Shown here piece after piece: positions 1-64,000 of a stretch of DNA of 64,000 nucleotides (the stretch's first letter is position 1; each line of letters opens with the position of its first letter). A program made the position numbers and the translations under genes. Where the stretch lies: positions 1 to 64,000 of the forward strand of contig JACRNY010000001.1 of the NCBI GenBank assembly GCA_016214695.1, read 5' to 3'. The stretch comes from Nitrosomonadales bacterium. Lineage in GTDB: Bacteria > Pseudomonadota > Gammaproteobacteria > Burkholderiales > Gallionellaceae. The notes below the pieces were generated by a model. That model was not told the DNA's origin and made no database searches. It was given only the letters and a program-made list of their open reading frames with translations.

Positions 1-126
1 ACGTTGGCCCTTGCCGAGTACATAGATGGTTTCTACAATCCGATTCGTCGTCACAGCCATCTTGGCGGAGTCAGTCCAGATGAATTTGAAGCGGCGCATC
101 GTAAGCGCAAATCTGCTGTCCACTAA
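1..126 (+). CDS. IS3-family transposase (OrfB), C-terminal 41 residues
   Basis: This is the C-terminal tail of a DDE transposase (rve integrase core) of the IS3 group. The frame is open from base 1 to a TAA at 124-126. The visible peptide holds the family's hallmark end: a YNPIRRHSHLGG-type motif followed by SPDEFE, which normally lies just after the catalytic Glu of the DDE triad. The N-terminus and the DDE residues lie left of the window, so activity cannot be judged. The stop codon sits within 20 bases of the likely IS terminus, which is common in this family. The element has inserted into the recombinase gene immediately downstream. Confidence 0.85.
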   Translation, partial: TLALAEYIDGFYNPIRRHSHLGGVSPDEFEAAHRKRKSAVH

Positions 127-145
127 ATCCTGGTAACTCCACTAT
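1..145 (+). mobile_element. Right end of an IS3-family insertion sequence (partial)
   Basis: The window opens inside an insertion sequence. Its transposase ends at base 126. The disrupted integrase frame becomes recognisable again by about base 146, so the right terminus of the element must lie within roughly 127-145. The exact inverted repeat and target duplication cannot be fixed because the left end is outside the window. Family assignment rests on the transposase C-terminus. Confidence 0.7.
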
Positions 146-484
146 CGCAAGTATCCATCGGCCTCGCGCTCTCTTGCGTGGCAGTTCGTGTTTCCGTCAA
201 AAGTAATACGTCCATGGAACAACCAATTCCAGCATGTGCGTTGGCATGTCGCAGACACCACTATTCAAAGGGCGTTTAGAACCGCATTAACTCACGCCGG
301 TATCAAGAAGCACGCTTCAATCCATACACTACGTCATTCCTTCGCCACACACTTGCTGAGTTCAGGCACCGACATTAGGACAATTCAGCTTCTGCTAGGA
401 CACAGCAATCTTCAAACAACGATGATCTATACGCATGTCGTCGAGGTGACACGATCTGTAACGAGTCCGTTTGACCGACTGTAA
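137..484 (+). pseudogene. Integron-type tyrosine recombinase (IntI-like), C-terminal fragment cut by an IS
   Basis: The frame is open from base 137 (after an in-frame stop at 134-136) to a TAA at 482-484. It encodes the catalytic C-terminal part of a tyrosine recombinase. Visible catalytic elements are [10 protein letters not shown] (the HxxR box), [10 protein letters not shown] (the second His) and the nucleophile Tyr in MIYTHV. Before these comes a KYPSASRS...WQFVFPS segment, which resembles the extra stretch that distinguishes integron integrases (IntI) from XerC/XerD. The SPFDRL end also matches the IntI C-terminus. The N-terminal domain and the Arg of the first box are missing because the IS3 element interrupts the gene. 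A GTG at 188 could start a 98-residue product, but it would be inactive. In integrons attI and the cassettes lie on the 5' side of intI, here beyond the left edge. XerC/D-like or phage origin is the alternative. Confidence 0.75.
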
Positions 485-496
485 CGCAGGAGTTGG

Positions 497-521
497 GGGG
501 ATACTCAATCTGAGTATCCCC
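497..521. repeat. Perfect 11-bp inverted repeat after the integrase remnant
   Basis: GGGGATACTCA (497-507), a three-base loop, then its exact complement (511-521), 12 bases after the integrase stop codon. A rho-independent terminator would need a T-run, and none follows on either strand. It may be a terminator-like hairpin or a recombination-related structure. The rest of 485-680 shows no convincing gene. Confidence 0.6.
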
Positions 522-680
522 TCACGGGAACATATGGGAACGGCAGCTTTGGGCACGTAGTACCGTATTTCTCTGAGACCGCTCTGATAACCAAAGCAGA
601 CTAACAGGTCGGCTAATCGCCACGTCTGCAATGGCCGAACAACGGACCATATCTATCAGATGAAATCCGGACTGCTACAT

Positions 681-1562
681 CTAATGCAAAGTCTTATTAG
701 TTGATACCGCCACGCCATCGGCGAAAGCCGCATTCGCATCCACCCTGTCGAAGAGATAGCGCTGGTTGCAGAATTCACAGTGCACCTCGACCTCGCCGTG
801 CTCGGCGATGACGGCATCCACTTCATCCTGCCCCAGCATACGCAGCATGCGCGCCACGTTGTCGCGCGAGCAGGTGCAGCGGAACACCACGTCCTGCGCA
901 TCGAACAAGCGGATATCTTCCTCGTGGTACAGCAGGTGCACCAGTTCGGCTGAAGCCACGTTCAGCAACTCTTCCGGCTTGAGCGTATCGGCGATGTGCA
1001 CCGCGTTGCCCCATGCATCCTCGTCGCCTTCCTCGTGTTGCCCCGGAAGTTTCTGCAGCAGCATGCCGCCGGCGCTGTTGCCGTCCGCCGCCAGCCATAG
1101 CCGCGTTTCCAGTTGTTCCGAGCGTGTCATGTAGTTCTGCAGGATCTCGGCGATGCTGTTTCCTTCCAGGGCGACGATGCCCTGATAGGCCTGGTTGCCG
1201 TCCTTGGGATCGAGCGTGATGACGAAGCGTCCGTCGCCGATCAGGTCCTGCAGCGTGCCGTGCGACAGGTCGCCTTCCCATTTGGCGGTGGCGCGCAGTT
1301 CCAGGTCGCCGGAGCATTCCACCACCAGCAGTTTCACCGCGCCCTTGCCGTGGATCTGCAACACCATCGCGCCCTTGAGCTTGAGCGTGGCGGCCAGCAG
1401 CACAGCGGCGGCGCACAGCTCGCCCATCAGGTCGCGCAACACCGGAGGATAGTCATGGCGTTCGATCACGGACTGCCAGACGCTGTCGAGACGCACGATC
1501 TCGCCGCGCAGCGGGGCATGTTCGAACAGGAAACGACGCAGGGAATCGGAGGAGGTTTTCAT
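681..1562 (-). CDS. hslO: Hsp33 redox-regulated chaperone
   Basis: Cytoplasmic holdase activated by oxidation and unfolding. The 293-residue product has the family length and the C-terminal redox switch: Cys229-x-Cys231 and Cys262-x-x-Cys265, which bind zinc when reduced and form disulfides under oxidative stress. The conserved N-terminal substrate-binding fold (FEHAPLRG near residue 13, MGELCAAA near 46) is complete. I chose the ATG at 1562; a GTG six codons upstream is in frame but less likely. The gene is followed on its 3' side by the degraded integron region. A 141-bp palindromic repeat lies 36 bp upstream of the start, between this gene and the M48 protease gene. Confidence 0.95.
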   Translation of the reverse strand: MKTSSDSLRRFLFEHAPLRGEIVRLDSVWQSVIERHDYPPVLRDLMGELCAAAVLLAATLKLKGAMVLQIHGKGAVKLLVVECSGDLELRATAKWEGDLSHGTLQDLIGDGRFVITLDPKDGNQAYQGIVALEGNSIAEILQNYMTRSEQLETRLWLAADGNSAGGMLLQKLPGQHEEGDEDAWGNAVHIADTLKPEELLNVASAELVHLLYHEEDIRLFDAQDVVFRCTCSRDNVARMLRMLGQDEVDAVIAEHGEVEVHCEFCNQRYLFDRVDANAAFADGVAVSTNKTLH

Positions 1563-1598
1563 GGCGCGCGATGATAACACGCACCATCATTGCCTTCT

Positions 1599-1739
1599 GG
1601 CCACCTCAAAAAATTCAAAGTTCTAAGCAAGACAAGGCGCGAGCAAAAAATTGCGACGCGGCATATATCAAATATGTAAGGAGTAATTTTTTGTGAGCAA
1701 CGCAGTATTGCGACGAAATTTGGATTTTTTGAGGTGGCC
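1599..1739. repeat. 141-bp palindromic MITE-like repeat
   Basis: The ends are inverted copies: a perfect 16-bp match beginning GGCCACCTCAAAAAAT at 1599, mirrored at 1724-1739, with similarity continuing about 10 bp inward with a few mismatches. Nested inside are a second inverted pair (CAAAAAATT at 1644-1652, AATTTTTTG at 1685-1693) and a small central palindrome (1662-1676). The whole element could fold as one long hairpin. It has no coding capacity. The right end abuts the stop codon of the M48 protease gene, so transcripts of that gene would include it. No clear target duplication is visible. Confidence 0.8.
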
Positions 1740-1740
1740 C

Positions 1741-2802
1741 TCATTGGCCCGGACACATCAGGCGCATGCGTTCCGCAGTAGCCGGATGGCTGGAAAGGTA
1801 ATCCATCGCGCTGTCGTCTTTGGCGGCATCCGCTTCGGGATGTTTCTCTTTCATCTTGGCGAGATGGGCTGTTTCCATCTTGTCGAGGATGGTTCCCAAC
1901 AGACAGGGCGACAGACCGTTGGCGTTCATGGTCTGCTCGGCATACACGTCGGCCTCGCGTTCCATGTCGCGCGAGTATTTCGCCTGCATGATGATGGCCG
2001 GTGCCGTCGCCAGCAGCGAGCTGACATCGCCCACATACCAGGCCAGCAGCAGGCCGACGGCCGAGCTTTGCAGCACCATGCGCATGGCATGGCGACGCTC
2101 GACGTGGCCGCGTTCGTGCGCCAGCACGGCGAGGATCTCGTTGTCGTCCGCGGCCAGTTCGACCAGCCCGTCCAGCATCACGATGGTGCCGTTGGGCAGC
2201 GCGAAGGCGTTCGCCCCCATGGGCGAGCTGCGGAAGACGATGCTGTAGTCCAGCTGGGGATCGAGCGGAGTCTTGAGCCTGGCATAGGCATCGCGCAGCG
2301 CCTGCTGGCGCGCCTCGTCAAGCTTGCTGGGCTTGAGCATGTATTTGTCCAGCGCTTCCAGCGTGGAGTCGCCCATCTTCTGCAACATGCTGCCCGGCAC
2401 GCGCATGGCCAACTCTTCCGCGCCCCATGGCAACAGGTATTTGTAGGAGACGAAGAAGACGACCACCACCAGCACCACCGCTGCGAACGCCCAAGGCAGG
2501 CTGTGATGCAATACATCCAGCCAGTCCCTGCCACCGCCGGACTGCGCCAGCAGCTTGTCCAGCCCGGCCTGGTCGTTCACCTCGCAATGGCCACCGCCGG
2601 CATAAGTGAGCAGGCGCGGCGTGTCGCCCAGACGCTCGCTGACATGCACCTCGGCCAGCGGCCAGCGCAATTCCTGCGCACCGTTGCGCAGCAGCAGAGC
2701 GCCGTCCGCTATGGACAGCTGCACCGGTTTGCCCGCGGTGGTCTGCCCGTCGTAATAGGCAGCGGCCACCTGCACGGGGAGGTCAGAAGGAGATGTCGAC
2801 AT
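1741..2802 (-). CDS. M48-family membrane metallopeptidase (HtpX/YhfN-like)
   Basis: A 353-residue predicted membrane zinc protease. The HExxH zinc motif is HERGH at about residues 229-233, and a third ligand is likely the Glu in DMEREADVYA further on. One strong transmembrane segment (about 104-122) splits a roughly 100-residue N-terminal domain of unknown function from the protease domain, and a second hydrophobic stretch follows the zinc site. The chosen ATG (2802) overlaps the end of the upstream DUF898 gene by 20 bp, implying translational coupling. The frame extends further upstream but only through DUF898 coding sequence. Pairing of a YjgN-like membrane protein with an M48 protease suggests a shared envelope quality-control role, which is inference. 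The substrate is unknown. Confidence 0.85.
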   Translation of the reverse strand: MSTSPSDLPVQVAAAYYDGQTTAGKPVQLSIADGALLLRNGAQELRWPLAEVHVSERLGDTPRLLTYAGGGHCEVNDQAGLDKLLAQSGGGRDWLDVLHHSLPWAFAAVVLVVVVFFVSYKYLLPWGAEELAMRVPGSMLQKMGDSTLEALDKYMLKPSKLDEARQQALRDAYARLKTPLDPQLDYSIVFRSSPMGANAFALPNGTIVMLDGLVELAADDNEILAVLAHERGHVERRHAMRMVLQSSAVGLLLAWYVGDVSSLLATAPAIIMQAKYSRDMEREADVYAEQTMNANGLSPCLLGTILDKMETAHLAKMKEKHPEADAAKDDSAMDYLSSHPATAERMRLMCPGQ

Positions 2803-3826
2803 CGAACATCTCGGCGGCTTCCTGGCCGGCTGCTGTCGCCTGCTGCTGCTGATCGGCAACGAAACCGGACAGGTCGCCGCTGATCGCCAGCCCCATCGAT
2901 TCCAGCTGCAGGCGCGCCATGCGCACGGCGGCGAACGGAGTGAACAAGCCCAGCGTCAGCGCGATACCGATGAAGTTGCTCACGCGCACCCACAGCAGGC
3001 GGCGTGCGGAGACCTGGCTGAAGAAGCGATGCGGCCCCAGCTCGGTATTGCCCCATACCAGATTCTGCATATAGGCGCTGAACAGGCTGGTCACCACCAG
3101 CATGGCCACCAGCATGATGAGCATGAGGAACGGACCGGCCAGCATGAAGCCGGCGGCGAAACCCGCAGGGCCGGAGGCGCCGGAGCCCAGCATCATCGCC
3201 AGTGCGATCGCCAGCAGCACCGAGCCGACCATCACGGCCAGCGCGGACAGATAGAGGATATAGAAGCCCCTGGGCGAGGCGCCGAACCTGAACGCGGTGT
3301 TGCCGAAGCGGCTGTTGTCGAACTGGTATTGCTTGATGCGCTGGTGCGCCAGCGGCGCCAGCAGGTAGAGCGTTAGACCGGCCAGCAGCGGATACAGCAG
3401 GAAGGCACGGTAGGCGCCGCGGCTGCTTCCCGCAAAGCCGAAACGCAGGCCGCGATAGCTGCTGTTGTAGAGCTTGAAGCAGAGCGAACGCATCAGCATC
3501 CAGGGCATCACCAGCGCGAGCAGGCCGCCGACCGCAAGCCCGATCATCGGATCGAATTCGAATGCGGCGTTATAGCCGATCAGCAGGCCGAAGGCGATGA
3601 GGCGCCCTTTCAGGATGGCCATCGGCGTGCCGTGGTATTCGAAACTGCCGCCGTCGAGACGGGTGTTACGGTAGAAGTATTGCAGGCGCCTGACCTTGGC
3701 CCATGCGCTGTAGATGCCCAGCGTCACGATGGTCAGCAGGAGATTGACGATCCATATCCTGAAATATTCCCAGCCTTTGCCGGTGAATTCGAAGTTCTTG
3801 TTCTTCAGCCCCAACTGCTCTTGCAT
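2783..3826 (-). CDS. DUF898 (YjgN-like) polytopic inner-membrane protein
   Basis: A 347-residue integral membrane protein with about seven or eight hydrophobic helices and the YjgN/DUF898 pattern: an N-terminal FTGKGWEYF block, then IWIVNLLLT with YSAWAKVRR, repeated in diverged form near residue 200. The C-terminal ends are cytoplasmic-looking and Gln-rich. The family has no established biochemical function. The ATG at 3826 is followed directly by sequence matching the family start. It is the first gene of a two-gene unit with the M48 protease, whose start lies inside its 3' end. It stands opposite no other gene, and a terminator at 3921-3945 separates it from the cytochrome operon upstream. 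Confidence 0.85.
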   Translation of the reverse strand: MQEQLGLKNKNFEFTGKGWEYFRIWIVNLLLTIVTLGIYSAWAKVRRLQYFYRNTRLDGGSFEYHGTPMAILKGRLIAFGLLIGYNAAFEFDPMIGLAVGGLLALVMPWMLMRSLCFKLYNSSYRGLRFGFAGSSRGAYRAFLLYPLLAGLTLYLLAPLAHQRIKQYQFDNSRFGNTAFRFGASPRGFYILYLSALAVMVGSVLLAIALAMMLGSGASGPAGFAAGFMLAGPFLMLIMLVAMLVVTSLFSAYMQNLVWGNTELGPHRFFSQVSARRLLWVRVSNFIGIALTLGLFTPFAAVRMARLQLESMGLAISGDLSGFVADQQQQATAAGQEAAEMFDVDISF

Positions 3827-3920
3827 GGTTACCCTTTCGATGGCTTGACGTTATACGGGTCCTGCATACCCCCTCCCGGAGTGGGCCGCACTTTAGCAGC
3901 CCGCATTCCGCGCAGCAATG

Positions 3921-3945
3921 AAAAAGGGCAGCCGCAGCTGCCCTT
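3921..3945 (-). terminator. Rho-independent terminator of the cytochrome operon
   Basis: A 9-bp perfect stem (AAGGGCAGC at 3924-3932, complement at 3937-3945) with a CGCA loop. Read on the minus strand it is followed by a T-run at 3921-3925. It lies 26 bp past the diheme cytochrome stop codon. Confidence 0.9.
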
Positions 3946-3970
3946 CCTCATTCCATCACGAACCCGATGC

Positions 3971-4528
3971 TCAGTCGCGCTTGGGGAAGTTCGGGATATC
4001 CACGGTGTCTTCGTCGAAGATGCCCTCTTCCGCCTTGGTGTGGCAGGCGTTGCAGTAGGCCTGCGACTTCACGTCCTTGTTGCCCTTGACCATCTTCTCC
4101 GGGATGTCGTGGTGCGTACGCTTGATGTAACGCACCTCGGTGATACGCAAGGGGGCTTCGCCGTCTTCGGTCGCCAGGGCGATCTTGCGCGAGCGCTTGA
4201 AGTACGATTTCTCGGCGGCGTTCGCCATCGTGTAATCGTAGATCTCCTTCAGCGTGTCCTTGTCGAGCGAGGCATCCTCGCCGAAGTGGTCGGCCAGCGC
4301 CTTCTCGTCCAGCAGCTTCGCCCAGGACTTGCCCGGCAGCAGGCCGGGCTGGTAGGCGAAGTGGCAGGAACCGCACTCGTCCTTGTAGGCCTTGTTGTCG
4401 ACCGGCTGCACTTCCTTCTGGCGCGAGAAGTTGACCAGCCACATCCAGAAATTGCCTTCCGCCAACGCGGAACCGCTGCTCATCAGCAATGCTGCTGCCA
4501 ACAGTGCTGTCTTGAAATTTGTTCGCAT
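3971..4528 (-). CDS. Diheme cytochrome c (DHC family)
   Basis: A periplasmic diheme c-type cytochrome of 185 residues. It has a signal peptide (cleavage after ALA, about residue 23) and two heme sites, CGSCH at 52-56 and CNACH at 159-163. The size, the Cys-x-x-Cys-His spacing and the LLPGKSWAKLLD stretch after the first heme match the DHC family. In Rhodobacter and Shewanella this family forms a redox partner set with the SHP heme protein and a cytochrome b. I chose the ATG at 4528 because GGAG lies 8 bases upstream; an ATG at 4546 overlaps the SHP stop codon but lacks a Shine-Dalgarno sequence at proper spacing. It is the last gene of a four-gene operon and ends before a clear terminator. 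A smaller paralogue is at 41023-41439. Confidence 0.85.
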   Translation of the reverse strand: MRTNFKTALLAAALLMSSGSALAEGNFWMWLVNFSRQKEVQPVDNKAYKDECGSCHFAYQPGLLPGKSWAKLLDEKALADHFGEDASLDKDTLKEIYDYTMANAAEKSYFKRSRKIALATEDGEAPLRITEVRYIKRTHHDIPEKMVKGNKDVKSQAYCNACHTKAEEGIFDEDTVDIPNFPKRD

Positions 4529-4545
4529 CTTCATTTCTCCAATCA

Positions 4546-4947
4546 TTATTTGCCGAGCAGGAACTTCAGGTAGTCACCCTTTTCCTGCGCTGTGCATTCA
4601 CGTGCCAGGACGTCGTTGCAATTGCGTTTGAACCATTTCTCGATCTTCTTCACATCCGTGAAGCGCTCTTTGTTGGCACTGGGCGCCATCGGGCCGATGA
4701 CCTTGTTGGTCTTGTGATGGTGACCTTCCTTGCTCAGGTCCTCGCCGTGACAGGTGGCGCAGGACATCAGCTTGCCGTCTTCGCCCCTGGATTCCTTGTG
4801 CCAGGACTTGTCGCCGCGTGCAGCATCGAAGCCGGCTGCCCCCTCGGCCTTGTAACGGGCAAAGAGTTCATCGGTCGCGGGCGTCGCCAGCGCAACCGAG
4901 CTCGCCAGCAGCATGCCGGCCGCCATCAGGATCTTGTGAAGTTTCAT
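4546..4947 (-). CDS. SHP-like monoheme c-type cytochrome (DUF1924)
   Basis: A 133-residue periplasmic cytochrome with a signal peptide (cleavage after ALA, about 21) and one heme motif, CATCH at 63-67. The HHHKTNKVIGPMAPSAN stretch, the WFKRNCNDV block with a further Cys, and the short C-terminus match the DUF1924 family, which includes sphaeroides heme protein (SHP). SHP binds oxygen or NO through an unusual Asn axial ligand that leaves on reduction; several Asn residues follow the heme here, but I cannot assign the ligand by eye. The order b561, membrane protein, SHP, DHC supports electron flow from the membrane quinone pool to SHP. The start has a GGGAGA Shine-Dalgarno sequence. Confidence 0.85.
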   Translation of the reverse strand: MKLHKILMAAGMLLASSVALATPATDELFARYKAEGAAGFDAARGDKSWHKESRGEDGKLMSCATCHGEDLSKEGHHHKTNKVIGPMAPSANKERFTDVKKIEKWFKRNCNDVLARECTAQEKGDYLKFLLGK

Positions 4948-4960
4948 CTCGATGTCTCCC

Positions 4961-5581
4961 TTACCAGGTGATCTTGATCGCCACAGCCATCAGCGCGGCA
5001 CCGGCGATGGCCTTGCCGGCGTGGCCGTTGCTGTTGTAGGGATCCGCCGCCTTGGACACCGCATAGGCCATGGTCAGCATACCGGCGGTACCCAGCAGCG
5101 CATGCATGTTGTCCGGATCGGTGATGCCGTCTTCCAGATGGAAGTCGTCCCAGTGTGCGACCAGACCGGTCACCACGGTGGCTGCAGCCAGCGCGACGGT
5201 GGCACGCGCCAGCTTGGCGTGCGTACCGTTGGTCTGGCGCGGTTGCTGCACGCAGCCGCCGGTCTCGCACTCGTTCTCGTCAGGAGCCGTCACGCCGGTG
5301 AGTGCCGCGCCCAGGATGGTGGCCAGGCCCAGATACTTGTGGGCGTTGCTGCCGGAGAAGGTCTCCGGTTCGAACTCGGACTTCCTGATCTCGGGAGCCG
5401 CACTGCCCGATTTCTTCACCGAAGTGGGCTCGGCATCGTTCGCGGCCAGCTTGAACGACTCATAGTCTTTGACATAGGCGCTGGTGGTCAGCGGCAGATC
5501 GAACGCCGCCTCCTGCGCATACGCCGTTCCGGATAGCGTTGCCATACACACGGCTACGCTCATGAACTGTAAACCTTTCAT
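4961..5581 (-). CDS. Uncharacterised four-helix membrane protein in the SHP/DHC cytochrome operon
   Basis: I do not recognise a named family. The 206-residue product begins with a signal peptide (cleavage near AYA-QE, residue 22), followed by about 55 polar residues and then four hydrophobic helices from about 80 to 206. Histidines precede or lie in these helices (NAHKYLG, GTHAKLA, VAHWDDFH, NMHALLG), a layout reminiscent of heme-binding b561 or ferric-reductase-like four-helix cores. An ECETGGC pair of cysteines lies in the loop after the first helix. A GAGGAG Shine-Dalgarno sequence overlaps the b561 stop codon region, so it is co-translated with the cytochrome b gene. A role as an extra b-type heme carrier or heme-protein assembly partner is inference. 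Confidence 0.7.
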   Translation of the reverse strand: MKGLQFMSVAVCMATLSGTAYAQEAAFDLPLTTSAYVKDYESFKLAANDAEPTSVKKSGSAAPEIRKSEFEPETFSGSNAHKYLGLATILGAALTGVTAPDENECETGGCVQQPRQTNGTHAKLARATVALAAATVVTGLVAHWDDFHLEDGITDPDNMHALLGTAGMLTMAYAVSKAADPYNSNGHAGKAIAGAALMAVAIKITW

Positions 5582-5591
5582 ATAAAACTCC

Positions 5592-6227
5592 TCATTTTTC
5601 GTTTTGATTGCTCGAATCGGAATGCGATTGTTGGTTTTTCTTCCCGGTGAGCATCGCCCTCACAAGGTTTTCTTTGTGCTGGACACTGCCGACTGCCACC
5701 CCCAGGATGTGCAGCACGACCAGTGCCAGACCAACGATAGGAAGAAACTCGTGCAGGCCGTGGAACGCGTAACTGGTCTCGTCGCTCACGCGATTCGCCA
5801 GGAACAGCAGCGGCCCTTCATAGTCGATCGCCGCCAGCGTCAGCAGGCCCGACAAAAGGATCAATACCAGCAGACCGAGCAGCGCGAACACCATCAACGC
5901 ACCTGCCGGGTTATGCCCGAAATAATGTTGCGGATGCCCCTTGAGCATCCCCTGTATATAAGTACTCGTCTCGCCGAAAGAGAAGACGAAAGAACGGAAA
6001 CGCGCATATTCGCTGCCGCTGAACCCCCAGTACAGGCGGGAGGCCAGCAGCACGCAGATCAGATAGCCGGCCAGCACATGGATGGTATCCGCTCCCACCT
6101 CGCCGGAGATGAAGGCGGTGGCGAAGCCCAGCACCAATGACCAGTGGAAGACGCGGACGAACAGGTCCCACACGCGCACCGTTCTGCTTCCGCCTTTGTC
6201 TGAACTATCGTTTGTCATCAACTGCAT
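5592..6227 (-). CDS. Cytochrome b561-type membrane protein
   Basis: A four-helix di-heme cytochrome b of the prokaryotic b561 / Ni-Fe hydrogenase b-subunit superfamily, about 211 residues. Visible features are the RVWDLFVRVFHW motif at the first helix (a heme His), DTIHVLAGY in the second, AFHGLHEFLP before the last helix and VVLHILGV within it, giving the four or five His expected for two hemes. It probably passes electrons from quinol to the periplasmic SHP and DHC cytochromes encoded downstream. The frame runs 27 codons further upstream but that part is not family-like. I chose the ATG at 6227; an ATG at 6218 is equally possible. It is the first gene of the operon, 120 bp downstream of a putative PmrA/QseB-type box. 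Confidence 0.85.
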   Translation of the reverse strand: MQLMTNDSSDKGGSRTVRVWDLFVRVFHWSLVLGFATAFISGEVGADTIHVLAGYLICVLLASRLYWGFSGSEYARFRSFVFSFGETSTYIQGMLKGHPQHYFGHNPAGALMVFALLGLLVLILLSGLLTLAAIDYEGPLLFLANRVSDETSYAFHGLHEFLPIVGLALVVLHILGVAVGSVQHKENLVRAMLTGKKNQQSHSDSSNQNEK

Positions 6228-6550
6228 ATACCTTGCCTGATCTGGAGTGACACACAACAACCTGCCGGAACCTGTCACCGGGAACCGGCACAGCTCGCTC
6301 CGACACACGTGGAGAAAAAAAGTTCGATTGGAAAAACAGGTTGGGAGATTATCCTTCGGACCGCCTTAAGAGGACCTTAAGTCCAGACCGAGTCTCCTCG
6401 CTTCGACCGGCGCGCATTTTAGCCTAACGCATTATCTGCAATGTCAAAAAATCGTTAAGAGACATCGCGCGCCGCGCCTGCAACCTCTTGCCGCAAGCTG
6501 TGAACAGGACTAATCTGTTTACACGTCAACACCATAGAAGGAGGTGTGCC
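6228..6550. other. Divergent intergenic region between cytochrome operon and DUF3330 gene
   Basis: This 323-bp region has no credible ORF. It holds the direct-repeat operator of the cytochrome operon (6346-6381). Toward the plus-strand gene it contains an AACAG-N7-CTGTT inverted repeat at 6503-6519, which could be an operator, and a strong AAGGAGGT ribosome-binding site at about 6538-6546. Nothing else stands out. Confidence 0.5.
6346..6381 (-). promoter_or_regulatory. PmrA/QseB-like direct-repeat operator and promoter of the cytochrome operon
   Basis: CTTAAG at 6365-6370 and again at 6376-6381, spaced by five bases for an 11-bp period, fits the known two-half-site pattern bound by OmpR-family regulators PmrA and QseB. 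On the minus strand a GATAAT -10-like hexamer lies at 6348-6353, so the box would overlap the -35 region as in activated promoters. No pmrAB or qseBC genes are in the window. Confidence 0.5.
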
Positions 6551-6748
6551 ATGACTACCCGTCCCCGTCCCCACCCAGTAGCCGAAACGATCCCCTGCGA
6601 CGTCTGCCACAAGGAGATCCCGCTCTCCGAAGCCCAGCGTTTTGAAGCGCAGGATTATGTGGCGCATTTCTGCGGCCTTGACTGCTACTCGACCTGGCAG
6701 CAGCGCAGCGAAACGCTCAAGCAGCAAGCCAGGAAAAAACAGCGCTAG
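6551..6748 (+). CDS. DUF3330-family small zinc-ribbon-like protein
   Basis: A 65-residue protein with CDVCHKEIP and an FCGLDCYSTW block, that is CxxC plus CxxxC, which suggests a small metal-binding fold. These features match the DUF3330 family, whose function is unknown; related sequences occur near mobile and mercury-resistance genes. The ATG at 6551 is fixed by an excellent AGAAGGAGG Shine-Dalgarno sequence; the frame continues upstream without family similarity. The basic, Gln/Lys-rich C-terminus ends at 6748, 50 bp from the convergent cheB stop codon. It is alone on its strand, so it is a single-gene unit. Confidence 0.75.
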   Translation: MTTRPRPHPVAETIPCDVCHKEIPLSEAQRFEAQDYVAHFCGLDCYSTWQQRSETLKQQARKKQR

Positions 6749-6798
6749 GTGCAATGCGGATTCCGTTGCCGCCAGCGGCCCGAGCGCGCAAGCGGGTG

Positions 6799-7872
6799 TC
6801 AATGCCTGCCGGAAGCGGCAGACAGGATGGTTTGCGGGATATCGCCCAGGGGCAAGGTACGATCCACCCCGCCCAGTTTGACGGCCTCCTTGGGCATGCC
6901 GTAGACGACGCAGGTGGCTTCATCCTGCGCGACGGTCCTGGCGCCGGCATCGTGCATCTCGCGCAGACCGCGCGCGCCGTCGTCGCCCATGCCGGTCATG
7001 ATGACCCCGAGCGCATTCGAACCGGCGCATTTCGCCACCGAGCGGAACAGCACATCCACCGAGGGACGATGGCGATTGACCAGCGGTCCGTCTACGACAT
7101 CGACGTGGTATTGCGCACCACTGCGCTTCAGCATCATGTGGCGTCCGCCGGGCGCGATCAAGGCCAGACCGGGCACCACGCGCTCCCCGCCCTTCGCTTC
7201 GCGCACCTCGATCTGGCAGATGCCGTTGAGGCGGTTGGCGAAAGCTTCGGTGAACTTCTCCGGCATGTGTTGCACGATGACGATACCTGGACAGACGCGC
7301 GGCAGCGCGGTCAACACCGCCTCCAGCGCCTGGGTACCGCCGGTCGACGTGCCGATCGCCACCACCGCTTCTGTGGTCTGCGCCATCGCATGATGGCTGG
7401 ATGCGGAAAGGACCGCATCGGCAGTCAGTTTGGGGGCGACCGGCGCAGCTGATGCCTGCATGCGCCGCACATTGGCGCGGGCTGCCGCCTTGACCGTGTG
7501 GATCAGATTGTCCGAGGCATCCTGCAGATAACTCTTCAACCCGACCTTGGGCTTGGTGACGACACTGACCGCCCCGGCCGCAAGCGCCTGCATGGTCGTC
7601 TCCGCCCCCTTCTCGGTGAGTGTGGAGCAGATCACCACCGGGGTCGGGTGCTCGGCCATGATCTTCTTCAGGAAGGTGATGCCGTCCATGCGCGGCATCT
7701 CCACATCCAGCACGATGACGTCGGGCCATGCCTTGCCCAGTTTCTCGATGGCGAACACCGGATCGGAGGCGACCGCGATCACTTCGATCTCGTGATCCTC
7801 CTCCAGCGTCGCCGCCAGCACCTGCCGCACCACGGCGGAATCGTCCACGATCATCACGCGGATCTTGCTCAT
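6799..7872 (-). CDS. cheB: Chemotaxis methylesterase/glutamine deamidase CheB
   Basis: Demethylates and deamidates chemoreceptors when phosphorylated by CheA. The 357-residue product has a receiver domain (phospho-Asp56 in [11 protein letters not shown], switch Lys in VVTKPKVG) and, after a linker of about 50 residues, the CheB esterase domain. That domain shows the catalytic Ser in AIGTSTGG, His in VQHMPEKF and Asp in GMGDDGARG. Length is normal. The ATG at 7872 overlaps the CheD stop codon (ATGA) and has a GAGGAG Shine-Dalgarno sequence. Open sequence further upstream in this frame is only a shadow of cheD. It is the last gene of the twelve-gene chemosensory operon. Confidence 0.96.
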
Positions 7873-8426
7873 GCTTTGCTCCTCTCCCCCATTGGGACCA
7901 GTGGCGTGGAGGCCGGCACATGCTTCATCCAGGCATCGCCGCTCCAGACGTCGAACAGCAGCTGGCGGTGGCCCTGGCCGCCGAGGTGCTCGGCGTGGAT
8001 GGCAAAGCCGTTCTCCTGTATCAGATGGTAGGCCATCTGGCGGTTGCGGCAGTGGACCTTGGTGCAGGATCTGTCCAGGTCGTCGGGCGTGCAGCGCTGG
8101 CAATCGCGATTGCCGGCCAGCGGGAACATGTTGCCGGCACCGAACACTTTCACCTTGTATTCCGCCGGCCGGGTGTCGGCGGCACGGATCTCGTTCAGGA
8201 ACATCTCCATCGCCTCGTCGGCATATCTGCCGTCCAGTTCGCCGCTGCGCTTCTGCCCGCGTGTCGGCAGCATGTAATGACACATGCCCCCGATCAGTTT
8301 TTGCGGGTGCCAGCACACGATGGAGACGCACGATCCCAGCACGGTGCGGATGCGCGTGTCCCTGTCGCCGAAATAGAAATCGCCCGGCTGCAGGAATATC
8401 TCGATCACATGGTCGGGCTTATGCAT
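7869..8426 (-). CDS. cheD: Chemoreceptor glutamine deamidase CheD
   Basis: Deamidates specific Gln residues in chemoreceptor methylation helices and in some bacteria binds CheC or CheY. The 185-residue product carries the CheD core: TVLGSCVSI, with the catalytic Cys, followed by GGMCHYMLP with the catalytic His, and the conserved [10 protein letters not shown] stretch. A Cys-rich segment (GNRDCQRC...DRSC) in the middle is unusual for CheD and could bind a metal. The stop codon overlaps the CheB start by four bases, and the start overlaps the CheR 3' end by eight. Confidence 0.93.
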
Positions 8427-9240
8427 CGGGCTTGCGATACACGGAAGGGGTGACCACCCTGAGCTTGTCGGTGATCCCGTTCAGGCTTTCCGAATGGCTG
8501 ACGATGAAATACCCGCCCGGCCGCAACAGCGGCAGCATGCGTTCCACCACGCGCTGCTTGGTCTCCATGTCGAAATAGATCATCACATTGCGCAGGAAGA
8601 TCACGTCGAACTCGCCCAGCTTGGGCAGCGACTCGTTGAGGTTGACCTGCATGAACGCGACGCGGTTGCGCACGTTGCGGTCGATCAGGATGGTGCCTTC
8701 CTGCGGGCCGGTGCCCTTGAGGCAGAAGCGGCTCAGATAATTGCGCGGGATGCCGTCGATGCGTTTCATCGGGTAATGCCCCGTGCGCGCCTTTTCCAGC
8801 ACGCGCGTGCTGATGTCGGAACCGACCACTTCCCAGGCATCTTCGCCGAGCACATCGGCCAGCACCATCGCGATGGTATAGGGCTCTTCCCCGGAAGAGC
8901 TGGCCGCGCTCCAGATGCGGAAAGGCTTGCCCGCGCGCCGCAGTGCCGGAATCTGCTGGCGCAGGAAATCGAAATGCCTCGGTTCGCGGAAGAAGAAGGT
9001 CTCGTTGGTGGTCAGCAGATCGATGGCGGTCTGCAACTCTTCGCGCCGGTCCTGGCGCATGAGAATGCTGAAATAGTCGCCGTAACTCTTCAGGCCGTGC
9101 TGTTTGACGCGTTTCGCCAGCCGCCCGCTGACCAGCGGTTTCTTGGCGTCCGACAGGTTGATGCCGGCGATGTCGTAGATCATCGCCTGGAACTGGCGGA
9201 ACTCCTGGTCGCTCAATGCGGGTGGGGACAGCGTATTCAT
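8419..9240 (-). CDS. cheR: Chemotaxis methyltransferase CheR
   Basis: SAM-dependent methylation of chemoreceptor glutamates. The 273-residue protein has the N-terminal all-helical CheR domain (SDQEFRQFQAMIYDIAGI) and the Rossmann methyltransferase domain. Key motifs are ETFFFREPRHFDFLR, the SAM-binding SAASSSGEEPYTIAM, and the FDVIFLRNVMIYFD block. The usual GCSTGEEPYS Cys-Thr is Ser-Ser here, a conservative change. I chose the ATG at 9240, preceded by AAAAGGAA; the longer upstream frame overlaps the ODP gene and has no CheR similarity. Located between the ODP sensor and cheD. Confidence 0.95.
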   Translation of the reverse strand: MNTLSPPALSDQEFRQFQAMIYDIAGINLSDAKKPLVSGRLAKRVKQHGLKSYGDYFSILMRQDRREELQTAIDLLTTNETFFFREPRHFDFLRQQIPALRRAGKPFRIWSAASSSGEEPYTIAMVLADVLGEDAWEVVGSDISTRVLEKARTGHYPMKRIDGIPRNYLSRFCLKGTGPQEGTILIDRNVRNRVAFMQVNLNESLPKLGEFDVIFLRNVMIYFDMETKQRVVERMLPLLRPGGYFIVSHSESLNGITDKLRVVTPSVYRKPDA

Positions 9241-9247
9241 TTCCTTT

Positions 9248-9994
9248 TCAGTCCTTGCTCTTTGTTCGTCCCACGGGCAGTTCGGCGAACCAGTTGATGA
9301 AACGCTCCACGTCCTGGCCCTGGTAGATCGCACCGTGCTGCGGACACAGCATGTCGATATCCATCTGCCCCGCCCGCTCGCACCAGTCCAGTTTGGCCTC
9401 GTTCGATCCCATCCAGCGGCGATGGAAGGCCTCCGCATGGCGGATGTGCCGGTCGAAATCCCGCACATACAGACCGTCCATCTCCGCCGGCAACAGTGCC
9501 GCGCCAACATCGCCGCTGAACAGCAGTTTCGCTTTCGGGTCGTACAGGTGGAAATTCCCGGAGGAATGCAGGTAGTGGGCCGGCACTGCCTGCAGCTTCA
9601 GATCGCCGAGGGCGATCTCGCGCCCCTCATCGGGCATGGCGATAAAAGTCTGGCCATTGCCGCCGAAGTGGGGAATGAACGAGTCCCACAACCAGCTCAG
9701 GTAGCAGCGTATGCCGGGATTGAAATCCAGCCACAGCGACAGCGACGAGATGATGTCTGGATCCTGATGCGACGCGAACAGCCACTGAATCTTGCGCGGA
9801 TCGAATTCCATGCTGATGGCGGAGAACACGGCCGGGAATATCTCCATGCCACCCGGATCGGTCAGCAAGGCATGCTCGCCGTTGAGTACCAGATACTCGT
9901 TGGTATCGATCAGGAAACCCTGCTTGTCCGGATCGCGTGCGATCGCCAGCCAGCGATGGGCACCATCTTCATAGATGATCTGGATCTTCTTCAT
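9248..9994 (-). CDS. ODP-type di-iron chemotaxis sensor (flavodiiron-like MBL fold)
   Basis: A 248-residue cytoplasmic protein of the metallo-beta-lactamase superfamily closest to the oxygen-binding di-iron protein (ODP) / flavodiiron core. Predicted metal ligands are His76-x-Asp78-x-Asp80 (SHQDPD), His143 in the YLHSSGNF block, Asp162 in LFSGDVG and His220 in PQHGAIY. It lacks the C-terminal flavodoxin domain of true flavodiiron oxidoreductases, as ODP does. In Treponema, ODP is a chemotaxis sensor of O2 and Fe(II) that acts with a cytoplasmic receptor. Here it is in a che operon, overlapping by four bases a short receptor-like gene (9991-10590) and followed by cheR. This strongly suggests an O2- or iron-sensing input. 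A plain MBL-fold hydrolase is the less likely alternative. Confidence 0.85.
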   Translation of the reverse strand: MKKIQIIYEDGAHRWLAIARDPDKQGFLIDTNEYLVLNGEHALLTDPGGMEIFPAVFSAISMEFDPRKIQWLFASHQDPDIISSLSLWLDFNPGIRCYLSWLWDSFIPHFGGNGQTFIAMPDEGREIALGDLKLQAVPAHYLHSSGNFHLYDPKAKLLFSGDVGAALLPAEMDGLYVRDFDRHIRHAEAFHRRWMGSNEAKLDWCERAGQMDIDMLCPQHGAIYQGQDVERFINWFAELPVGRTKSKD

Positions 9995-10590
9995 GCCGCC
10001 TCCAATTGTCGACCCAGCTTGTTCAGCGTGGACAGTATCTCGCTGATCGACCTCTCGACCTGCTCGGAGACATTGCGCAATGCAAGGGCCTGCACCCCGC
10101 CATACACGGCTTCAATCTTCGCCGAGTTCGAGAGCGACTGCCCCATGACACAGAGCTTGTGTGCCCTGGCCACCGACCACATCAGTTTCTGGCGGAAGCG
10201 CGCGATCGACTCATGATTGCGGGCCAGTTCATTCGACTTCCGCGTCTGCATCGCGTCCCAATGCGCATAATGCGCGGCCGCTGAGCGGGTCGCCAGCTGC
10301 AACTCCATCGCCTTGTTCAAACGGATCATGCCGGCCACTTCCCGCACCAGCAGGGACACATACTCCACCAGGCTCTGCATCGCCTCGCCCAGACGCCGGC
10401 TGAACGCGCGCAACTCGGACGACACCACGCTGAAACCGCTGCTGCCGATCTTGTTGGAGATCAGCATCGCGTTGATCGCGGCCAGATTGATCTCGTTGGC
10501 GATGCGCATGACGGCCTTGATATCCTCATTGATCGAAACCATATGCAGAAGCTCCTGCGAGCGCTGCCCGTTGTCTGCCCGTGATCCCAT
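9991..10590 (-). CDS. Short cytoplasmic MCP-like protein with degenerate signalling tip
   Basis: A 199-residue helical protein without membrane segments. Residues about 31-70 align with the hairpin tip of methyl-accepting chemotaxis proteins: INLAAINAMLISNKIG followed by GFSVVSSELRAFSRRL, against the canonical [15 protein letters not shown] and GFAVVAxEVRKLA. Several nearly invariant tip residues are changed: the Glu and Arg of [10 protein letters not shown] are replaced, and the second GRGFAVVA arm is GSSGFSVVS. It may therefore not couple to CheA/CheW in the usual way. The rest is coiled coil with no sensor domain. The stop codon overlaps the ODP start, so the two are translated together and probably act as a pair. 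Confidence 0.75.
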   Translation of the reverse strand: MGSRADNGQRSQELLHMVSINEDIKAVMRIANEINLAAINAMLISNKIGSSGFSVVSSELRAFSRRLGEAMQSLVEYVSLLVREVAGMIRLNKAMELQLATRSAAAHYAHWDAMQTRKSNELARNHESIARFRQKLMWSVARAHKLCVMGQSLSNSAKIEAVYGGVQALALRNVSEQVERSISEILSTLNKLGRQLEAA

Positions 10591-10693
10591 GTTCTCCCTA
10601 CCCTTCGCACCCGGTCGCCGGATACGCTAATGTTTGACAACGTTCTGCTGCACCGGCTTTGCCAGCCGCATCTTCGACTGACTGGAACTGTTG

Positions 10694-11452
10694 TCAGCGC
10701 ACTCGCTCCAGCAGTACCGCGAATCCGGCGAACATCTCCCAGTCCTTTGCCGCTCGGCTCAACCCGGCCGCGACACCCGCATCGAGCACGACGCGCTCGC
10801 TCAGCGTATAACTGGTGGCCAGCAGCCACTGGTTCACGGGAGCCGTCCGCTGTAGCCAGGTGCCCGACAGTTCCGTCGAGAAGGCCCAGCGCGCGTCCAA
10901 TTGCCGCGACCAGGAGACTGCACCGCCCCACTGTCTGTCGCTCCGGCCGGCTTGTGCATCTCCCAACCCTGTCAGGTTGAGATTCAGGTCGATCGCATCG
11001 CCGCGGTCTTCCAGACTGTAGATGCCATTCACCACATAGTCGGTCTTGCCGCTGCCCAGCCCCTTCGAGGCCGTGGCCGCTTTGAACCCGTATTCCAGCC
11101 CGAGCGCCTCGCGGTCGTTCAACTCCCAGCGATTCTTCAGGAGCAAGGTCGTGTCGCCCGCACCGGAGAGCCTGCCGCCGTCCCAGGCGGTCTGCTGCAT
11201 CCAGGCGTCGCCGCCGAGCAGCACGCCGAAGTCCTCGCTGAGCGCGAACTTGAGCAGGTAGGGCAGGCTTTGCGAACTGGCGTTAACGCCACCGAGCTGC
11301 CGGCTCAGGCCCGCTTCCAGCTCGATCCAGCCGGGTGCCGACAGCGCCGCCTGGTTGGACACCGTCGGACGATAGGGCGTCACGCTCCCCCCCTCTCCCC
11401 ATGCCGCCGAAGAGATGGCGGACAACAACAGGAAAAGGGAGCTGCATCTCAC
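10694..11452 (-). CDS. Outer-membrane beta-barrel protein (phenol MetA-like) inside the che operon
   Basis: A 252-residue secreted protein with a signal peptide (SAAWGEGG, cleavage near residue 20). Alternating hydrophobic and polar strands with frequent aromatic girdle residues, such as WIELEAGLSRQL, LLLKNRWELN and ALGLEYGFK, end in a hydrophobic strand LLERVR. The pattern resembles the MetA-pathway phenol-degradation / transporter-like barrel family. It starts at a GTG at 11452, 11 bp from the MCP stop codon, so it appears to be transcribed with the chemoreceptor. Exact function unknown. Confidence 0.65.
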   Translation of the reverse strand: MRCSSLFLLLSAISSAAWGEGGSVTPYRPTVSNQAALSAPGWIELEAGLSRQLGGVNASSQSLPYLLKFALSEDFGVLLGGDAWMQQTAWDGGRLSGAGDTTLLLKNRWELNDREALGLEYGFKAATASKGLGSGKTDYVVNGIYSLEDRGDAIDLNLNLTGLGDAQAGRSDRQWGGAVSWSRQLDARWAFSTELSGTWLQRTAPVNQWLLATSYTLSERVVLDAGVAAGLSRAAKDWEMFAGFAVLLERVR

Positions 11453-11463
11453 ATCACCCCCGG

Positions 11464-13092
11464 TCAGAAGCGCTGGAAGTTGCTCTCATCCACGGGGGAC
11501 GAGGCCATGGCGCGCGAGATGACCTGCTTTGCTTCGGCGACATGCGCGGCACTGCCCTTGCCGGCCGGTCGTGCGACCGGAGCAGCCACGACGCCATCGA
11601 CCTTGAAGAAGCCGACCAGCTGCTGCAGGTTCTCTGCCTGGCTGCTCATCTCTTCTGCCGTGGCGGCGAGCTCTTCCGAAGAAGACGCGTTCTGCTGCGT
11701 GATCTGGTTGAGCTGGCTCATCGCCGTGTTGATCTGGCCCACGCCGGACGATTGTTCGTTCGATGCGGCGGCGATCTCCTGCACCAGATCGGAAGTCTTT
11801 CCGATGGCCGGCACGATCTGGTCCAGCAGCTTGCCTGCCTGCTCGGCGAGATCGACGCTGCCCTTGGCCACTTCACCGATCTCCTGTGCCGCGACCTGGG
11901 CACGTTCTGCCAGCTTGCGCACTTCGGCCGCCACCACGGCGAAGCCCTTGCCGTGCTCGCCGGCACGGGCGGCCTCGATGGCCGCGTTCAGCGCCAGCAG
12001 GTTGGTCTGGTAGGCGATGTCGTCGATGATGCCGATCTTGTCGGCGATGCTCTTCATCGCGGCCACGGTCTCCTTCACTGCCTGGCCGCCTTCGTTGGCC
12101 TGGGTGGAGGCGTTCTCGGCCATGCCGTTGGTCACCTTGGCGTTCTCGGCGTTCTGGTTGATCGAGGCGCTCATCTGCTCGACCGAGGCGGAGGTCTCTT
12201 CCACGCTGGCAGCCTGCTCGCTCGATGCCTGGCTCATGCTCTGCGCCGTCGCGCTCACTTCTTCCGATGCGCTGGACAGGGCATCCGCCGAGCTGCGCAC
12301 CTCGCCGATCACTTGCGACAGCTTGTCGGTCATGGCCTGCATCGACATCAGCAGCTGGCCGGTCTCGTCCTTGCTGGTCACTGCGATACGGGCAGTCAGG
12401 TCGCCCTCGGCCAGCTGGTTCGCCACACCGACGGCTTCATTCAGCGGTTTGGTGATGCTGCGCGTCACCCAGACCGCGAACACGATGGCGATGGTGATCG
12501 CGGCCAGGCCGAGCACGAGGATCAATGTGCGGGTCTGCGCGGCGATCTGGTTCGCCTCCGCGCCGGTCTTGCTCATCAGTTCGGACTGGAAAACGATCAG
12601 ATCACCCACGGCATTGATGTAGTCGCCCTGCGACTTGCGCATCACGCTGACCATGAACTCGACCGCCTCATCCTTCTTGCCGGCCTTCTGCAGTTCGATG
12701 AACTTGTCCTGATCGACCACGAAGGTCTTGCGCGCTTCCAGCGCCTTGGCCAGCACCTTCTTGCCTTCCTCGGACTTGATCAGTTTCTCCAGCTTGTCGA
12801 AGCCTTCGATGATCTCCTTGCGCGCGACGGTGACGCGCTCCAGCTCTTTCTGGCGGTCTTCCGCCTTGGTTACCAGAGCGGAATTGCGCAGCGCACGCGC
12901 GATGATGTTGATGTCATCGATGATGTCGTTGGCAATGACCGTCTTGGGGAATTTGTCGTTCACCAGATCGTCGATCTCATTGCTGATCTCGCCGACGCGC
13001 AGGAAAGACACCGTCGAAATGATCGCCAGCAGGATCAGCACCAAAGCGAAGCCTGCCCCCAACCGCATACCTATTTTCATATCCTTGAACAT
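11464..13092 (-). CDS. Methyl-accepting chemotaxis protein with 4-helix-bundle sensor
   Basis: A 542-residue transmembrane chemoreceptor. TM1 is at about 10-32, then a 4HB_MCP-type periplasmic sensor (about 33-188), TM2 near 190-210, a HAMP domain ([10 protein letters not shown]...[10 protein letters not shown]) and the long signalling hairpin with the conserved tip ([26 protein letters not shown]). The C-terminus ends in NFQRF, an aromatic-x-x-aromatic pentapeptide that can tether CheR or CheB in other receptors. The start ATG at 13092 has an AGAGGTG Shine-Dalgarno sequence. It lies between cheW and the outer-membrane barrel gene. The ligand is unknown. Confidence 0.93.
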
Positions 13093-13158
13093 TGCACACC
13101 TCTTTCTTCAATAAATTTTGATCGACTCAGGAATATTTCGGGATCGCGCGGTATCTTG

Positions 13159-13698
13159 TCATCCGGCCTCCTTTGGTGCGTTCGTCCCGGCAGCGCCCGT
13201 CAGTGCGGCGATCTCGTCCACCGACAGGACCTTGCCCACGTCGAGCAGGATCACGAACTTGCCGTTGACCTTGCCCATGCCCTGGATGAAGTCGGTGCGG
13301 ATCTTGGCGCCGAAGGCTGGGGGCGGCTCGATCTCGCTGGCCGGGATCTCCAGCACCTCGCTCACCGCATCGACCACCACGCCGATGTCCTGCTTCTCTT
13401 CGCCGGTCGGCACCTCGATGATGACGATGCAGGTGCGGCGCGTGATCTGCGTGGCGTTGCGTCCGAAGCGGGCGGAGAGATCGATCACCGGCACCACGGC
13501 GCCGCGCAGGTTGATCACCCCGCGGATGAAGCCGGGCATCATCGGCACCTCGGTCAGCTGGCCGTATTCGATGATCTCCTTCACGCTCAGCGTGCCGACC
13601 GCGAACATCTCGCTGCCCAGCGCGAATGTCAGGTACTGCTGGATCTCCGCCGCCTGTGTCAGCGCGACCTGCGTCTCTGTTCTAACCAATGCACCCAT
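13159..13698 (-). CDS. cheW: Chemotaxis coupling protein CheW
   Basis: A 179-residue CheW domain protein that links receptors to the CheA P5 domain. It shows QQYLTFALGSEMFAV, VKEIIEYGQLTEVPMMPGFIRGVINLRG with the receptor/CheA-contacting Arg, and VIDLSARFG. The length is a little over the usual 150-165 because of a short N-terminal arm and an Ala/Pro-rich tail. It sits directly between cheA and the 4HB receptor gene, with gaps of 42 and 66 bp. Confidence 0.95.
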   Translation of the reverse strand: MGALVRTETQVALTQAAEIQQYLTFALGSEMFAVGTLSVKEIIEYGQLTEVPMMPGFIRGVINLRGAVVPVIDLSARFGRNATQITRRTCIVIIEVPTGEEKQDIGVVVDAVSEVLEIPASEIEPPPAFGAKIRTDFIQGMGKVNGKFVILLDVGKVLSVDEIAALTGAAGTNAPKEAG

Positions 13699-13740
13699 CG
13701 TTATCTCCTGTAGTTCAATCCATTCAAAGCATGAAACCCG

Positions 13741-15918
13741 TCATGCGACTTCGAGACCGTTCTTTTCCACCTGCGCCGAGACCTGCTGCACCAGACGCGG
13801 GACATCGAGGATCAGCGCGACCTCGCCGCTGCCGAGGATGGTCGAGCCGCCGATGCCGTTCACGTTGCTGAAGATGCGTCCCAGCGGCTTGATGACCGTC
13901 TGGAACTCGCCCTGCAGGGTATCCACCACCAGCCCGGCGCGCGTCCCGCCGTACTGCACCACCACCACGTTCTCGCGACGCACCGGCTCGCCGCTCACGT
14001 CGAACATGTCGCGCAGACGCATGTAAGGCAGCACCTGTCCGCGCAGGGAGAGGTAGTTGCGCTCGTTGGCGGCGCGCCTGTCCTCGTCGGAGAGCTCGAT
14101 GCACTCGACCACCAGGTCGAGCGGGATGACGAAGGAAGACTTGCCGACGCCGACCAGGAAACCGTCGATGATGGCCAGCGTGAGCGGCAGACGGATACGG
14201 ATCGTCGTGCCCCTGCCTTCTTCGCTGTCCAGATCGATACTGCCGCGCAGCGCGGTGATGTTGCGGCGCACCACATCCATGCCGACACCGCGGCCGGACA
14301 GGTTGCTCACCACATCGGCGGTGGAGAAGCCCGCTTCGAAGATCAGGTTGAAAATCTCCTTGTCGCTGAGGCTGGCATCCGCCGGCACCAGGCCGCGCTC
14401 GATGGCTTTCTTCAGTATCTTGTCCTTCTTCAGACCGCCGCCGTCGTCGGACACCTCGATGACGATGCTGCCGGAATCATGGAAGGCATTGAGATGCAGC
14501 GTGCCCTTGGCCGGCTTGCCATTGGCGATGCGCACGTCGGCCGGCTCGATGCCGTGGTCCATGGAGTTGCGCACCAGATGGGTGAGCGGATCGCCGATCT
14601 TCTCCACCACGGTCTTGTCCAGCTCGGTCTCGGCGCCGCTGATGACGAGTTCGATGTCCTTGCCCAGTTCCTTGCTGACATCGCGCACCACACGCTGGAA
14701 ACGGTTGAAGGTGGCGCCGATCTGCACCATGCGCAGCGTGAGCGCGCAATCGCGCACCTCTTCCACCAGGCGCGACAGGGTCGAAGCGGCCTCCTGCAGT
14801 TCCGAGATGCCCGCGCGCTGCGCCACCAGGGCGGTGCCTGCGCTGGCGATGGTCAGTTCGCCGATCAGGTTGATGAGCTGGTCCAGCTTGTCCGCATCGA
14901 CGCGGATCAGGCTGTTCTCCGCGGTCTTGCTGTCCTTCACCTGCTTCTGCTTCTCCAGTGCCGCATTGACCACCGCGGGGCTGACGACCTTCTGCTCCAG
15001 CAAGGCCTCGCCGAGCGGGCGTTTCGCGCTGCTCTCGCTCTGCGCCTGGCGGCGCAATGCCTGTTCCAGTTCGACCGCGGTCAGCGTGCCGCACTGGACC
15101 AGTATCTCGCCCAGACGCATCTCCTTCTCGGGCAAGTCGCGGATCATGTCCACATATTCGGCGACCTTGCTGTGCGGCGGCATGATGCGGATCTGGCAAT
15201 CGTCGCGCACGAATTCGAAGGCGCCCTCGATCGCGGCCTTGTCGGCATCGGTCTGGAAGCTGATCTCGAAGCCGAGGTAACAGGATTCGGGGTCGAGCTG
15301 GGAGAGCGGCGGCACCGTCTCGACCATGGTGACGACATTGATGGTCTTGCCGAAGGTGTTCAGGTAGCGGATGAACGACAGGGGATCCATGCCGTTGCGC
15401 AGCACGTCGGTGCCGAAACGCAGGGAGATGTGCCAGTTGTCGGTCTCGACACCCTCGCCCTTTTCGCGTTCCACCTTGTGCGACTGTTCCACCAGCGTGC
15501 CGGCAACGGCCGTCGGCGCTGCATGTTTGTGTCCGAGATAGATGTTCAGCTGCTCTATCAGTTTGCGGCTGTGCTGGTGGCTGTCTTCGCCGGGCTCCTC
15601 ACCCTGCGCTGCATGATCGACCAGCGCGCCGATGTGGTCGCGCGCAGTCAGCAGCAGTGCGACCAGTTCGGATTCGATCTGCAGTTCGTTGCTGCGCACC
15701 TTGTCCAGCACGCTCTCCGCCACATGGGTGAACGCCACGATGTATTCCAGCCCGAACAGGCCGGCCGATCCCTTGATGGTGTGCGCCGCACGGAAGATCG
15801 CATTGATGATCTCCGGGTCGTGCTCCGCCTGCTCGATGCGCAGCAGCGCATCCTCCATCTGCTCCAGCAGTTCGCGGCTTTCGATGATGAACGTCTTGAG
15901 TGCCTCGTCGAGATTCAT
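13741..15918 (-). CDS. cheA: Chemotaxis histidine kinase CheA with MshEN-like insert
   Basis: A 725-residue kinase. Domains in order: HPt/P1 (phospho-His46 in AAHTIKGSAG), an atypical middle domain of about 100 residues (160-262), a tandem LGE-type motif region (268-324), dimerisation P3 (about 335-400), HATPase P4 (N box around Asn451 in VRNSMDHG, G box DDGGG at 491-495, GRGVGMDVVR) and the CheW-like P5 domain. The P2 CheY-docking domain is not obvious. The segment at 268-291 and 301-324 repeats a 24-residue pattern (R/P-LGE-x-L-[VL]...L-x-x-x-L-x-x-Q) that matches the c-di-GMP-binding MshEN signature. The gene lies between a STAS protein and cheW. Kinase assignment is certain; nucleotide binding by the insert is inference. 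Confidence 0.95.
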   Translation of the reverse strand: MNLDEALKTFIIESRELLEQMEDALLRIEQAEHDPEIINAIFRAAHTIKGSAGLFGLEYIVAFTHVAESVLDKVRSNELQIESELVALLLTARDHIGALVDHAAQGEEPGEDSHQHSRKLIEQLNIYLGHKHAAPTAVAGTLVEQSHKVEREKGEGVETDNWHISLRFGTDVLRNGMDPLSFIRYLNTFGKTINVVTMVETVPPLSQLDPESCYLGFEISFQTDADKAAIEGAFEFVRDDCQIRIMPPHSKVAEYVDMIRDLPEKEMRLGEILVQCGTLTAVELEQALRRQAQSESSAKRPLGEALLEQKVVSPAVVNAALEKQKQVKDSKTAENSLIRVDADKLDQLINLIGELTIASAGTALVAQRAGISELQEAASTLSRLVEEVRDCALTLRMVQIGATFNRFQRVVRDVSKELGKDIELVISGAETELDKTVVEKIGDPLTHLVRNSMDHGIEPADVRIANGKPAKGTLHLNAFHDSGSIVIEVSDDGGGLKKDKILKKAIERGLVPADASLSDKEIFNLIFEAGFSTADVVSNLSGRGVGMDVVRRNITALRGSIDLDSEEGRGTTIRIRLPLTLAIIDGFLVGVGKSSFVIPLDLVVECIELSDEDRRAANERNYLSLRGQVLPYMRLRDMFDVSGEPVRRENVVVVQYGGTRAGLVVDTLQGEFQTVIKPLGRIFSNVNGIGGSTILGSGEVALILDVPRLVQQVSAQVEKNGLEVA

Positions 15919-15928
15919 GGCTGGTTCC

Positions 15929-16255
15929 TTAGTGCACGGTATGCGGGAAGATCACGATCTGGTCGCCGAAGAAGCCGCCCAGGTCGCACAGGTCGAACAC
16001 TTCCTGCACCGGCTTGCTGTGACCGACGAAATGCAGCTGCTTGTCGCGGATCATCGCCTCCAGCTTGGCCGCGATCAGCAACTGCAAGCCGGCCGAATCG
16101 ATTTCCGCGACCTTGGACAGGTCGATCTCGATGGCGCTGGCATTATCGATGCGGGAAAAAACGAGTTCCTTCAGTTCGGCGGCGCGGTAGATCGTCAGAT
16201 CGCCCTCGATGGCGAAATGCGCGCCTGCTTCTTGCGATTTGTCCTGTGTTGACAT
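15929..16255 (-). CDS. STAS-domain protein in the chemotaxis operon
   Basis: A 108-residue STAS-domain protein, similar to anti-anti-sigma factors and to STAS subunits found in some chemosensory and Mla systems. The conserved core IEIDLSKVAEIDSAGLQLLIAAK (split here as IEIDLSKV and AEIDSAGLQLL) contains the Asp-Ser pair; the Ser is the phosphorylation site in SpoIIAA-type proteins. There is no partner kinase or sigma factor next to it. It overlaps nothing: the gap to cheA is 10 bp and to cheY 29 bp. In this setting it could act as a phospho-switch or scaffold on the CheA/CheY pathway, which is inference. Confidence 0.85.
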   Translation of the reverse strand: MSTQDKSQEAGAHFAIEGDLTIYRAAELKELVFSRIDNASAIEIDLSKVAEIDSAGLQLLIAAKLEAMIRDKQLHFVGHSKPVQEVFDLCDLGGFFGDQIVIFPHTVH

Positions 16256-16284
16256 GACCGGCTCCTGTGGCGATAGGGATGGGA

Positions 16285-16653
16285 TTACGGCAGCACCAGC
16301 TTGGAAACGGCAGTCAGCATCTGTGCCGGCTGGAACGGCTTGACCACCCAGGCCTTGGCACCGGCCGCCTGGCCGGCCTGCTTCTTGTCCTCGCCCGCTT
16401 CGGTGGTAAGCATGATGACCGGCGTGAATTTGTACTCGGCCTTCTTCTTCGCCTCGGTGACGAAGGTGATGCCGTCCATGTTGGGCATGTTCACGTCGCT
16501 TATGATCAGGTGGATCTTGCTGCCGTCGAGTTTGCCCAGCGCGTCCTTGCCGTCACAGGCCTCGATCACGTCGTAGCCCGCGCCTTTCAGCGCGATGCTC
16601 ACTACCTGACGCAGGGATGCCGAATCGTCCACAACCAGAATTGTCTTTGCCAT
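16285..16653 (-). CDS. cheY: Chemotaxis response regulator CheY
   Basis: A single-domain receiver of 122 residues. It shows the acidic pair Asp9-Asp10 (VVDDS), phospho-acceptor Asp53 (IISDVNMPNMDG), conserved Thr in MLTTEAG and switch Lys105 (VVKPFQ), all in place. It should be phosphorylated by CheA and act on the flagellar motor or another output. The ATG at 16653 is 10 bp after the upstream receptor gene's stop codon, so it is expressed with the operon's first gene. No other cheY-like gene is in the window apart from cheB's receiver domain. Confidence 0.95.
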   Translation of the reverse strand: MAKTILVVDDSASLRQVVSIALKGAGYDVIEACDGKDALGKLDGSKIHLIISDVNMPNMDGITFVTEAKKKAEYKFTPVIMLTTEAGEDKKQAGQAAGAKAWVVKPFQPAQMLTAVSKLVLP

Positions 16654-16662
16654 TGTTCGCTC

Positions 16663-17883
16663 CTAGAAAAAAGTGATGTCAGAAGAAGAGTTTTGCGCCT
16701 GCGCCTGTTGCTTGCCGCCGTGCACGGCATGCTGTTCGGGCATGGTGTAGGTCTGCGCCAGCTCGGCCAGCCAGGCGCGCGCGTCCATGGGCGCAGACGC
16801 GTTACCGGCCGCGCGCTCGCTCCCGCATGCGCGCAGATGTTCGTCCAGCTTGCCGAGGTCGTTGCGCACATGCATCAGCATCTGGCTGACGCGGTCCTGG
16901 AACTGCAGCGCCACCAGCACCTCGGAGATCTCGTTGCCGATGATCTGGCTCTCGTTGCGCAATATCTCCGCCGAGTCCGACAGCGCGGTGGTCGCCGTGC
17001 CGAACTGCGCCATGACGTGCTCGATCACGCGCTCCGAATTGACGACCATCTCGGTGTCCTGCTGGGCATATTGTTCGGAGACGCGCAGCGTGGAAGCGAT
17101 GGCCTGGTTGACCGTCTCCACCGTCGCGCTGATCTTCTTGCCGGTCTCGCCGGACAGGTTGGAGAGTTTGCGCACCTCGTCGGCGACCACGGCAAAACCG
17201 CGCCCGACCTCGCCGGCGCGGGCCGCTTCGATGGCCGCGTTGAGCGCCAGCAGGTTGGTCTGACCGGCGATGTCGGCCACGTCCTGCGCCATCTTCTTCA
17301 GGTCGCCGGTGAATTGCGACAATGCACGGATCTCGCCCAGCATCGAGCGTTTGACTTCGAGTGCCGAGCGCAGCGAGGTGACGATGGAATTGAGTTCGGC
17401 CTGGCTTTCCTGCAGCAGCGTGACCAGGCTGGCCTGCTCGCCGTTGCCGCCCGACGACATGGCGGAGGTGGCCAGTGCGGAGGACAGCCGTTGCGACAGG
17501 TTGGCGAAACGCATGGAAAGGTCGGTGATGGATGCCTCGGTGTGCGTGCGCGCCATCTCGATCTGGTTGGACCATACCGGCAGCACATCCACGCACAGGC
17601 TGTCCAGACCGCCGACCTGCTGGTTCCTTTGCCGGGTCAGCTCGGCCTCATAGTGGTTGCGCATCCCGGCCAGGGACGCTTGCAGCGTCCGCTCGTGGCT
17701 GGATATGGCGAACACCGCGGCGGCGAAGGTCGACAGCAGCAGAACTGCCGTCAGGATGACGACCGGCCAGCCGGAGCCACCGACCGCGATGATACCGACG
17801 ACCTCGAGCAGGCCGAGCAGTACCAGCGGGGCGATCACCCCGGGTTTTCCGGCGCCTTTCCTTGAATGCAGCACGCTATCCAT
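16663..17883 (-). CDS. Methyl-accepting chemotaxis protein without a periplasmic sensor
   Basis: A 406-residue receptor whose N-terminus forms a hairpin of two transmembrane helices (about 16-37 and 42-62) with only a few residues between them, so it has no extracytoplasmic sensor. A coiled-coil region (65-190) leads to the MCP signalling tip ([26 protein letters not shown]). There is no HAMP domain. The C-terminus is Gln/Ser-rich and ends in DITFF, an aromatic tail. The ATG at 17883 has GGAG eight bases upstream. It is the first gene of the chemosensory operon and might sense membrane state or intracellular signals, which is inference. Confidence 0.9.
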
Positions 17884-18034
17884 CTCATCATCTCCATTAT
17901 CGCCGGCAACTCCGCCGCCACGCCGGAAGCGCGCAGCAAGTGCCGATCAGGCATGGTTCTATATTGACGATGGGGGAGTCAGAAAAATATCAGGCAATCT
18001 TGATTCTGGGGTAGGCGGCGGAGCGCGCCCGCAT

Positions 18035-18048
18035 CAGGATTTTCCTAC
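18035..18048 (-). promoter_or_regulatory. Possible regulator site upstream of the chemosensory operon
   Basis: A GGATTTTCCTAC 12-mer at 18037-18048, forming an AGG-N5-CCT dyad, lies about 155 bp upstream of the first che gene and overlaps the stop codon of the kinase gene. The same 12-mer recurs at 19676-19687 upstream of that kinase gene. It could be a binding site for the NarL-type regulator encoded nearby. Weak evidence. Confidence 0.25.
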
Positions 18049-19574
18049 ACGCCTTCGCACTGTATCGGCCGGGGGACCACTGCACGGGAGAAGCAGACCT
18101 CGATCACGGTGCCCTTGCCGGGTTCGCTGAGGAAGACGATCTCGCCCCCCAGCATGTTGCTCAACTCTTCCATGGCGACCATGCCCAGAGAACCCCGTCT
18201 GGAGCGATCCAGATCGAAGCCCCTGCCGTCATCGCGCACTTCCAGCCGGTAGCCGGTGCCGTATGCCTCCAGCGCCACCAGCACGTTCCTGGCATCGGCA
18301 TGGTTCAGCACATTGGACAGGGCGATGCGGACGATCTTGAAGACCAGACAGAGGGAGGTCTCGTCCATCTTCACGGGCCCCTCGTCCACGCGCACCTCGT
18401 ACTGTATCGGTGTGGCGGACAGGCTGTCGTCTGCCAGCCACTCCAGCGCGGAAGCCACGCCCATGTTCAATACCGGCGGATGGATGGAGGAGACCATCTC
18501 GCGCATATGCGCGATTGTCCCGTCCAGCAGTTTCAGCGCTTCGCCGGTCATGCTTCCCAGTTCCGGAACGTCGCGTCCGAAGCGCATCTGCTGCATGGCC
18601 AGTTTCATGCGCAGCGCGCCCAGACCCTGCCCGTATTCCTCATGCATGCGGCTGGCCATCTCCTTGCGGGCAAGCGCATCCTCGATCTCGCGGCGGGCAG
18701 TCAGCTCCCGCAGCAGTGTCCGGGATTCGCGCAGATGGCGTTCGGTATCCTTGAGCGCACTGATGTCGCGCCCTATGCTCAGCACACCCGATATCTCGCC
18801 GGCGCTGTCGTGCTCCGCGATGAGGCGGATATGGCTGACCAAGGACTCCCCCGCCGCGTTCTTCCAGCTGCACTCCGTTTCGTCGTCCAGCCCACTGTCC
18901 AGCACCGCCTGCACCTTCTCCAGATAACCGGCGCCGCAGTATTCGCGCGACGCCCGCTTCGAACCCGACAGGGTCCAGGTGACCGCGAGATGCTTGAAGG
19001 CCGGGTTGGCGTAGATGCGATTGCATTCCCTGTCGTAGCGCGCGATGGTGTCCGGCGATTTCTCCACCAGCGCATGGAAATCCTGCGTCCTGACAGCAAG
19101 CAGCGCTTCGGTCTGTTTGCGCGTACTGATGTCGCGCATGAACACCAGTACATGCTCGACGAACTCGCCATCCAGCATGGGGTCCAGATGAACTCGATAA
19201 CTCGCGGTGCGATTCTCGGCCGCCAGCCAGAAAGCGGTCTCGTATTCGCCGGCACTCACCTCCGCAACGACCCGCTGCAAGGCTTGCTGCAATCCGGCCA
19301 GGAATTCGCTCCGGTCCGGGGGCATGGTGCTGACCAGCGTGTCGATCTTCTGGCCCATACAGCCTGGCGTGAGGACGGCAAGCGCCGCGCTGTTCGCCTC
19401 GGCGATCACGCAGTGGCCGGAACGCTCGACGCGGACGACCAGGATGCCCTCGGCGCTCTTCTGGAATATCTCCCGATAGCGACGACTCGACTGGCCGGCA
19501 GTGCGCTGGGATCGCCAGAGCGCCAGATCGAACAGCAGCAGCGCGCCACAGATGATCAGGATTGCGGTAGTCAC
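18045..19574 (-). CDS. PAS-containing sensor histidine kinase (HisKA_3 family)
   Basis: A 509-residue kinase of the NarX/DegS type. One N-terminal membrane helix (residues 3-20) is followed by two PAS domains (about 32-150 and 165-285, each ending in a MRDIS or IGRDIS motif), a HisKA_3 dimerisation helix with the phospho-His in RMHEEYGQGLGALR, and a HATPase domain (N box NVLNHADA, G box DDGRGF). The H-box is divergent: canonical family members have ARELHDxLGQ. It probably signals to the NarL-type regulator encoded just upstream. The frame starts at a GTG at 19574, and the true start is uncertain. A 161-bp gap separates it from the che operon. Confidence 0.85.
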   Translation of the reverse strand: MTTAILIICGALLLFDLALWRSQRTAGQSSRRYREIFQKSAEGILVVRVERSGHCVIAEANSAALAVLTPGCMGQKIDTLVSTMPPDRSEFLAGLQQALQRVVAEVSAGEYETAFWLAAENRTASYRVHLDPMLDGEFVEHVLVFMRDISTRKQTEALLAVRTQDFHALVEKSPDTIARYDRECNRIYANPAFKHLAVTWTLSGSKRASREYCGAGYLEKVQAVLDSGLDDETECSWKNAAGESLVSHIRLIAEHDSAGEISGVLSIGRDISALKDTERHLRESRTLLRELTARREIEDALARKEMASRMHEEYGQGLGALRMKLAMQQMRFGRDVPELGSMTGEALKLLDGTIAHMREMVSSIHPPVLNMGVASALEWLADDSLSATPIQYEVRVDEGPVKMDETSLCLVFKIVRIALSNVLNHADARNVLVALEAYGTGYRLEVRDDGRGFDLDRSRRGSLGMVAMEELSNMLGGEIVFLSEPGKGTVIEVCFSRAVVPRPIQCEGV

Positions 19575-19617
19575 GGCATTGGTCGGCAGGTCTGATGCCG
19601 GCGTGGATTGGACAGGT

Positions 19618-19637
19618 GCGCAGGATGAATCCTGCGC
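19618..19637. repeat. 9-bp perfect inverted repeat between regulator and kinase genes
   Basis: GCGCAGGAT (19618-19626), a two-base centre, then its exact complement (19629-19637). No T-run follows on either strand, so it is unlikely to be a terminator. It lies about 45 bp upstream of the kinase start and could be an operator or an mRNA hairpin. Confidence 0.5.
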
Positions 19638-19671
19638 CCCGCTGCAACCATCAGGGAATATTGATTTTACT

Positions 19672-19687
19672 GTAGGGATTTTCCTAC
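19672..19687 (-). promoter_or_regulatory. GTAGG-N6-CCTAC dyad upstream of the sensor kinase gene
   Basis: Inverted GTAGG (19672-19676) and CCTAC (19683-19687) with a six-base centre, about 100 bp upstream of the kinase start at 19574. It shares GGATTTTCCTAC with a second site at 18037-18048 upstream of the chemosensory operon. Candidate binding site for the adjacent NarL-type regulator. Confidence 0.35.
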
Positions 19688-19703
19688 CCGCGGCTTCGGC
19701 GCT

Positions 19704-20330
19704 TCAGGTCAGACCGTGATCGACGCCGTAACGCACCAGCTCGGCATTGTTTTTGAGATTGAGTTTCTGCATCAGGCGGGCCTTGTGGGTGCTGACCGTC
19801 TTGTTGCTGATGACGAGTTCGGCGGCGATCTCGTTCACGCTCTTGCCCTGCACCAGCAGGCGCAGGATATTGAACTCGCGATCGGAGAGCACCTCGCGCG
19901 GCTGGTACTGTGCATGCTGCCCGGTGTCGAACGCCATCGATTCGGCCAGCACCGGATCGATGAAGCGGCCGCCGGATGCCACTTTGCGTATCGCCTCGAT
20001 CAGCACCTCCGGATCGCTGTCCTTGGTGCAATAGCCGGACGCCCCGGCAGTCAACGCGCGTCTGGCGATCTGCGGCTCGTTGTGCATGCTCAGCACCAGG
20101 ATGGGCAGACGCGGGTCCTGCGCCCGCACCCGCTCGATCAGTTCCACGCCGCTAATACCGGGCATCGTCATGTCCAGCAACAGCAGGTCGGCAGTCACCT
20201 TGCGCAACGACTCCAGCAGCTGGGCACCGCTCACCGCTTCCCCCACCAGCGTGACGCTGGAGAGGGCGAGCAGTTGTTTCAGCCCCTCACGCACGATGGC
20301 ATGGTCGTCTGCGATAAACACCTTGATCAT
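19704..20330 (-). CDS. NarL/FixJ-family response regulator
   Basis: A 208-residue two-domain regulator. The receiver has the acidic pair Asp8-Asp9 (IADDH), phospho-Asp53 (LLLDMTMPGISG), and conserved Ser/Lys positions (VLSMH, CTKDSD). The C-terminal LuxR-type helix-turn-helix shows LSDREFNILRLLVQGKS and SNKTVSTHKARLMQKL. Its ATG overlaps the stop codon of the upstream MASE3 kinase gene (ATGA), so the two are translated together. A second kinase gene lies 130 bp downstream. Targets are unknown; two GGATTTTCCTAC sites nearby are candidates. Confidence 0.93.
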   Translation of the reverse strand: MIKVFIADDHAIVREGLKQLLALSSVTLVGEAVSGAQLLESLRKVTADLLLLDMTMPGISGVELIERVRAQDPRLPILVLSMHNEPQIARRALTAGASGYCTKDSDPEVLIEAIRKVASGGRFIDPVLAESMAFDTGQHAQYQPREVLSDREFNILRLLVQGKSVNEIAAELVISNKTVSTHKARLMQKLNLKNNAELVRYGVDHGLT

Positions 20331-22213
20331 TGCACTTCCCCTTTCTCCACCGGGATACGGATCGTCAACCGGGTGCCTTCACCCGGCGCCGAGCTGATAT
20401 CCACCGTTCCACCCAGCATCAATGCGCGCTCGCGGATGCCCATCAGACCGAAGGTCTTTTTGCCGGACGCCTCTGACACGAAGCCCTTGCCGTCATCGAT
20501 CACTTCCAGCACGTAATCGGATATCTGCCTGCCCAGCGAAATGCTCACGGTCCTGGCTTGCGCATGCCGGCTCACATTGGTGAGCGATTCTTGCATGATG
20601 CGAAAGATCGCGGTAGCCCGCTCATCGTCCAGCTCGATACCCTCGTCGATGTCCAGCTTGAAGCGGATGTCGCTGCGTTTGGCGAACTCTTCCACCTGCC
20701 ACTCCAGCGCCGCGACGACCCCCATGTCCAGCACCGACGGGCGCAGCTTGGCCGCCACGTCGCGCACCACCTGGATGGTTGAATCCACGCGCCACAGGAT
20801 GTTTCGCACCTGCTCCACCAATGCCGGATTGTCGGTCCCAAAACGTATGCGCAACATGGAAACGTCCATGCGCAGCGCCGTCAGGATCTGGCCCAGCTCG
20901 TCATGCAGGTCGCGGGCGATGCGCTTGCGCTCATCCTCGCGCGCCTCCTCGCGGCGGACAGTCAGCTCCCGCAACTGCGTGTTCAGCAACTCAAGACGCT
21001 GTTCGGTATGTCTGATCTCCGTGATGTCGGTATATGCACCCAGCACACCCACCACCTCGCCGTCGTTCCCGTACAGGGGAGTCTTGTTGGTCAGCAACCA
21101 GGCCTGGCGACCGTCCCCGGTGCTGATCGGCTCCTCGATGTTGGACTTGGGCATGGCGGCCTCCATCACGGCCCGGTCATCGACCTGGAAGCGTTCTGCC
21201 TGCTCCGCGGGAAAGAAAGCGTAATCATCCCTGCCGGTCAGATCGCGCACATCGCCCACTCCGGCATCGCGCAGGAACACGTCATTCGCTCCGAGGTAGC
21301 GGCAATCGCGGTCTTTCCAGAAGATGGCGACCGGTGCGTTGCTGATGATGGACTGCAACATCATCTGCGAAGCCTGCAGTTCGTTCTTGGCCTGCCTGAG
21401 TTTCTTGAACGGCTCGCGCACGCTGTCCATGAACACCGCGCGGTAGATGAAGGCATAGGCGATGACCTTGTAGACATGCCCGAGCAGGTTGAAGATGTCG
21501 CTCACCGCGCTGTAGAGCACGAAACAAAGCTCGCTCAATACGGTGACCAGGCATGCCGCAGCCAGATTGACCGTATCCAGCGCCTGCGCGTGGGATCGTT
21601 TCGCCTGGCGGTAGAACAGCGCGCCGGCGACCAGCAGGATGGCGATGATCACATACTCCGCGGCGACCTTGGTACGGGTCAGCCCCTGCCCCTCGATGAA
21701 GGTGTCCGGCCACTTTTCACCGTGATAAAGGATGAGCCAATAGACGACTGCTGCGATGATCAGGCTGCCCGCCAGCAAGGCATAGCGCATCCGCGGTTTC
21801 TCAAGCGGCTGCCATGCGCGCAGGGCGACGACCAGCAGCACCAGCGCCGTGGCGAAACGCCCTGCCAGCCAGAACTGGATGGCCTTCTCCGGGCCGCTGG
21901 GCGTGACCAGATCGGGCATGCCCTTGAAGGAGAACATATGCCCGAAATCGAGCAGGCCGACCAGCAGGAAACCGCAGGCAAGGACAAGGATATTGGTGGA
22001 GCGTTCGGAGGAATAGGCATTCCAGGTGACTCCGAACACCAGCATGGCGATCACGATGGCGAACATCTCGGCCGCGACGTGGACCGGCAGGGGCATGAGA
22101 TCGGCCCCCTGCAGATGCCGCAACGCCGGCGCCTGCCAGACGATGATGAAGACAGCGGCCAGCACGATCAACAGCCAATTCACACGGCGCAATTCAGCTT
22201 TGATGGACAGCAT
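20327..22213 (-). CDS. MASE3-PAS sensor histidine kinase (HisKA_3 family)
   Basis: A 628-residue membrane kinase. The N-terminal part (about 10-265) has seven or eight hydrophobic helices with the DFGHMFSFKGMPD motif typical of MASE3 membrane sensor domains. A PAS domain follows (about 285-405, ending GAYTDITE), then HisKA_3 with the canonical IARDLHDELGQILTALR phospho-His block, and a HATPase domain (N box ESLTNVSRHAQA, G box DDGKGF, GLMGIRERA). The ligand of MASE3 is unknown. The gene overlaps the NarL-type regulator by four bases, so this kinase is probably its cognate partner. A 141-bp gap upstream contains its likely promoter. Confidence 0.93.
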   Translation of the reverse strand: MLSIKAELRRVNWLLIVLAAVFIIVWQAPALRHLQGADLMPLPVHVAAEMFAIVIAMLVFGVTWNAYSSERSTNILVLACGFLLVGLLDFGHMFSFKGMPDLVTPSGPEKAIQFWLAGRFATALVLLVVALRAWQPLEKPRMRYALLAGSLIIAAVVYWLILYHGEKWPDTFIEGQGLTRTKVAAEYVIIAILLVAGALFYRQAKRSHAQALDTVNLAAACLVTVLSELCFVLYSAVSDIFNLLGHVYKVIAYAFIYRAVFMDSVREPFKKLRQAKNELQASQMMLQSIISNAPVAIFWKDRDCRYLGANDVFLRDAGVGDVRDLTGRDDYAFFPAEQAERFQVDDRAVMEAAMPKSNIEEPISTGDGRQAWLLTNKTPLYGNDGEVVGVLGAYTDITEIRHTEQRLELLNTQLRELTVRREEAREDERKRIARDLHDELGQILTALRMDVSMLRIRFGTDNPALVEQVRNILWRVDSTIQVVRDVAAKLRPSVLDMGVVAALEWQVEEFAKRSDIRFKLDIDEGIELDDERATAIFRIMQESLTNVSRHAQARTVSISLGRQISDYVLEVIDDGKGFVSEASGKKTFGLMGIRERALMLGGTVDISSAPGEGTRLTIRIPVEKGEVQ

Positions 22214-22354
22214 GTAACTAGGATCCGATAGGGAATGGGTTGATCGTCATCTTGCACACACAGCGCCCGAACTATAGCGTCAGTCACTTTGAAAGGCCAT
22301 AACCCGAACGATTTTTCGCGCGCTGCAAAATGGATCCAGCCGGACTCAGCTCCC

Positions 22355-23539
22355 TCACCTGACTGGCCGCCAGAGCAACCCCAATCCGGCCAGCACGCAG
22401 AAGGCCGCCCCCGCATGGAAGGTGAACGCAGCGCCGAGCTGATCCCACAGCAAGCCGGCCAGCACACTGGCGACCAGCATCGCCAGCCCGCTCACCAGAT
22501 TGAAGAAACCATAGGCCGTGCCGCGCAGATCGGCGGGGGTGGCATCGGCCACCATGCGCGCCAGCAAACCCTGGGTGATGCCCATGTGCACGCCCCACAG
22601 ACCGACGCCGAGCAACACCGTCGTCCAGTGGTCGTCAGTGGCCAGCACCAGATCGGCCGCGATCAGCACCGCCAGCCCCAGCGCCAGCAATCTGGTGTGG
22701 CTCACGCTGTCGGAGAGTCTGCCGAAGGGATAGGCTGTGGCGGCGTAGATGACGTTCATCGCCACCATCACCAGCGGCACCAGCGCCAGCGGTATGCCGC
22801 CCTGCGCGGCACGCAGCACCAGAAAGGCTTCGCTGAAGCGCGCCAGCGTGAACACCGCACCGATGCCGACCACCCACCAATAGGCGTTGCCCAATCGTTG
22901 CAGATTCGTGCGGCTGAGCGGATTGACCGGCTTGTGCGCTTCCGCCTTTGCCGGCTCATGCACGCCGAACATCAGCAGCATGACGGCCAGCATGCCGGGG
23001 ATCACCGCCACCCAGAACACGGCGCGGAAATCGTTGGCCCACAGCAACATCAGACCCACAGCCAGCAAGGGACCGACGAAGGCGCCCACCGTGTCCAGCG
23101 ACTGGCGCAGGCCGAACGCCGCGCCGCGTATCGTGACAGGCGTGATATCCGCGATCAGCGCATCGCGCGGTGCACCGCGTATGCCCTTGCCCACACGATC
23201 CAGGAAGCGCGCGCTCAGCACCATACCCACACCCGATGCCAGCGCGAACATCGGCTTGGTCAACGCACCCAGCGCATAGCCGAACACCGCCAGCCCCTTG
23301 CGTCTGCCGAGATAGTCGCTCAGCGCGCCGGAGAACACCTTCACCAGCAATGCTGTGGACTCGGCGATGCCCTCGATGATGCCGACAGTCAGCGCGCTCG
23401 CCCCCAGCACCGTGACCATGAACAGCGGCAGCAGACTGTGGATCATCTCCGACGAGATATCCATCAGCAGGCTGACGAAGCCCAGCACCCAGACGCCGCG
23501 GGGTATCCTGGTCAATGCCTCATTACTTGTCTTGTTCAT
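22355..23539 (-). CDS. MFS transporter
   Basis: A 394-residue major facilitator with 11-12 predicted helices. It has the MFS motif A-like loop between helices 2 and 3 (GALSDYLGRRKGLAVFGY) and a diverged copy in the second half (PFGRLSDSVSHTRLLALG). SSEMIHSLLPLFMV near residue 30 and DRVGKGIRGAPRDALIAD around 113-130 are features of a widespread uncharacterised MFS group, so the substrate is unknown. The ATG at 23539 has no strong Shine-Dalgarno sequence. It lies 23 bp downstream of yaiI on the same strand and may form an operon with it. Confidence 0.9.
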   Translation of the reverse strand: MNKTSNEALTRIPRGVWVLGFVSLLMDISSEMIHSLLPLFMVTVLGASALTVGIIEGIAESTALLVKVFSGALSDYLGRRKGLAVFGYALGALTKPMFALASGVGMVLSARFLDRVGKGIRGAPRDALIADITPVTIRGAAFGLRQSLDTVGAFVGPLLAVGLMLLWANDFRAVFWVAVIPGMLAVMLLMFGVHEPAKAEAHKPVNPLSRTNLQRLGNAYWWVVGIGAVFTLARFSEAFLVLRAAQGGIPLALVPLVMVAMNVIYAATAYPFGRLSDSVSHTRLLALGLAVLIAADLVLATDDHWTTVLLGVGLWGVHMGITQGLLARMVADATPADLRGTAYGFFNLVSGLAMLVASVLAGLLWDQLGAAFTFHAGAAFCVLAGLGLLWRPVR

Positions 23540-23562
23540 TGGATTCCGGAATAAAGAACCAC

Positions 23563-24009
23563 TTAATCGTTCTTCGCCAGAAACCTGTCCAGCTGGTTGG
23601 CGAACGCCTGCCGGTCGCTCTGGCTCAAGCTCGGCGGGCCGCCCGTCTCCACCCCACTGCTGCGCAGCGTGTCCATGAAGTTGCGCATGCTCAGCCGCTC
23701 CCGGATGGTGTCTCTGGTGTAGAACTCGCCGCGCGGATCGAGCACATGGCCGCCTTTGGCGATCACCTCGGCTGCCAGCGGGATATCGGCAGTGATGACC
23801 AGATCGCCTGTCTCACACAGCTGCACGATCTTGTTGTCGGCCACATCGAAGCCGGCAGGCACCTGCAGGGCGCGGATGAATTGCGACGGCGGGCAATACA
23901 GCAGCTTGTTCGCCACCAGCGTGGTCTGTATCTGCAGCCGGTCGGCCGCGCGGAACAGGATCTCCTTGATCACCTTGGGACAGGCATCGGCATCCACCCA
24001 GATCCGCAT
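23563..24009 (-). CDS. yaiI: YaiI/YqxD family protein (UPF0178, DUF188)
   Basis: A 148-residue PIN-like protein of the UPF0178 family. Characteristic stretches are IWVDADACP at the N-terminus, [19 protein letters not shown] in the middle, [23 protein letters not shown] and the C-terminal [14 protein letters not shown]. The conserved Asp residues suggest a metal-dependent nuclease-like fold, but no activity is established. It overlaps nothing; the upstream small membrane protein gene ends three bases away, so the two are likely co-transcribed. Confidence 0.93.
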
Positions 24010-24012
24010 CGG

Positions 24013-24408
24013 CTATCTCCTGCGGCGCGATGCGTCGCGATAGAACAGATACGGCGCCACGGCCACCCACAGCAGGATCAGCGGCCACAACCGCCCCGCG
24101 GACATGTCGTAGTTCGCCAGCAGCACCGCCCAGGAGTGCCCGCCGACGTAGTGGAAGAACAGGAACTCGAACGCCACTGTCAGCGCCATCCAGAACAGGC
24201 CGATGTGCCACGCCTCGCGTGCCGAGACCGGCGGCCAGATGCGCACATACTGACGGATCACCACCGCGAACAACAGGATGCCGCTCAGACAGGAGAGCTG
24301 GTGCGCCAGCAGCTCGGAGACATGCCTGCCATAGGTGAGGTCACGCAAGCCGCCATTGATCATGGCGACCACCAGCAACACGAACCATGCAGCGAGATAT
24401 CGAAACAT
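24013..24408 (-). CDS. Small four-helix membrane protein, unknown function
   Basis: A 131-residue protein with four predicted transmembrane helices and a charged RRRR tail. Visible patterns are MINGGLRDLTYG after helix 1 and AWHIGLFWMALTVAFEFLFFHYVGGHSW across helix 3. These resemble small uncharacterised membrane proteins found in many Proteobacteria, but I cannot name a family. The ATG at 24408 follows AAAGGACGGAGG. It is three bases upstream of yaiI. Confidence 0.7.
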   Translation of the reverse strand: MFRYLAAWFVLLVVAMINGGLRDLTYGRHVSELLAHQLSCLSGILLFAVVIRQYVRIWPPVSAREAWHIGLFWMALTVAFEFLFFHYVGGHSWAVLLANYDMSAGRLWPLILLWVAVAPYLFYRDASRRRR

Positions 24409-24456
24409 CCTCCGTCCTTTCCGCTCTTGTCGATCGCCTGACATGTTCTCCGACCG

Positions 24457-24999
24457 TCACCAGACCAGCCCGACCTGGAGCTGGATGTCGAAGTGCCCGG
24501 ATTCCTCGGTCGTGCTGATCGCGATCGCGGTGTTCATCTCGGCGGTGGGAGCGAAGAACATGCCTGCGTTGTAATAGCCCATCTCGCCGAACCTGCCCAT
24601 ATAACCGCCGCCGAAATAAAGGTCCGTCGTGGAACCGGAAGCGCTCGCGCCCGCCAGCGCCAGCGGTGTTTCGGTACGCGTCCAGTTCAGCAGTGACACG
24701 CCGACATAGGCCGAATGCCTGGACTCGTTCTGGAACAGGTAATACACGACCGGCCCTGCCAGCGTGTCGGTGGTCTTGCTGTGGACGTTGCCGGTATAAG
24801 GGTCATGGAAGGTCTCGCTCCATTTCTGGTACCTGAGACCGTACTGCCAATGGCTCTGTGCTTCGCGGAAGTTGAGCTGGAACTCCGCACCGTCCTCGAC
24901 CAGGTTGTAGACACCGGCCACCACGCTGAACTCGTCCGCGGCGGCGGGATGGTGCAGCGGCAGCAACAGGATGGACAGAATGAAGTACCGGTATCTCAT
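24457..24999 (-). CDS. Putative outer-membrane beta-barrel protein, unknown
   Basis: A 180-residue secreted protein. The signal peptide is cleaved near HHPAAADE (residue 21). Alternating amphipathic strands with aromatic residues (WQYGLRYQKWSETF, YFGGGYMGRFGEMGYYNAGMFF) end in a hydrophobic strand with a terminal Trp, LQVGLVW, which is the usual outer-membrane beta-barrel insertion signal. The length suits an eight-stranded barrel. Function unknown. It lies between a flavin reductase-like gene (gap 10 bp) and the small membrane protein gene. Confidence 0.65.
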   Translation of the reverse strand: MRYRYFILSILLLPLHHPAAADEFSVVAGVYNLVEDGAEFQLNFREAQSHWQYGLRYQKWSETFHDPYTGNVHSKTTDTLAGPVVYYLFQNESRHSAYVGVSLLNWTRTETPLALAGASASGSTTDLYFGGGYMGRFGEMGYYNAGMFFAPTAEMNTAIAISTTEESGHFDIQLQVGLVW

Positions 25000-25009
25000 G
25001 CCCGCAAGA

Positions 25010-25546
25010 TTACGCCATTTTCGAAGGAAGCTTGATCGTTTCGCCCGCCACCATGAACACCCCCTTGCCCTGATGGTGCAGCGTGCGAGGCTTCTTCTGC
25101 GCCGGATCGATCCACGCCTGCACCACCTCCAGCACGAAGAAGTTGTACTTGTTCACCATGCGCGTATCCACCACCCGGCATTCGAGGTTGGCGAAGCACT
25201 CGGCGATGAGCGGTGCCGAGACCTGCGCGGCAGGTATGGCCGTAAGCTTGAACTTCTTGAATTTATCCACCTTGCTGCCCGAACAGTTGCCGATGCCCAC
25301 CACCTGCTTCGCCAGTTCCACCGACGGGATGCTGAGCACACATTCCTTCGTTTTCACCAGCGCCTCGAAACTGTGGTTGCGCCCGCTGATCACGCAACCC
25401 ACCAGTGGCGGCTCGAACTCCATCATCGTGTGCCAGGACTGGGTCATGATGTCGGTCTTGCCCTTGTGCGCGGTCGTCACCAGCACAACCGGGCCGGGTT
25501 CGAGCAGGCGGTAGACTTTCGACAGCGGAAAGGTTTTTTTGGCCAT
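25010..25546 (-). CDS. Flavin reductase-like FMN-binding split-barrel protein
   Basis: A 178-residue protein of the flavin reductase-like superfamily. Features are PGPVVLVTTAHKGKTDIMTQSW near the N-terminus, HSFEALVKTKECVLSIPS in the middle and ECFANLECRVVDTRMV further on. These match a group that binds FMN as a dimer and is often annotated as a flavoredoxin or flavin reductase. Cys residues at VGIGNCSG and in AECFANLEC could be redox active. The substrate is unknown. It is separated by two bases from the upstream toxin gene. Confidence 0.85.
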   Translation of the reverse strand: MAKKTFPLSKVYRLLEPGPVVLVTTAHKGKTDIMTQSWHTMMEFEPPLVGCVISGRNHSFEALVKTKECVLSIPSVELAKQVVGIGNCSGSKVDKFKKFKLTAIPAAQVSAPLIAECFANLECRVVDTRMVNKYNFFVLEVVQAWIDPAQKKPRTLHHQGKGVFMVAGETIKLPSKMA

Positions 25547-25548
25547 TG

Positions 25549-25842
25549 TTATGGATACAGTCGCGACTGATGGATGACTCTGACGATCCTGATCTTGCTG
25601 CGGGTGATGCGGTAGATGATGTTGTAGGGATGGCGGTTCAGGATCAGTTCGCGCGGCGCACCCGCTTTGGGTATCCGTCCCAGCAGGGGGAAACGGGTGA
25701 GATATTCGGCCTGACTGATGATGAAATCCACGACCTGCTCGGCAGCAACCGGGTTGTCGGCTGCAATATAGGCATCCAATGCCAGCAAGTCACGCCCGGA
25801 ACGGGCCGACCATTCAAGCTGCTTTTTTACTCTTGGCGGCAC
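25549..25842 (-). CDS. ParE/RelE-type toxin
   Basis: A 97-residue toxin of the RelE/ParE superfamily. It shows the N-terminal helical SGRDLLALDAYIAADNP, a FPLLGRIPKAGAPRELILNRHPYNIIYRI core and the C-terminal strand IRIVRVIHQSR. The arrangement is closer to ParE, which targets gyrase, than to the RelE mRNA nuclease. The start is a GTG at 25842 within the antitoxin gene's 3' end, a 29-bp overlap that is typical of coupled toxin-antitoxin pairs. The stop codon is two bases from the flavin reductase-like gene, which may be transcribed with it. Confidence 0.9.
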   Translation of the reverse strand: MPPRVKKQLEWSARSGRDLLALDAYIAADNPVAAEQVVDFIISQAEYLTRFPLLGRIPKAGAPRELILNRHPYNIIYRITRSKIRIVRVIHQSRLYP

Positions 25843-26071
25843 GTTGTGCCCGTTGCCTGGCGAGCGATTCGCGAATCTGGGCGGTGGTGACTACCCGGTC
25901 GTTGTCCAGATCGGCCTGGCCTTCGGCAATGGCTTTTTCTTTCCATTCCAGATAGTCGAGACGATCAGCGAGCGCCGTTTTGAGGATAGCGCCGGGATTG
26001 ACGTGCGCTACAGCGGCAACCTTCTCCAGCCGCTTGGCGAGTGCCTTGGGTAATTTCAGTTCATCCAGCAT
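25814..26071 (-). CDS. Antitoxin of the ParE-type module (ribbon-helix-helix-like)
   Basis: An 85-residue protein preceding the toxin gene. The N-terminal half, LKLPKALAKRLEKVAAV, followed by NPGAILKTALADRLDYLEW, fits a ribbon-helix-helix DNA-binding fold, and the C-terminal half is a charged, flexible Gln/Arg/Lys tail of the kind that wraps the toxin. I chose the ATG at 26071 because AAGGGG lies six bases upstream; the open frame continues far upstream but only antisense to the helicase gene. It probably represses its own operon. The 171-bp gap to the divergent helicase gene holds the promoters. Confidence 0.85.
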   Translation of the reverse strand: MLDELKLPKALAKRLEKVAAVAHVNPGAILKTALADRLDYLEWKEKAIAEGQADLDNDRVVTTAQIRESLARQRAQRAAKSKKAA

Positions 26072-26242
26072 GGCGTGCCCCTTGGAATGCATGGCCTTGA
26101 TTCTACACTCAAGAAATATGGAGCGCATTAAGTCGCAGGATATATGCCTGCTCCGGTTCGGACAACACAACATCTGTGGAGGACTCTCGCGTAAAATCCA
26201 CGTCGCACCATAACGCCGCCCCCAGCCAATAACCATATCCCC

Positions 26243-28258
26243 GTGACCGCTGAAGTAGAACGTTTCTTTTCCGAACAAAGCCCGCTTGCCAGTGAAGTCG
26301 CGTCGTTCCGTCCGCGCGCGCAGCAGCGCGAGATGGCGCTGGCCGTGGCGGAGGCGATACGCGACAACGCCATTCTCGTGGCCGAGGCCGGGACAGGCAC
26401 GGGCAAGACTTTCGCCTATCTCGTCCCCGCCCTGCTGGCAGGCGGCAAGGTGGTGATCTCCACCGGCACCAAGAACCTGCAGGACCAGTTGTTCCAGAAA
26501 GACCTGCCGATGGTGCGCGATGCGCTGAAGGCGCCGGTGTCGGTGGCGCTGCTCAAGGGGCGCTCCAACTATGTCTGCCACTACCATCTGTCGCTGGCGC
26601 AATCGAACGGCCTGTTCAAGACGCGCGAGGATGTGAAGCATCTGGCCAAGATCGTGAACTACGCCAAGGTGACGCAGAGCGGCGACAAGAGCGGGCTGGC
26701 GGATGTGCCGGAGAACGCGCCGATCTGGATGCATGTGACCTCGACGCGCGACAACTGCCTGGGACAGGAATGCCCGCAACACAACGAATGTTTCGTGCTC
26801 AAGGCGCGCAAGGAAGCGATGGAAGCCGATGTGGTGGTGGTGAACCACCACCTGTTCTTCGCCGACGTGATGCTGCGCGACGAAGGCGTAGCGGAACTGC
26901 TGCCCGCCTGCAACACGGTGATCTTCGACGAGGCACACCAGTTGCCTGAGACAGCGAGCCTGTTCTTTGGCGAGAGCCTTTCAACCTCACAACTGTTCGA
27001 CCTGTCGCAGGATGCACGCATCGAGGCGCTGAGCAACGCCAAGGATTTCGCGGCGCTGCCGGTGGCGTGCGACGAACTGGACAAGGCATCACGCGACCTG
27101 CGCCTGGCGTTCAAGAAGGAAGGCCGCATGGCGGCGGAGGCGACGCAGAGCATCAAGGACTTCGCGCCGGCGCTGAAGACGCTGGGGGAGAAGTTGAAGA
27201 ACCTCGCCGGGATGCTGGAGAAGCAGGCAGAACGCAGCGAAGGGCTGGAGAATTGCTGGCAGCGGGCGCAGGCACTGGAAGCGCAGTTGAAGGTGTGGAT
27301 ATCGGAACAACCCTCACCCCCAGCCCCTGATGGAACTACTAGCCAATCGACTAAGCCCGCAAGCGGGCAAGTCGCTGGTTATCTCCCGCCCGCGGGCGAG
27401 GGGAGCGGTTTTGTACGCTGGCTGGAGATATTCCACCACTCGCTGCAACTCAACACCACCCCGCTCTCCATCGCCGACATCTTCAAGAAGCAGATCAGCG
27501 GCCATCCGCGCGCCTGGATATTCACCTCGGCCACGCTGGCGGTGAAGCAGAACTTCTCGCACTACCAGCACGAGATGGGGCTGACCGAAGCGCGCACGGC
27601 CTGCTGGGACAGTCCCTTCAACTACCAGGAACAGGCGCTGCTGTACGTGCCGAGCAACCTGCCGGAGCCGAACACCGAGGGCTATACCGATGCCGTGGTG
27701 CAGGCTGCGTTGCCGCTGATCGAGGCCAGCCAGGGCCGCGCCTTCCTGCTGTTCACCAGCCTGCGCGCGATGCAGCGCGCTTACGAGATCTTGCAGGCCG
27801 AGTTCGACCGCAAGGGATTGAAATATCCGCTGCTGATACAGGGTGAAGGCTCGCGCAACGAATTGCTCACGCGCTTCCGCGAACACGGCAACGCGGTGCT
27901 GCTGGGCAGCCAGTCGTTCTGGGAGGGAGTGGATGTGCGCGGCGAGGCGCTGTCGCTGGTGGTCATCGACAAGCTGCCGTTCGCGCCGCCCGACGATCCG
28001 GTGCTGGCGGCGCGCATCGCCGAACTCAACAGGCAGGGGCGCAACGCCTTCATGGAGTTCCAGTTGCCGCGCGCCATCATCAATCTCAAGCAGGGTGCGG
28101 GCCGTTTGATACGCGACGAGAAGGACAGAGGCGTGCTGATGATCTGCGACCCGCGCCTGATCTCGAAGCACTACGGCAAGCGCATCTGGCAGAGTCTGCC
28201 GCCGTTCAAACGCACGCGCGTGGAAGCCGAAGCGGTGGCCTTTTTCAAGCCTGTCTAA
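26243..28258 (+). CDS. DinG-like ATP-dependent DNA helicase (YoaA family)
   Basis: A 671-residue superfamily 2, XPD-type helicase. Walker A is AEAGTGTGKT (about 48-57) and the DEAH box lies at 229-232. Four cysteines positioned for an iron-sulfur cluster are Cys112, Cys172, Cys177 and Cys183. C-terminal motifs include GSQSFWEGVDVRGEAL and QGAGRLIRDEKDRG. The start is a GTG at 26243. A 35-residue Pro/Gly/Thr-rich insertion at about 355-389 is coded by a repeat-like DNA segment (27311-27404) and is not part of the helicase fold. The gene overlaps the convergent diguanylate cyclase gene by four bases. Confidence 0.93.
   Translation: MTAEVERFFSEQSPLASEVASFRPRAQQREMALAVAEAIRDNAILVAEAGTGTGKTFAYLVPALLAGGKVVISTGTKNLQDQLFQKDLPMVRDALKAPVSVALLKGRSNYVCHYHLSLAQSNGLFKTREDVKHLAKIVNYAKVTQSGDKSGLADVPENAPIWMHVTSTRDNCLGQECPQHNECFVLKARKEAMEADVVVVNHHLFFADVMLRDEGVAELLPACNTVIFDEAHQLPETASLFFGESLSTSQLFDLSQDARIEALSNAKDFAALPVACDELDKASRDLRLAFKKEGRMAAEATQSIKDFAPALKTLGEKLKNLAGMLEKQAERSEGLENCWQRAQALEAQLKVWISEQPSPPAPDGTTSQSTKPASGQVAGYLPPAGEGSGFVRWLEIFHHSLQLNTTPLSIADIFKKQISGHPRAWIFTSATLAVKQNFSHYQHEMGLTEARTACWDSPFNYQEQALLYVPSNLPEPNTEGYTDAVVQAALPLIEASQGRAFLLFTSLRAMQRAYEILQAEFDRKGLKYPLLIQGEGSRNELLTRFREHGNAVLLGSQSFWEGVDVRGEALSLVVIDKLPFAPPDDPVLAARIAELNRQGRNAFMEFQLPRAIINLKQGAGRLIRDEKDRGVLMICDPRLISKHYGKRIWQSLPPFKRTRVEAEAVAFFKPV
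27311..27404 (+). repeat. In-frame palindromic repeat inserted in the helicase gene
   Basis: The segment starts with CCCTCACCCCCAGCCCC and ends with CGCCCGCGGGCGAGGGG. Its centre is a hairpin: CGACT-AA-GCCCGC-AA-GCGGGC-A-AGTCG at 27348-27374. The outer CCCTC/GAGGG ends are inverted. This resembles extragenic palindromic repeats, yet here it is inside the coding frame, adds residues of low complexity and preserves the reading frame. Confidence 0.65.
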
Positions 28259-29622
28259 GCTGCCTCGCAGCGGTTGCGGCCGCCCTGCTTCGCCCGATAA
28301 AGCGCATCATCCGCATCTTTGACCAGCATCTCGAAATCGGGATGGCCGTTGTAGGCAGCGACCCCGATGCTCACGGTGACCCTGGCTGTCTTTGCATCGC
28401 CCACCCGGAACGGGTCGGCGGCAAAACGTTCGCGGATGGTCTCGGCCACGGTGAGCGCCTTGGCCTTGTCGATCTCGACCAGCACGACGAGCAACTCTTC
28501 GCCGCCATAACGGAAGATGAAGTCCCCCACGCGCACGCTGGCAGTGAGCAGATCGGCCGCCTGCTGCAACACCATGTCGCCGCCGTCGTGGCCGTAGCTG
28601 TCATTGATGTTTTTGAAGTGGTCGATATCGAGCAGCAACACCGCGAACGGGACATCGCTGCGTCTGGCCAGTGCCACTTCGCGCATCAGGATGGTGGGCA
28701 GGTAACGCCGGTTGAGCAGGCGTGTGAGCGTATCGCGGCCGCTCTCCACCTCGATGAAACGGTCGAACAGCCCGGTCAGCAGGAACCTTACCTCGCCAAT
28801 GTCGGCCTCGACCTGCTTCATCAGCTCGCGCGCATCACCGCCGTTGCGCCGCCTCTCGATCAGACTGGGCAGCAGGTTGCGCTCCAGCCGGTCGACGCAG
28901 CCGCGTATGCGATCCAGCTCAGGCGCTTCGTGGAAGATGATGCTGGCCTTGTGCTGCAGCCACATGCCGAATTCGGAATGTCGCATCTCGGGGATGCCCG
29001 CCCCGCTGTCACCCAGCAGATGCAGCAGGATGTCCTGCGCCCACTCCGACAGGGCGGCACGCTGACGCTCGCGCTCGGCAAGCATGTTCTGCCCGAGCGC
29101 GAACATGCGGTAGGACTCGTCGGTGCGTACGTTCTTCCCGATGTTGACGATGTAGGAGTCGGTCATCGCCGACATGCTCAACTCCATCACCTCGGAAACA
29201 AAACGCGTCGCGTCGACCAGTCCGGCCCGATCCAGCGCGGTCTCGACCAGATATCCGGTGATTGCCTGCTTCAGCACGCGTGAACCGCGCATCACCAGGC
29301 TGATGGGGATCTGGATGCGCGCATGCACCACGCCGACGTGGCATTGGTGTTTGTATATCTCTTTCGGTTCCGGTTGCTGCAGCGAGTACAGTTCGCGTAT
29401 CCAGCCCTGCATCGAGGCATGCAGCCGCTGGTTCACCATGTCGTGGGTCAGGAACGGCTTGGCTTCCTTGTCGGCCAGCATGTGGTCGTAGAACAGGCTG
29501 GCCAGCACTTCTGCATGCTTGTTCGCCGTCTCGCTGACCAAGCGCCTCGTCGCCTCCGGCACCTGCTCGTGCAGGCGCTTCCAGTCAGCGACGAAGTCGT
29601 CGCTCTTGTTATGCTTGTGCAT
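28255..29622 (-). CDS. Globin-coupled diguanylate cyclase (DosC-like)
   Basis: A 455-residue heme sensor enzyme making c-di-GMP. The N-terminal protoglobin-type domain (about 10-165) has the proximal His100 in VVHARIQIP and a distal Tyr45 in LFYDHM, as in E. coli DosC. A linker domain (about 180-290) leads to the GGDEF domain with the active-site variant GGEEL (373-377) and an intact RxxD inhibitory site (RVGD, five residues before it). It should respond to oxygen. The ATG at 29622 follows AGGAGGATTG; the TTG directly before it is not needed. The stop codon overlaps the convergent helicase stop by four bases. An HD-GYP gene diverges 168 bp away. Confidence 0.92.
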   Translation of the reverse strand: MHKHNKSDDFVADWKRLHEQVPEATRRLVSETANKHAEVLASLFYDHMLADKEAKPFLTHDMVNQRLHASMQGWIRELYSLQQPEPKEIYKHQCHVGVVHARIQIPISLVMRGSRVLKQAITGYLVETALDRAGLVDATRFVSEVMELSMSAMTDSYIVNIGKNVRTDESYRMFALGQNMLAERERQRAALSEWAQDILLHLLGDSGAGIPEMRHSEFGMWLQHKASIIFHEAPELDRIRGCVDRLERNLLPSLIERRRNGGDARELMKQVEADIGEVRFLLTGLFDRFIEVESGRDTLTRLLNRRYLPTILMREVALARRSDVPFAVLLLDIDHFKNINDSYGHDGGDMVLQQAADLLTASVRVGDFIFRYGGEELLVVLVEIDKAKALTVAETIRERFAADPFRVGDAKTARVTVSIGVAAYNGHPDFEMLVKDADDALYRAKQGGRNRCEAA

Positions 29623-29790
29623 CAATCCTCCTGTCGATCCCGCTTATGTGTGCAGGTCTTATCTTGTCATTGTAACCTGTTCGCCCGAATGAAGAGCCGA
29701 TGCCATCCCGCCCGACTGGGGTATTCAGTTGACTACCCACCGCTGTTTGTTGTCCACTGTCGGAGGCAGCAACCTTATCGACCTGCAGTG

Positions 29791-31146
29791 ATGACATCCA
29801 CAAGCACTTTCTTTGACGACCTGAGATTCCATATCGACGAGGACAATCTGTCGGTTCGCTCCGAGCAGTTACGCGCACGCCTGCGGCTGCTGCCCCTGAT
29901 GGTCGTGGCGCAGATGCTGATCGAACCCCTGTTCGTGTGGCTGACATGGGGTATCGCATCACACCAGCAGCTACTGACCTGGCTGGCTGTCGCCTATCTG
30001 CTGCATCTGGCCGAAGCGGTGCTCTGGCTGCAAAGACGAGAGTTCGTGGACACCGTGGAGGAATGCCAGCGCTGGAGCCAGGACCTGTTCAACTTCGCGC
30101 TGGTCTTCGGCATGATGTGGGGCGTCGGCACGCTGTTCTTCTTCCCCGGCGACCTGCTCACCCAGGTGCTGCTGGTATGCGTGCTGATGGGGCTGAGCGC
30201 GGGCGCCGCCACCATGAATTCGATGCACCCGCCCGCCTTCCATGCCTACCTCATCGGCCTGATGCTGCCGCTCATCTTCCGAGTCATGGTGGAACAGGAC
30301 GAGACCCATGTCGCACTGGGTTCGATGCTGCTGCTGTTCCTGGTCGTGATGCTGAGCTCCGGGAATTTCATGAGCAAGTTCATCCTGCTGTCGCTGCGCC
30401 AGCGTTTCGAGAACGAGTCCATGGCCAGACAGCTCGCCGCGATGAACGATGCGCTGGAACAGAAAGTGGAAGAGCGCACCGCCCAGCTGCAACACAAGAC
30501 CGATGAGGTCTCGCAGATACGCGATGTGACCATCATGGCGATGGCGTCCCTGGCCGAAACGCGCGACAACGAGACCGGCAACCATCTGAAACGCACGCAG
30601 AACTATATCCGCGCATTGGGCATGCAGTTGCGCAGCCACCCGCGCTTCAGCGATTTCCTCAGCGAGGACAACATCGAATCGCTCTACAAGCTCGCCCCGC
30701 TGCATGACATCGGCAAGGTCGGTATCCCCGATGCCATCCTGCTCAAACAGGGCAAGCTCACGCCGGAGGAGTTCGAGATCATGAAGATGCATCCACTGCT
30801 GGGCGGCGATGCCATCGCTGCCGCCGAGAGCGGCCTGCCGACGCCGAACCGTTTCCTGCACATCGCGCGCGAGATCGCCAACAGCCATCACGAAAAGTGG
30901 GACGGCAGCGGCTATCCGCAGGGACTCAAGGGGGACGCCATCCCCATCTCGGCCCGACTCATGGCGGTGGCCGATGTCTACGATGCGCTCATCAGCAAGC
31001 GCATCTACAAGCAGCCCTATTCGCACGAGGATGCTGTGGCATACATCTTGCAGGGTAGTGGTGCGCATTTCGACCCCGATGTGGCCGATGCATTCCAGAC
31101 TATCCAGGAGGAGTTCCGGCTGATCGCCGGGAAGTATCAAGACTGA
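29791..31146 (+). CDS. Membrane HD-GYP phosphodiesterase
   Basis: A 451-residue protein with an N-terminal membrane region of about six helices (30-210), a coiled coil (AMNDALEQKVEERTAQLQ), and a C-terminal HD-GYP domain. Catalytic motifs are LHDIGKVGIPD and HHEKWDGSGYPQGLKG, including the HD pair and GYP. It should hydrolyse c-di-GMP. I chose the ATG at 29791; the frame is open upstream but only antisense to the cyclase gene. The stop codon overlaps the ankyrin gene start (TGATG), so the two are translated together. It stands divergent to the globin-coupled cyclase, which makes the same messenger. Confidence 0.9.
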   Translation: MTSTSTFFDDLRFHIDEDNLSVRSEQLRARLRLLPLMVVAQMLIEPLFVWLTWGIASHQQLLTWLAVAYLLHLAEAVLWLQRREFVDTVEECQRWSQDLFNFALVFGMMWGVGTLFFFPGDLLTQVLLVCVLMGLSAGAATMNSMHPPAFHAYLIGLMLPLIFRVMVEQDETHVALGSMLLLFLVVMLSSGNFMSKFILLSLRQRFENESMARQLAAMNDALEQKVEERTAQLQHKTDEVSQIRDVTIMAMASLAETRDNETGNHLKRTQNYIRALGMQLRSHPRFSDFLSEDNIESLYKLAPLHDIGKVGIPDAILLKQGKLTPEEFEIMKMHPLLGGDAIAAAESGLPTPNRFLHIAREIANSHHEKWDGSGYPQGLKGDAIPISARLMAVADVYDALISKRIYKQPYSHEDAVAYILQGSGAHFDPDVADAFQTIQEEFRLIAGKYQD

Positions 31147-32072
31147 TGAACCCGAGACTGCTCAACCTGCTCAACGGCAACGAAGAAATCTACCCGACCA
31201 TCCTCGAGACGCGCTTTCCGCGCGTGTTCAACAAGCTGCTCGAATTGTGGCAGACACCGCATATCGATGCCTATCTGCAGGACCTGATGGTGGACAAGCG
31301 CGGCGGCGACCGGGAAGGATTCCCGCCCGAGGCCGCCATGGAGATCATCCACCTGAGCAATTTCCTGCACGAGTTGCGCAATGTCGGCAAGGAAGTGCAG
31401 GCATGGGAAGACATCCCCGAATACAAGCGCCATGAGCTGGAGCGCTATGGCTATGAGTTCTCGTCCAAGGGCTTGCTGAAATCGGTCGAGGACAACAACC
31501 AGAATGCGGTGCAGATCTTCCTGTCCTGCGGCGTCGACCTGGAAGTGCGCGACGAGCGCAACTGGACGCCGCTGATGGTCGCGGCATTCAACGGCAATCT
31601 GGAATTCACACAGTTGCTGCTCAAGTGCGGTGCGCGGCTCTCCACCCGCGACAAGAACGGTTACACGCCGATGCACTGGGCGGCCTTCAACGGCCATACC
31701 GACGTGCTGAAGTTCCTGATCGAGAAAGGAGCCGAGCCGGACATCCCCAGCCAGTTCGGCTGGACGGCATTGATGCAGGCCGCGACGCGCGGGCACCTGC
31801 TCGCCTGTGCCTACCTCATCTTCCGTGGCGCCGACGTGAACTCGGCAACCCTTGACGGCTGGACGTCATTGCACAAGGCGGCCAACAACGGTCATATCGA
31901 GGTGGTGAAGCTGCTGCTCAGCAAAGGTGCCAATCGTTTTGCGAAATATCAGGACGGCAATACCCCGCTCGATCTCGCCATCAAGGGCGGTCATCTGGAC
32001 ATCGTCGACATGTTGAATCGGCATGTCGATATCAAGAAACCGGACGACTCCGGGCCGCTTTCGATCGTCTAG
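31146..32072 (+). CDS. Ankyrin-repeat protein
   Basis: A 308-residue cytoplasmic protein. The first 100 residues are an uncharacterised helical domain (LLNGNEEIYPTILETRFP). Then come about six ankyrin repeats from 105 to 295, with clear NWTPLMVAAFNGN, GYTPMHWAAFNGH, GWTALMQAATRGH, GWTSLHKAANNGH and GNTPLDLAIKGGH units. Such repeats mediate protein binding; no enzymatic site is visible. Its start overlaps the HD-GYP stop codon (TGATG), so it may bind or regulate that enzyme. It converges with selD, the stop codons being 9 bp apart. Confidence 0.92.
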   Translation: MNPRLLNLLNGNEEIYPTILETRFPRVFNKLLELWQTPHIDAYLQDLMVDKRGGDREGFPPEAAMEIIHLSNFLHELRNVGKEVQAWEDIPEYKRHELERYGYEFSSKGLLKSVEDNNQNAVQIFLSCGVDLEVRDERNWTPLMVAAFNGNLEFTQLLLKCGARLSTRDKNGYTPMHWAAFNGHTDVLKFLIEKGAEPDIPSQFGWTALMQAATRGHLLACAYLIFRGADVNSATLDGWTSLHKAANNGHIEVVKLLLSKGANRFAKYQDGNTPLDLAIKGGHLDIVDMLNRHVDIKKPDDSGPLSIV

Positions 32073-32080
32073 GAGCCGGG

Positions 32081-33124
32081 TCAGGCGACGCGGACGCGCG
32101 CTGCTCCGGCAGCCATCCTGCCGATCATGTTTGCTGCAGCAAATCCCTGTTCGTGGAAGGTCGCCAGCACCTTGTCCGCTTCCTCGGCCGCACAGGCCAC
32201 CAGCAGGCCGCCGCTGGTCTGCGGATCGCATAGCAGCTTGCGCTGCCATTCCGGAAAGTCTTGCGGCAGATCGACTTCCGCTCCGTAGCTGGCCCAGTTG
32301 CGGTCCGCTGCACCGGTGCTGTAGCCCTGCTCTGCCAGCCCAAGCGCGACCGACAGGATGGGCAGCGCAGCGAAATCCACTTCCGCCGCCAGCTTCGAAC
32401 CGCGGCATATCTCCAGCAGATGACCGAGCAGTGCGAATCCGGTGACATCGGTCATCGCGTGCACGCTCTTCATGGCGCCCAAAGCCGTGCCGACGCGGTT
32501 GAGCTGCGTGGTGGTATCCACCATCTGGCGATAGCCTTCCGCGCTCAACTCGCCCTTCTTCAGCGCCGCGCTCAGTACGCCCACACCCAGCGGCTTGCCG
32601 AGGATGAGCACATCGCCCGCCTGCGCACTGTCGTTGCGTTTGAGATGATCGGGATGCACGACACCGACGCCGACCAGGCCGTAGATCGGTTCCGGCGCAT
32701 CGATGGAATGGCCGCCCGCCACCGGGATGCCCGCTGCCAGGCACACCGATTCCCCGCCCGCCAATATCTCGCGGATGATGTCCAGCGGCAGCTTGTTGAT
32801 CGGCATGCCCACCACGGCCAGCGCCAGGATGGGCGTACCGCCCATGGCATACACATCGGAGAGCGCGTTGGTCGCCGCGATGCGGCCGAAGTCGCGCGCA
32901 TCGTCCACGATGGGCATGAAGAAGTCGGTGGTGACGACGACTGCCTGCGATTCGTTGAGTTTGTACACCGCCGCATCATCGCTACTCTCGGTACCGACCA
33001 GCAGGTTCGGGTAAGATGGCGGGCGCGGCAGGGCCGCGAGCATCTCGTGCAGCACGGCAGGCGCGATCTTGCAGCCGCAGCCGCCGCCGTGGGAGTATTG
33101 GGTCAGTTTTATTGCTTCAGTCAT
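32081..33124 (-). CDS. selD: Selenide, water dikinase SelD
   Basis: Makes monoselenophosphate from selenide and ATP. The 347-residue product has the N-terminal active-site motif GGGCGCK with Cys16 and Lys19; Cys replaces the selenocysteine found in some homologues. The conserved TTDFFMPIVDDARDFGRIAATNALSDVYAMGG block and GHSIDAPEPIYG are present. The gene is divergent from mnmH, which uses the product. No selA or selB is in the window, so here selenophosphate serves at least tRNA selenation. Confidence 0.95.
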   Translation of the reverse strand: MTEAIKLTQYSHGGGCGCKIAPAVLHEMLAALPRPPSYPNLLVGTESSDDAAVYKLNESQAVVVTTDFFMPIVDDARDFGRIAATNALSDVYAMGGTPILALAVVGMPINKLPLDIIREILAGGESVCLAAGIPVAGGHSIDAPEPIYGLVGVGVVHPDHLKRNDSAQAGDVLILGKPLGVGVLSAALKKGELSAEGYRQMVDTTTQLNRVGTALGAMKSVHAMTDVTGFALLGHLLEICRGSKLAAEVDFAALPILSVALGLAEQGYSTGAADRNWASYGAEVDLPQDFPEWQRKLLCDPQTSGGLLVACAAEEADKVLATFHEQGFAAANMIGRMAAGAARVRVA

Positions 33125-33146
33125 TTTCTAATAAACCTTTAATTTA

Positions 33147-33250
33147 GCCACAGAGGGCACAGAGCACACAGAGAATCCCCACCCAGTAGACGCGACGTTG
33201 ACCGTTTCATTTTCATCGTTCCTCTCTGTGTACTCTGTGCTCTCTGTGGC
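33147..33250. repeat. Inverted-repeat element between selD and mnmH
   Basis: Two inverted 27-bp arms, GCCACAGAGGGCACAGAG... (33147-33173) and its mirror (33224-33250), differ at two positions. Between them are 50 bp without an ORF. The CCACAGAG motif also repeats within each arm. This type of CACAGAG-rich repeat is dispersed in many genomes. It lies in the divergent promoter region of selD and mnmH. Confidence 0.75.
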
Positions 33251-33262
33251 AAAAACAAAAAC

Positions 33263-34303
33263 ATGCAAAATCCGAGGGTCGCCACCGTATCACAACTGTC
33301 CGATTTCGACGAAATCATCGACGTGCGCTCGCCTGCGGAATATGCCGAAGACCATATCCCCGGCGCGATCAGCGCGCCTGTGCTGGACGACGAGCAGCGC
33401 GCCGAGGTCGGCACGCTCTACGTGCAGGTGTCGCCCTTCGTGGCGAAGAAGCGCGGCGCGGCGCTCATCGCGCGCAATATCGCCGCGCATCTGGAAAACC
33501 TGTTCAAGGACAAGCCCAAACAATGGAAGCCGCTGGTGTACTGCTGGCGCGGTGGCCAGCGCAGCGGCGCGATGGCGCACATCCTCGCCCAGGTCGGCTG
33601 GTCCACCAACCGGCTGGAAGGCGGCTACAAGAACTATCGCCGCCAGGTGCTGGCCGACCTCGACACCCTGCCGGAGACCTTGCAGTTCCGCGTGGTATGC
33701 GGCCCGACCGGCTCCGGCAAGAGCCGTTTCCTGCGCGTGCTGCAGGAACAGGGCGAACAGGTTCTCGACCTGGAAGCACTGGCCCAGCATCGCGGTTCGC
33801 TGCTGGGCAATCTGCCGAACGAGCCGCAGCCGGCGCAGAAGATGTTCGAGAGCCGTATCTGGGATGTGTTGCGCCGTTGCGATGCCAAACGCCCGGTGTT
33901 CGTGGAAGCCGAAAGCAAGAAGATCGGCCTGCTCAACACACCGGAAGCGCTGCTGGCGCGGATGCGCGCCTCGGACTGTCTGCTGCTCGAGGCTCCGGTC
34001 GCTGCGCGCGTGCAACTGCTGATGGAGGATTACAAACACTTCCTGAGCGATCCGGCACTGCTCATCAAGCGTCTCACCCCCCTGCTCCCCCTGCATGGCC
34101 GCCAGGTGCTCGATCACTGGCAGATGCTGGCAGAAAAGGGGAACTGGGAGGCGCTCGTCGAGAAGCTGCTGATCGACCATTACGACCCGGCCTACCAGCG
34201 TTCCACGACCACCAATTTCGTCCGCCTGAAAGACGCCAGGGTGTTGCACCTCGATGGTCTGGATGAGGCCGCGCTCAGCGCGGCTGTTCCCGCCGCACTC
34301 TGA
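33263..34303 (+). CDS. mnmH: tRNA 2-selenouridine synthase
   Basis: Also named selU or ybbB. It converts 2-thiouridine at the wobble position of some tRNAs to 2-selenouridine using selenophosphate. The 346-residue product has an N-terminal rhodanese domain with DVRSPAEYAEDHIPGA and the active Cys94 (VYCWRGGQRSG), then a P-loop domain with GPTGSGKS at 147-154. Length and domain order match the family. The ATG at 33263 lies 13 bp after the right arm of the inverted repeat. The neighbouring selD supplies the selenium donor. Confidence 0.95.
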   Translation: MQNPRVATVSQLSDFDEIIDVRSPAEYAEDHIPGAISAPVLDDEQRAEVGTLYVQVSPFVAKKRGAALIARNIAAHLENLFKDKPKQWKPLVYCWRGGQRSGAMAHILAQVGWSTNRLEGGYKNYRRQVLADLDTLPETLQFRVVCGPTGSGKSRFLRVLQEQGEQVLDLEALAQHRGSLLGNLPNEPQPAQKMFESRIWDVLRRCDAKRPVFVEAESKKIGLLNTPEALLARMRASDCLLLEAPVAARVQLLMEDYKHFLSDPALLIKRLTPLLPLHGRQVLDHWQMLAEKGNWEALVEKLLIDHYDPAYQRSTTTNFVRLKDARVLHLDGLDEAALSAAVPAAL

Positions 34304-34351
34304 CTCCGCGTCATCCGCATCACCGCAAAGCGTTGCCGACAGGACTTCACC

Positions 34352-34672
34352 TCATGACTGATGCAGCAGCGCCTCGTACTGTTCGAGCGGCAGCGGCCGG
34401 CTGAACAGATAGCCTTGGAAAGCGTGGCAGCCGTGCCGGTCGAGGAAGTCTCGCTGCGCCTCGGTCTCCACGCCTTCGGCGATGACGTTCAGACCGAGCG
34501 CCTTGCTCATCGCGATGATGGTCTGCACGATGGCCGCATCGTTGGGGTCGCTGGCGATGTCGCGCACGAAGGATTGATCGATCTTGATCTGGTCCAGCGG
34601 CAGGCGCTTGAGATATTGCAGCGAAGAATAGCCGGTGCCGAAGTCGTCCATCGAGAAACTCACCCCCAGCAA
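34352..34672 (-). pseudogene. Detached C-terminal part of an EAL domain
   Basis: This reading frame carries the last part of an EAL phosphodiesterase domain: [14 protein letters not shown] (the DDFGTG metal-binding motif), KIDQSFV with the catalytic Lys, and VIAEGVET, ending [10 protein letters not shown]. It belongs to the upstream MHYT-GGDEF gene (34660-36783) but is in another frame. Comparison with the usual EAL order shows that about 30 residues, including the E-x-TES motif, are missing at the junction near 34663-34680. The change is therefore a deletion plus a frame shift, not a simple slip. It has no own start with a good Shine-Dalgarno sequence. Confidence 0.8.
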
Positions 34673-36783
34673 CCCCCGCTCTCCACCAGGATGCGCTGCA
34701 CCTGCGCGACGAAATCGGGTTGGCGGAACTGTTTGGCGCTGACGTTCACCGCAAGAGAAAGGTCACGCTTCATGGCGTCATGCTGCCATGCGGCCAGCTG
34801 GGTACAGGCGGTCTGCAGCACCCATAAGCCGACCGGCACGATCAGGCCGGTGTCTTCGGCCAGCGGGATGAACTGCATGGGCGGGATCAGGCCATGCTTG
34901 GGGTGCTGCCAGCGCAGCAATACTTCCGCGCCCAGCGGACGTCCCAGGCTGCCGACCTGTAGCTGGTAATGCAGACGGAACTGCTGCCCCGCCAGCGCCT
35001 TGCGCAACTCCTCTTCCAGATCGGCACGCGCCTCGATGGCGGCCTGCATCTCCGGATCGTAGAAGCGGATGGCATTGCGCCCGGCGGTCTTGGCCTGATA
35101 CATGGCGGTGTCGGCGTATTTGAGCAGGTTGTCGAGACTGTCCTGATGGCCGCAGAACAGCGCGACGCCTATGCTCGGCGTGGAATGGTATTCATGCTGG
35201 TTGAGCATGTAAGACTCGCTCAGCGCGGCGCGTATCTTCTCGGCGACCTGCTCCGCGTGCTTGGCCGCATCGGCCGCGACCGCATTCAGCGATTCCAGCA
35301 CCACCACGAACTCGTCGCCGCCCAGTCGGGCGACCGTATCGCCGTCGCGCACGCAGGAAGACAGCCGACGTGCCACCTCGACCAGCAGCAGATCGCCGAT
35401 ATCGTGCCCCTTGCTGTCGTTGAGCGTCTTGAAGTTGTCCAGGTCGAGGAACAGGATGGCGCCGTAGCGACTGGTGCGCGCGCCGATGGCGAGCTCCTGG
35501 TTCAGTCGGTCCATCAACAGGCGGCGGTTGGGCAATCCGGTGAGCGGGTCGAAGAAGGCCAGCTGGTGGATCTGTTGCTCGGCCTGCTTGCGCTGGGTGA
35601 TGTCGAGTATCACGCCGATGATGCCGCTCGGCTTGCCGTCGTCGCCTGTCATGCGCGCCTTGTGGAACACCACATCATGCAGCGAGCCGTCGCGGTGCCG
35701 GACCTGGCTCTCGTACACCTGCACTCCGACCGGATCGCTGAGCAGATCAAGATCCTTGTCGCGATAGGTCTGTGCAAAACTCTGCGGCGACACTTCGAAC
35801 ACGGTCTTGCCGACGATCTCTTCCCGCGACTTGCCGATGAACTCCGAGAAGGCATGGTTGCATCCGGTGTAGCGCCCCTGTGCATCCTTGTGGAACACCG
35901 GCACCGGCATGGCCTGCAGCAGCGATTCGCTGAGGGCGATGCTCCGGCGCAGGGTGACTGCGTTCTTGCGCTCCATGCGCTGGTCGAACAATGCGGCAAG
36001 GATGCCGCCGCCGAACCAGAACAGCGAAGACATCGCCACCAGCACCGCCAGCAGGTTGGGTTGTATGTAGGTGCTGCCGGCCAGGCAGATACTGCCCGGC
36101 TGGATGTAGGTGCCGGCCATGCCGGTGTAATGCATGCCCGAGATGGCCAGCCCCATGATGACGGCACCCAGCAGGTAGCGCGGCAGTACCGGCAAACGGA
36201 CATGGCCGCCCTGGTACATCATCAGCAGCGCACCCCACGAGGCGATGACTGCAACCGCCACCGACAGTGCCAGGATCAGCGGATCGTAAACGATGGCCGG
36301 AGACATCTTCAATGCCGCCATGCCGGTATAGTGCATCGCACTGATGCCGATACCCATCAGCACCCCGACCAGCACGAGCCGCCTGGCACTCACATGCTGT
36401 TCGCGCAGCACACGGAACCCCAGCAGTGCGGCGGCGACCACGGGCACGATGGAAACCAGGGTCAGTATCAGGTCATAGGTGAGCGGGATAGGCAGATGGA
36501 AGGCCAGCATGCCGATAAAATGCATGGACCAGACCGCCAGCCCCAGGGTGATGCTGCCTGTCACCATCCACAGCAGCGCCGTCCGCCCGTGGCTCTCGCG
36601 CATGCGTTGCGCGTGCGCAAGCGCCGTGAGCGAACCGGCTACCGCGACCAGCACGGAGAGCAGCACCAGCGGGGTGTTCCAGATGATGGGCAAAGTATTC
36701 GTCGTGCAATTGTTTGTTTTCGCAATGCTAACCCAAAACCACTTGGCGGAACCGGCATTAGTCGTGATTCGCGGCAGATTCAT
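34660..36783 (-). CDS. MHYT-PAS-GGDEF protein with truncated EAL domain
   Basis: The product, about 707 residues, has an N-terminal MHYT membrane sensor domain with repeated MHF/MHYTGM motifs ([27 protein letters not shown]), a PAS domain ([13 protein letters not shown] to ILDITQRK) and a GGDEF domain with intact GGDEF and RxxD (RDGD). It then has the first half of an EAL domain, with EVL in place of EAL. The frame stops in the EAL domain after RILVESGG. The cyclase part may still work, while the phosphodiesterase part is broken. MHYT domains are thought to bind copper and sense O2, CO or NO. The start is uncertain; I took the ATG at 36783. It is divergent from acnA. Confidence 0.8.
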
Positions 36784-36813
36784 GGGAAGACACCAAAACC
36801 ATTGAAAATCACG

Positions 36814-36850
36814 GTGCATGGCATGGGCACAACCTTTTATAATCGCGCAT
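36814..36850 (+). promoter_or_regulatory. Likely acnA promoter
   Basis: A perfect TATAAT at 36838-36843 would place transcription start near 36850, about 30 bases before the acnA ATG. The -35 region is weak (GTGCAT at about 36814-36819). Confidence 0.5.
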
Positions 36851-36880
36851 TCATTTCGTCTCGCTAATTCGGAGCCCGCC

Positions 36881-39712
<2,832 letters not shown>

Positions 39713-39731
39713 CATTCATCTCACGATGCTG

Positions 39732-39768
39732 AAAAGAAGAAGCCCGCGAAATGCGGGCTTCTTCTTTT
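39732..39768 (+). terminator. Rho-independent terminator of acnA
   Basis: A 16-bp perfect stem (39732-39747 and 39753-39768) with a GAAAT loop; the 3' arm ends in CTTCTTTTT on the plus strand. It lies 20 bp after the acnA stop codon. Confidence 0.93.
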
Positions 39769-39817
39769 TGATCTGGTCGGCGTACACACCCCCTACTGAT
39801 ACTGAGCCACGACACTC

Positions 39818-40699
39818 TCAGTTGTCGCGAATGAAATCCAGCACCGCATCCAGAACTTCATCGTCCCATGACCACATGAAGGAATGGCCCATCTCAAATA
39901 CCTGCAGTCTGGCATCCGGAATGTGCCTTGCCAGATACTCGCCATGCGCCGGGGGAAAGCACGGGTCATAACGCCCATGGATAACCAAAGTCGGGAGGGC
40001 GATTGTCTTCACTGACTGAAGACGATCCGGTGATGCCGCTACGGCAAAAGCATGGTGGAAACTTGCCGACGGGTCAGAAGTCCTGTCGGCAGCGAGCCGC
40101 AGAGCCCGCTCTACTTCGATGCGCGGATATGGCCGCGGCCCACCATATGTCGCCGCCCATCCATTGCTTGCAGCAGCCATCATCTCCGCGGCGGTTTGGG
40201 GAGGATGACTGCGCATGGACTCGAGGTAATCGAGGAAGCTTTTTTCCGGTGCCGGCAGGGAGAACGCCGAGGTGTCTTGCCCCGTTGTGGCCGCCATATA
40301 CGGCCGGTGGTCGGCGCTCGTGGAGATCAGCACCAGTTTCGCGGCGATGCCGGGATGCCTGATGCCGATGAGCTGGGCGATATATCCTCCCATTGAGAGG
40401 CCGATGACGATCGGCTGCTCGACCTTGTAGCCGCGGATCACATTGATGGCATCTTCCGCAAGAGTGTCCAGATCATAGGGGGCATGCTGGAAATCGACCC
40501 TGGAAGATTTCCCCGTATCGCGATGATCGTAGCGAATCACATGGAAACCGGCCGCAGCGAGCCGCTCGCAAAATCCGTCCGGCCAGAAGATGCCCTGATT
40601 CATCGCCCCCATGATCAAAAGCAGCGGGGGATCATTTTGATCTCCGAAGGACTCGGTCCAGAGCGTCAATCCGTCTTTTGTATCTATGTATCTTTCCAT
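39818..40699 (-). CDS. Alpha/beta hydrolase
   Basis: A 293-residue alpha/beta-hydrolase fold protein. Nucleophile elbow GLSMGG (Ser about 100), oxyanion region LLLIMGAMNQG, acid in VIHGRYDPCFPP and catalytic His in EMGHSFMW complete the triad. The WPDGFCERLAAAGFHVIRYDHRDTGKS stretch is typical of the aclacinomycin-methylesterase/RdmC-like and 3-oxoadipate enol-lactonase-like groups, but the substrate cannot be named. It is a single gene with a 118-bp gap to the acnA terminator side and 55 bp to the OmdA-like gene. Confidence 0.9.
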   Translation of the reverse strand: MERYIDTKDGLTLWTESFGDQNDPPLLLIMGAMNQGIFWPDGFCERLAAAGFHVIRYDHRDTGKSSRVDFQHAPYDLDTLAEDAINVIRGYKVEQPIVIGLSMGGYIAQLIGIRHPGIAAKLVLISTSADHRPYMAATTGQDTSAFSLPAPEKSFLDYLESMRSHPPQTAAEMMAAASNGWAATYGGPRPYPRIEVERALRLAADRTSDPSASFHHAFAVAASPDRLQSVKTIALPTLVIHGRYDPCFPPAHGEYLARHIPDARLQVFEMGHSFMWSWDDEVLDAVLDFIRDN

Positions 40700-40754
40700 T
40701 TTCGGATCTGCGGCAAGCAGATGACTATCGACCGCGCATGACGGAAATTGCCAT

Positions 40755-41006
40755 TCAATACCGGCGTTTTGCCCGGTACGCCATCTTCATGTACACATCG
40801 CCCCTGGCCAGTTCTTCCAGCATCTGGTCGAGTCGCTTCTGTTGTGTGGCAGGGAGTTTGGCGCGGGTGATCCAGCCGATGTAATCGTTGCGCTGGTATG
40901 GCGGGCGTGCATCGTAGGCGGCGGTGAGTTTTTTCGCGGTCAATGCCGCGCGCACGAAGTCGGGCATGGGGTGGAGTTCGCGTTTCAAACGGTTCGGTTT
41001 CTCCAT
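40755..41006 (-). CDS. YdeI/OmpD-associated (OmdA) family protein
   Basis: An 83-residue basic protein. The core PPYQRNDYIGWITRAKLPATQQKRLDQMLEELARG (key elements YxRxDYIxWI and KRxxQMLxxLA) matches the C-terminal OmdA / YdeI-like domain, normally the second half of longer bacteriocin-protection proteins. Only this domain is present, with no DUF1801-like domain upstream. Function not established. The ATG at 41006 is preceded by AAGGAGGG. It is 16 bp downstream of the diheme cytochrome gene and probably in the same transcript. Confidence 0.8.
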   Translation of the reverse strand: MEKPNRLKRELHPMPDFVRAALTAKKLTAAYDARPPYQRNDYIGWITRAKLPATQQKRLDQMLEELARGDVYMKMAYRAKRRY

Positions 41007-41022
41007 CCATCCCTCCTTGCGT

Positions 41023-41439
41023 TCAATCGCCGAGCACGACCTTGCCGTGGCAGGCAGAGCAGTTCGAGCGTGTCTTCACGGCAGGAAGTTTCCATTCCTT
41101 CTCGGAGATCACGCGGTGTTCGCGCACGAACCAGGGCGTGTCGCTGATGCGCAGGCTGGCCGAACTGTATCGCTCGCCGCTGCCGGCAAAACGCTTGAGA
41201 AAATCGAGGATATGCCGGTTATCTTTTGCATCGAGCATGGCGTTGCTGTTGAAGTGCCGATCGAGGCGCCCCATCAGTTCCTGCCAGTTCTCGCTGCTCA
41301 GCATGTGCGGCGGATAGGCGACATGGCAGCTGCTGCATTCCTTCTTCCACTTCTCATAACCCGGTGAGCCGAGTTTTTCGCTCTCTGCCCACACCTGCCC
41401 TGCGCACAACAGCAACAACAAGACCGACAATTGTTTCAT
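41023..41439 (-). CDS. Second diheme cytochrome c (DHC family), short form
   Basis: A 138-residue periplasmic diheme cytochrome with a signal peptide (cleavage after VWA, residue 18) and heme motifs CSSCH (35-39) and CSACH (127-131). It shares with the 3971-4528 protein the order heme 1, AYPPHMLSSENWQELM, a charged DRHF-type stretch, then heme 2, but lacks about 45 residues. It could be a redundant or differently tuned partner of SHP/b561, which are encoded far away, at 4.5-6.2 kb. A 222-bp gap upstream separates it from the DUF3124 gene and shows no strong promoter by eye. Confidence 0.82.
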   Translation of the reverse strand: MKQLSVLLLLLCAGQVWAESEKLGSPGYEKWKKECSSCHVAYPPHMLSSENWQELMGRLDRHFNSNAMLDAKDNRHILDFLKRFAGSGERYSSASLRISDTPWFVREHRVISEKEWKLPAVKTRSNCSACHGKVVLGD

Positions 41440-41661
41440 TCACGACTCCCATACATCCACTGCTACATCCGGTGATTCCGCGCAAATTGGAATCCCGCTT
41501 CGCGGACAATTTGTGCAATCAGACCGAATGATCGAATAAACGTACCCATGCACAGGCAATAGCTGGAATGTCCCGATTTTGCGCGGGGACTCCGCATCCT
41601 CCGGCACTGCTGCCAGCGACGGGCATGCTTTGCCACACATCGGACCGTTTGCACCCAATAC

Positions 41662-42144
41662 TCACTTGTTCACCTGAATCGCCCTGGCTGTGGTGATGAA
41701 TGTCAGTGCCGGCCCGCCGCCCTTGATGTCTGCGTGAACTGCCTCAACCACGGGCGGGTTGGTTGCGGCAGCTGCCTCCCACTGGATGATGAAGTTCGCA
41801 CCGGAACCGCCTTCGGACTCCTTGCGTTCAATGAACAGCTCCAGGGTTCCCATTGCGCCGACCACCTCCGGGTTGGGCAGATACTCCCGGAGCAGTTTGC
41901 CTTCGGTGCTGTAGTAACGCGCGGAAACGACGCGGATCGGTGTCTTGAGGCTGGTGTTGCGGATGCTGACCAGGGCGGAGACAAGGCTCTTGACCGGGTG
42001 CTTGCCCTGGATCACGCGGTCGCCGTGCCAGATGTGGGAATAGATGGGGAGATAAAGCATCTGACCGGATGTAAGCTCCTCCTCTTCCGCCTTCACGGAA
42101 GCCGAGCCCCACAGCAGCAACGCCAGCAACAAATACGGTTTCAT
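41662..42144 (-). CDS. DUF3124-family secreted protein
   Basis: A 160-residue periplasmic or lipoprotein-like product with a signal peptide (cleavage near SVKAEE). YLPIYSHIWHGD, SIRNTSLKTPIRVVSARYYSTEGKLL and the IERKESEGGSGANFIIQWEA stretch are the DUF3124 signature. No function is known. I took the ATG at 42144, which has GAGGGG upstream; a GTG two codons earlier is in frame. It is 19 bp from the K+ channel gene on the same strand and may be part of that transcript. Confidence 0.85.
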   Translation of the reverse strand: MKPYLLLALLLWGSASVKAEEEELTSGQMLYLPIYSHIWHGDRVIQGKHPVKSLVSALVSIRNTSLKTPIRVVSARYYSTEGKLLREYLPNPEVVGAMGTLELFIERKESEGGSGANFIIQWEAAAATNPPVVEAVHADIKGGGPALTFITTARAIQVNK

Positions 42145-42163
42145 CTTCACCCCCTCGCCAGAT

Positions 42164-43195
42164 TCAGGCGACTCCCTGTATCAATCGTTCCAGGCGAAGG
42201 CGTCCTTCCGAGGATGCCATCACCATCAGCACATCGCCTCCTTGCATGACATGCAGGGAGGACGGGTTGAACAACCAGTCGTTCACATGCCGGATGGCCA
42301 GTATCAGGCTGTCCTGATTGCCATGATAGAGCACAGAAAGCGACTTGCCGGACAGGGATTCCGGGACACGTACTTCTTCGATGCGGACATTATTGTCGGT
42401 CTTGAACATATCGTCGAGGAAGGATGCGACATTCGGGCGGACCATGGCGGAAACGATGCGCTGCCCGCCGCTGAAATCCGGCGACACCACCTCATCGGCG
42501 CCGGCCCGGCGCGTCTTTTCAACATTCTTCAGATCATGGCAGCGCGCCACCACACGCAGCCCCGTGTTGAGCTGCTTGGCGCTCAGACTGATGACCAGGT
42601 TCATATTATCCTCATGGGCCACGGCGAACACACCGCATGCGTTCTCCACCCCCGCAGCTCGCAACATCTCGTCATCGGTGGCATCGCCATGCAGCCAGAG
42701 TTGCTCCGGGTGCGTTTCCAGGAAATGATGGATGGCTGCCATATTGGCATCGATGATGACGCACGGGCGTCCTGTCGCGGCCAGTTCGTGCGCCACGTTG
42801 CTGCCGACCATGCCGACGCCGCAAACGATGAAATGCCCCTTCAGTTGCGCGATCTTTTCTTTCATTTTCTTTCTCCGCCAGGATGAATTGATGTCGCTTT
42901 CCAGCAGGAACGCGGTAAACGTGGACAGCACATAACCGAGCACACCGATACCGGTCATGGCGATGAAGATGGTGAACAGACGCCCATACTCATAGTCCGA
43001 TACGTCCACGATCTCGCCATAGCCGATGGTGGTCAGGGTAATGAAGGTCATGTAGAAACAATCGAGCCAGGAATACTGCTCGCCGCCGAGCAGCCGATAG
43101 CCCACAGTACCGCTGACCATGATCATCACCAGAGCCAGGAAGGCGAAGAACAGGTGGCGTATCGTTTTGTCCTGACTGTCACCCTGAACCATCAT
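42164..43195 (-). CDS. Potassium channel with RCK (TrkA-N) domain
   Basis: A 343-residue protein of the Kch/MthK-like group. TM1 is at about 12-34, a pore loop ends in TTIGYGE (the selectivity filter), TM2 is at about 70-92, and the cytoplasmic part has a Rossmann TrkA-N domain ([19 protein letters not shown]) followed by a TrkA-C domain (about 255-340). It controls K+ flux, likely in response to nucleotide or ion binding at the RCK domain. The ATG at 43195 overlaps the def stop codon (ATGA), so the two are co-translated. Confidence 0.92.
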
Positions 43196-43725
43196 TCGTC
43201 TCGCACATTCTCGCCGGGGAACAGCGCTTCGTTGAAGCCGAAATCCTTGAGGTCGCGGACACGCATCGGGTACAGGATGCCGTCGAGGTGGTCGCACTCG
43301 TGCTGCACCACGCGCGCGTGAAAACCGCTCACCGTGCGATCGATGAGCGCACCGTATTCGTCGCGCCCCTGGTAGCGCAGATGGGTAAAGCGCGGCACCA
43401 GACCGCGCATGCCGGGAATGCTGAGGCATCCTTCCCAGCCCTCATCCATAGCGTCGGACAGGGGGGTAAGGACGGGGTTGACCAGCACGGTCTGCGGCAC
43501 CGTTTCCGCATCCGGATAACGCGGATTCGCATTCACTTCAAAGATCACCACGCGCAGGTTGACACCGATCTGCGGCGCGGCCAGGCCGACACCGTCCAGC
43601 GCATGCATGGTGTCGCGCATGTCCTTCAGCAGTTCATGCAGTTCGGGCGTATCGAACTTGCGCACTTCTTCGGCGTGGCGCAGCAGGCGCGCGTCGCCCA
43701 TGCGCAGGACTTCCCTAATCGTCAT
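43192..43725 (-). CDS. def: Peptide deformylase
   Basis: Removes the N-formyl group from nascent proteins. The 177-residue product carries all three signature motifs, [18 protein letters not shown] (metal Cys) and HECDHLDG (HExxH). Genomes of this kind often have def beside fmt; here it follows the phosphorylase gene, overlapping it by 11 bp, and precedes the K+ channel. It may be a second def copy of the chromosome, which cannot be told from this window. Confidence 0.95.
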
Positions 43726-44461
43726 CGCTGACCACCGCGAACTCGAGGATATCCTTGACCTTCTCCATTGCCGAAACCACGACCGACCCTATCGTTTCGA
43801 GCGGGACGCCTGCGCGGCTTTCGCCGCGGCCGGCGGCATGGTTCACCACCACTGCGATGGTGGCATAGGCCATCCCCAGTTCCTTGGCCAGTGCCGCTTC
43901 CGGCATGCCGGTCATGCCGACCATGTCGGCGCCGTCGCGCTCCAGGCGGTCGACCTCGGCAGCCGTCTCCAGGCGCGGCCCCTGGGTGACGGCATGCACC
44001 CCGCCGTCCAGACAAGCCACCCTGGCGCGCTTTGCCGCAGCCAGCAGCTTTTGGCGCAATGCTTCGTTGTACGGCAGGGTGAAATCGATATGGGTGACCG
44101 GCCTGTCCTTGCCGTCGAAATAGGTGAAATCGCGGCCGGAGGTGTAGTCGATCAGTTGATCCGGGATCACGACCGTCCCCGGCACCAGATCATCGCGGAT
44201 GCCGCCGACCGAGGTGATGGCAACGATGCGCTGCGCACCCTGGTCGCGCAGCGCCCACAGGTTGGCGCGGTAATTGACCATGTGCGGCGGGATGGTGTGG
44301 CCGTAGCCGTGGCGCGCGAGGAACATCACCTCGTGCTGGTTGATGGTGCCGAAGGTCATCGGGCCGGAGGGTTCGCCGTAGGGCGTGCGCATCACCTGCC
44401 GGTGGGTGATCTTGAGGTTCTCGAGTTGGGTCAGTCCGGTACCGCCGATGATTGCCAGCAT
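43715..44461 (-). CDS. mtnP: S-methyl-5'-thioadenosine/thioinosine phosphorylase
   Basis: A 248-residue purine nucleoside phosphorylase family 2 enzyme. It shows [35 protein letters not shown], the [10 protein letters not shown] phosphate/purine region and VVVNHAAG near the end. The [20 protein letters not shown] block includes the substrate pocket. Close relatives in Pseudomonas act on methylthioinosine, so the true substrate could be MTI rather than MTA. It works beside the phosphoribosyltransferase encoded 1 bp upstream in purine salvage. Confidence 0.9.
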
Positions 44462-44462
44462 T

Positions 44463-45010
44463 TCATTTCCCCTTCACTGCATAGATCGCGGGCAGGTTGC
44501 GCCACGCACCGTGTATATCCATCCCGTAACCGAACACGAAGCGGTTCGGCAGTTCCATGCCGACGAAATCGGCCTGGATGGGTTTACCCTTGCCGTTCGC
44601 CTTGTCGGCGAACACGGCGCTGTAGAACTGGCTCGCTCCCAGTTCCAGCACGCGCTGCTTGATCGCATGCAGGGTCTCGCCTTCATCGAGGATGTCGTCC
44701 ACCACCAGCACGACTTTTCCCTTCACGTTCTCGCGCGGCGCCACCTTCCAGTGCAAGACCCCGCCCTGCTGCCCGTTGCCGTAACGCGAGACATGCAGGT
44801 AGTCGAAGTCCAGCGGGAAATCGAGCATGGGCAGCAACTGTCCGGTGAACACCACCGCCCCGCCCATCACCGACAGCACCAGCGGGTGCTGGTCGGCCAG
44901 GGTCGCGTTGATCCCGTCCGCCACGCGCTGCACCGCCGCTTGCACCTCATCCGCCGAGCGGATCATCTCGGCATCCTGCAGAATGGTGCGCGCTTCCCGG
45001 TTGCCGAGTG

Positions 45011-45014
<4 letters not shown>
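44463..45014 (-). CDS. hpt: Hypoxanthine-guanine phosphoribosyltransferase
   Basis: A 183-residue purine phosphoribosyltransferase. The PRPP loop [15 protein letters not shown] holds the two Asp residues that bind [13 protein letters not shown] supplies the pyrophosphate loop and LHVSRYG the flexible loop. It begins with a GTG at 45014 that overlaps the galU stop codon. It would convert hypoxanthine, produced from MTI cleavage by the next gene's product, into IMP, so the pair makes a short salvage route. Confidence 0.9.
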
Positions 45015-48974
<3,960 letters not shown>

Positions 48975-49024
48975 GTCGGATACCGGTGGTAAGGATTTGA
49001 ACAGTTGCGATTATCGCAAATCGG

Positions 49025-50074
49025 CTAAACCAGCGGTAGCTCGCCTTCGCTCATACCGATGCCGCCGACCTCATGCAGCGCTTTGACGAAATCGGCGTCT
49101 TCATGAAGCTGGACCAGCGTCTGCGGATGGGCTCGTCCGTGCATATGCGCCAGGCGGGCTTTGCTGGTGACGGGCATCTCCCATTTCAGCCCGGCCAGCA
49201 ACTCGTCAGCCGAATCCGGCCTGTTGCATACCAGCACCATGTCGCAGCCGGCATTGAGGGCGGCTTCGGCGCGCTGCACGATGCCGCCCGCGACGGTCGC
49301 GCCTTCCATACTCAGGTCGTCGCTGAAGATGCAGCCTTCGAAGCCCAGTTGGCCGCGCAGGATGTCTTTCAGCCAGACCTTGGAGAAACCGGCAGGGTGC
49401 GCATCGACCTTGGGGTAGATGACATGGGCAGGCATCACGGCGGTCAGGCCGAAGTCGACCATCTGACGGAAGGGGATGAGGTCGCACAGCTCGATATCCG
49501 TATAGCTGCGCTCGTCCACCGGGATATCCAGATGCGAATCGGCACAGACGAAGCCGTGTCCCGGGAAATGTTTGCCCACGGTCGGCATGCCGCCCTGCTT
49601 GAGGCCCAGCAGCAGGCTATGGGCCAGTTCGGCGATGGCTTGCGGTTCGGCATGGAAGGCGCGGTCGCCGATCACCGTGCTCGCTCCATAATCGACATCC
49701 AGCACCGGGGTGAAACTGAAATCGACACCGCAGGCACGCAGCTCCGAAGCCAGCACGTAACCGACCTGTTGCGCGAGGTGCCTGGCACGTTTGGGATGTT
49801 CGTCGTAGATCTTGCCGAGCTCGCGCATCGGCGGGATGCGGGTGAAGCCATCGCGGAAGCGCTGCACCCTGCCGCCCTCGTGATCCACAGCGATGAGCAG
49901 AGGCGGCGTGCGCAGGGCATGGATGCTGGCGGTCAGTTCGGCCAACTGGCCGGGGGATTCGTAATTGCGCGCGAACAGGATGACGCCGCCGACCAGCGGG
50001 TGGCGCAGACGCACCTCGTCTTCAGCGGTCAGTCGTTTCCCCAACACATCCAGCATCACCGGACCGTTACCCAT
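49025..50074 (-). CDS. nagZ: Beta-N-acetylhexosaminidase NagZ
   Basis: Removes N-acetylglucosamine from anhydromuropeptides during cell-wall recycling. The 349-residue cytosolic product is a family 3 glycoside hydrolase: [25 protein letters not shown], the KHFPGHG catalytic loop and FSDDLSMEG (nucleophile Asp). The start is the ATG at 50074, overlapping the acpS stop codon. It ends the long lepA-lepB-...-nagZ gene run. Confidence 0.95.
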
Positions 50075-50457
50075 CAACCTTCTCCTTCCAGAATCACAAA
50101 TGCCACAGCGGTGTCCCGCTCGTCGCTGAGGCTCAGATGGTGCGCCACCACCCCCAGCCTGGAGAGATGCGCGGCAAGCTCTTCATCGAACAGAAAGACC
50201 GGCTTGCCCAGCTCGTCATGGGAAACGGTGATGCGCTGCAGGCTCACCGGATGGCGCAGGCCGTGCCCGGTCGCCTTGGCAAGCGCCTCCTTGGCCGCGA
50301 AACGTTTGCTCAGGAAACGGGCGGGATGGGCCAATGCCGGATACTCCAGCAGTTCCTGCGCACTCAATATCCGCCGTGCAAAGGCTTCGCCGTGACGCTC
50401 CATCGCGGCTTCGATGCGCGCGACGGTGACGATATCGGTACCGATGCCGAAGATCAT
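50074..50457 (-). CDS. acpS: Holo-[acyl-carrier-protein] synthase
   Basis: Transfers phosphopantetheine from CoA to acyl carrier protein. The 127-residue product has [22 protein letters not shown] with the metal-binding Asp, [21 protein letters not shown] with the catalytic Glu, and the C-terminal [17 protein letters not shown]. It overlaps pdxJ by four bases and nagZ by one, as in many Betaproteobacteria. Confidence 0.96.
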
Positions 50458-51170
50458 GGGACCAGCAGGGCTTTCATATTCTTCACCGCCTGCTCCAGGC
50501 CGATAAATACGGCCTCGGCAACGATGGCATGACCGATGTTGAGTTCGGCGATATGCGGGATAGCGACGATGGGACGCACGTTGTGATAGTTGAGACCGTG
50601 CCCGGCATTCACCTGCAGGCCCAACGCATGGGCATGCACTGCAGCGGCGTGGATGCGCGCCAGTTCGGCCTCACGCGCCGGGACGCTGTCGGCGTCGGCG
50701 TATTTTCCGGTGTGGATCTCGACCACGGGCGCACCGGCCTTCTTGGCTGCATCGAGCTGTCTTTCATCGGCATCGATGAACAGCGACACGCGGATGCCGG
50801 CCTCCGTACAACGCTGGGTGGCACGCTGCACGGCTTCGAAATGCCTGATCACATCCAGCCCGCCTTCTGTGGTCAGTTCCTCGCGCTTCTCCGGCACCAG
50901 GCAGATATCGTGCGGCTTCACGCGCAGAGCGTTGGCGATCATCTCGTCGGTGACGGCGCATTCCAGGTTCATGCGCGTCTGCAGCATGCCGCGCAGGATG
51001 TCGACGTCGGCATCCTGGATGTGGCGCCGGTCTTCGCGCAGATGGATGGTGATGGCGTCCGCCCCCGCTTCCTCGCAGATCAGCGCGGCGCGCACCAGGT
51101 TGGGATAGCGCGCCCCGCGCGCCTGGCGCAGGGTGGCGACGTGGTCGATGTTAAGTCCGAGTTTGATCAT
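50454..51170 (-). CDS. pdxJ: Pyridoxine 5'-phosphate synthase
   Basis: Last step of vitamin B6 biosynthesis from deoxyxylulose phosphate and aminoacetone phosphate. The 238-residue TIM barrel shows [54 protein letters not shown] and [10 protein letters not shown], all PdxJ hallmarks. It overlaps recO by four bases and acpS by four. Confidence 0.97.
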
Positions 51171-51890
51171 AGCTTCTGTAAATCCCTCATCAGTTCGCGC
51201 GTGTGCAAGGTCTTGCCGGCCAGATGGTGATCCAGCAGCATGCGCATCAACTGCTTGCTTTGCCGCGCGCTGTTGGCATCGCGATAGTCATCAACCGCCA
51301 TGTCCAGCAGCGTCTTGCCAGCGACCGGCATGCCCTGCGAAGAGTCCGTTGTTTCCGCGATGGCGCCGCGCTCAAGTATATAGCGGTATGTCTTGTCCGG
51401 GGCTATGGGCTTGCCGCTGTCCGCCTCGCTCTCCAGCAACAGCGCATAGCCCAGTTCCTGCAGCATGCGTTTCTCGAAGAAGCGCAAGGTCAGGGCATGG
51501 TCGTCCTCCTCAGCCAGCCGCTGCAGGGTCTGCTGGTAATAGTCGAACAGGCTTGCATGGGGATCGTCGCGCGCCATCAGGTTGAGCAACAATTCGTTGA
51601 GATAGAAGCCGCACATCAGCGCCGTACCCTGCAACTGCGGCTGCCCGCCCTGCCACTCGGCACTGTGCAAGGTGCGCAACTCGTGCTTGCCGAACCAGCT
51701 CAGCGACAATGGCTGGAAACCCATCAGCAGGCCGCGCAATGCGGAACGCGGACGCCGCGCGCCGCGCGCCACCAGCGGTACGCGCCCATGCTGCCGGCTG
51801 AACACTTCCAGGACCAGGCTGGTCTCGCGGAACGGGTAGCTGTGCAGTACGAAGGCGAGCTCGTCCTGGATGCGTTGTTTGGATGCCGCG

Positions 51891-51898
<8 letters not shown>
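51167..51898 (-). CDS. recO: DNA repair protein RecO
   Basis: Mediates loading of RecA on gapped DNA with RecF/RecR. The 243-residue product has the N-terminal OB fold ([35 protein letters not shown]) and a helical C-terminal domain. It lacks the CxxC zinc pairs found in many bacterial RecO proteins; Cys82-like positions are sparse. It overlaps era by eight bases and pdxJ by four. Confidence 0.92.
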
Positions 51899-52780
<882 letters not shown>

Positions 52781-52784
<4 letters not shown>

Positions 52785-53452
52785 TTTTTGGCGATCTGTT
52801 GGTAAGCCTTTTCGGCGGCGACCTGTTCGGCGATGCGGCGGCTGGCGCCTTCCCCTTGCGTTCTCAGACCATGTTGCGGGATATCGCAGGATACGACAAA
52901 TGTCTGCGCGTGGGCCTCGCCCTTGATCTCCAGGACACTGTATTGCGGCAATGCCAGCTTGTGTCCTTGCAGATACTCCTGCAACTGGGTCTTGGCATCC
53001 TTGCCCAGCGCTTGCAGATCGGTTTGTGCGATGAATGGCACATACAGGCGCAGCACCACCGCTTCGGCCGCCGCAAAATCGCTATCCAGCATCACCGCGC
53101 CGAACAAGGCTTCCAGTGCATCGGCAAGGATGGAAGGGCGGCGGAAGCCGGCGCTCTTGCGCTCTCCCTCGCCAAGCTGGAGCAGCTCTCCCAGATTCAG
53201 CTGTTGCGCCAATGTCGCCAGCGTCTGCTGGTTCACCAGATTGGAACGCAAACGGGAAAGGTCGCCTTCCGGGAGGTCCGGAAAAGTCTCATAGAGGTAT
53301 TTGGCGATAGTGCAGTTGAGTACGCTATCGCCAAGGAATTCCAGTCTTTCGTTATGTGCCGCGCTATAACTGCGATGAGTCAATGCACGCTGCAGCAATT
53401 GCGGCTGCAAGAACTGATAGCCTAGCTGCCTGCACAGTGCCGCATGCTTCAT
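52781..53452 (-). CDS. rnc: Ribonuclease III
   Basis: Processes rRNA and double-stranded RNA. The 223-residue product has the catalytic [12 protein letters not shown] block, [14 protein letters not shown] with the second acidic cluster, and a C-terminal double-stranded RNA-binding domain. It precedes era with a four-base overlap and follows the DUF4845 gene by 11 bp. Confidence 0.97.
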
Positions 53453-53463
53453 CGGACGACGAC

Positions 53464-53829
53464 TCAGGAGCTGCTCGGATTGAATTCGAGCAACAGCGTG
53501 ATATTGGCGACCAGGGGTATCCGAACCGAGTAGTTTGCGCTCAGGCTCAACCGTCCCTCTTCTTTGTCGATCACGATGTCCTCGGCAGTGATGTCCGTAA
53601 TGAAATCTATGTTGGCACGCTTGCTGTATGACTCCTGGATCTCCTTGGTCGTGGCGCTTTGCATCGCCGGGTCGCTGGCGATCGCCTTGAACACGTGGGC
53701 GATCTGCGCACTATGGATATAGGGCGGGACCACTTTCATGCCCAGGATCGCGACAAAGATGACTCCCGCTGCGATCAGGATGAATCCTGTGAAACCCATA
53801 CCGCGCTGCTTATCTGCCAATGTCTTCAT
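53464..53829 (-). CDS. DUF4845-family small membrane protein
   Basis: A 121-residue protein with an N-terminal [20 protein letters not shown] transmembrane segment that resembles type IV pilin-like leader regions, and a periplasmic part ending in a [10 protein letters not shown] tail. It matches the DUF4845 proteins found between lepB and rnc in Betaproteobacteria; function is not known. I chose the ATG at 53829 because AAAGGA is six bases upstream; an ATG two codons earlier is possible. Confidence 0.85.
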
Positions 53830-53855
53830 TTCCATTCCTTTCCTGATATCACGTT

Positions 53856-54659
53856 CTATTCAATAGACAAACCGATACGCTTCAATTCGCTGAAGTTCAT
53901 CCAGATGAAGAATGCCTTGCCCACAAGCATCTCGTCCGGCACGAAACCCCAATAGCGGCTATCGCGACTGTTATCGCGGTTATCGCCCATCATGAAATAG
54001 TGCCCTGCAGGTACAACGCATTTTACTTCCCGTTCACTATAACTGCATTGTTCGTATTGGGGGAAGTTGGCCACGTTGCCCAGATGGACCTGGGGCATAT
54101 CCGGATTCAGCAGTACGGCATGCGTGCGGCCGCCAAGATTCTCGTTGTAGCGCTCGGTATGCACGAACCTCAATTCGCTTTCGACGTAATTGAAATCGCC
54201 GTCGCGTTGCAGTGTCTGCTCCACCCCGTTGACCCACAGCCGTTTGTTGCGATAGACCAGCTCATCCCCGGGTACGCCGACCAGGCGTTTAATATAATCA
54301 ATCGAGGTGTCCTCGGGGTAGTGGAACACCACCACATCCCCGCGCTGCGGCTGGTTGATCTCGATGAACTTCTTGTTGACGATGGGCAGGCGCAAACCAT
54401 AGGTATAGCGGTTCACCAGGATGAAGTCGCCCACATGCAATGTCGGGATCATGGAACCCGAGGGGATCTTGAACGGCTCGATCAGGAAAGAACGCAGCAG
54501 GAATACCACCAGGATCACCGGAAAGAAACTCTTGGCATATTCCACCCACCATGGCTCGTTCACATCCGCCGGACGCTTGGTGCGCAACAAGAAGCGGTCG
54601 AGCAGCCAGATCACCCCGGTCAGCACCAGCAAGGAAAACAGGATCAAGGCAAAGGTCAT
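53856..54659 (-). CDS. lepB: Signal peptidase I
   Basis: Cleaves signal peptides of exported proteins. The 267-residue product has two N-terminal transmembrane helices (about 2-20 and 45-62), catalytic Ser69 in PSGSMIPTL, the general-base Lys in YIKRLVGVPGD, and the GDNRDNSRDSRYWG box. Starts at an ATG with AGGAA five bases upstream. The next gene upstream is lepA, 16 bp away. Confidence 0.96.
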   Translation of the reverse strand: MTFALILFSLLVLTGVIWLLDRFLLRTKRPADVNEPWWVEYAKSFFPVILVVFLLRSFLIEPFKIPSGSMIPTLHVGDFILVNRYTYGLRLPIVNKKFIEINQPQRGDVVVFHYPEDTSIDYIKRLVGVPGDELVYRNKRLWVNGVEQTLQRDGDFNYVESELRFVHTERYNENLGGRTHAVLLNPDMPQVHLGNVANFPQYEQCSYSEREVKCVVPAGHYFMMGDNRDNSRDSRYWGFVPDEMLVGKAFFIWMNFSELKRIGLSIE

Positions 54660-54675
54660 TTGAGTTCCTATCCGG

Positions 54676-56469
<1,794 letters not shown>

Positions 56470-56480
56470 GAGGCTCAAAA

Positions 56481-56543
56481 TAAAAAATCCCGTCAAAAGC
56501 GGCGGTTACGCGAAGCGCGAATTCTAGCCGATTTTGACGGGAT
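56481..56543 (-). terminator. Terminator of the rpoE-degQ operon just upstream of lepA
   Basis: A 12-bp perfect stem (ATCCCGTCAAAA at 56487-56498, complement at 56532-56543) with a 33-base loop, followed on the minus strand by a T-rich run (TTTTTTATTTT, 56486 downward). It is 20 bases past the degQ stop codon. Confidence 0.8.
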
Positions 56544-56563
56544 ACGCTGAGCTACAGAGCCGC

Positions 56564-57961
56564 TTATTTCTCGTCCAGCTTTATCGGGACGTAGACCGTA
56601 CCCTCGCTGCGGCGCACCAGCAACGCGATGTTGCGGCCTTTCGGCACCTTCTTGAGAACCTCGTTGAACTGCTCGAAGTTGTGTATCTCGATATTGCCGA
56701 CCGCGAGGATCACATCCCCGCGCTGCAACTGGCTGCGTGCCGCAGGGCCCTTCATGTCTTCGACCACCAGTCCGCCCTCGACCTGAAGTTCGGCCTTCTG
56801 CTGTTCGTTCAGTTCGCTCACGACCAGCCCGAGCCGGGTCTCGCTCTCCGATGTGCCTTCCGCTCCGCTGCGGCTTCCGCGCTGGGCGATTTCGCCCCCC
56901 TCTTCCCGTATTTCTCCGACCACCAGCGATACATCCAGCGTATTGCCCTTGCGCCACAGTTGCACGCTGGCCTTGCTGCCCGGTTTGGTCGCAGCGACGA
57001 TGCGCGGCAGGTCGGCAGATGAATTCACGGCCTTGCCGTCGAACTTGAGGATCACATCGCTGGGACGCACCCCCGCCTTGTCCGCCGGCCCGCCCTTTTC
57101 CACAGCCGAGATCAGCGCACCCGCGATCCTGGGCAGACCGAAGGAATCAGCCAATTCGCGCGTCACTTCCTGGATGCTCACGCCGATACGGCCGCGTGTG
57201 ACCTTGCCGGTCGTGCGCAACTGGTTCACCACATCCATCGCCACATCGATAGGGATGGAAAAAGACAGGCCCATGTAACCGCCTGAACGACTGTATATCT
57301 GCGAATTGATCCCGACCACCTCGCCCTTCATGTTGAACAGCGGCCCCCCGGAGTTGCCCGGATTGATCGCCACATCGGTCTGGATGAAGGGAACGAAATT
57401 CTCCTGCGGCAGTGAGCGCCCCTTGGCGCTGACGATACCCGCTGTCACGCTGCTGTCGAAACCGAAAGGCGAGCCGATCGCCAGCACCCATTCCCCGACC
57501 TTGAGCAGCCCAGGCTCGCCCAGGATGACTTTTGGCAGGCCGCTCGCCTCGATCTTGAGCAGGGCCACATCGGTGCGTTTGTCTGCGCCGATCACCTTGG
57601 CCTTGAATTCGCGTTTGTCGGTCAGTCGCACCGTGATCTTCTCGGCACGATCGACGACATGGGCGTTGGTCAGGATATAACCGTCGGCACTGATGATGAA
57701 GCCGGAACCCAGCGATTGAGACTCCTGTTCCCGCGGCATCTGCGGCGCGAAGCGGCGGAAGAACTCATAGAAAGGATCGTTCTCCGGCAGATTGGGAGCC
57801 CCCTGGAACATCTGCGGGACGCGATTGACCTGCGTGGTACTGACGTTCACCACTGCGGCGCCCTGTTTCTCCACCAACTCGGTGAAATCGGGCAAATCCC
57901 TGGCGAGAGCCGGCAAGGTCAAGGATCCGAACAATGCGAGGAAAAATATTCTCTTCAGCAT
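56564..57961 (-). CDS. degQ: Do-family serine protease (DegQ/MucD-like)
   Basis: Periplasmic quality-control protease. The 465-residue product has a signal peptide (cleavage after ALA, residue 20), trypsin-like triad His101 (TNAHVVD), Asp131 (TDVALLK) and Ser204 (GNSGGPL), and two PDZ domains (about 255-350 and 365-455). It is the last gene of the rpoE stress operon, where mucD sits in Pseudomonas. The gap to rseC is 30 bp. Confidence 0.95.
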   Translation of the reverse strand: MLKRIFFLALFGSLTLPALARDLPDFTELVEKQGAAVVNVSTTQVNRVPQMFQGAPNLPENDPFYEFFRRFAPQMPREQESQSLGSGFIISADGYILTNAHVVDRAEKITVRLTDKREFKAKVIGADKRTDVALLKIEASGLPKVILGEPGLLKVGEWVLAIGSPFGFDSSVTAGIVSAKGRSLPQENFVPFIQTDVAINPGNSGGPLFNMKGEVVGINSQIYSRSGGYMGLSFSIPIDVAMDVVNQLRTTGKVTRGRIGVSIQEVTRELADSFGLPRIAGALISAVEKGGPADKAGVRPSDVILKFDGKAVNSSADLPRIVAATKPGSKASVQLWRKGNTLDVSLVVGEIREEGGEIAQRGSRSGAEGTSESETRLGLVVSELNEQQKAELQVEGGLVVEDMKGPAARSQLQRGDVILAVGNIEIHNFEQFNEVLKKVPKGRNIALLVRRSEGTVYVPIKLDEK

Positions 57962-57991
57962 GATGCGTTTAGCCTCCTGATGAAACGATGG

Positions 57992-58438
57992 TTAGGAACC
58001 GGAACGAGAAGTGACGATGGACGCAGCGACCGCCTGTCCGACTCTGAGGGACGACAGCCTTGCCAGAGTGAAACCCAGCAGCAGCCCGATGACCGCCCCT
58101 GCGACAGCATATCCGTCGCGCGCAGCGGTGTCTGCCGCAAGACTGGCGCCGAAGGCTCCTCCGACGAGAAGCAGCGCCAGCGGCAACAGATACATCTTCA
58201 CAGCGCCGCGCAACAGAACCCCGTCCGGCAGAGACACGTGAACTTCATCCCCCACCTTTGCGCGAGCATCGTTCCGGACAGTGAAGTGCCTTGGTTTGCT
58301 GCTGCAAAACATCTTCGTCAACGCGCCGCTCCCGCAACCACCTTCGCTACTGCAATGACCGCAGCCGCCAGAGCTCAAAGGCTGCACCGAGGCCTCTTCA
58401 CCCCGGACATCGATCACGATAGCACGCATATCCAACAT
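57992..58438 (-). CDS. rseC: RseC/MucC-type sigma-E factor regulator
   Basis: A 148-residue inner-membrane protein with a Cys-rich N-terminal part (GGCGHCSSEGGCG) and a further Cys in MFCSSKPRH, followed by two transmembrane helices (about 77-98 and 104-125). This matches RseC, which modulates RpoE and relates to SoxR reduction in E. coli. The gene is one base away from rseB. Confidence 0.9.
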   Translation of the reverse strand: MLDMRAIVIDVRGEEASVQPLSSGGCGHCSSEGGCGSGALTKMFCSSKPRHFTVRNDARAKVGDEVHVSLPDGVLLRGAVKMYLLPLALLLVGGAFGASLAADTAARDGYAVAGAVIGLLLGFTLARLSSLRVGQAVAASIVTSRSGS

Positions 58439-58439
58439 A

Positions 58440-59420
58440 TCATTGCCCCGCGTAACGGACAGATTCCGCCACCTGGATCACCGTTCTGGCCGGTACTTCC
58501 CCGACCACAGTGACCAGTGAATCCCCTATGATGCGGTTGTACACATGCACGGCACCCTGTCCTGCCAGGCCGGGATTGCGATGGGTTGAATCACTTGCCT
58601 TCTCGATGAATACCGAAATTCCAGCCAAACCGTCGGAAAATACCATATGAATGACAGGCTCCCGGTTCTCGTGGAATGGCCGGCGCATCTCCAGTATCTT
58701 CCTGAATCCCGTCGGCAACTCATCGACCTGCCAGCCACTGCTTTCCGTCTGCAGCTGCCCCGCCTTGGCGAGGTGCGATGGCTGGACTTGCTGCGCCGGA
58801 TCGGCGGGCGCGGATCTGATCTGGGATATCCACTTGCGATCGATGTCGCCGCCAATATTCAGCTGCATGAACGCATACTGTTCGATGATGTAACCGCGGT
58901 CATCCATGACGGCTGCCTTGAGCAACAAGCCGGAGTCGTAATGCGCCCACATCTTGCGGGTATAACGCAGATTATCCTTGGGTTGGAATGTGACCGAATG
59001 CACGTGATAGCCGGCCACCTCACCCTCTTCTTCGCGCTTGATCAGATAGTTCTCTTTCAGGGTGGATATCTGCTCAGGCAGCAGTGCCGGGAAGGCGCGT
59101 TTGATCTGGCGCCTCTCGACCTTCACCTTGTGACCATCGGAATATAACCAGACCTGGTCGTTGTTGCGGATAAGCTCGCGTTTTCCGCCGCCCAGACTCT
59201 CAAGATGCTCATGTTCGCCATTCTCGTCGGAGATATGGGTGATACGCGACATCTCGACGCGACCGCCGGACTGATAGACGAACACGCCGCTGTAATCGGT
59301 CTGGTGCGCAGCAAAGACCATGGTCTTGAGCCAATCCGCCTCATTACCCTGGATGGGGTCGGCCAATGCCGGCGCAACGCCAAGTTGCACCAGCAGCAAG
59401 ACCAGATAACCTGCCTTCAT
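58440..59420 (-). CDS. rseB: RseB/MucB-type periplasmic sigma-E regulator
   Basis: Binds the periplasmic part of RseA and senses LPS or mislocalised lipoproteins. The 326-residue product has a signal peptide (cleavage after ALA, residue 20). The N-terminal LolA-like domain includes the FAAHQTDYSGVFVYQSG stretch, and the C-terminal domain includes VHVYNRIIGDSLVTVVGEVP. The start could also be the GTG at 59432, which overlaps the rseA stop codon; I chose the ATG for its signal peptide. Confidence 0.92.
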   Translation of the reverse strand: MKAGYLVLLLVQLGVAPALADPIQGNEADWLKTMVFAAHQTDYSGVFVYQSGGRVEMSRITHISDENGEHEHLESLGGGKRELIRNNDQVWLYSDGHKVKVERRQIKRAFPALLPEQISTLKENYLIKREEEGEVAGYHVHSVTFQPKDNLRYTRKMWAHYDSGLLLKAAVMDDRGYIIEQYAFMQLNIGGDIDRKWISQIRSAPADPAQQVQPSHLAKAGQLQTESSGWQVDELPTGFRKILEMRRPFHENREPVIHMVFSDGLAGISVFIEKASDSTHRNPGLAGQGAVHVYNRIIGDSLVTVVGEVPARTVIQVAESVRYAGQ

Positions 59421-59431
59421 CGGGCCGCGCA

Positions 59432-59911
59432 CTATTTCCCTGCCACCGCATGGATATAGGAAGCAGCGCCATGCACCTCGGCACTGGGGGAGAACTCCTG
59501 ATGCGCCATCAGATAGTCGTCAGTCTGTGCAGCGGCCGGGCGTACCGCGGCGGTATTGTCCTGCGGTATCGCAGCGACTTGCGGGGCCGGTTGATTGCCG
59601 ACTTGCAGCGACAACCATGCGACCAGCGCCAATGCCATCACCGAGGCGACGGCAGAAAGGGCAAAATTGCGGATACGCTGGGAAGTTCTGCTATGCGGGG
59701 CAAATACTACAGGTTCGGCCTGCAATCGCTCATGGAAGGTTTTTCTGAAACTCTTGCAGAGATGGTCCGGTTGTCGCAAGGCATCGCCGATCAGATGATA
59801 ACTTTCCCAATCCTGCTGAGCCTCCGGATGGTGTTTGATCCTGTCAAGAAACACATCCGCCTGGTCCTCATACATCTCCCCGTCCATCAACGCCGAAATA
59901 TCCTGTTTCAT
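59432..59911 (-). CDS. rseA: Sigma-E factor negative regulator RseA/MucA-like
   Basis: A single-pass inner-membrane anti-sigma factor. The N-terminal domain (ISALMDGEMYEDQADVFLDRI, then WESYHLIGDALRQ) is the RseA/MucA anti-sigma fold; a transmembrane helix spans about 85-105, and a short periplasmic tail of about 55 residues follows. The ATG at 59911 overlaps the rpoE stop region (rpoE ends at 59914). It would be cut by DegS and RseP-type proteases during stress, neither of which is in the window. Confidence 0.92.
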   Translation of the reverse strand: MKQDISALMDGEMYEDQADVFLDRIKHHPEAQQDWESYHLIGDALRQPDHLCKSFRKTFHERLQAEPVVFAPHSRTSQRIRNFALSAVASVMALALVAWLSLQVGNQPAPQVAAIPQDNTAAVRPAAAQTDDYLMAHQEFSPSAEVHGAASYIHAVAGK

Positions 59912-59913
59912 GT

Positions 59914-60513
59914 TCACCACCTTCTGTCTTCACTCGTGCCCAGCAAGGGACGCAAATTGGCCGCTATCGCCTCTCGTGCCCTGAAAATCCTCGAACGAAC
60001 CGTGCCGATCGGGCAATCCATCACTGCCGCGATCTCCTCATAGCTCAACCCTTCTATCTCCCGCAATGTCAGCGCCGTGCGCAGATCGTCGGGCAATTCC
60101 TGCAGCGAGGAGTTGACCACCTCCACCACCTGCTTGCTCATCAGCTCGTTCTCCGGTGTCGACACCTCATGCAAAAGTGTCGCGTCTTCAAAATCCTCCG
60201 CGTCTTCCGCATCAAAAGGCGTACTGGTCGGCGCCCTGCGCCCCTGTGCCACCAGATGGTTCTTCGCGGTATTGATGCCTATCCGGTACAGCCAGGTATA
60301 AAAAGCACTATCCCCGCGAAAAGCCGGTAACGCGCGGTATGCCTTGATAAAGGCATCCTGGGTGACATCCTCTGCCTCGGCGGCATTGCGCACAAAACGC
60401 GAGATCAGCCTGCCCAGGCGGCGCTGGTATTTGGATACCAACAATTCGAACGCATGCTTATCCCCGCGCTGCGCACGTTCCACCAGCTGTTGATCGACCT
60501 CCCTGTCACCCAT
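59914..60513 (-). CDS. rpoE: RNA polymerase sigma-E factor
   Basis: A 199-residue ECF sigma factor. The region 2 stretch KYQRRLGRLISRFVRNAAEAEDVTQDAFIKAYRA and region 4 LREIEGLSYEEIAAVMDCPIGTVRSRIFRAREA are RpoE hallmarks. It heads the rpoE-rseA-rseB-rseC-degQ envelope stress operon. A sigma-E-type promoter about 92 bases upstream suggests autoregulation. Confidence 0.97.
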   Translation of the reverse strand: MGDREVDQQLVERAQRGDKHAFELLVSKYQRRLGRLISRFVRNAAEAEDVTQDAFIKAYRALPAFRGDSAFYTWLYRIGINTAKNHLVAQGRRAPTSTPFDAEDAEDFEDATLLHEVSTPENELMSKQVVEVVNSSLQELPDDLRTALTLREIEGLSYEEIAAVMDCPIGTVRSRIFRAREAIAANLRPLLGTSEDRRW

Positions 60514-60610
60514 TCCGTTTCCCGGTTTATTTGATTTGAACCGCCTGCAAGCGGTTCGTCAGTATAACCGGATGGGTACACCTACGTCAGCATTGCCTGT
60601 AGCCGCCAAA

Positions 60611-60638
60611 TTGACCGCGATCCTGAAAATTAGTTCAC
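60611..60638 (-). promoter_or_regulatory. Putative sigma-E-dependent promoter of rpoE
   Basis: On the minus strand GAACTA (60631-60636) and, 15 bases on, GTCAA (60611-60615) approximate the sigma-E consensus GGAACTT and TCAAA. Transcription would begin near 60605, about 92 bases before the rpoE ATG. Confidence 0.5.
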
Positions 60639-60654
60639 TCCCCGATCAAAAGCT

Positions 60655-60673
60655 CTATACAAGTTTGGTATAG
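60655..60673. promoter_or_regulatory. Inverted repeat in the nadB leader
   Basis: CTATAC (60655-60660) and GTATAG (60668-60673) flank seven bases, 36 bp before the nadB start. Could be an operator for an NAD-responsive repressor, or overlap the -10 region. No regulator is identified. Confidence 0.35.
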
Positions 60674-60708
60674 TTCGCCGGGTCGATAACCCGATCTGGA
60701 CTAGCAGC

Positions 60709-62298
60709 GTGTTGCGTTTCGATACTCTTATCATCGGTAGCGGCCTGGCCGGACTGTCACTGGCCCTCAAGTTGGCCGATAAACAGAAGGTTGCCGTCAT
60801 CACCAAGAAGTCCCTGCTGGATGGTGCCAGCGCCTGGGCCCAGGGGGGGATCGCCGCCGTTCTTTCGCATAGCGACTCGCTGGATGAACATATCCACGAT
60901 ACGCAGGTTGCGGGAGCAGGACTGTGCGACCTTGAAACCACCCGCTTCGTCATCGAACATGGCGCTGCAGCCATCGACTGGCTGATCTCGCAGGGGGTGC
61001 CCTTCACCCGCGACGCGGGATCGGACAGCGGATACCACCTCACCCGCGAGGGCGGCCACAGCCATCGCCGCATCATCCATGCTGCCGATGCCACCGGACA
61101 AGCCGTACAGGAGACTATCGCCGCCAAGGCCCGTGCTCATCCCAACATCACCTTGCTGGAACGGCATATCGCCATCGACCTCATCACCGGCAAAAAATTG
61201 CGGCGAACGGAAAACCGCTGTTATGGCGCTTACGCACTGAACAGCGCGAACGGAGAGGTCCTCACCATCGCGGCCCAGAACACAGTGCTCGCCACAGGCG
61301 GGGCCGGAAAGGTCTACCTGTATACGACCAACCCGGACACCGCCACCGGCGACGGTATCGCCATGGGCTGGCGCGCGGGATGCCGCGTATCCAACATGGA
61401 GTTCATCCAGTTCCACCCGACCTGCCTCTACCACCCGCATGCCAAATCCTTCCTGATCAGCGAGGCGGTGCGCGGGGAAGGCGGCACCCTGAAACTGCCG
61501 GATGGTGCCAGATTCATGCCCTGGCATGATGAACGCGCAGACCTGGCGCCACGGGACGTCGTTGCCCGCGCCATCGACTTCGAAATGAAGAAGCGCGGTC
61601 TGGATTGCGTCTACCTGGACATCTCCCATCAGCCAGTGGAGTTCCTGCAGGAACACTTCCCGACCATCTACTCACGCTGCCTTGCCCTAGGCATAGATAT
61701 CTCCAGGCAACCTATCCCCGTCGTTCCTGCCGTGCATTTCACCTGCGGCGGGGTGATGACCGACTTGCATGGACGTACCGATGTGGACGGCCTCTATGCG
61801 GTCGGCGAAACCGCCTGCACCGGATTGCATGGCGCAAACCGGCTGGCCAGCAATTCACTGCTGGAGTGCCTGGTATTCGCCGATGCGGCATCCGGGGACA
61901 TCCTGAACAAACCGCAGGGATCAATACCCGAATTGCCCCACTGGGATGAGAGCCGGGTGACCGATGCCGACGAGGCTGTGGTGATCTCGCACAACTGGGA
62001 TGAGCTGCGCCGTTTCATGTGGGACTACGTCGGCATCGTGCGTACCACGAAACGCCTGCAACGCGCGCAGCACCGCATCAAATTGCTGCACGAAGAGATC
62101 AACGAATATTACCGCAACTTCCATGTCAGTTCCGACCTGCTGGAACTGCGCAATCTGGTGCTGACCGCGGATCTCATCGTACAAAGTGCGCTATCCCGCC
62201 ATGAAAGCCGCGGACTGCATTTCAGCAAAGACTACCCACAGTTGCTGGCAGAGGCGGTCCCGACTGTGCTGACACCCCCCGGTTACCTCGCCCGCTGA
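60709..62298 (+). CDS. nadB: L-aspartate oxidase
   Basis: First step of de novo NAD synthesis: oxidises aspartate to iminoaspartate with FAD. The 529-residue flavoprotein has the FAD-binding [18 protein letters not shown], the SSGG-like QGGIAAVLS, the catalytic region in [12 protein letters not shown]-type sequence ([15 protein letters not shown]), and [14 protein letters not shown] near the end. The start is a GTG at 60709. The 3' end overlaps the convergent ygfX-like gene by 16 bases. Confidence 0.96.
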
Positions 62299-62738
62299 TC
62301 ATCCTTGCCGTCTGCACCCCACTTCAGTGCCACACGCAGGCGGCGGAACGCCTCCTTGCCCATGGCATCGGGGAATATGGGCAAGTTGCGGCCGGCACGC
62401 TGCTCGCTCAAGTCTACATTCAGGATGACGAGGTAAGGAGTCACCAGACTGTCTGCAGCTATCTTCCCGAAGACGTGCCTGCCATTCCGCAAGACCAGCA
62501 CCACCTCGCCCGCCTCTTCCAGCCGGAAGGCCACACACGCATGCTGCAAGCGCAACTTTGCATCGAGCGAAAAGTGGTAGAGCGTCCAGAACAGCACGAT
62601 CACCGTCAGAGCCAGCAAGACCCACTGCCGGAACGGCAGCAACCATATGACGGAGATGGCCCCAAGGCCGAGCAGAGGCAGCGACACTGCCAGCAAACGG
62701 GACGGGCGTAAGGTGTAGTGCCGTTGTTTTCCAGACAC
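62283..62738 (-). CDS. YgfX-family membrane protein
   Basis: A 151-residue protein with two transmembrane helices near the N-terminus (about 14-36 and 38-55) and a C-terminal cytoplasmic domain (about 68-145). The pattern [22 protein letters not shown], then [28 protein letters not shown], resembles YgfX (CptA), whose E. coli member interacts with MreB/FtsZ or with SdhE. No sdhE is next to it here. It begins with a GTG at 62738, 13 bp from the upstream kinase gene's stop codon. Confidence 0.75.
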
Positions 62739-62751
62739 GGCTACGGAAAGA

Positions 62752-63969
62752 CTAGAACAGGAGTGCTGATACCAGACCGATCAGTATCAAGGCGATAATG
62801 GCCAGCAGCATGAGTCCGCCACCTTTGGCCGCTTGCGGTTCGGCGACTGAACGCACTGTATTGGCTTGCGACGGTTTCGCAAAGACCTGGGGTTGCGGCG
62901 CCGCACGGTTGATCTCTTCCATGCTGGGGCGTGCCATCTTGAAGGTCTTGGACAATTCTTCCACTTCTTCCTGGCTGGCCGTCAATGCTGCCAAGCGCAT
63001 GGTCGCCCCGACAGAATCAAAAGACGGAGACAGCCTCATTGTCACAGCGTGATCGGGATCATCGCCTGCATCCACGACATTCTGGGAAGCATCCGGTAAC
63101 GTCGCGGCAGCGATCGGCCTGGCAAGTTCGGCTGGCGCCGCGCTACGCGGTATGGATTCCCTGCATGCTCGCAGATCGTTGGCAAACTCCAGGGCATTCT
63201 GATAGCGATGCTCCATATCTTTCGCAAGCGCTTTGGCCACGATGAAATTGAGCATGTCTGGCACGGATGCATTGAGTGTGCTCGGCGATGGCGGGATGGA
63301 ATTCAGTGTCTGATACATGATGGCATTGACGTTCTCGCCCACGAAAGGGGCTTGTCCGGTCAGCATCTCATAGAGCATCACCCCAAGCGAAAATATATCC
63401 GAACGCTGGTCGGCCAGCTTGCCCATCACTTGCTCGGGCGACATGTATTTCGGCGAACCGAGCACCATGCCTGTTTGGGTACGGACTGCCGCGGAAGCCA
63501 TGCGGGCGATGCCGAAGTCGGTGATCTTCACGTGCCCGTCGCGCCCAACCATGATGTTCGAAGGTTTGACATCGCGGTGGATGATCCCATGCTCATGCGC
63601 ATAAGACAGCCCCTGTGCCACTTGAGTCACGATATCGAGCACCTGTGCGACAGGAAGCAATTTGTCGTCGTTCAGGATGTCGCGCAGTTCCCGCCCTTGC
63701 AGGAACTCCATCGCGATGTAGGCGATATCACCACTCCTGCCGACATCGTAGATGGTGACGATGTTCGGATGACTCAGGCGGCCTGCGGCCTTGGCTTCCT
63801 GGTAGAAGCGCGCCTCATATTCATCGCGTTCCTCCTGTGCCAGGCTCAGTGTGATGGTCTTGATCGCGACGATGCGATCGATCAGCGGATCGGTGGCCTT
63901 GTATACGACCCCCATCGCCCCCTGACCGAGTTCGCCTACAATTTCATAACGCCCCAGATGCGTGATCAT
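62752..63969 (-). CDS. Transmembrane Ser/Thr protein kinase (PknB-like)
   Basis: A 405-residue Hanks-type kinase. Kinase domain (about 7-270): ATP loop GELGQGAMGVV, catalytic Lys37 (VAIKTIT), HRDVKPSN catalytic loop, DFG in KITDFGIAR and the APE-like MSPEQ. A Pro/Ala-rich linker of about 110 residues follows, then one transmembrane helix at the C-terminus (about 385-404). There is no extracytoplasmic sensor such as PASTA. The ATG at 63969 is 31 bases from the window edge, so upstream context is unknown. It is followed by the ygfX-like gene. Confidence 0.9.
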   Translation of the reverse strand: MITHLGRYEIVGELGQGAMGVVYKATDPLIDRIVAIKTITLSLAQEERDEYEARFYQEAKAAGRLSHPNIVTIYDVGRSGDIAYIAMEFLQGRELRDILNDDKLLPVAQVLDIVTQVAQGLSYAHEHGIIHRDVKPSNIMVGRDGHVKITDFGIARMASAAVRTQTGMVLGSPKYMSPEQVMGKLADQRSDIFSLGVMLYEMLTGQAPFVGENVNAIMYQTLNSIPPSPSTLNASVPDMLNFIVAKALAKDMEHRYQNALEFANDLRACRESIPRSAAPAELARPIAAATLPDASQNVVDAGDDPDHAVTMRLSPSFDSVGATMRLAALTASQEEVEELSKTFKMARPSMEEINRAAPQPQVFAKPSQANTVRSVAEPQAAKGGGLMLLAIIALILIGLVSALLF

Positions 63970-64000
63970 GATTCCGTCGAGGAAGGATTATTTGCCGTAC

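Follow-up and report, generated by a model that had tools for sequence, protein, structure and literature searches.

The window, a 64,000-nucleotide stretch of DNA from a member of the Gallionellaceae (contig JACRNY010000001.1, positions 1 to 64,000), contains a chemotaxis gene cluster on its minus strand, transcribed in the order MCP, receiver, STAS, cheA, cheW, MCP, 252-aa ORF, 199-aa gene, 248-aa gene, cheR, cheD and cheB (Table 1). The 248-aa gene encodes an ODP-family di-iron protein with an MBL fold and the 199-aa gene encodes a receptor-like protein, hereafter termed the partner. The two reading frames of the preliminary description and the 4-base overlap that joins them were exact, and Pfam matches agreed with its placement of cheR-cheD-cheB downstream of the pair. 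Translational coupling of the partner and ODP via this overlap is likely. The 252-aa ORF sits between the MCP and the partner-ODP pair, and its start resembles a signal peptide when inspected by eye.

Table 1. Features of the chemotaxis locus, listed in the order of transcription (positions within the window).
Feature	Position	Strand	Basis
Second MCP	16663..17883	-	Pfam MCPsignal 2.4e-26
CheY-like receiver	16285..16653	-	Pfam Response_reg 1.4e-25
STAS-domain protein, adjoins cheA	15929..16255	-	Pfam STAS_2 4.5e-15
cheA	13741..15918	-	Pfam Hpt, H-kinase_dim, HATPase_c, CheW
cheW	13159..13698	-	Pfam CheW 1.1e-40
Transmembrane-type MCP	11464..13092	-	Pfam 4HB, HAMP, MCPsignal
252-aa ORF, unknown family	10694..11452	-	No Pfam match
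199-aa partner (mini-receptor)	9991..10590	-	AlphaFold model; residues 8-100 match MCP tips
Tip 1 of partner, residues 32-64: N40-A41, G52-F53, E59-x-R61	10399..10497	-	Conservation in 100 rows; hhalign to 36 canonical tips
Possible degenerate tip 2 of partner, residues 148-180: A157-K-I159-E160-A	10051..10149	-	Ungapped registers, hhalign; shuffle controls mixed
Partner/ODP stop/start overlap, 4 bases	9991..9994	-	Read from sequence
ODP-family di-iron MBL-fold protein, 248 aa	9248..9994	-	Pfam PF19583, PDB ODP matches, invariant ligands
cheR, 273 aa from chosen ATG	8419..9240	-	Pfam CheR 1.6e-54
cheD	7869..8426	-	Pfam CheD 1.4e-20
cheB, start = ATG of MSKIRV, by eye	6799..7872	-	CheB_methylest 3.8e-67 + receiver domain (ORF 6802-7905)

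The 248-aa protein had been read as an MBL-fold protein that keeps the metal ligands of ODP, and this was borne out. Residues 29-221 matched the Pfam ODP family (PF19583; 1.9e-72, 243.7 bits, above the cut-off of 27.2), with all six of the ligands named (His76, Asp78, Asp80, His143, Asp162 and His220) present. Alignment with ODPs and flavodiiron proteins, the check proposed at the time, gave matches to two solved ODPs in the PDB at 6.2e-66 and 2.6e-56, with flavodiiron matches being far weaker (4dik, 1.9e-9). The six ligands were invariant in 24 of 24 aligned members of the window's ODP clade (25 clade ODPs minus L060, whose match crossed a stop) and in 90 of 90 rows of a wider ODP sample, including all 58 rows linked to a partner gene. 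A glutamine at position 219, found in 57 of these 58 rows (the exception being a gap) and in the 32 rows that make up the rest of the sample, is probably an additional metal ligand; the available text of PMC7785958 describes a Gln at motif 5 as an unusual ODP ligand. Membership of the ODP family is near certain and, judging from family and ligands, the protein would be expected to bind two irons and O2. MBL hydrolases such as glyoxalase II carry an HxHxDH zinc motif; the site here is H76-Q-D-P-D80-I, ruling out a glyoxalase-like hydrolase. An ordinary flavodiiron enzyme was also ruled out, as the 248 residues hold an ODP/Lactamase_B domain only. The MBL di-iron core is common to flavodiiron proteins and the window ODP, whereas the latter lacks a flavodoxin domain and has Asp78 in place of the Glu of the aligned flavodiiron chain.

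In a tree of 90 sampled ODP rows, for which the program warned of long branches, the partner-linked rows and two rows counted below as partner losses were separated from both solved ODPs by a branch with 100/100 support and a length of 1.04. The likeness drawn in the preliminary description to the O2/Fe(II) sensor of Treponema stands for the family and the di-iron ligand set; since both solved ODPs lie outside the window's ODP clade, a carry-over of O2/Fe(II) sensing is something we infer.

The match of the partner to Pfam MCPsignal, covering residues 20-91, was weak (E 0.002; 18.4 bits, with the cut-off at 34.6), and a Pfam scan of the protein found neither a membrane nor a ligand-binding domain. 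A pairwise hhalign comparison matched residues 8-100 to a profile built from 36 canonical MCP tips at an E of 5e-19, aligning them with the tip of the MCP signalling domain (PF00015); by this comparison the N-terminal half of the partner is an MCP tip. In an alignment with 26 relatives near-invariant residues were located at 14-71 and 157-160, and variation was greatest in the middle part. Tip 1 carries the conserved contact residues of an MCP hairpin tip (N40 in 97%, F53 in 94%, E59 in 93% and R61 in 92% of 100 rows), except that a hydrophobic residue stands in for the canonical tip Glu (in about 92% of rows Leu, Ile, Val or Met). The partner had previously been taken for a short MCP-like gene product, which is correct for this N-terminal half; it is not a simple short MCP, as it constitutes a distinct family of ~200 aa tied to one ODP clade.

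An AlphaFold2 model of the partner, made as a single chain from a 27-row alignment with no templates, consisted of four helices (4-48, 51-104, 111-162 and 165-198) with a mean pLDDT of 93.0 and a pTM of 0.83. In the up-down arrangement expected of such bundles, the turns at 49-50 and 163-164 would share one end and the loop at 105-110 would lie at the opposite end. MCPs are homodimers with one hairpin per chain, whereas the single-chain model shows two hairpins; it covers one chain and is therefore compatible with a homodimer as well. The predicted helices appear too short to also hold methylation segments. In a Foldseek search of the PDB with this model, the first eight places went to single-chain four-helix designs, with TM scores of 0.43-0.60 and large rmsd values (5.6-14.9); some MCP chains ranked below them. 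A second AlphaFold model, of the divergent relative L179, scored a pLDDT of 89.4 and a pTM of 0.80 and lends little weight to the fold, because DSSP assigned an uninterrupted helix at 11-104 that runs straight through the tip turn and the top Foldseek match was a designed six-helix barrel (TM 0.34); four-helix designs matched at TM 0.29-0.52, and none of the matches reached an E of 0.001.

The C-terminal half of the partner (residues 110-199) matched the 36-tip MCP profile with an hhalign P of 3.1e-4 and a probability of 40% (2.6e-4 and 42% with 100 rows), a score reached by 2 of 200 shuffles that kept the heptad phase. The matched register aligns E160 (98% Glu) with the canonical tip Glu and has mostly Tyr in place of the canonical tip Arg; fewer canonical tip residues are kept beyond the Glu and several are absent. 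This register, spotted by eye before its test, was the best of 183 in an ungapped scan (z 5.3), and its score was reached by phase-keeping shuffles in 1 of 2000 cases at the same register and 81 of 2000 at any register. The direct profile match between the two halves was weak (probability 5.7%, and 37.5% in a second comparison), so the case for a second tip draws on the MCP comparison together with the structure model. An IEA-type motif in hairpin 2 was retained in partners only 10-20% identical. Hairpin 2 can thus be regarded as a possible to probable degenerate second tip, rather than a proven one, because the shuffle controls were mixed and the register had been noticed beforehand. The roles of canonical tip residues in trimer and kinase contacts are known from work on E. 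coli Tsr. Unlike those of a symmetric dimer, the halves of a chain that carries both tips could take on separate roles, one in kinase/adaptor contact and the other at the trimer axis; the N, GF and ExR residues persist in hairpin 1 and the tip Glu in hairpin 2, which suggests such a division of labour at the level of sequence.

The chances that the partner is a single-chain pseudo-dimer are about even. A different arrangement, which we consider unlikely while still taking it seriously, is an ordinary homodimeric mini-MCP in which the N-terminal hairpins of two chains form the tip and the C-terminal hairpin only docks the ODP, making the pair a Treponema ODP-MCP module with a shortened receptor. 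The restriction of the strong MCP match to the N-terminal half and the high variability of the middle part are consistent with this, as is the situation in T. denticola, where, in the available text of PMC7666581, the MCP homolog TDE2496 has no transmembrane or sensing modules and, coupled to the ODP, modulates CheA. A homodimer is harder to reconcile with the confident one-chain model of four helices, in which two tip turns occupy corresponding positions, and with the retention of the hairpin 2 motif in distant partners. A decoy role, in which the partner would occupy CheW/CheA as a tip, be unable to make normal trimer contacts and lower kinase activity until ODP binding or release, is improbable; the hydrophobic residue at the canonical Glu position of tip 1 and the missing residues of tip 2 could be explained in this way, but N40, G52-F53 and E59-x-R61 are strongly kept, as would be expected of a working contact surface.

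The pair was described at the outset as a dedicated sensory module, and its distribution upholds this for a two-gene module. Eight strong hits (1.3e-120 to 3.0e-14; the following one at 9.4e-7) were obtained when the window partner served as a single-sequence query against 100 relatives, and each of the eight has an ODP directly downstream. An ODP match at 1e-20 was present in 74 of 300 genomes of the order; 25 of the 300 (own genome included) carried an ODP at least 49% identical to that of the window, with the next at 43%, and the partner was adjacent to the ODP in each of these 25. A partner profile was built from the 25 partners it recovers, making their scores (3.4e-42 or better) partly a matter of construction, and detected nothing comparable elsewhere in the 300 genomes with up to 10 candidates scored in each (next 6e-17, an ordinary MCP). 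As the profile contains its own 25 targets, the non-circular tests are the single-sequence search and a set of named loci. The latter are the best 80 of 563 found through the ODP, and at least eight repeat genomes already used (L092, L098, L100, L105, L119, L152, L161, L169). Among these best 80 of 563 loci, the partner was located just upstream of the ODP on the same strand in 78, with a spacing of -10 to +50 bases in 76 of the 78 and the 4-base overlap (-4) in 37 of the 78 relatives. The pair was found in Gallionella, Sulfuricella, Dechloromonas, Zoogloea, Methylobacter and Undibacterium within this set, and also in records labelled Spirochaetota and Myxococcota. Two laboratory strains, Dechloromonas denitrificans ATCC BAA-841 (L119) and Aquaspirillum serpens DSM 68 (L152), are among its carriers. 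A tandem pair of partner-like genes (E 4e-11, 1e-38) precedes a single ODP in L114:3431-4638.

A scan of the phylum yielded five more ODPs (49-52% identity) with a partner-like gene, one of them a fragment (L180; 88-aa ORF, E 9e-5) and four (L176-L179) with scores of 3e-11 to 2e-17, i.e., in the range of ordinary MCPs, that were accepted on position, length and motif. No partner was present within the fetched flank of any of 28 ODPs at 46% identity or below (two of them, L070 and L193, lie close to a contig end on the upstream side), ruling out that every ODP has such a partner. Two Sulfuritalea-like loci (L162, L165) encode an ODP with all ligands kept and have no partner upstream of it, with genome-wide matches of ordinary MCP strength only; these were counted as losses. 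A single origin of the partner together with one ODP clade is consistent with these data, which stop short of proof, and a tightly linked two-gene module within one ODP clade is well supported.

The che-operon setting is correct for the window locus and does not extend to a general rule. Among the best 80 of 563 loci, a che gene was present in the fetched flanks of 20 and a che gene or MCP in 21 (12 of 52 when only uncut flanks are counted), ruling out that the pair is always part of a che operon; the pair is therefore often a free-standing unit. In three Gallionella records (L095, L097, L099) it is located between cheW and cheR. A cheR at least 80% identical to that of the window was found in five of 34 genomes of the genus besides its own. 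Among these five, G017 carries the pair, and G028, G033, G003 and G021 have an MCP upstream of cheR with no ODP or partner match between the two, the gap being 55 and 91 bases in G028 and G033 and about 520 and 410 in G003 and G021 (the MCP of G021 reads as two pieces). The partner-ODP pair is an optional cassette in the che operon.

The CheA dimerisation domain was detected in 215 of the 300 genomes of the order and in all 25 pair genomes (compared to the other 275, Fisher P 1.6e-4, uncorrected for kinship among these related genomes). CheA was present in all 41 distinct pair genomes, consisting of these 25, nine further (12 of 12, with three repeats) and another seven, and also in both genomes that lost the partner. 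It was also found in 46 of 49 genomes with other ODPs only (exceptions G096, G218, G223), which compared to 25 of 25 rules out CheA as a mark of the window's ODP clade. FliM went undetected in three of the 39 pair genomes (36 matched), namely a genome of 82% completeness and two records of Myxococcota, and two further Myxococcota matches were weak. The reading of the ODP as mainly an O2 or NO scavenger, with a partner that merely tethers it or is unrelated to chemotaxis, would suit the 59 loci (of the best 80 of 563) with no che gene or MCP in their fetched flanks (19 of the 59 are cut by contig ends), the hemerythrin gene that follows the ODP in L100 and L162 and the two relatives that retain the ODP after partner loss, but is very improbable given CheA in all 41 pair genomes (though also in the 46 of 49 above), an MCP tip as the best-conserved part of the partner and an ODP that consists of its MBL domain only, with no flavin domain found to feed turnover.

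The explanation that we prefer, at little better than an even chance, is a two-gene sensory cassette in which the ODP provides the input and a single-chain, pseudo-dimeric tip joins it to CheA/CheW arrays. The ODP, with two irons and O2, would act as the input. The partner would be a cytoplasmic single-chain tip whose two tandem helical hairpins mimic the tip of a dimeric MCP; via this tip it would enter the CheA/CheW arrays made by ordinary receptors, carrying the ODP on its far end. As the ODP would then ride on an array-bound partner, its iron/O2 state would bias CheA. Array entry, the docking site and the direction of signalling are parts that we infer. It is a more tentative proposition, falling somewhat short of an even chance, that this is a new receptor architecture, with both hairpin tips of a dimer fused in one small soluble chain that serves as a plug-in iron/O2 cassette for existing arrays.

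An ODP coupled to a receptor is a type of module already known. In T. denticola the ODP (TDE2498) belongs to the same family and has the same ligand set as the window ODP, including Gln219, and it is genetically coupled to a cytoplasmic receptor-like protein (TDE2496), as is the case here. Deletion of the T. denticola ODP alters the order of CheA within the array (PMC7666581, available text), and the TREND study, in its available text, describes operons that combine ODP and MCP genes, in either of two orders, as well as ODPs fused to signalling domains (PMC7319448). The window ODP differs in belonging to a clade separate from both solved ODPs. Its partner is set apart from TDE2496, as described, by its ~200 aa, its probable double hairpin and its sub-threshold Pfam MCP score; in the Treponema-type module the adjacent gene has a recognisable MCP signalling domain, a feature that is missing here (18.4 against 34.6 bits). 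Compared to MCPs of the PF00015 type, the partner is without a membrane or ligand-binding domain and possibly has two tips per chain. No description of a double-tip partner or of its clade was found in the literature on single-chain or pseudo-dimeric receptors or on ODP chemotaxis; the original ODP paper (PNAS 2019) was outside this scope and may mention it.

If the double-tip reading is true, two tips within a single chain of 200 residues would suffice as a receptor, and this reduced form could still connect a separate metal sensor to chemotaxis arrays. It would also provide a minimal asymmetric handle on which tip surface drives CheA, something hidden in homodimeric receptors. Through the pair, swimming bacteria may be able to sense oxygen or iron with no need for a normal receptor, and O2/Fe(II) taxis via the pair is conceivable. 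Steering of the cell where gradients of O2 and iron oppose each other, as proposed in the preliminary description, would fit the occurrence in Gallionella, and the pair would become a named candidate for the positioning of iron oxidisers in such gradients. Two such iron-oxidiser strains appear to track O2/Fe(II) gradients, with specific chemotaxis assays lacking as of 2013, according to the available text of PMC3770913.

Several other genes were observed near ODPs. A hemerythrin gene was identified by Pfam directly 3' of the ODP at L100:6848-7303 and L162:6826-7263, with similar genes seen by eye in L104 and L165, and a PhaC gene precedes the ODP in L162. A further gene located beside some pairs had no Pfam match. 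The genome of the window has a second ODP (L001:1420-2193; G000 contig C3, 58178-58897) that is 38% identical to the window ODP; its fetched flank holds no partner gene, and an adenylate kinase (Pfam ADK) is encoded nearby. ODPs of a different clade (one family of the phylum, f79; L181, L182, L184-L192, L194, L195, L198-L201) adjoin short Roadblock/LC7-like proteins, recognized as Robl_LC7 by Pfam in both loci tested (L184, L186) and by eye in the others. This association suggests another ODP output pathway. In L186 a protoglobin was also located near the ODP.
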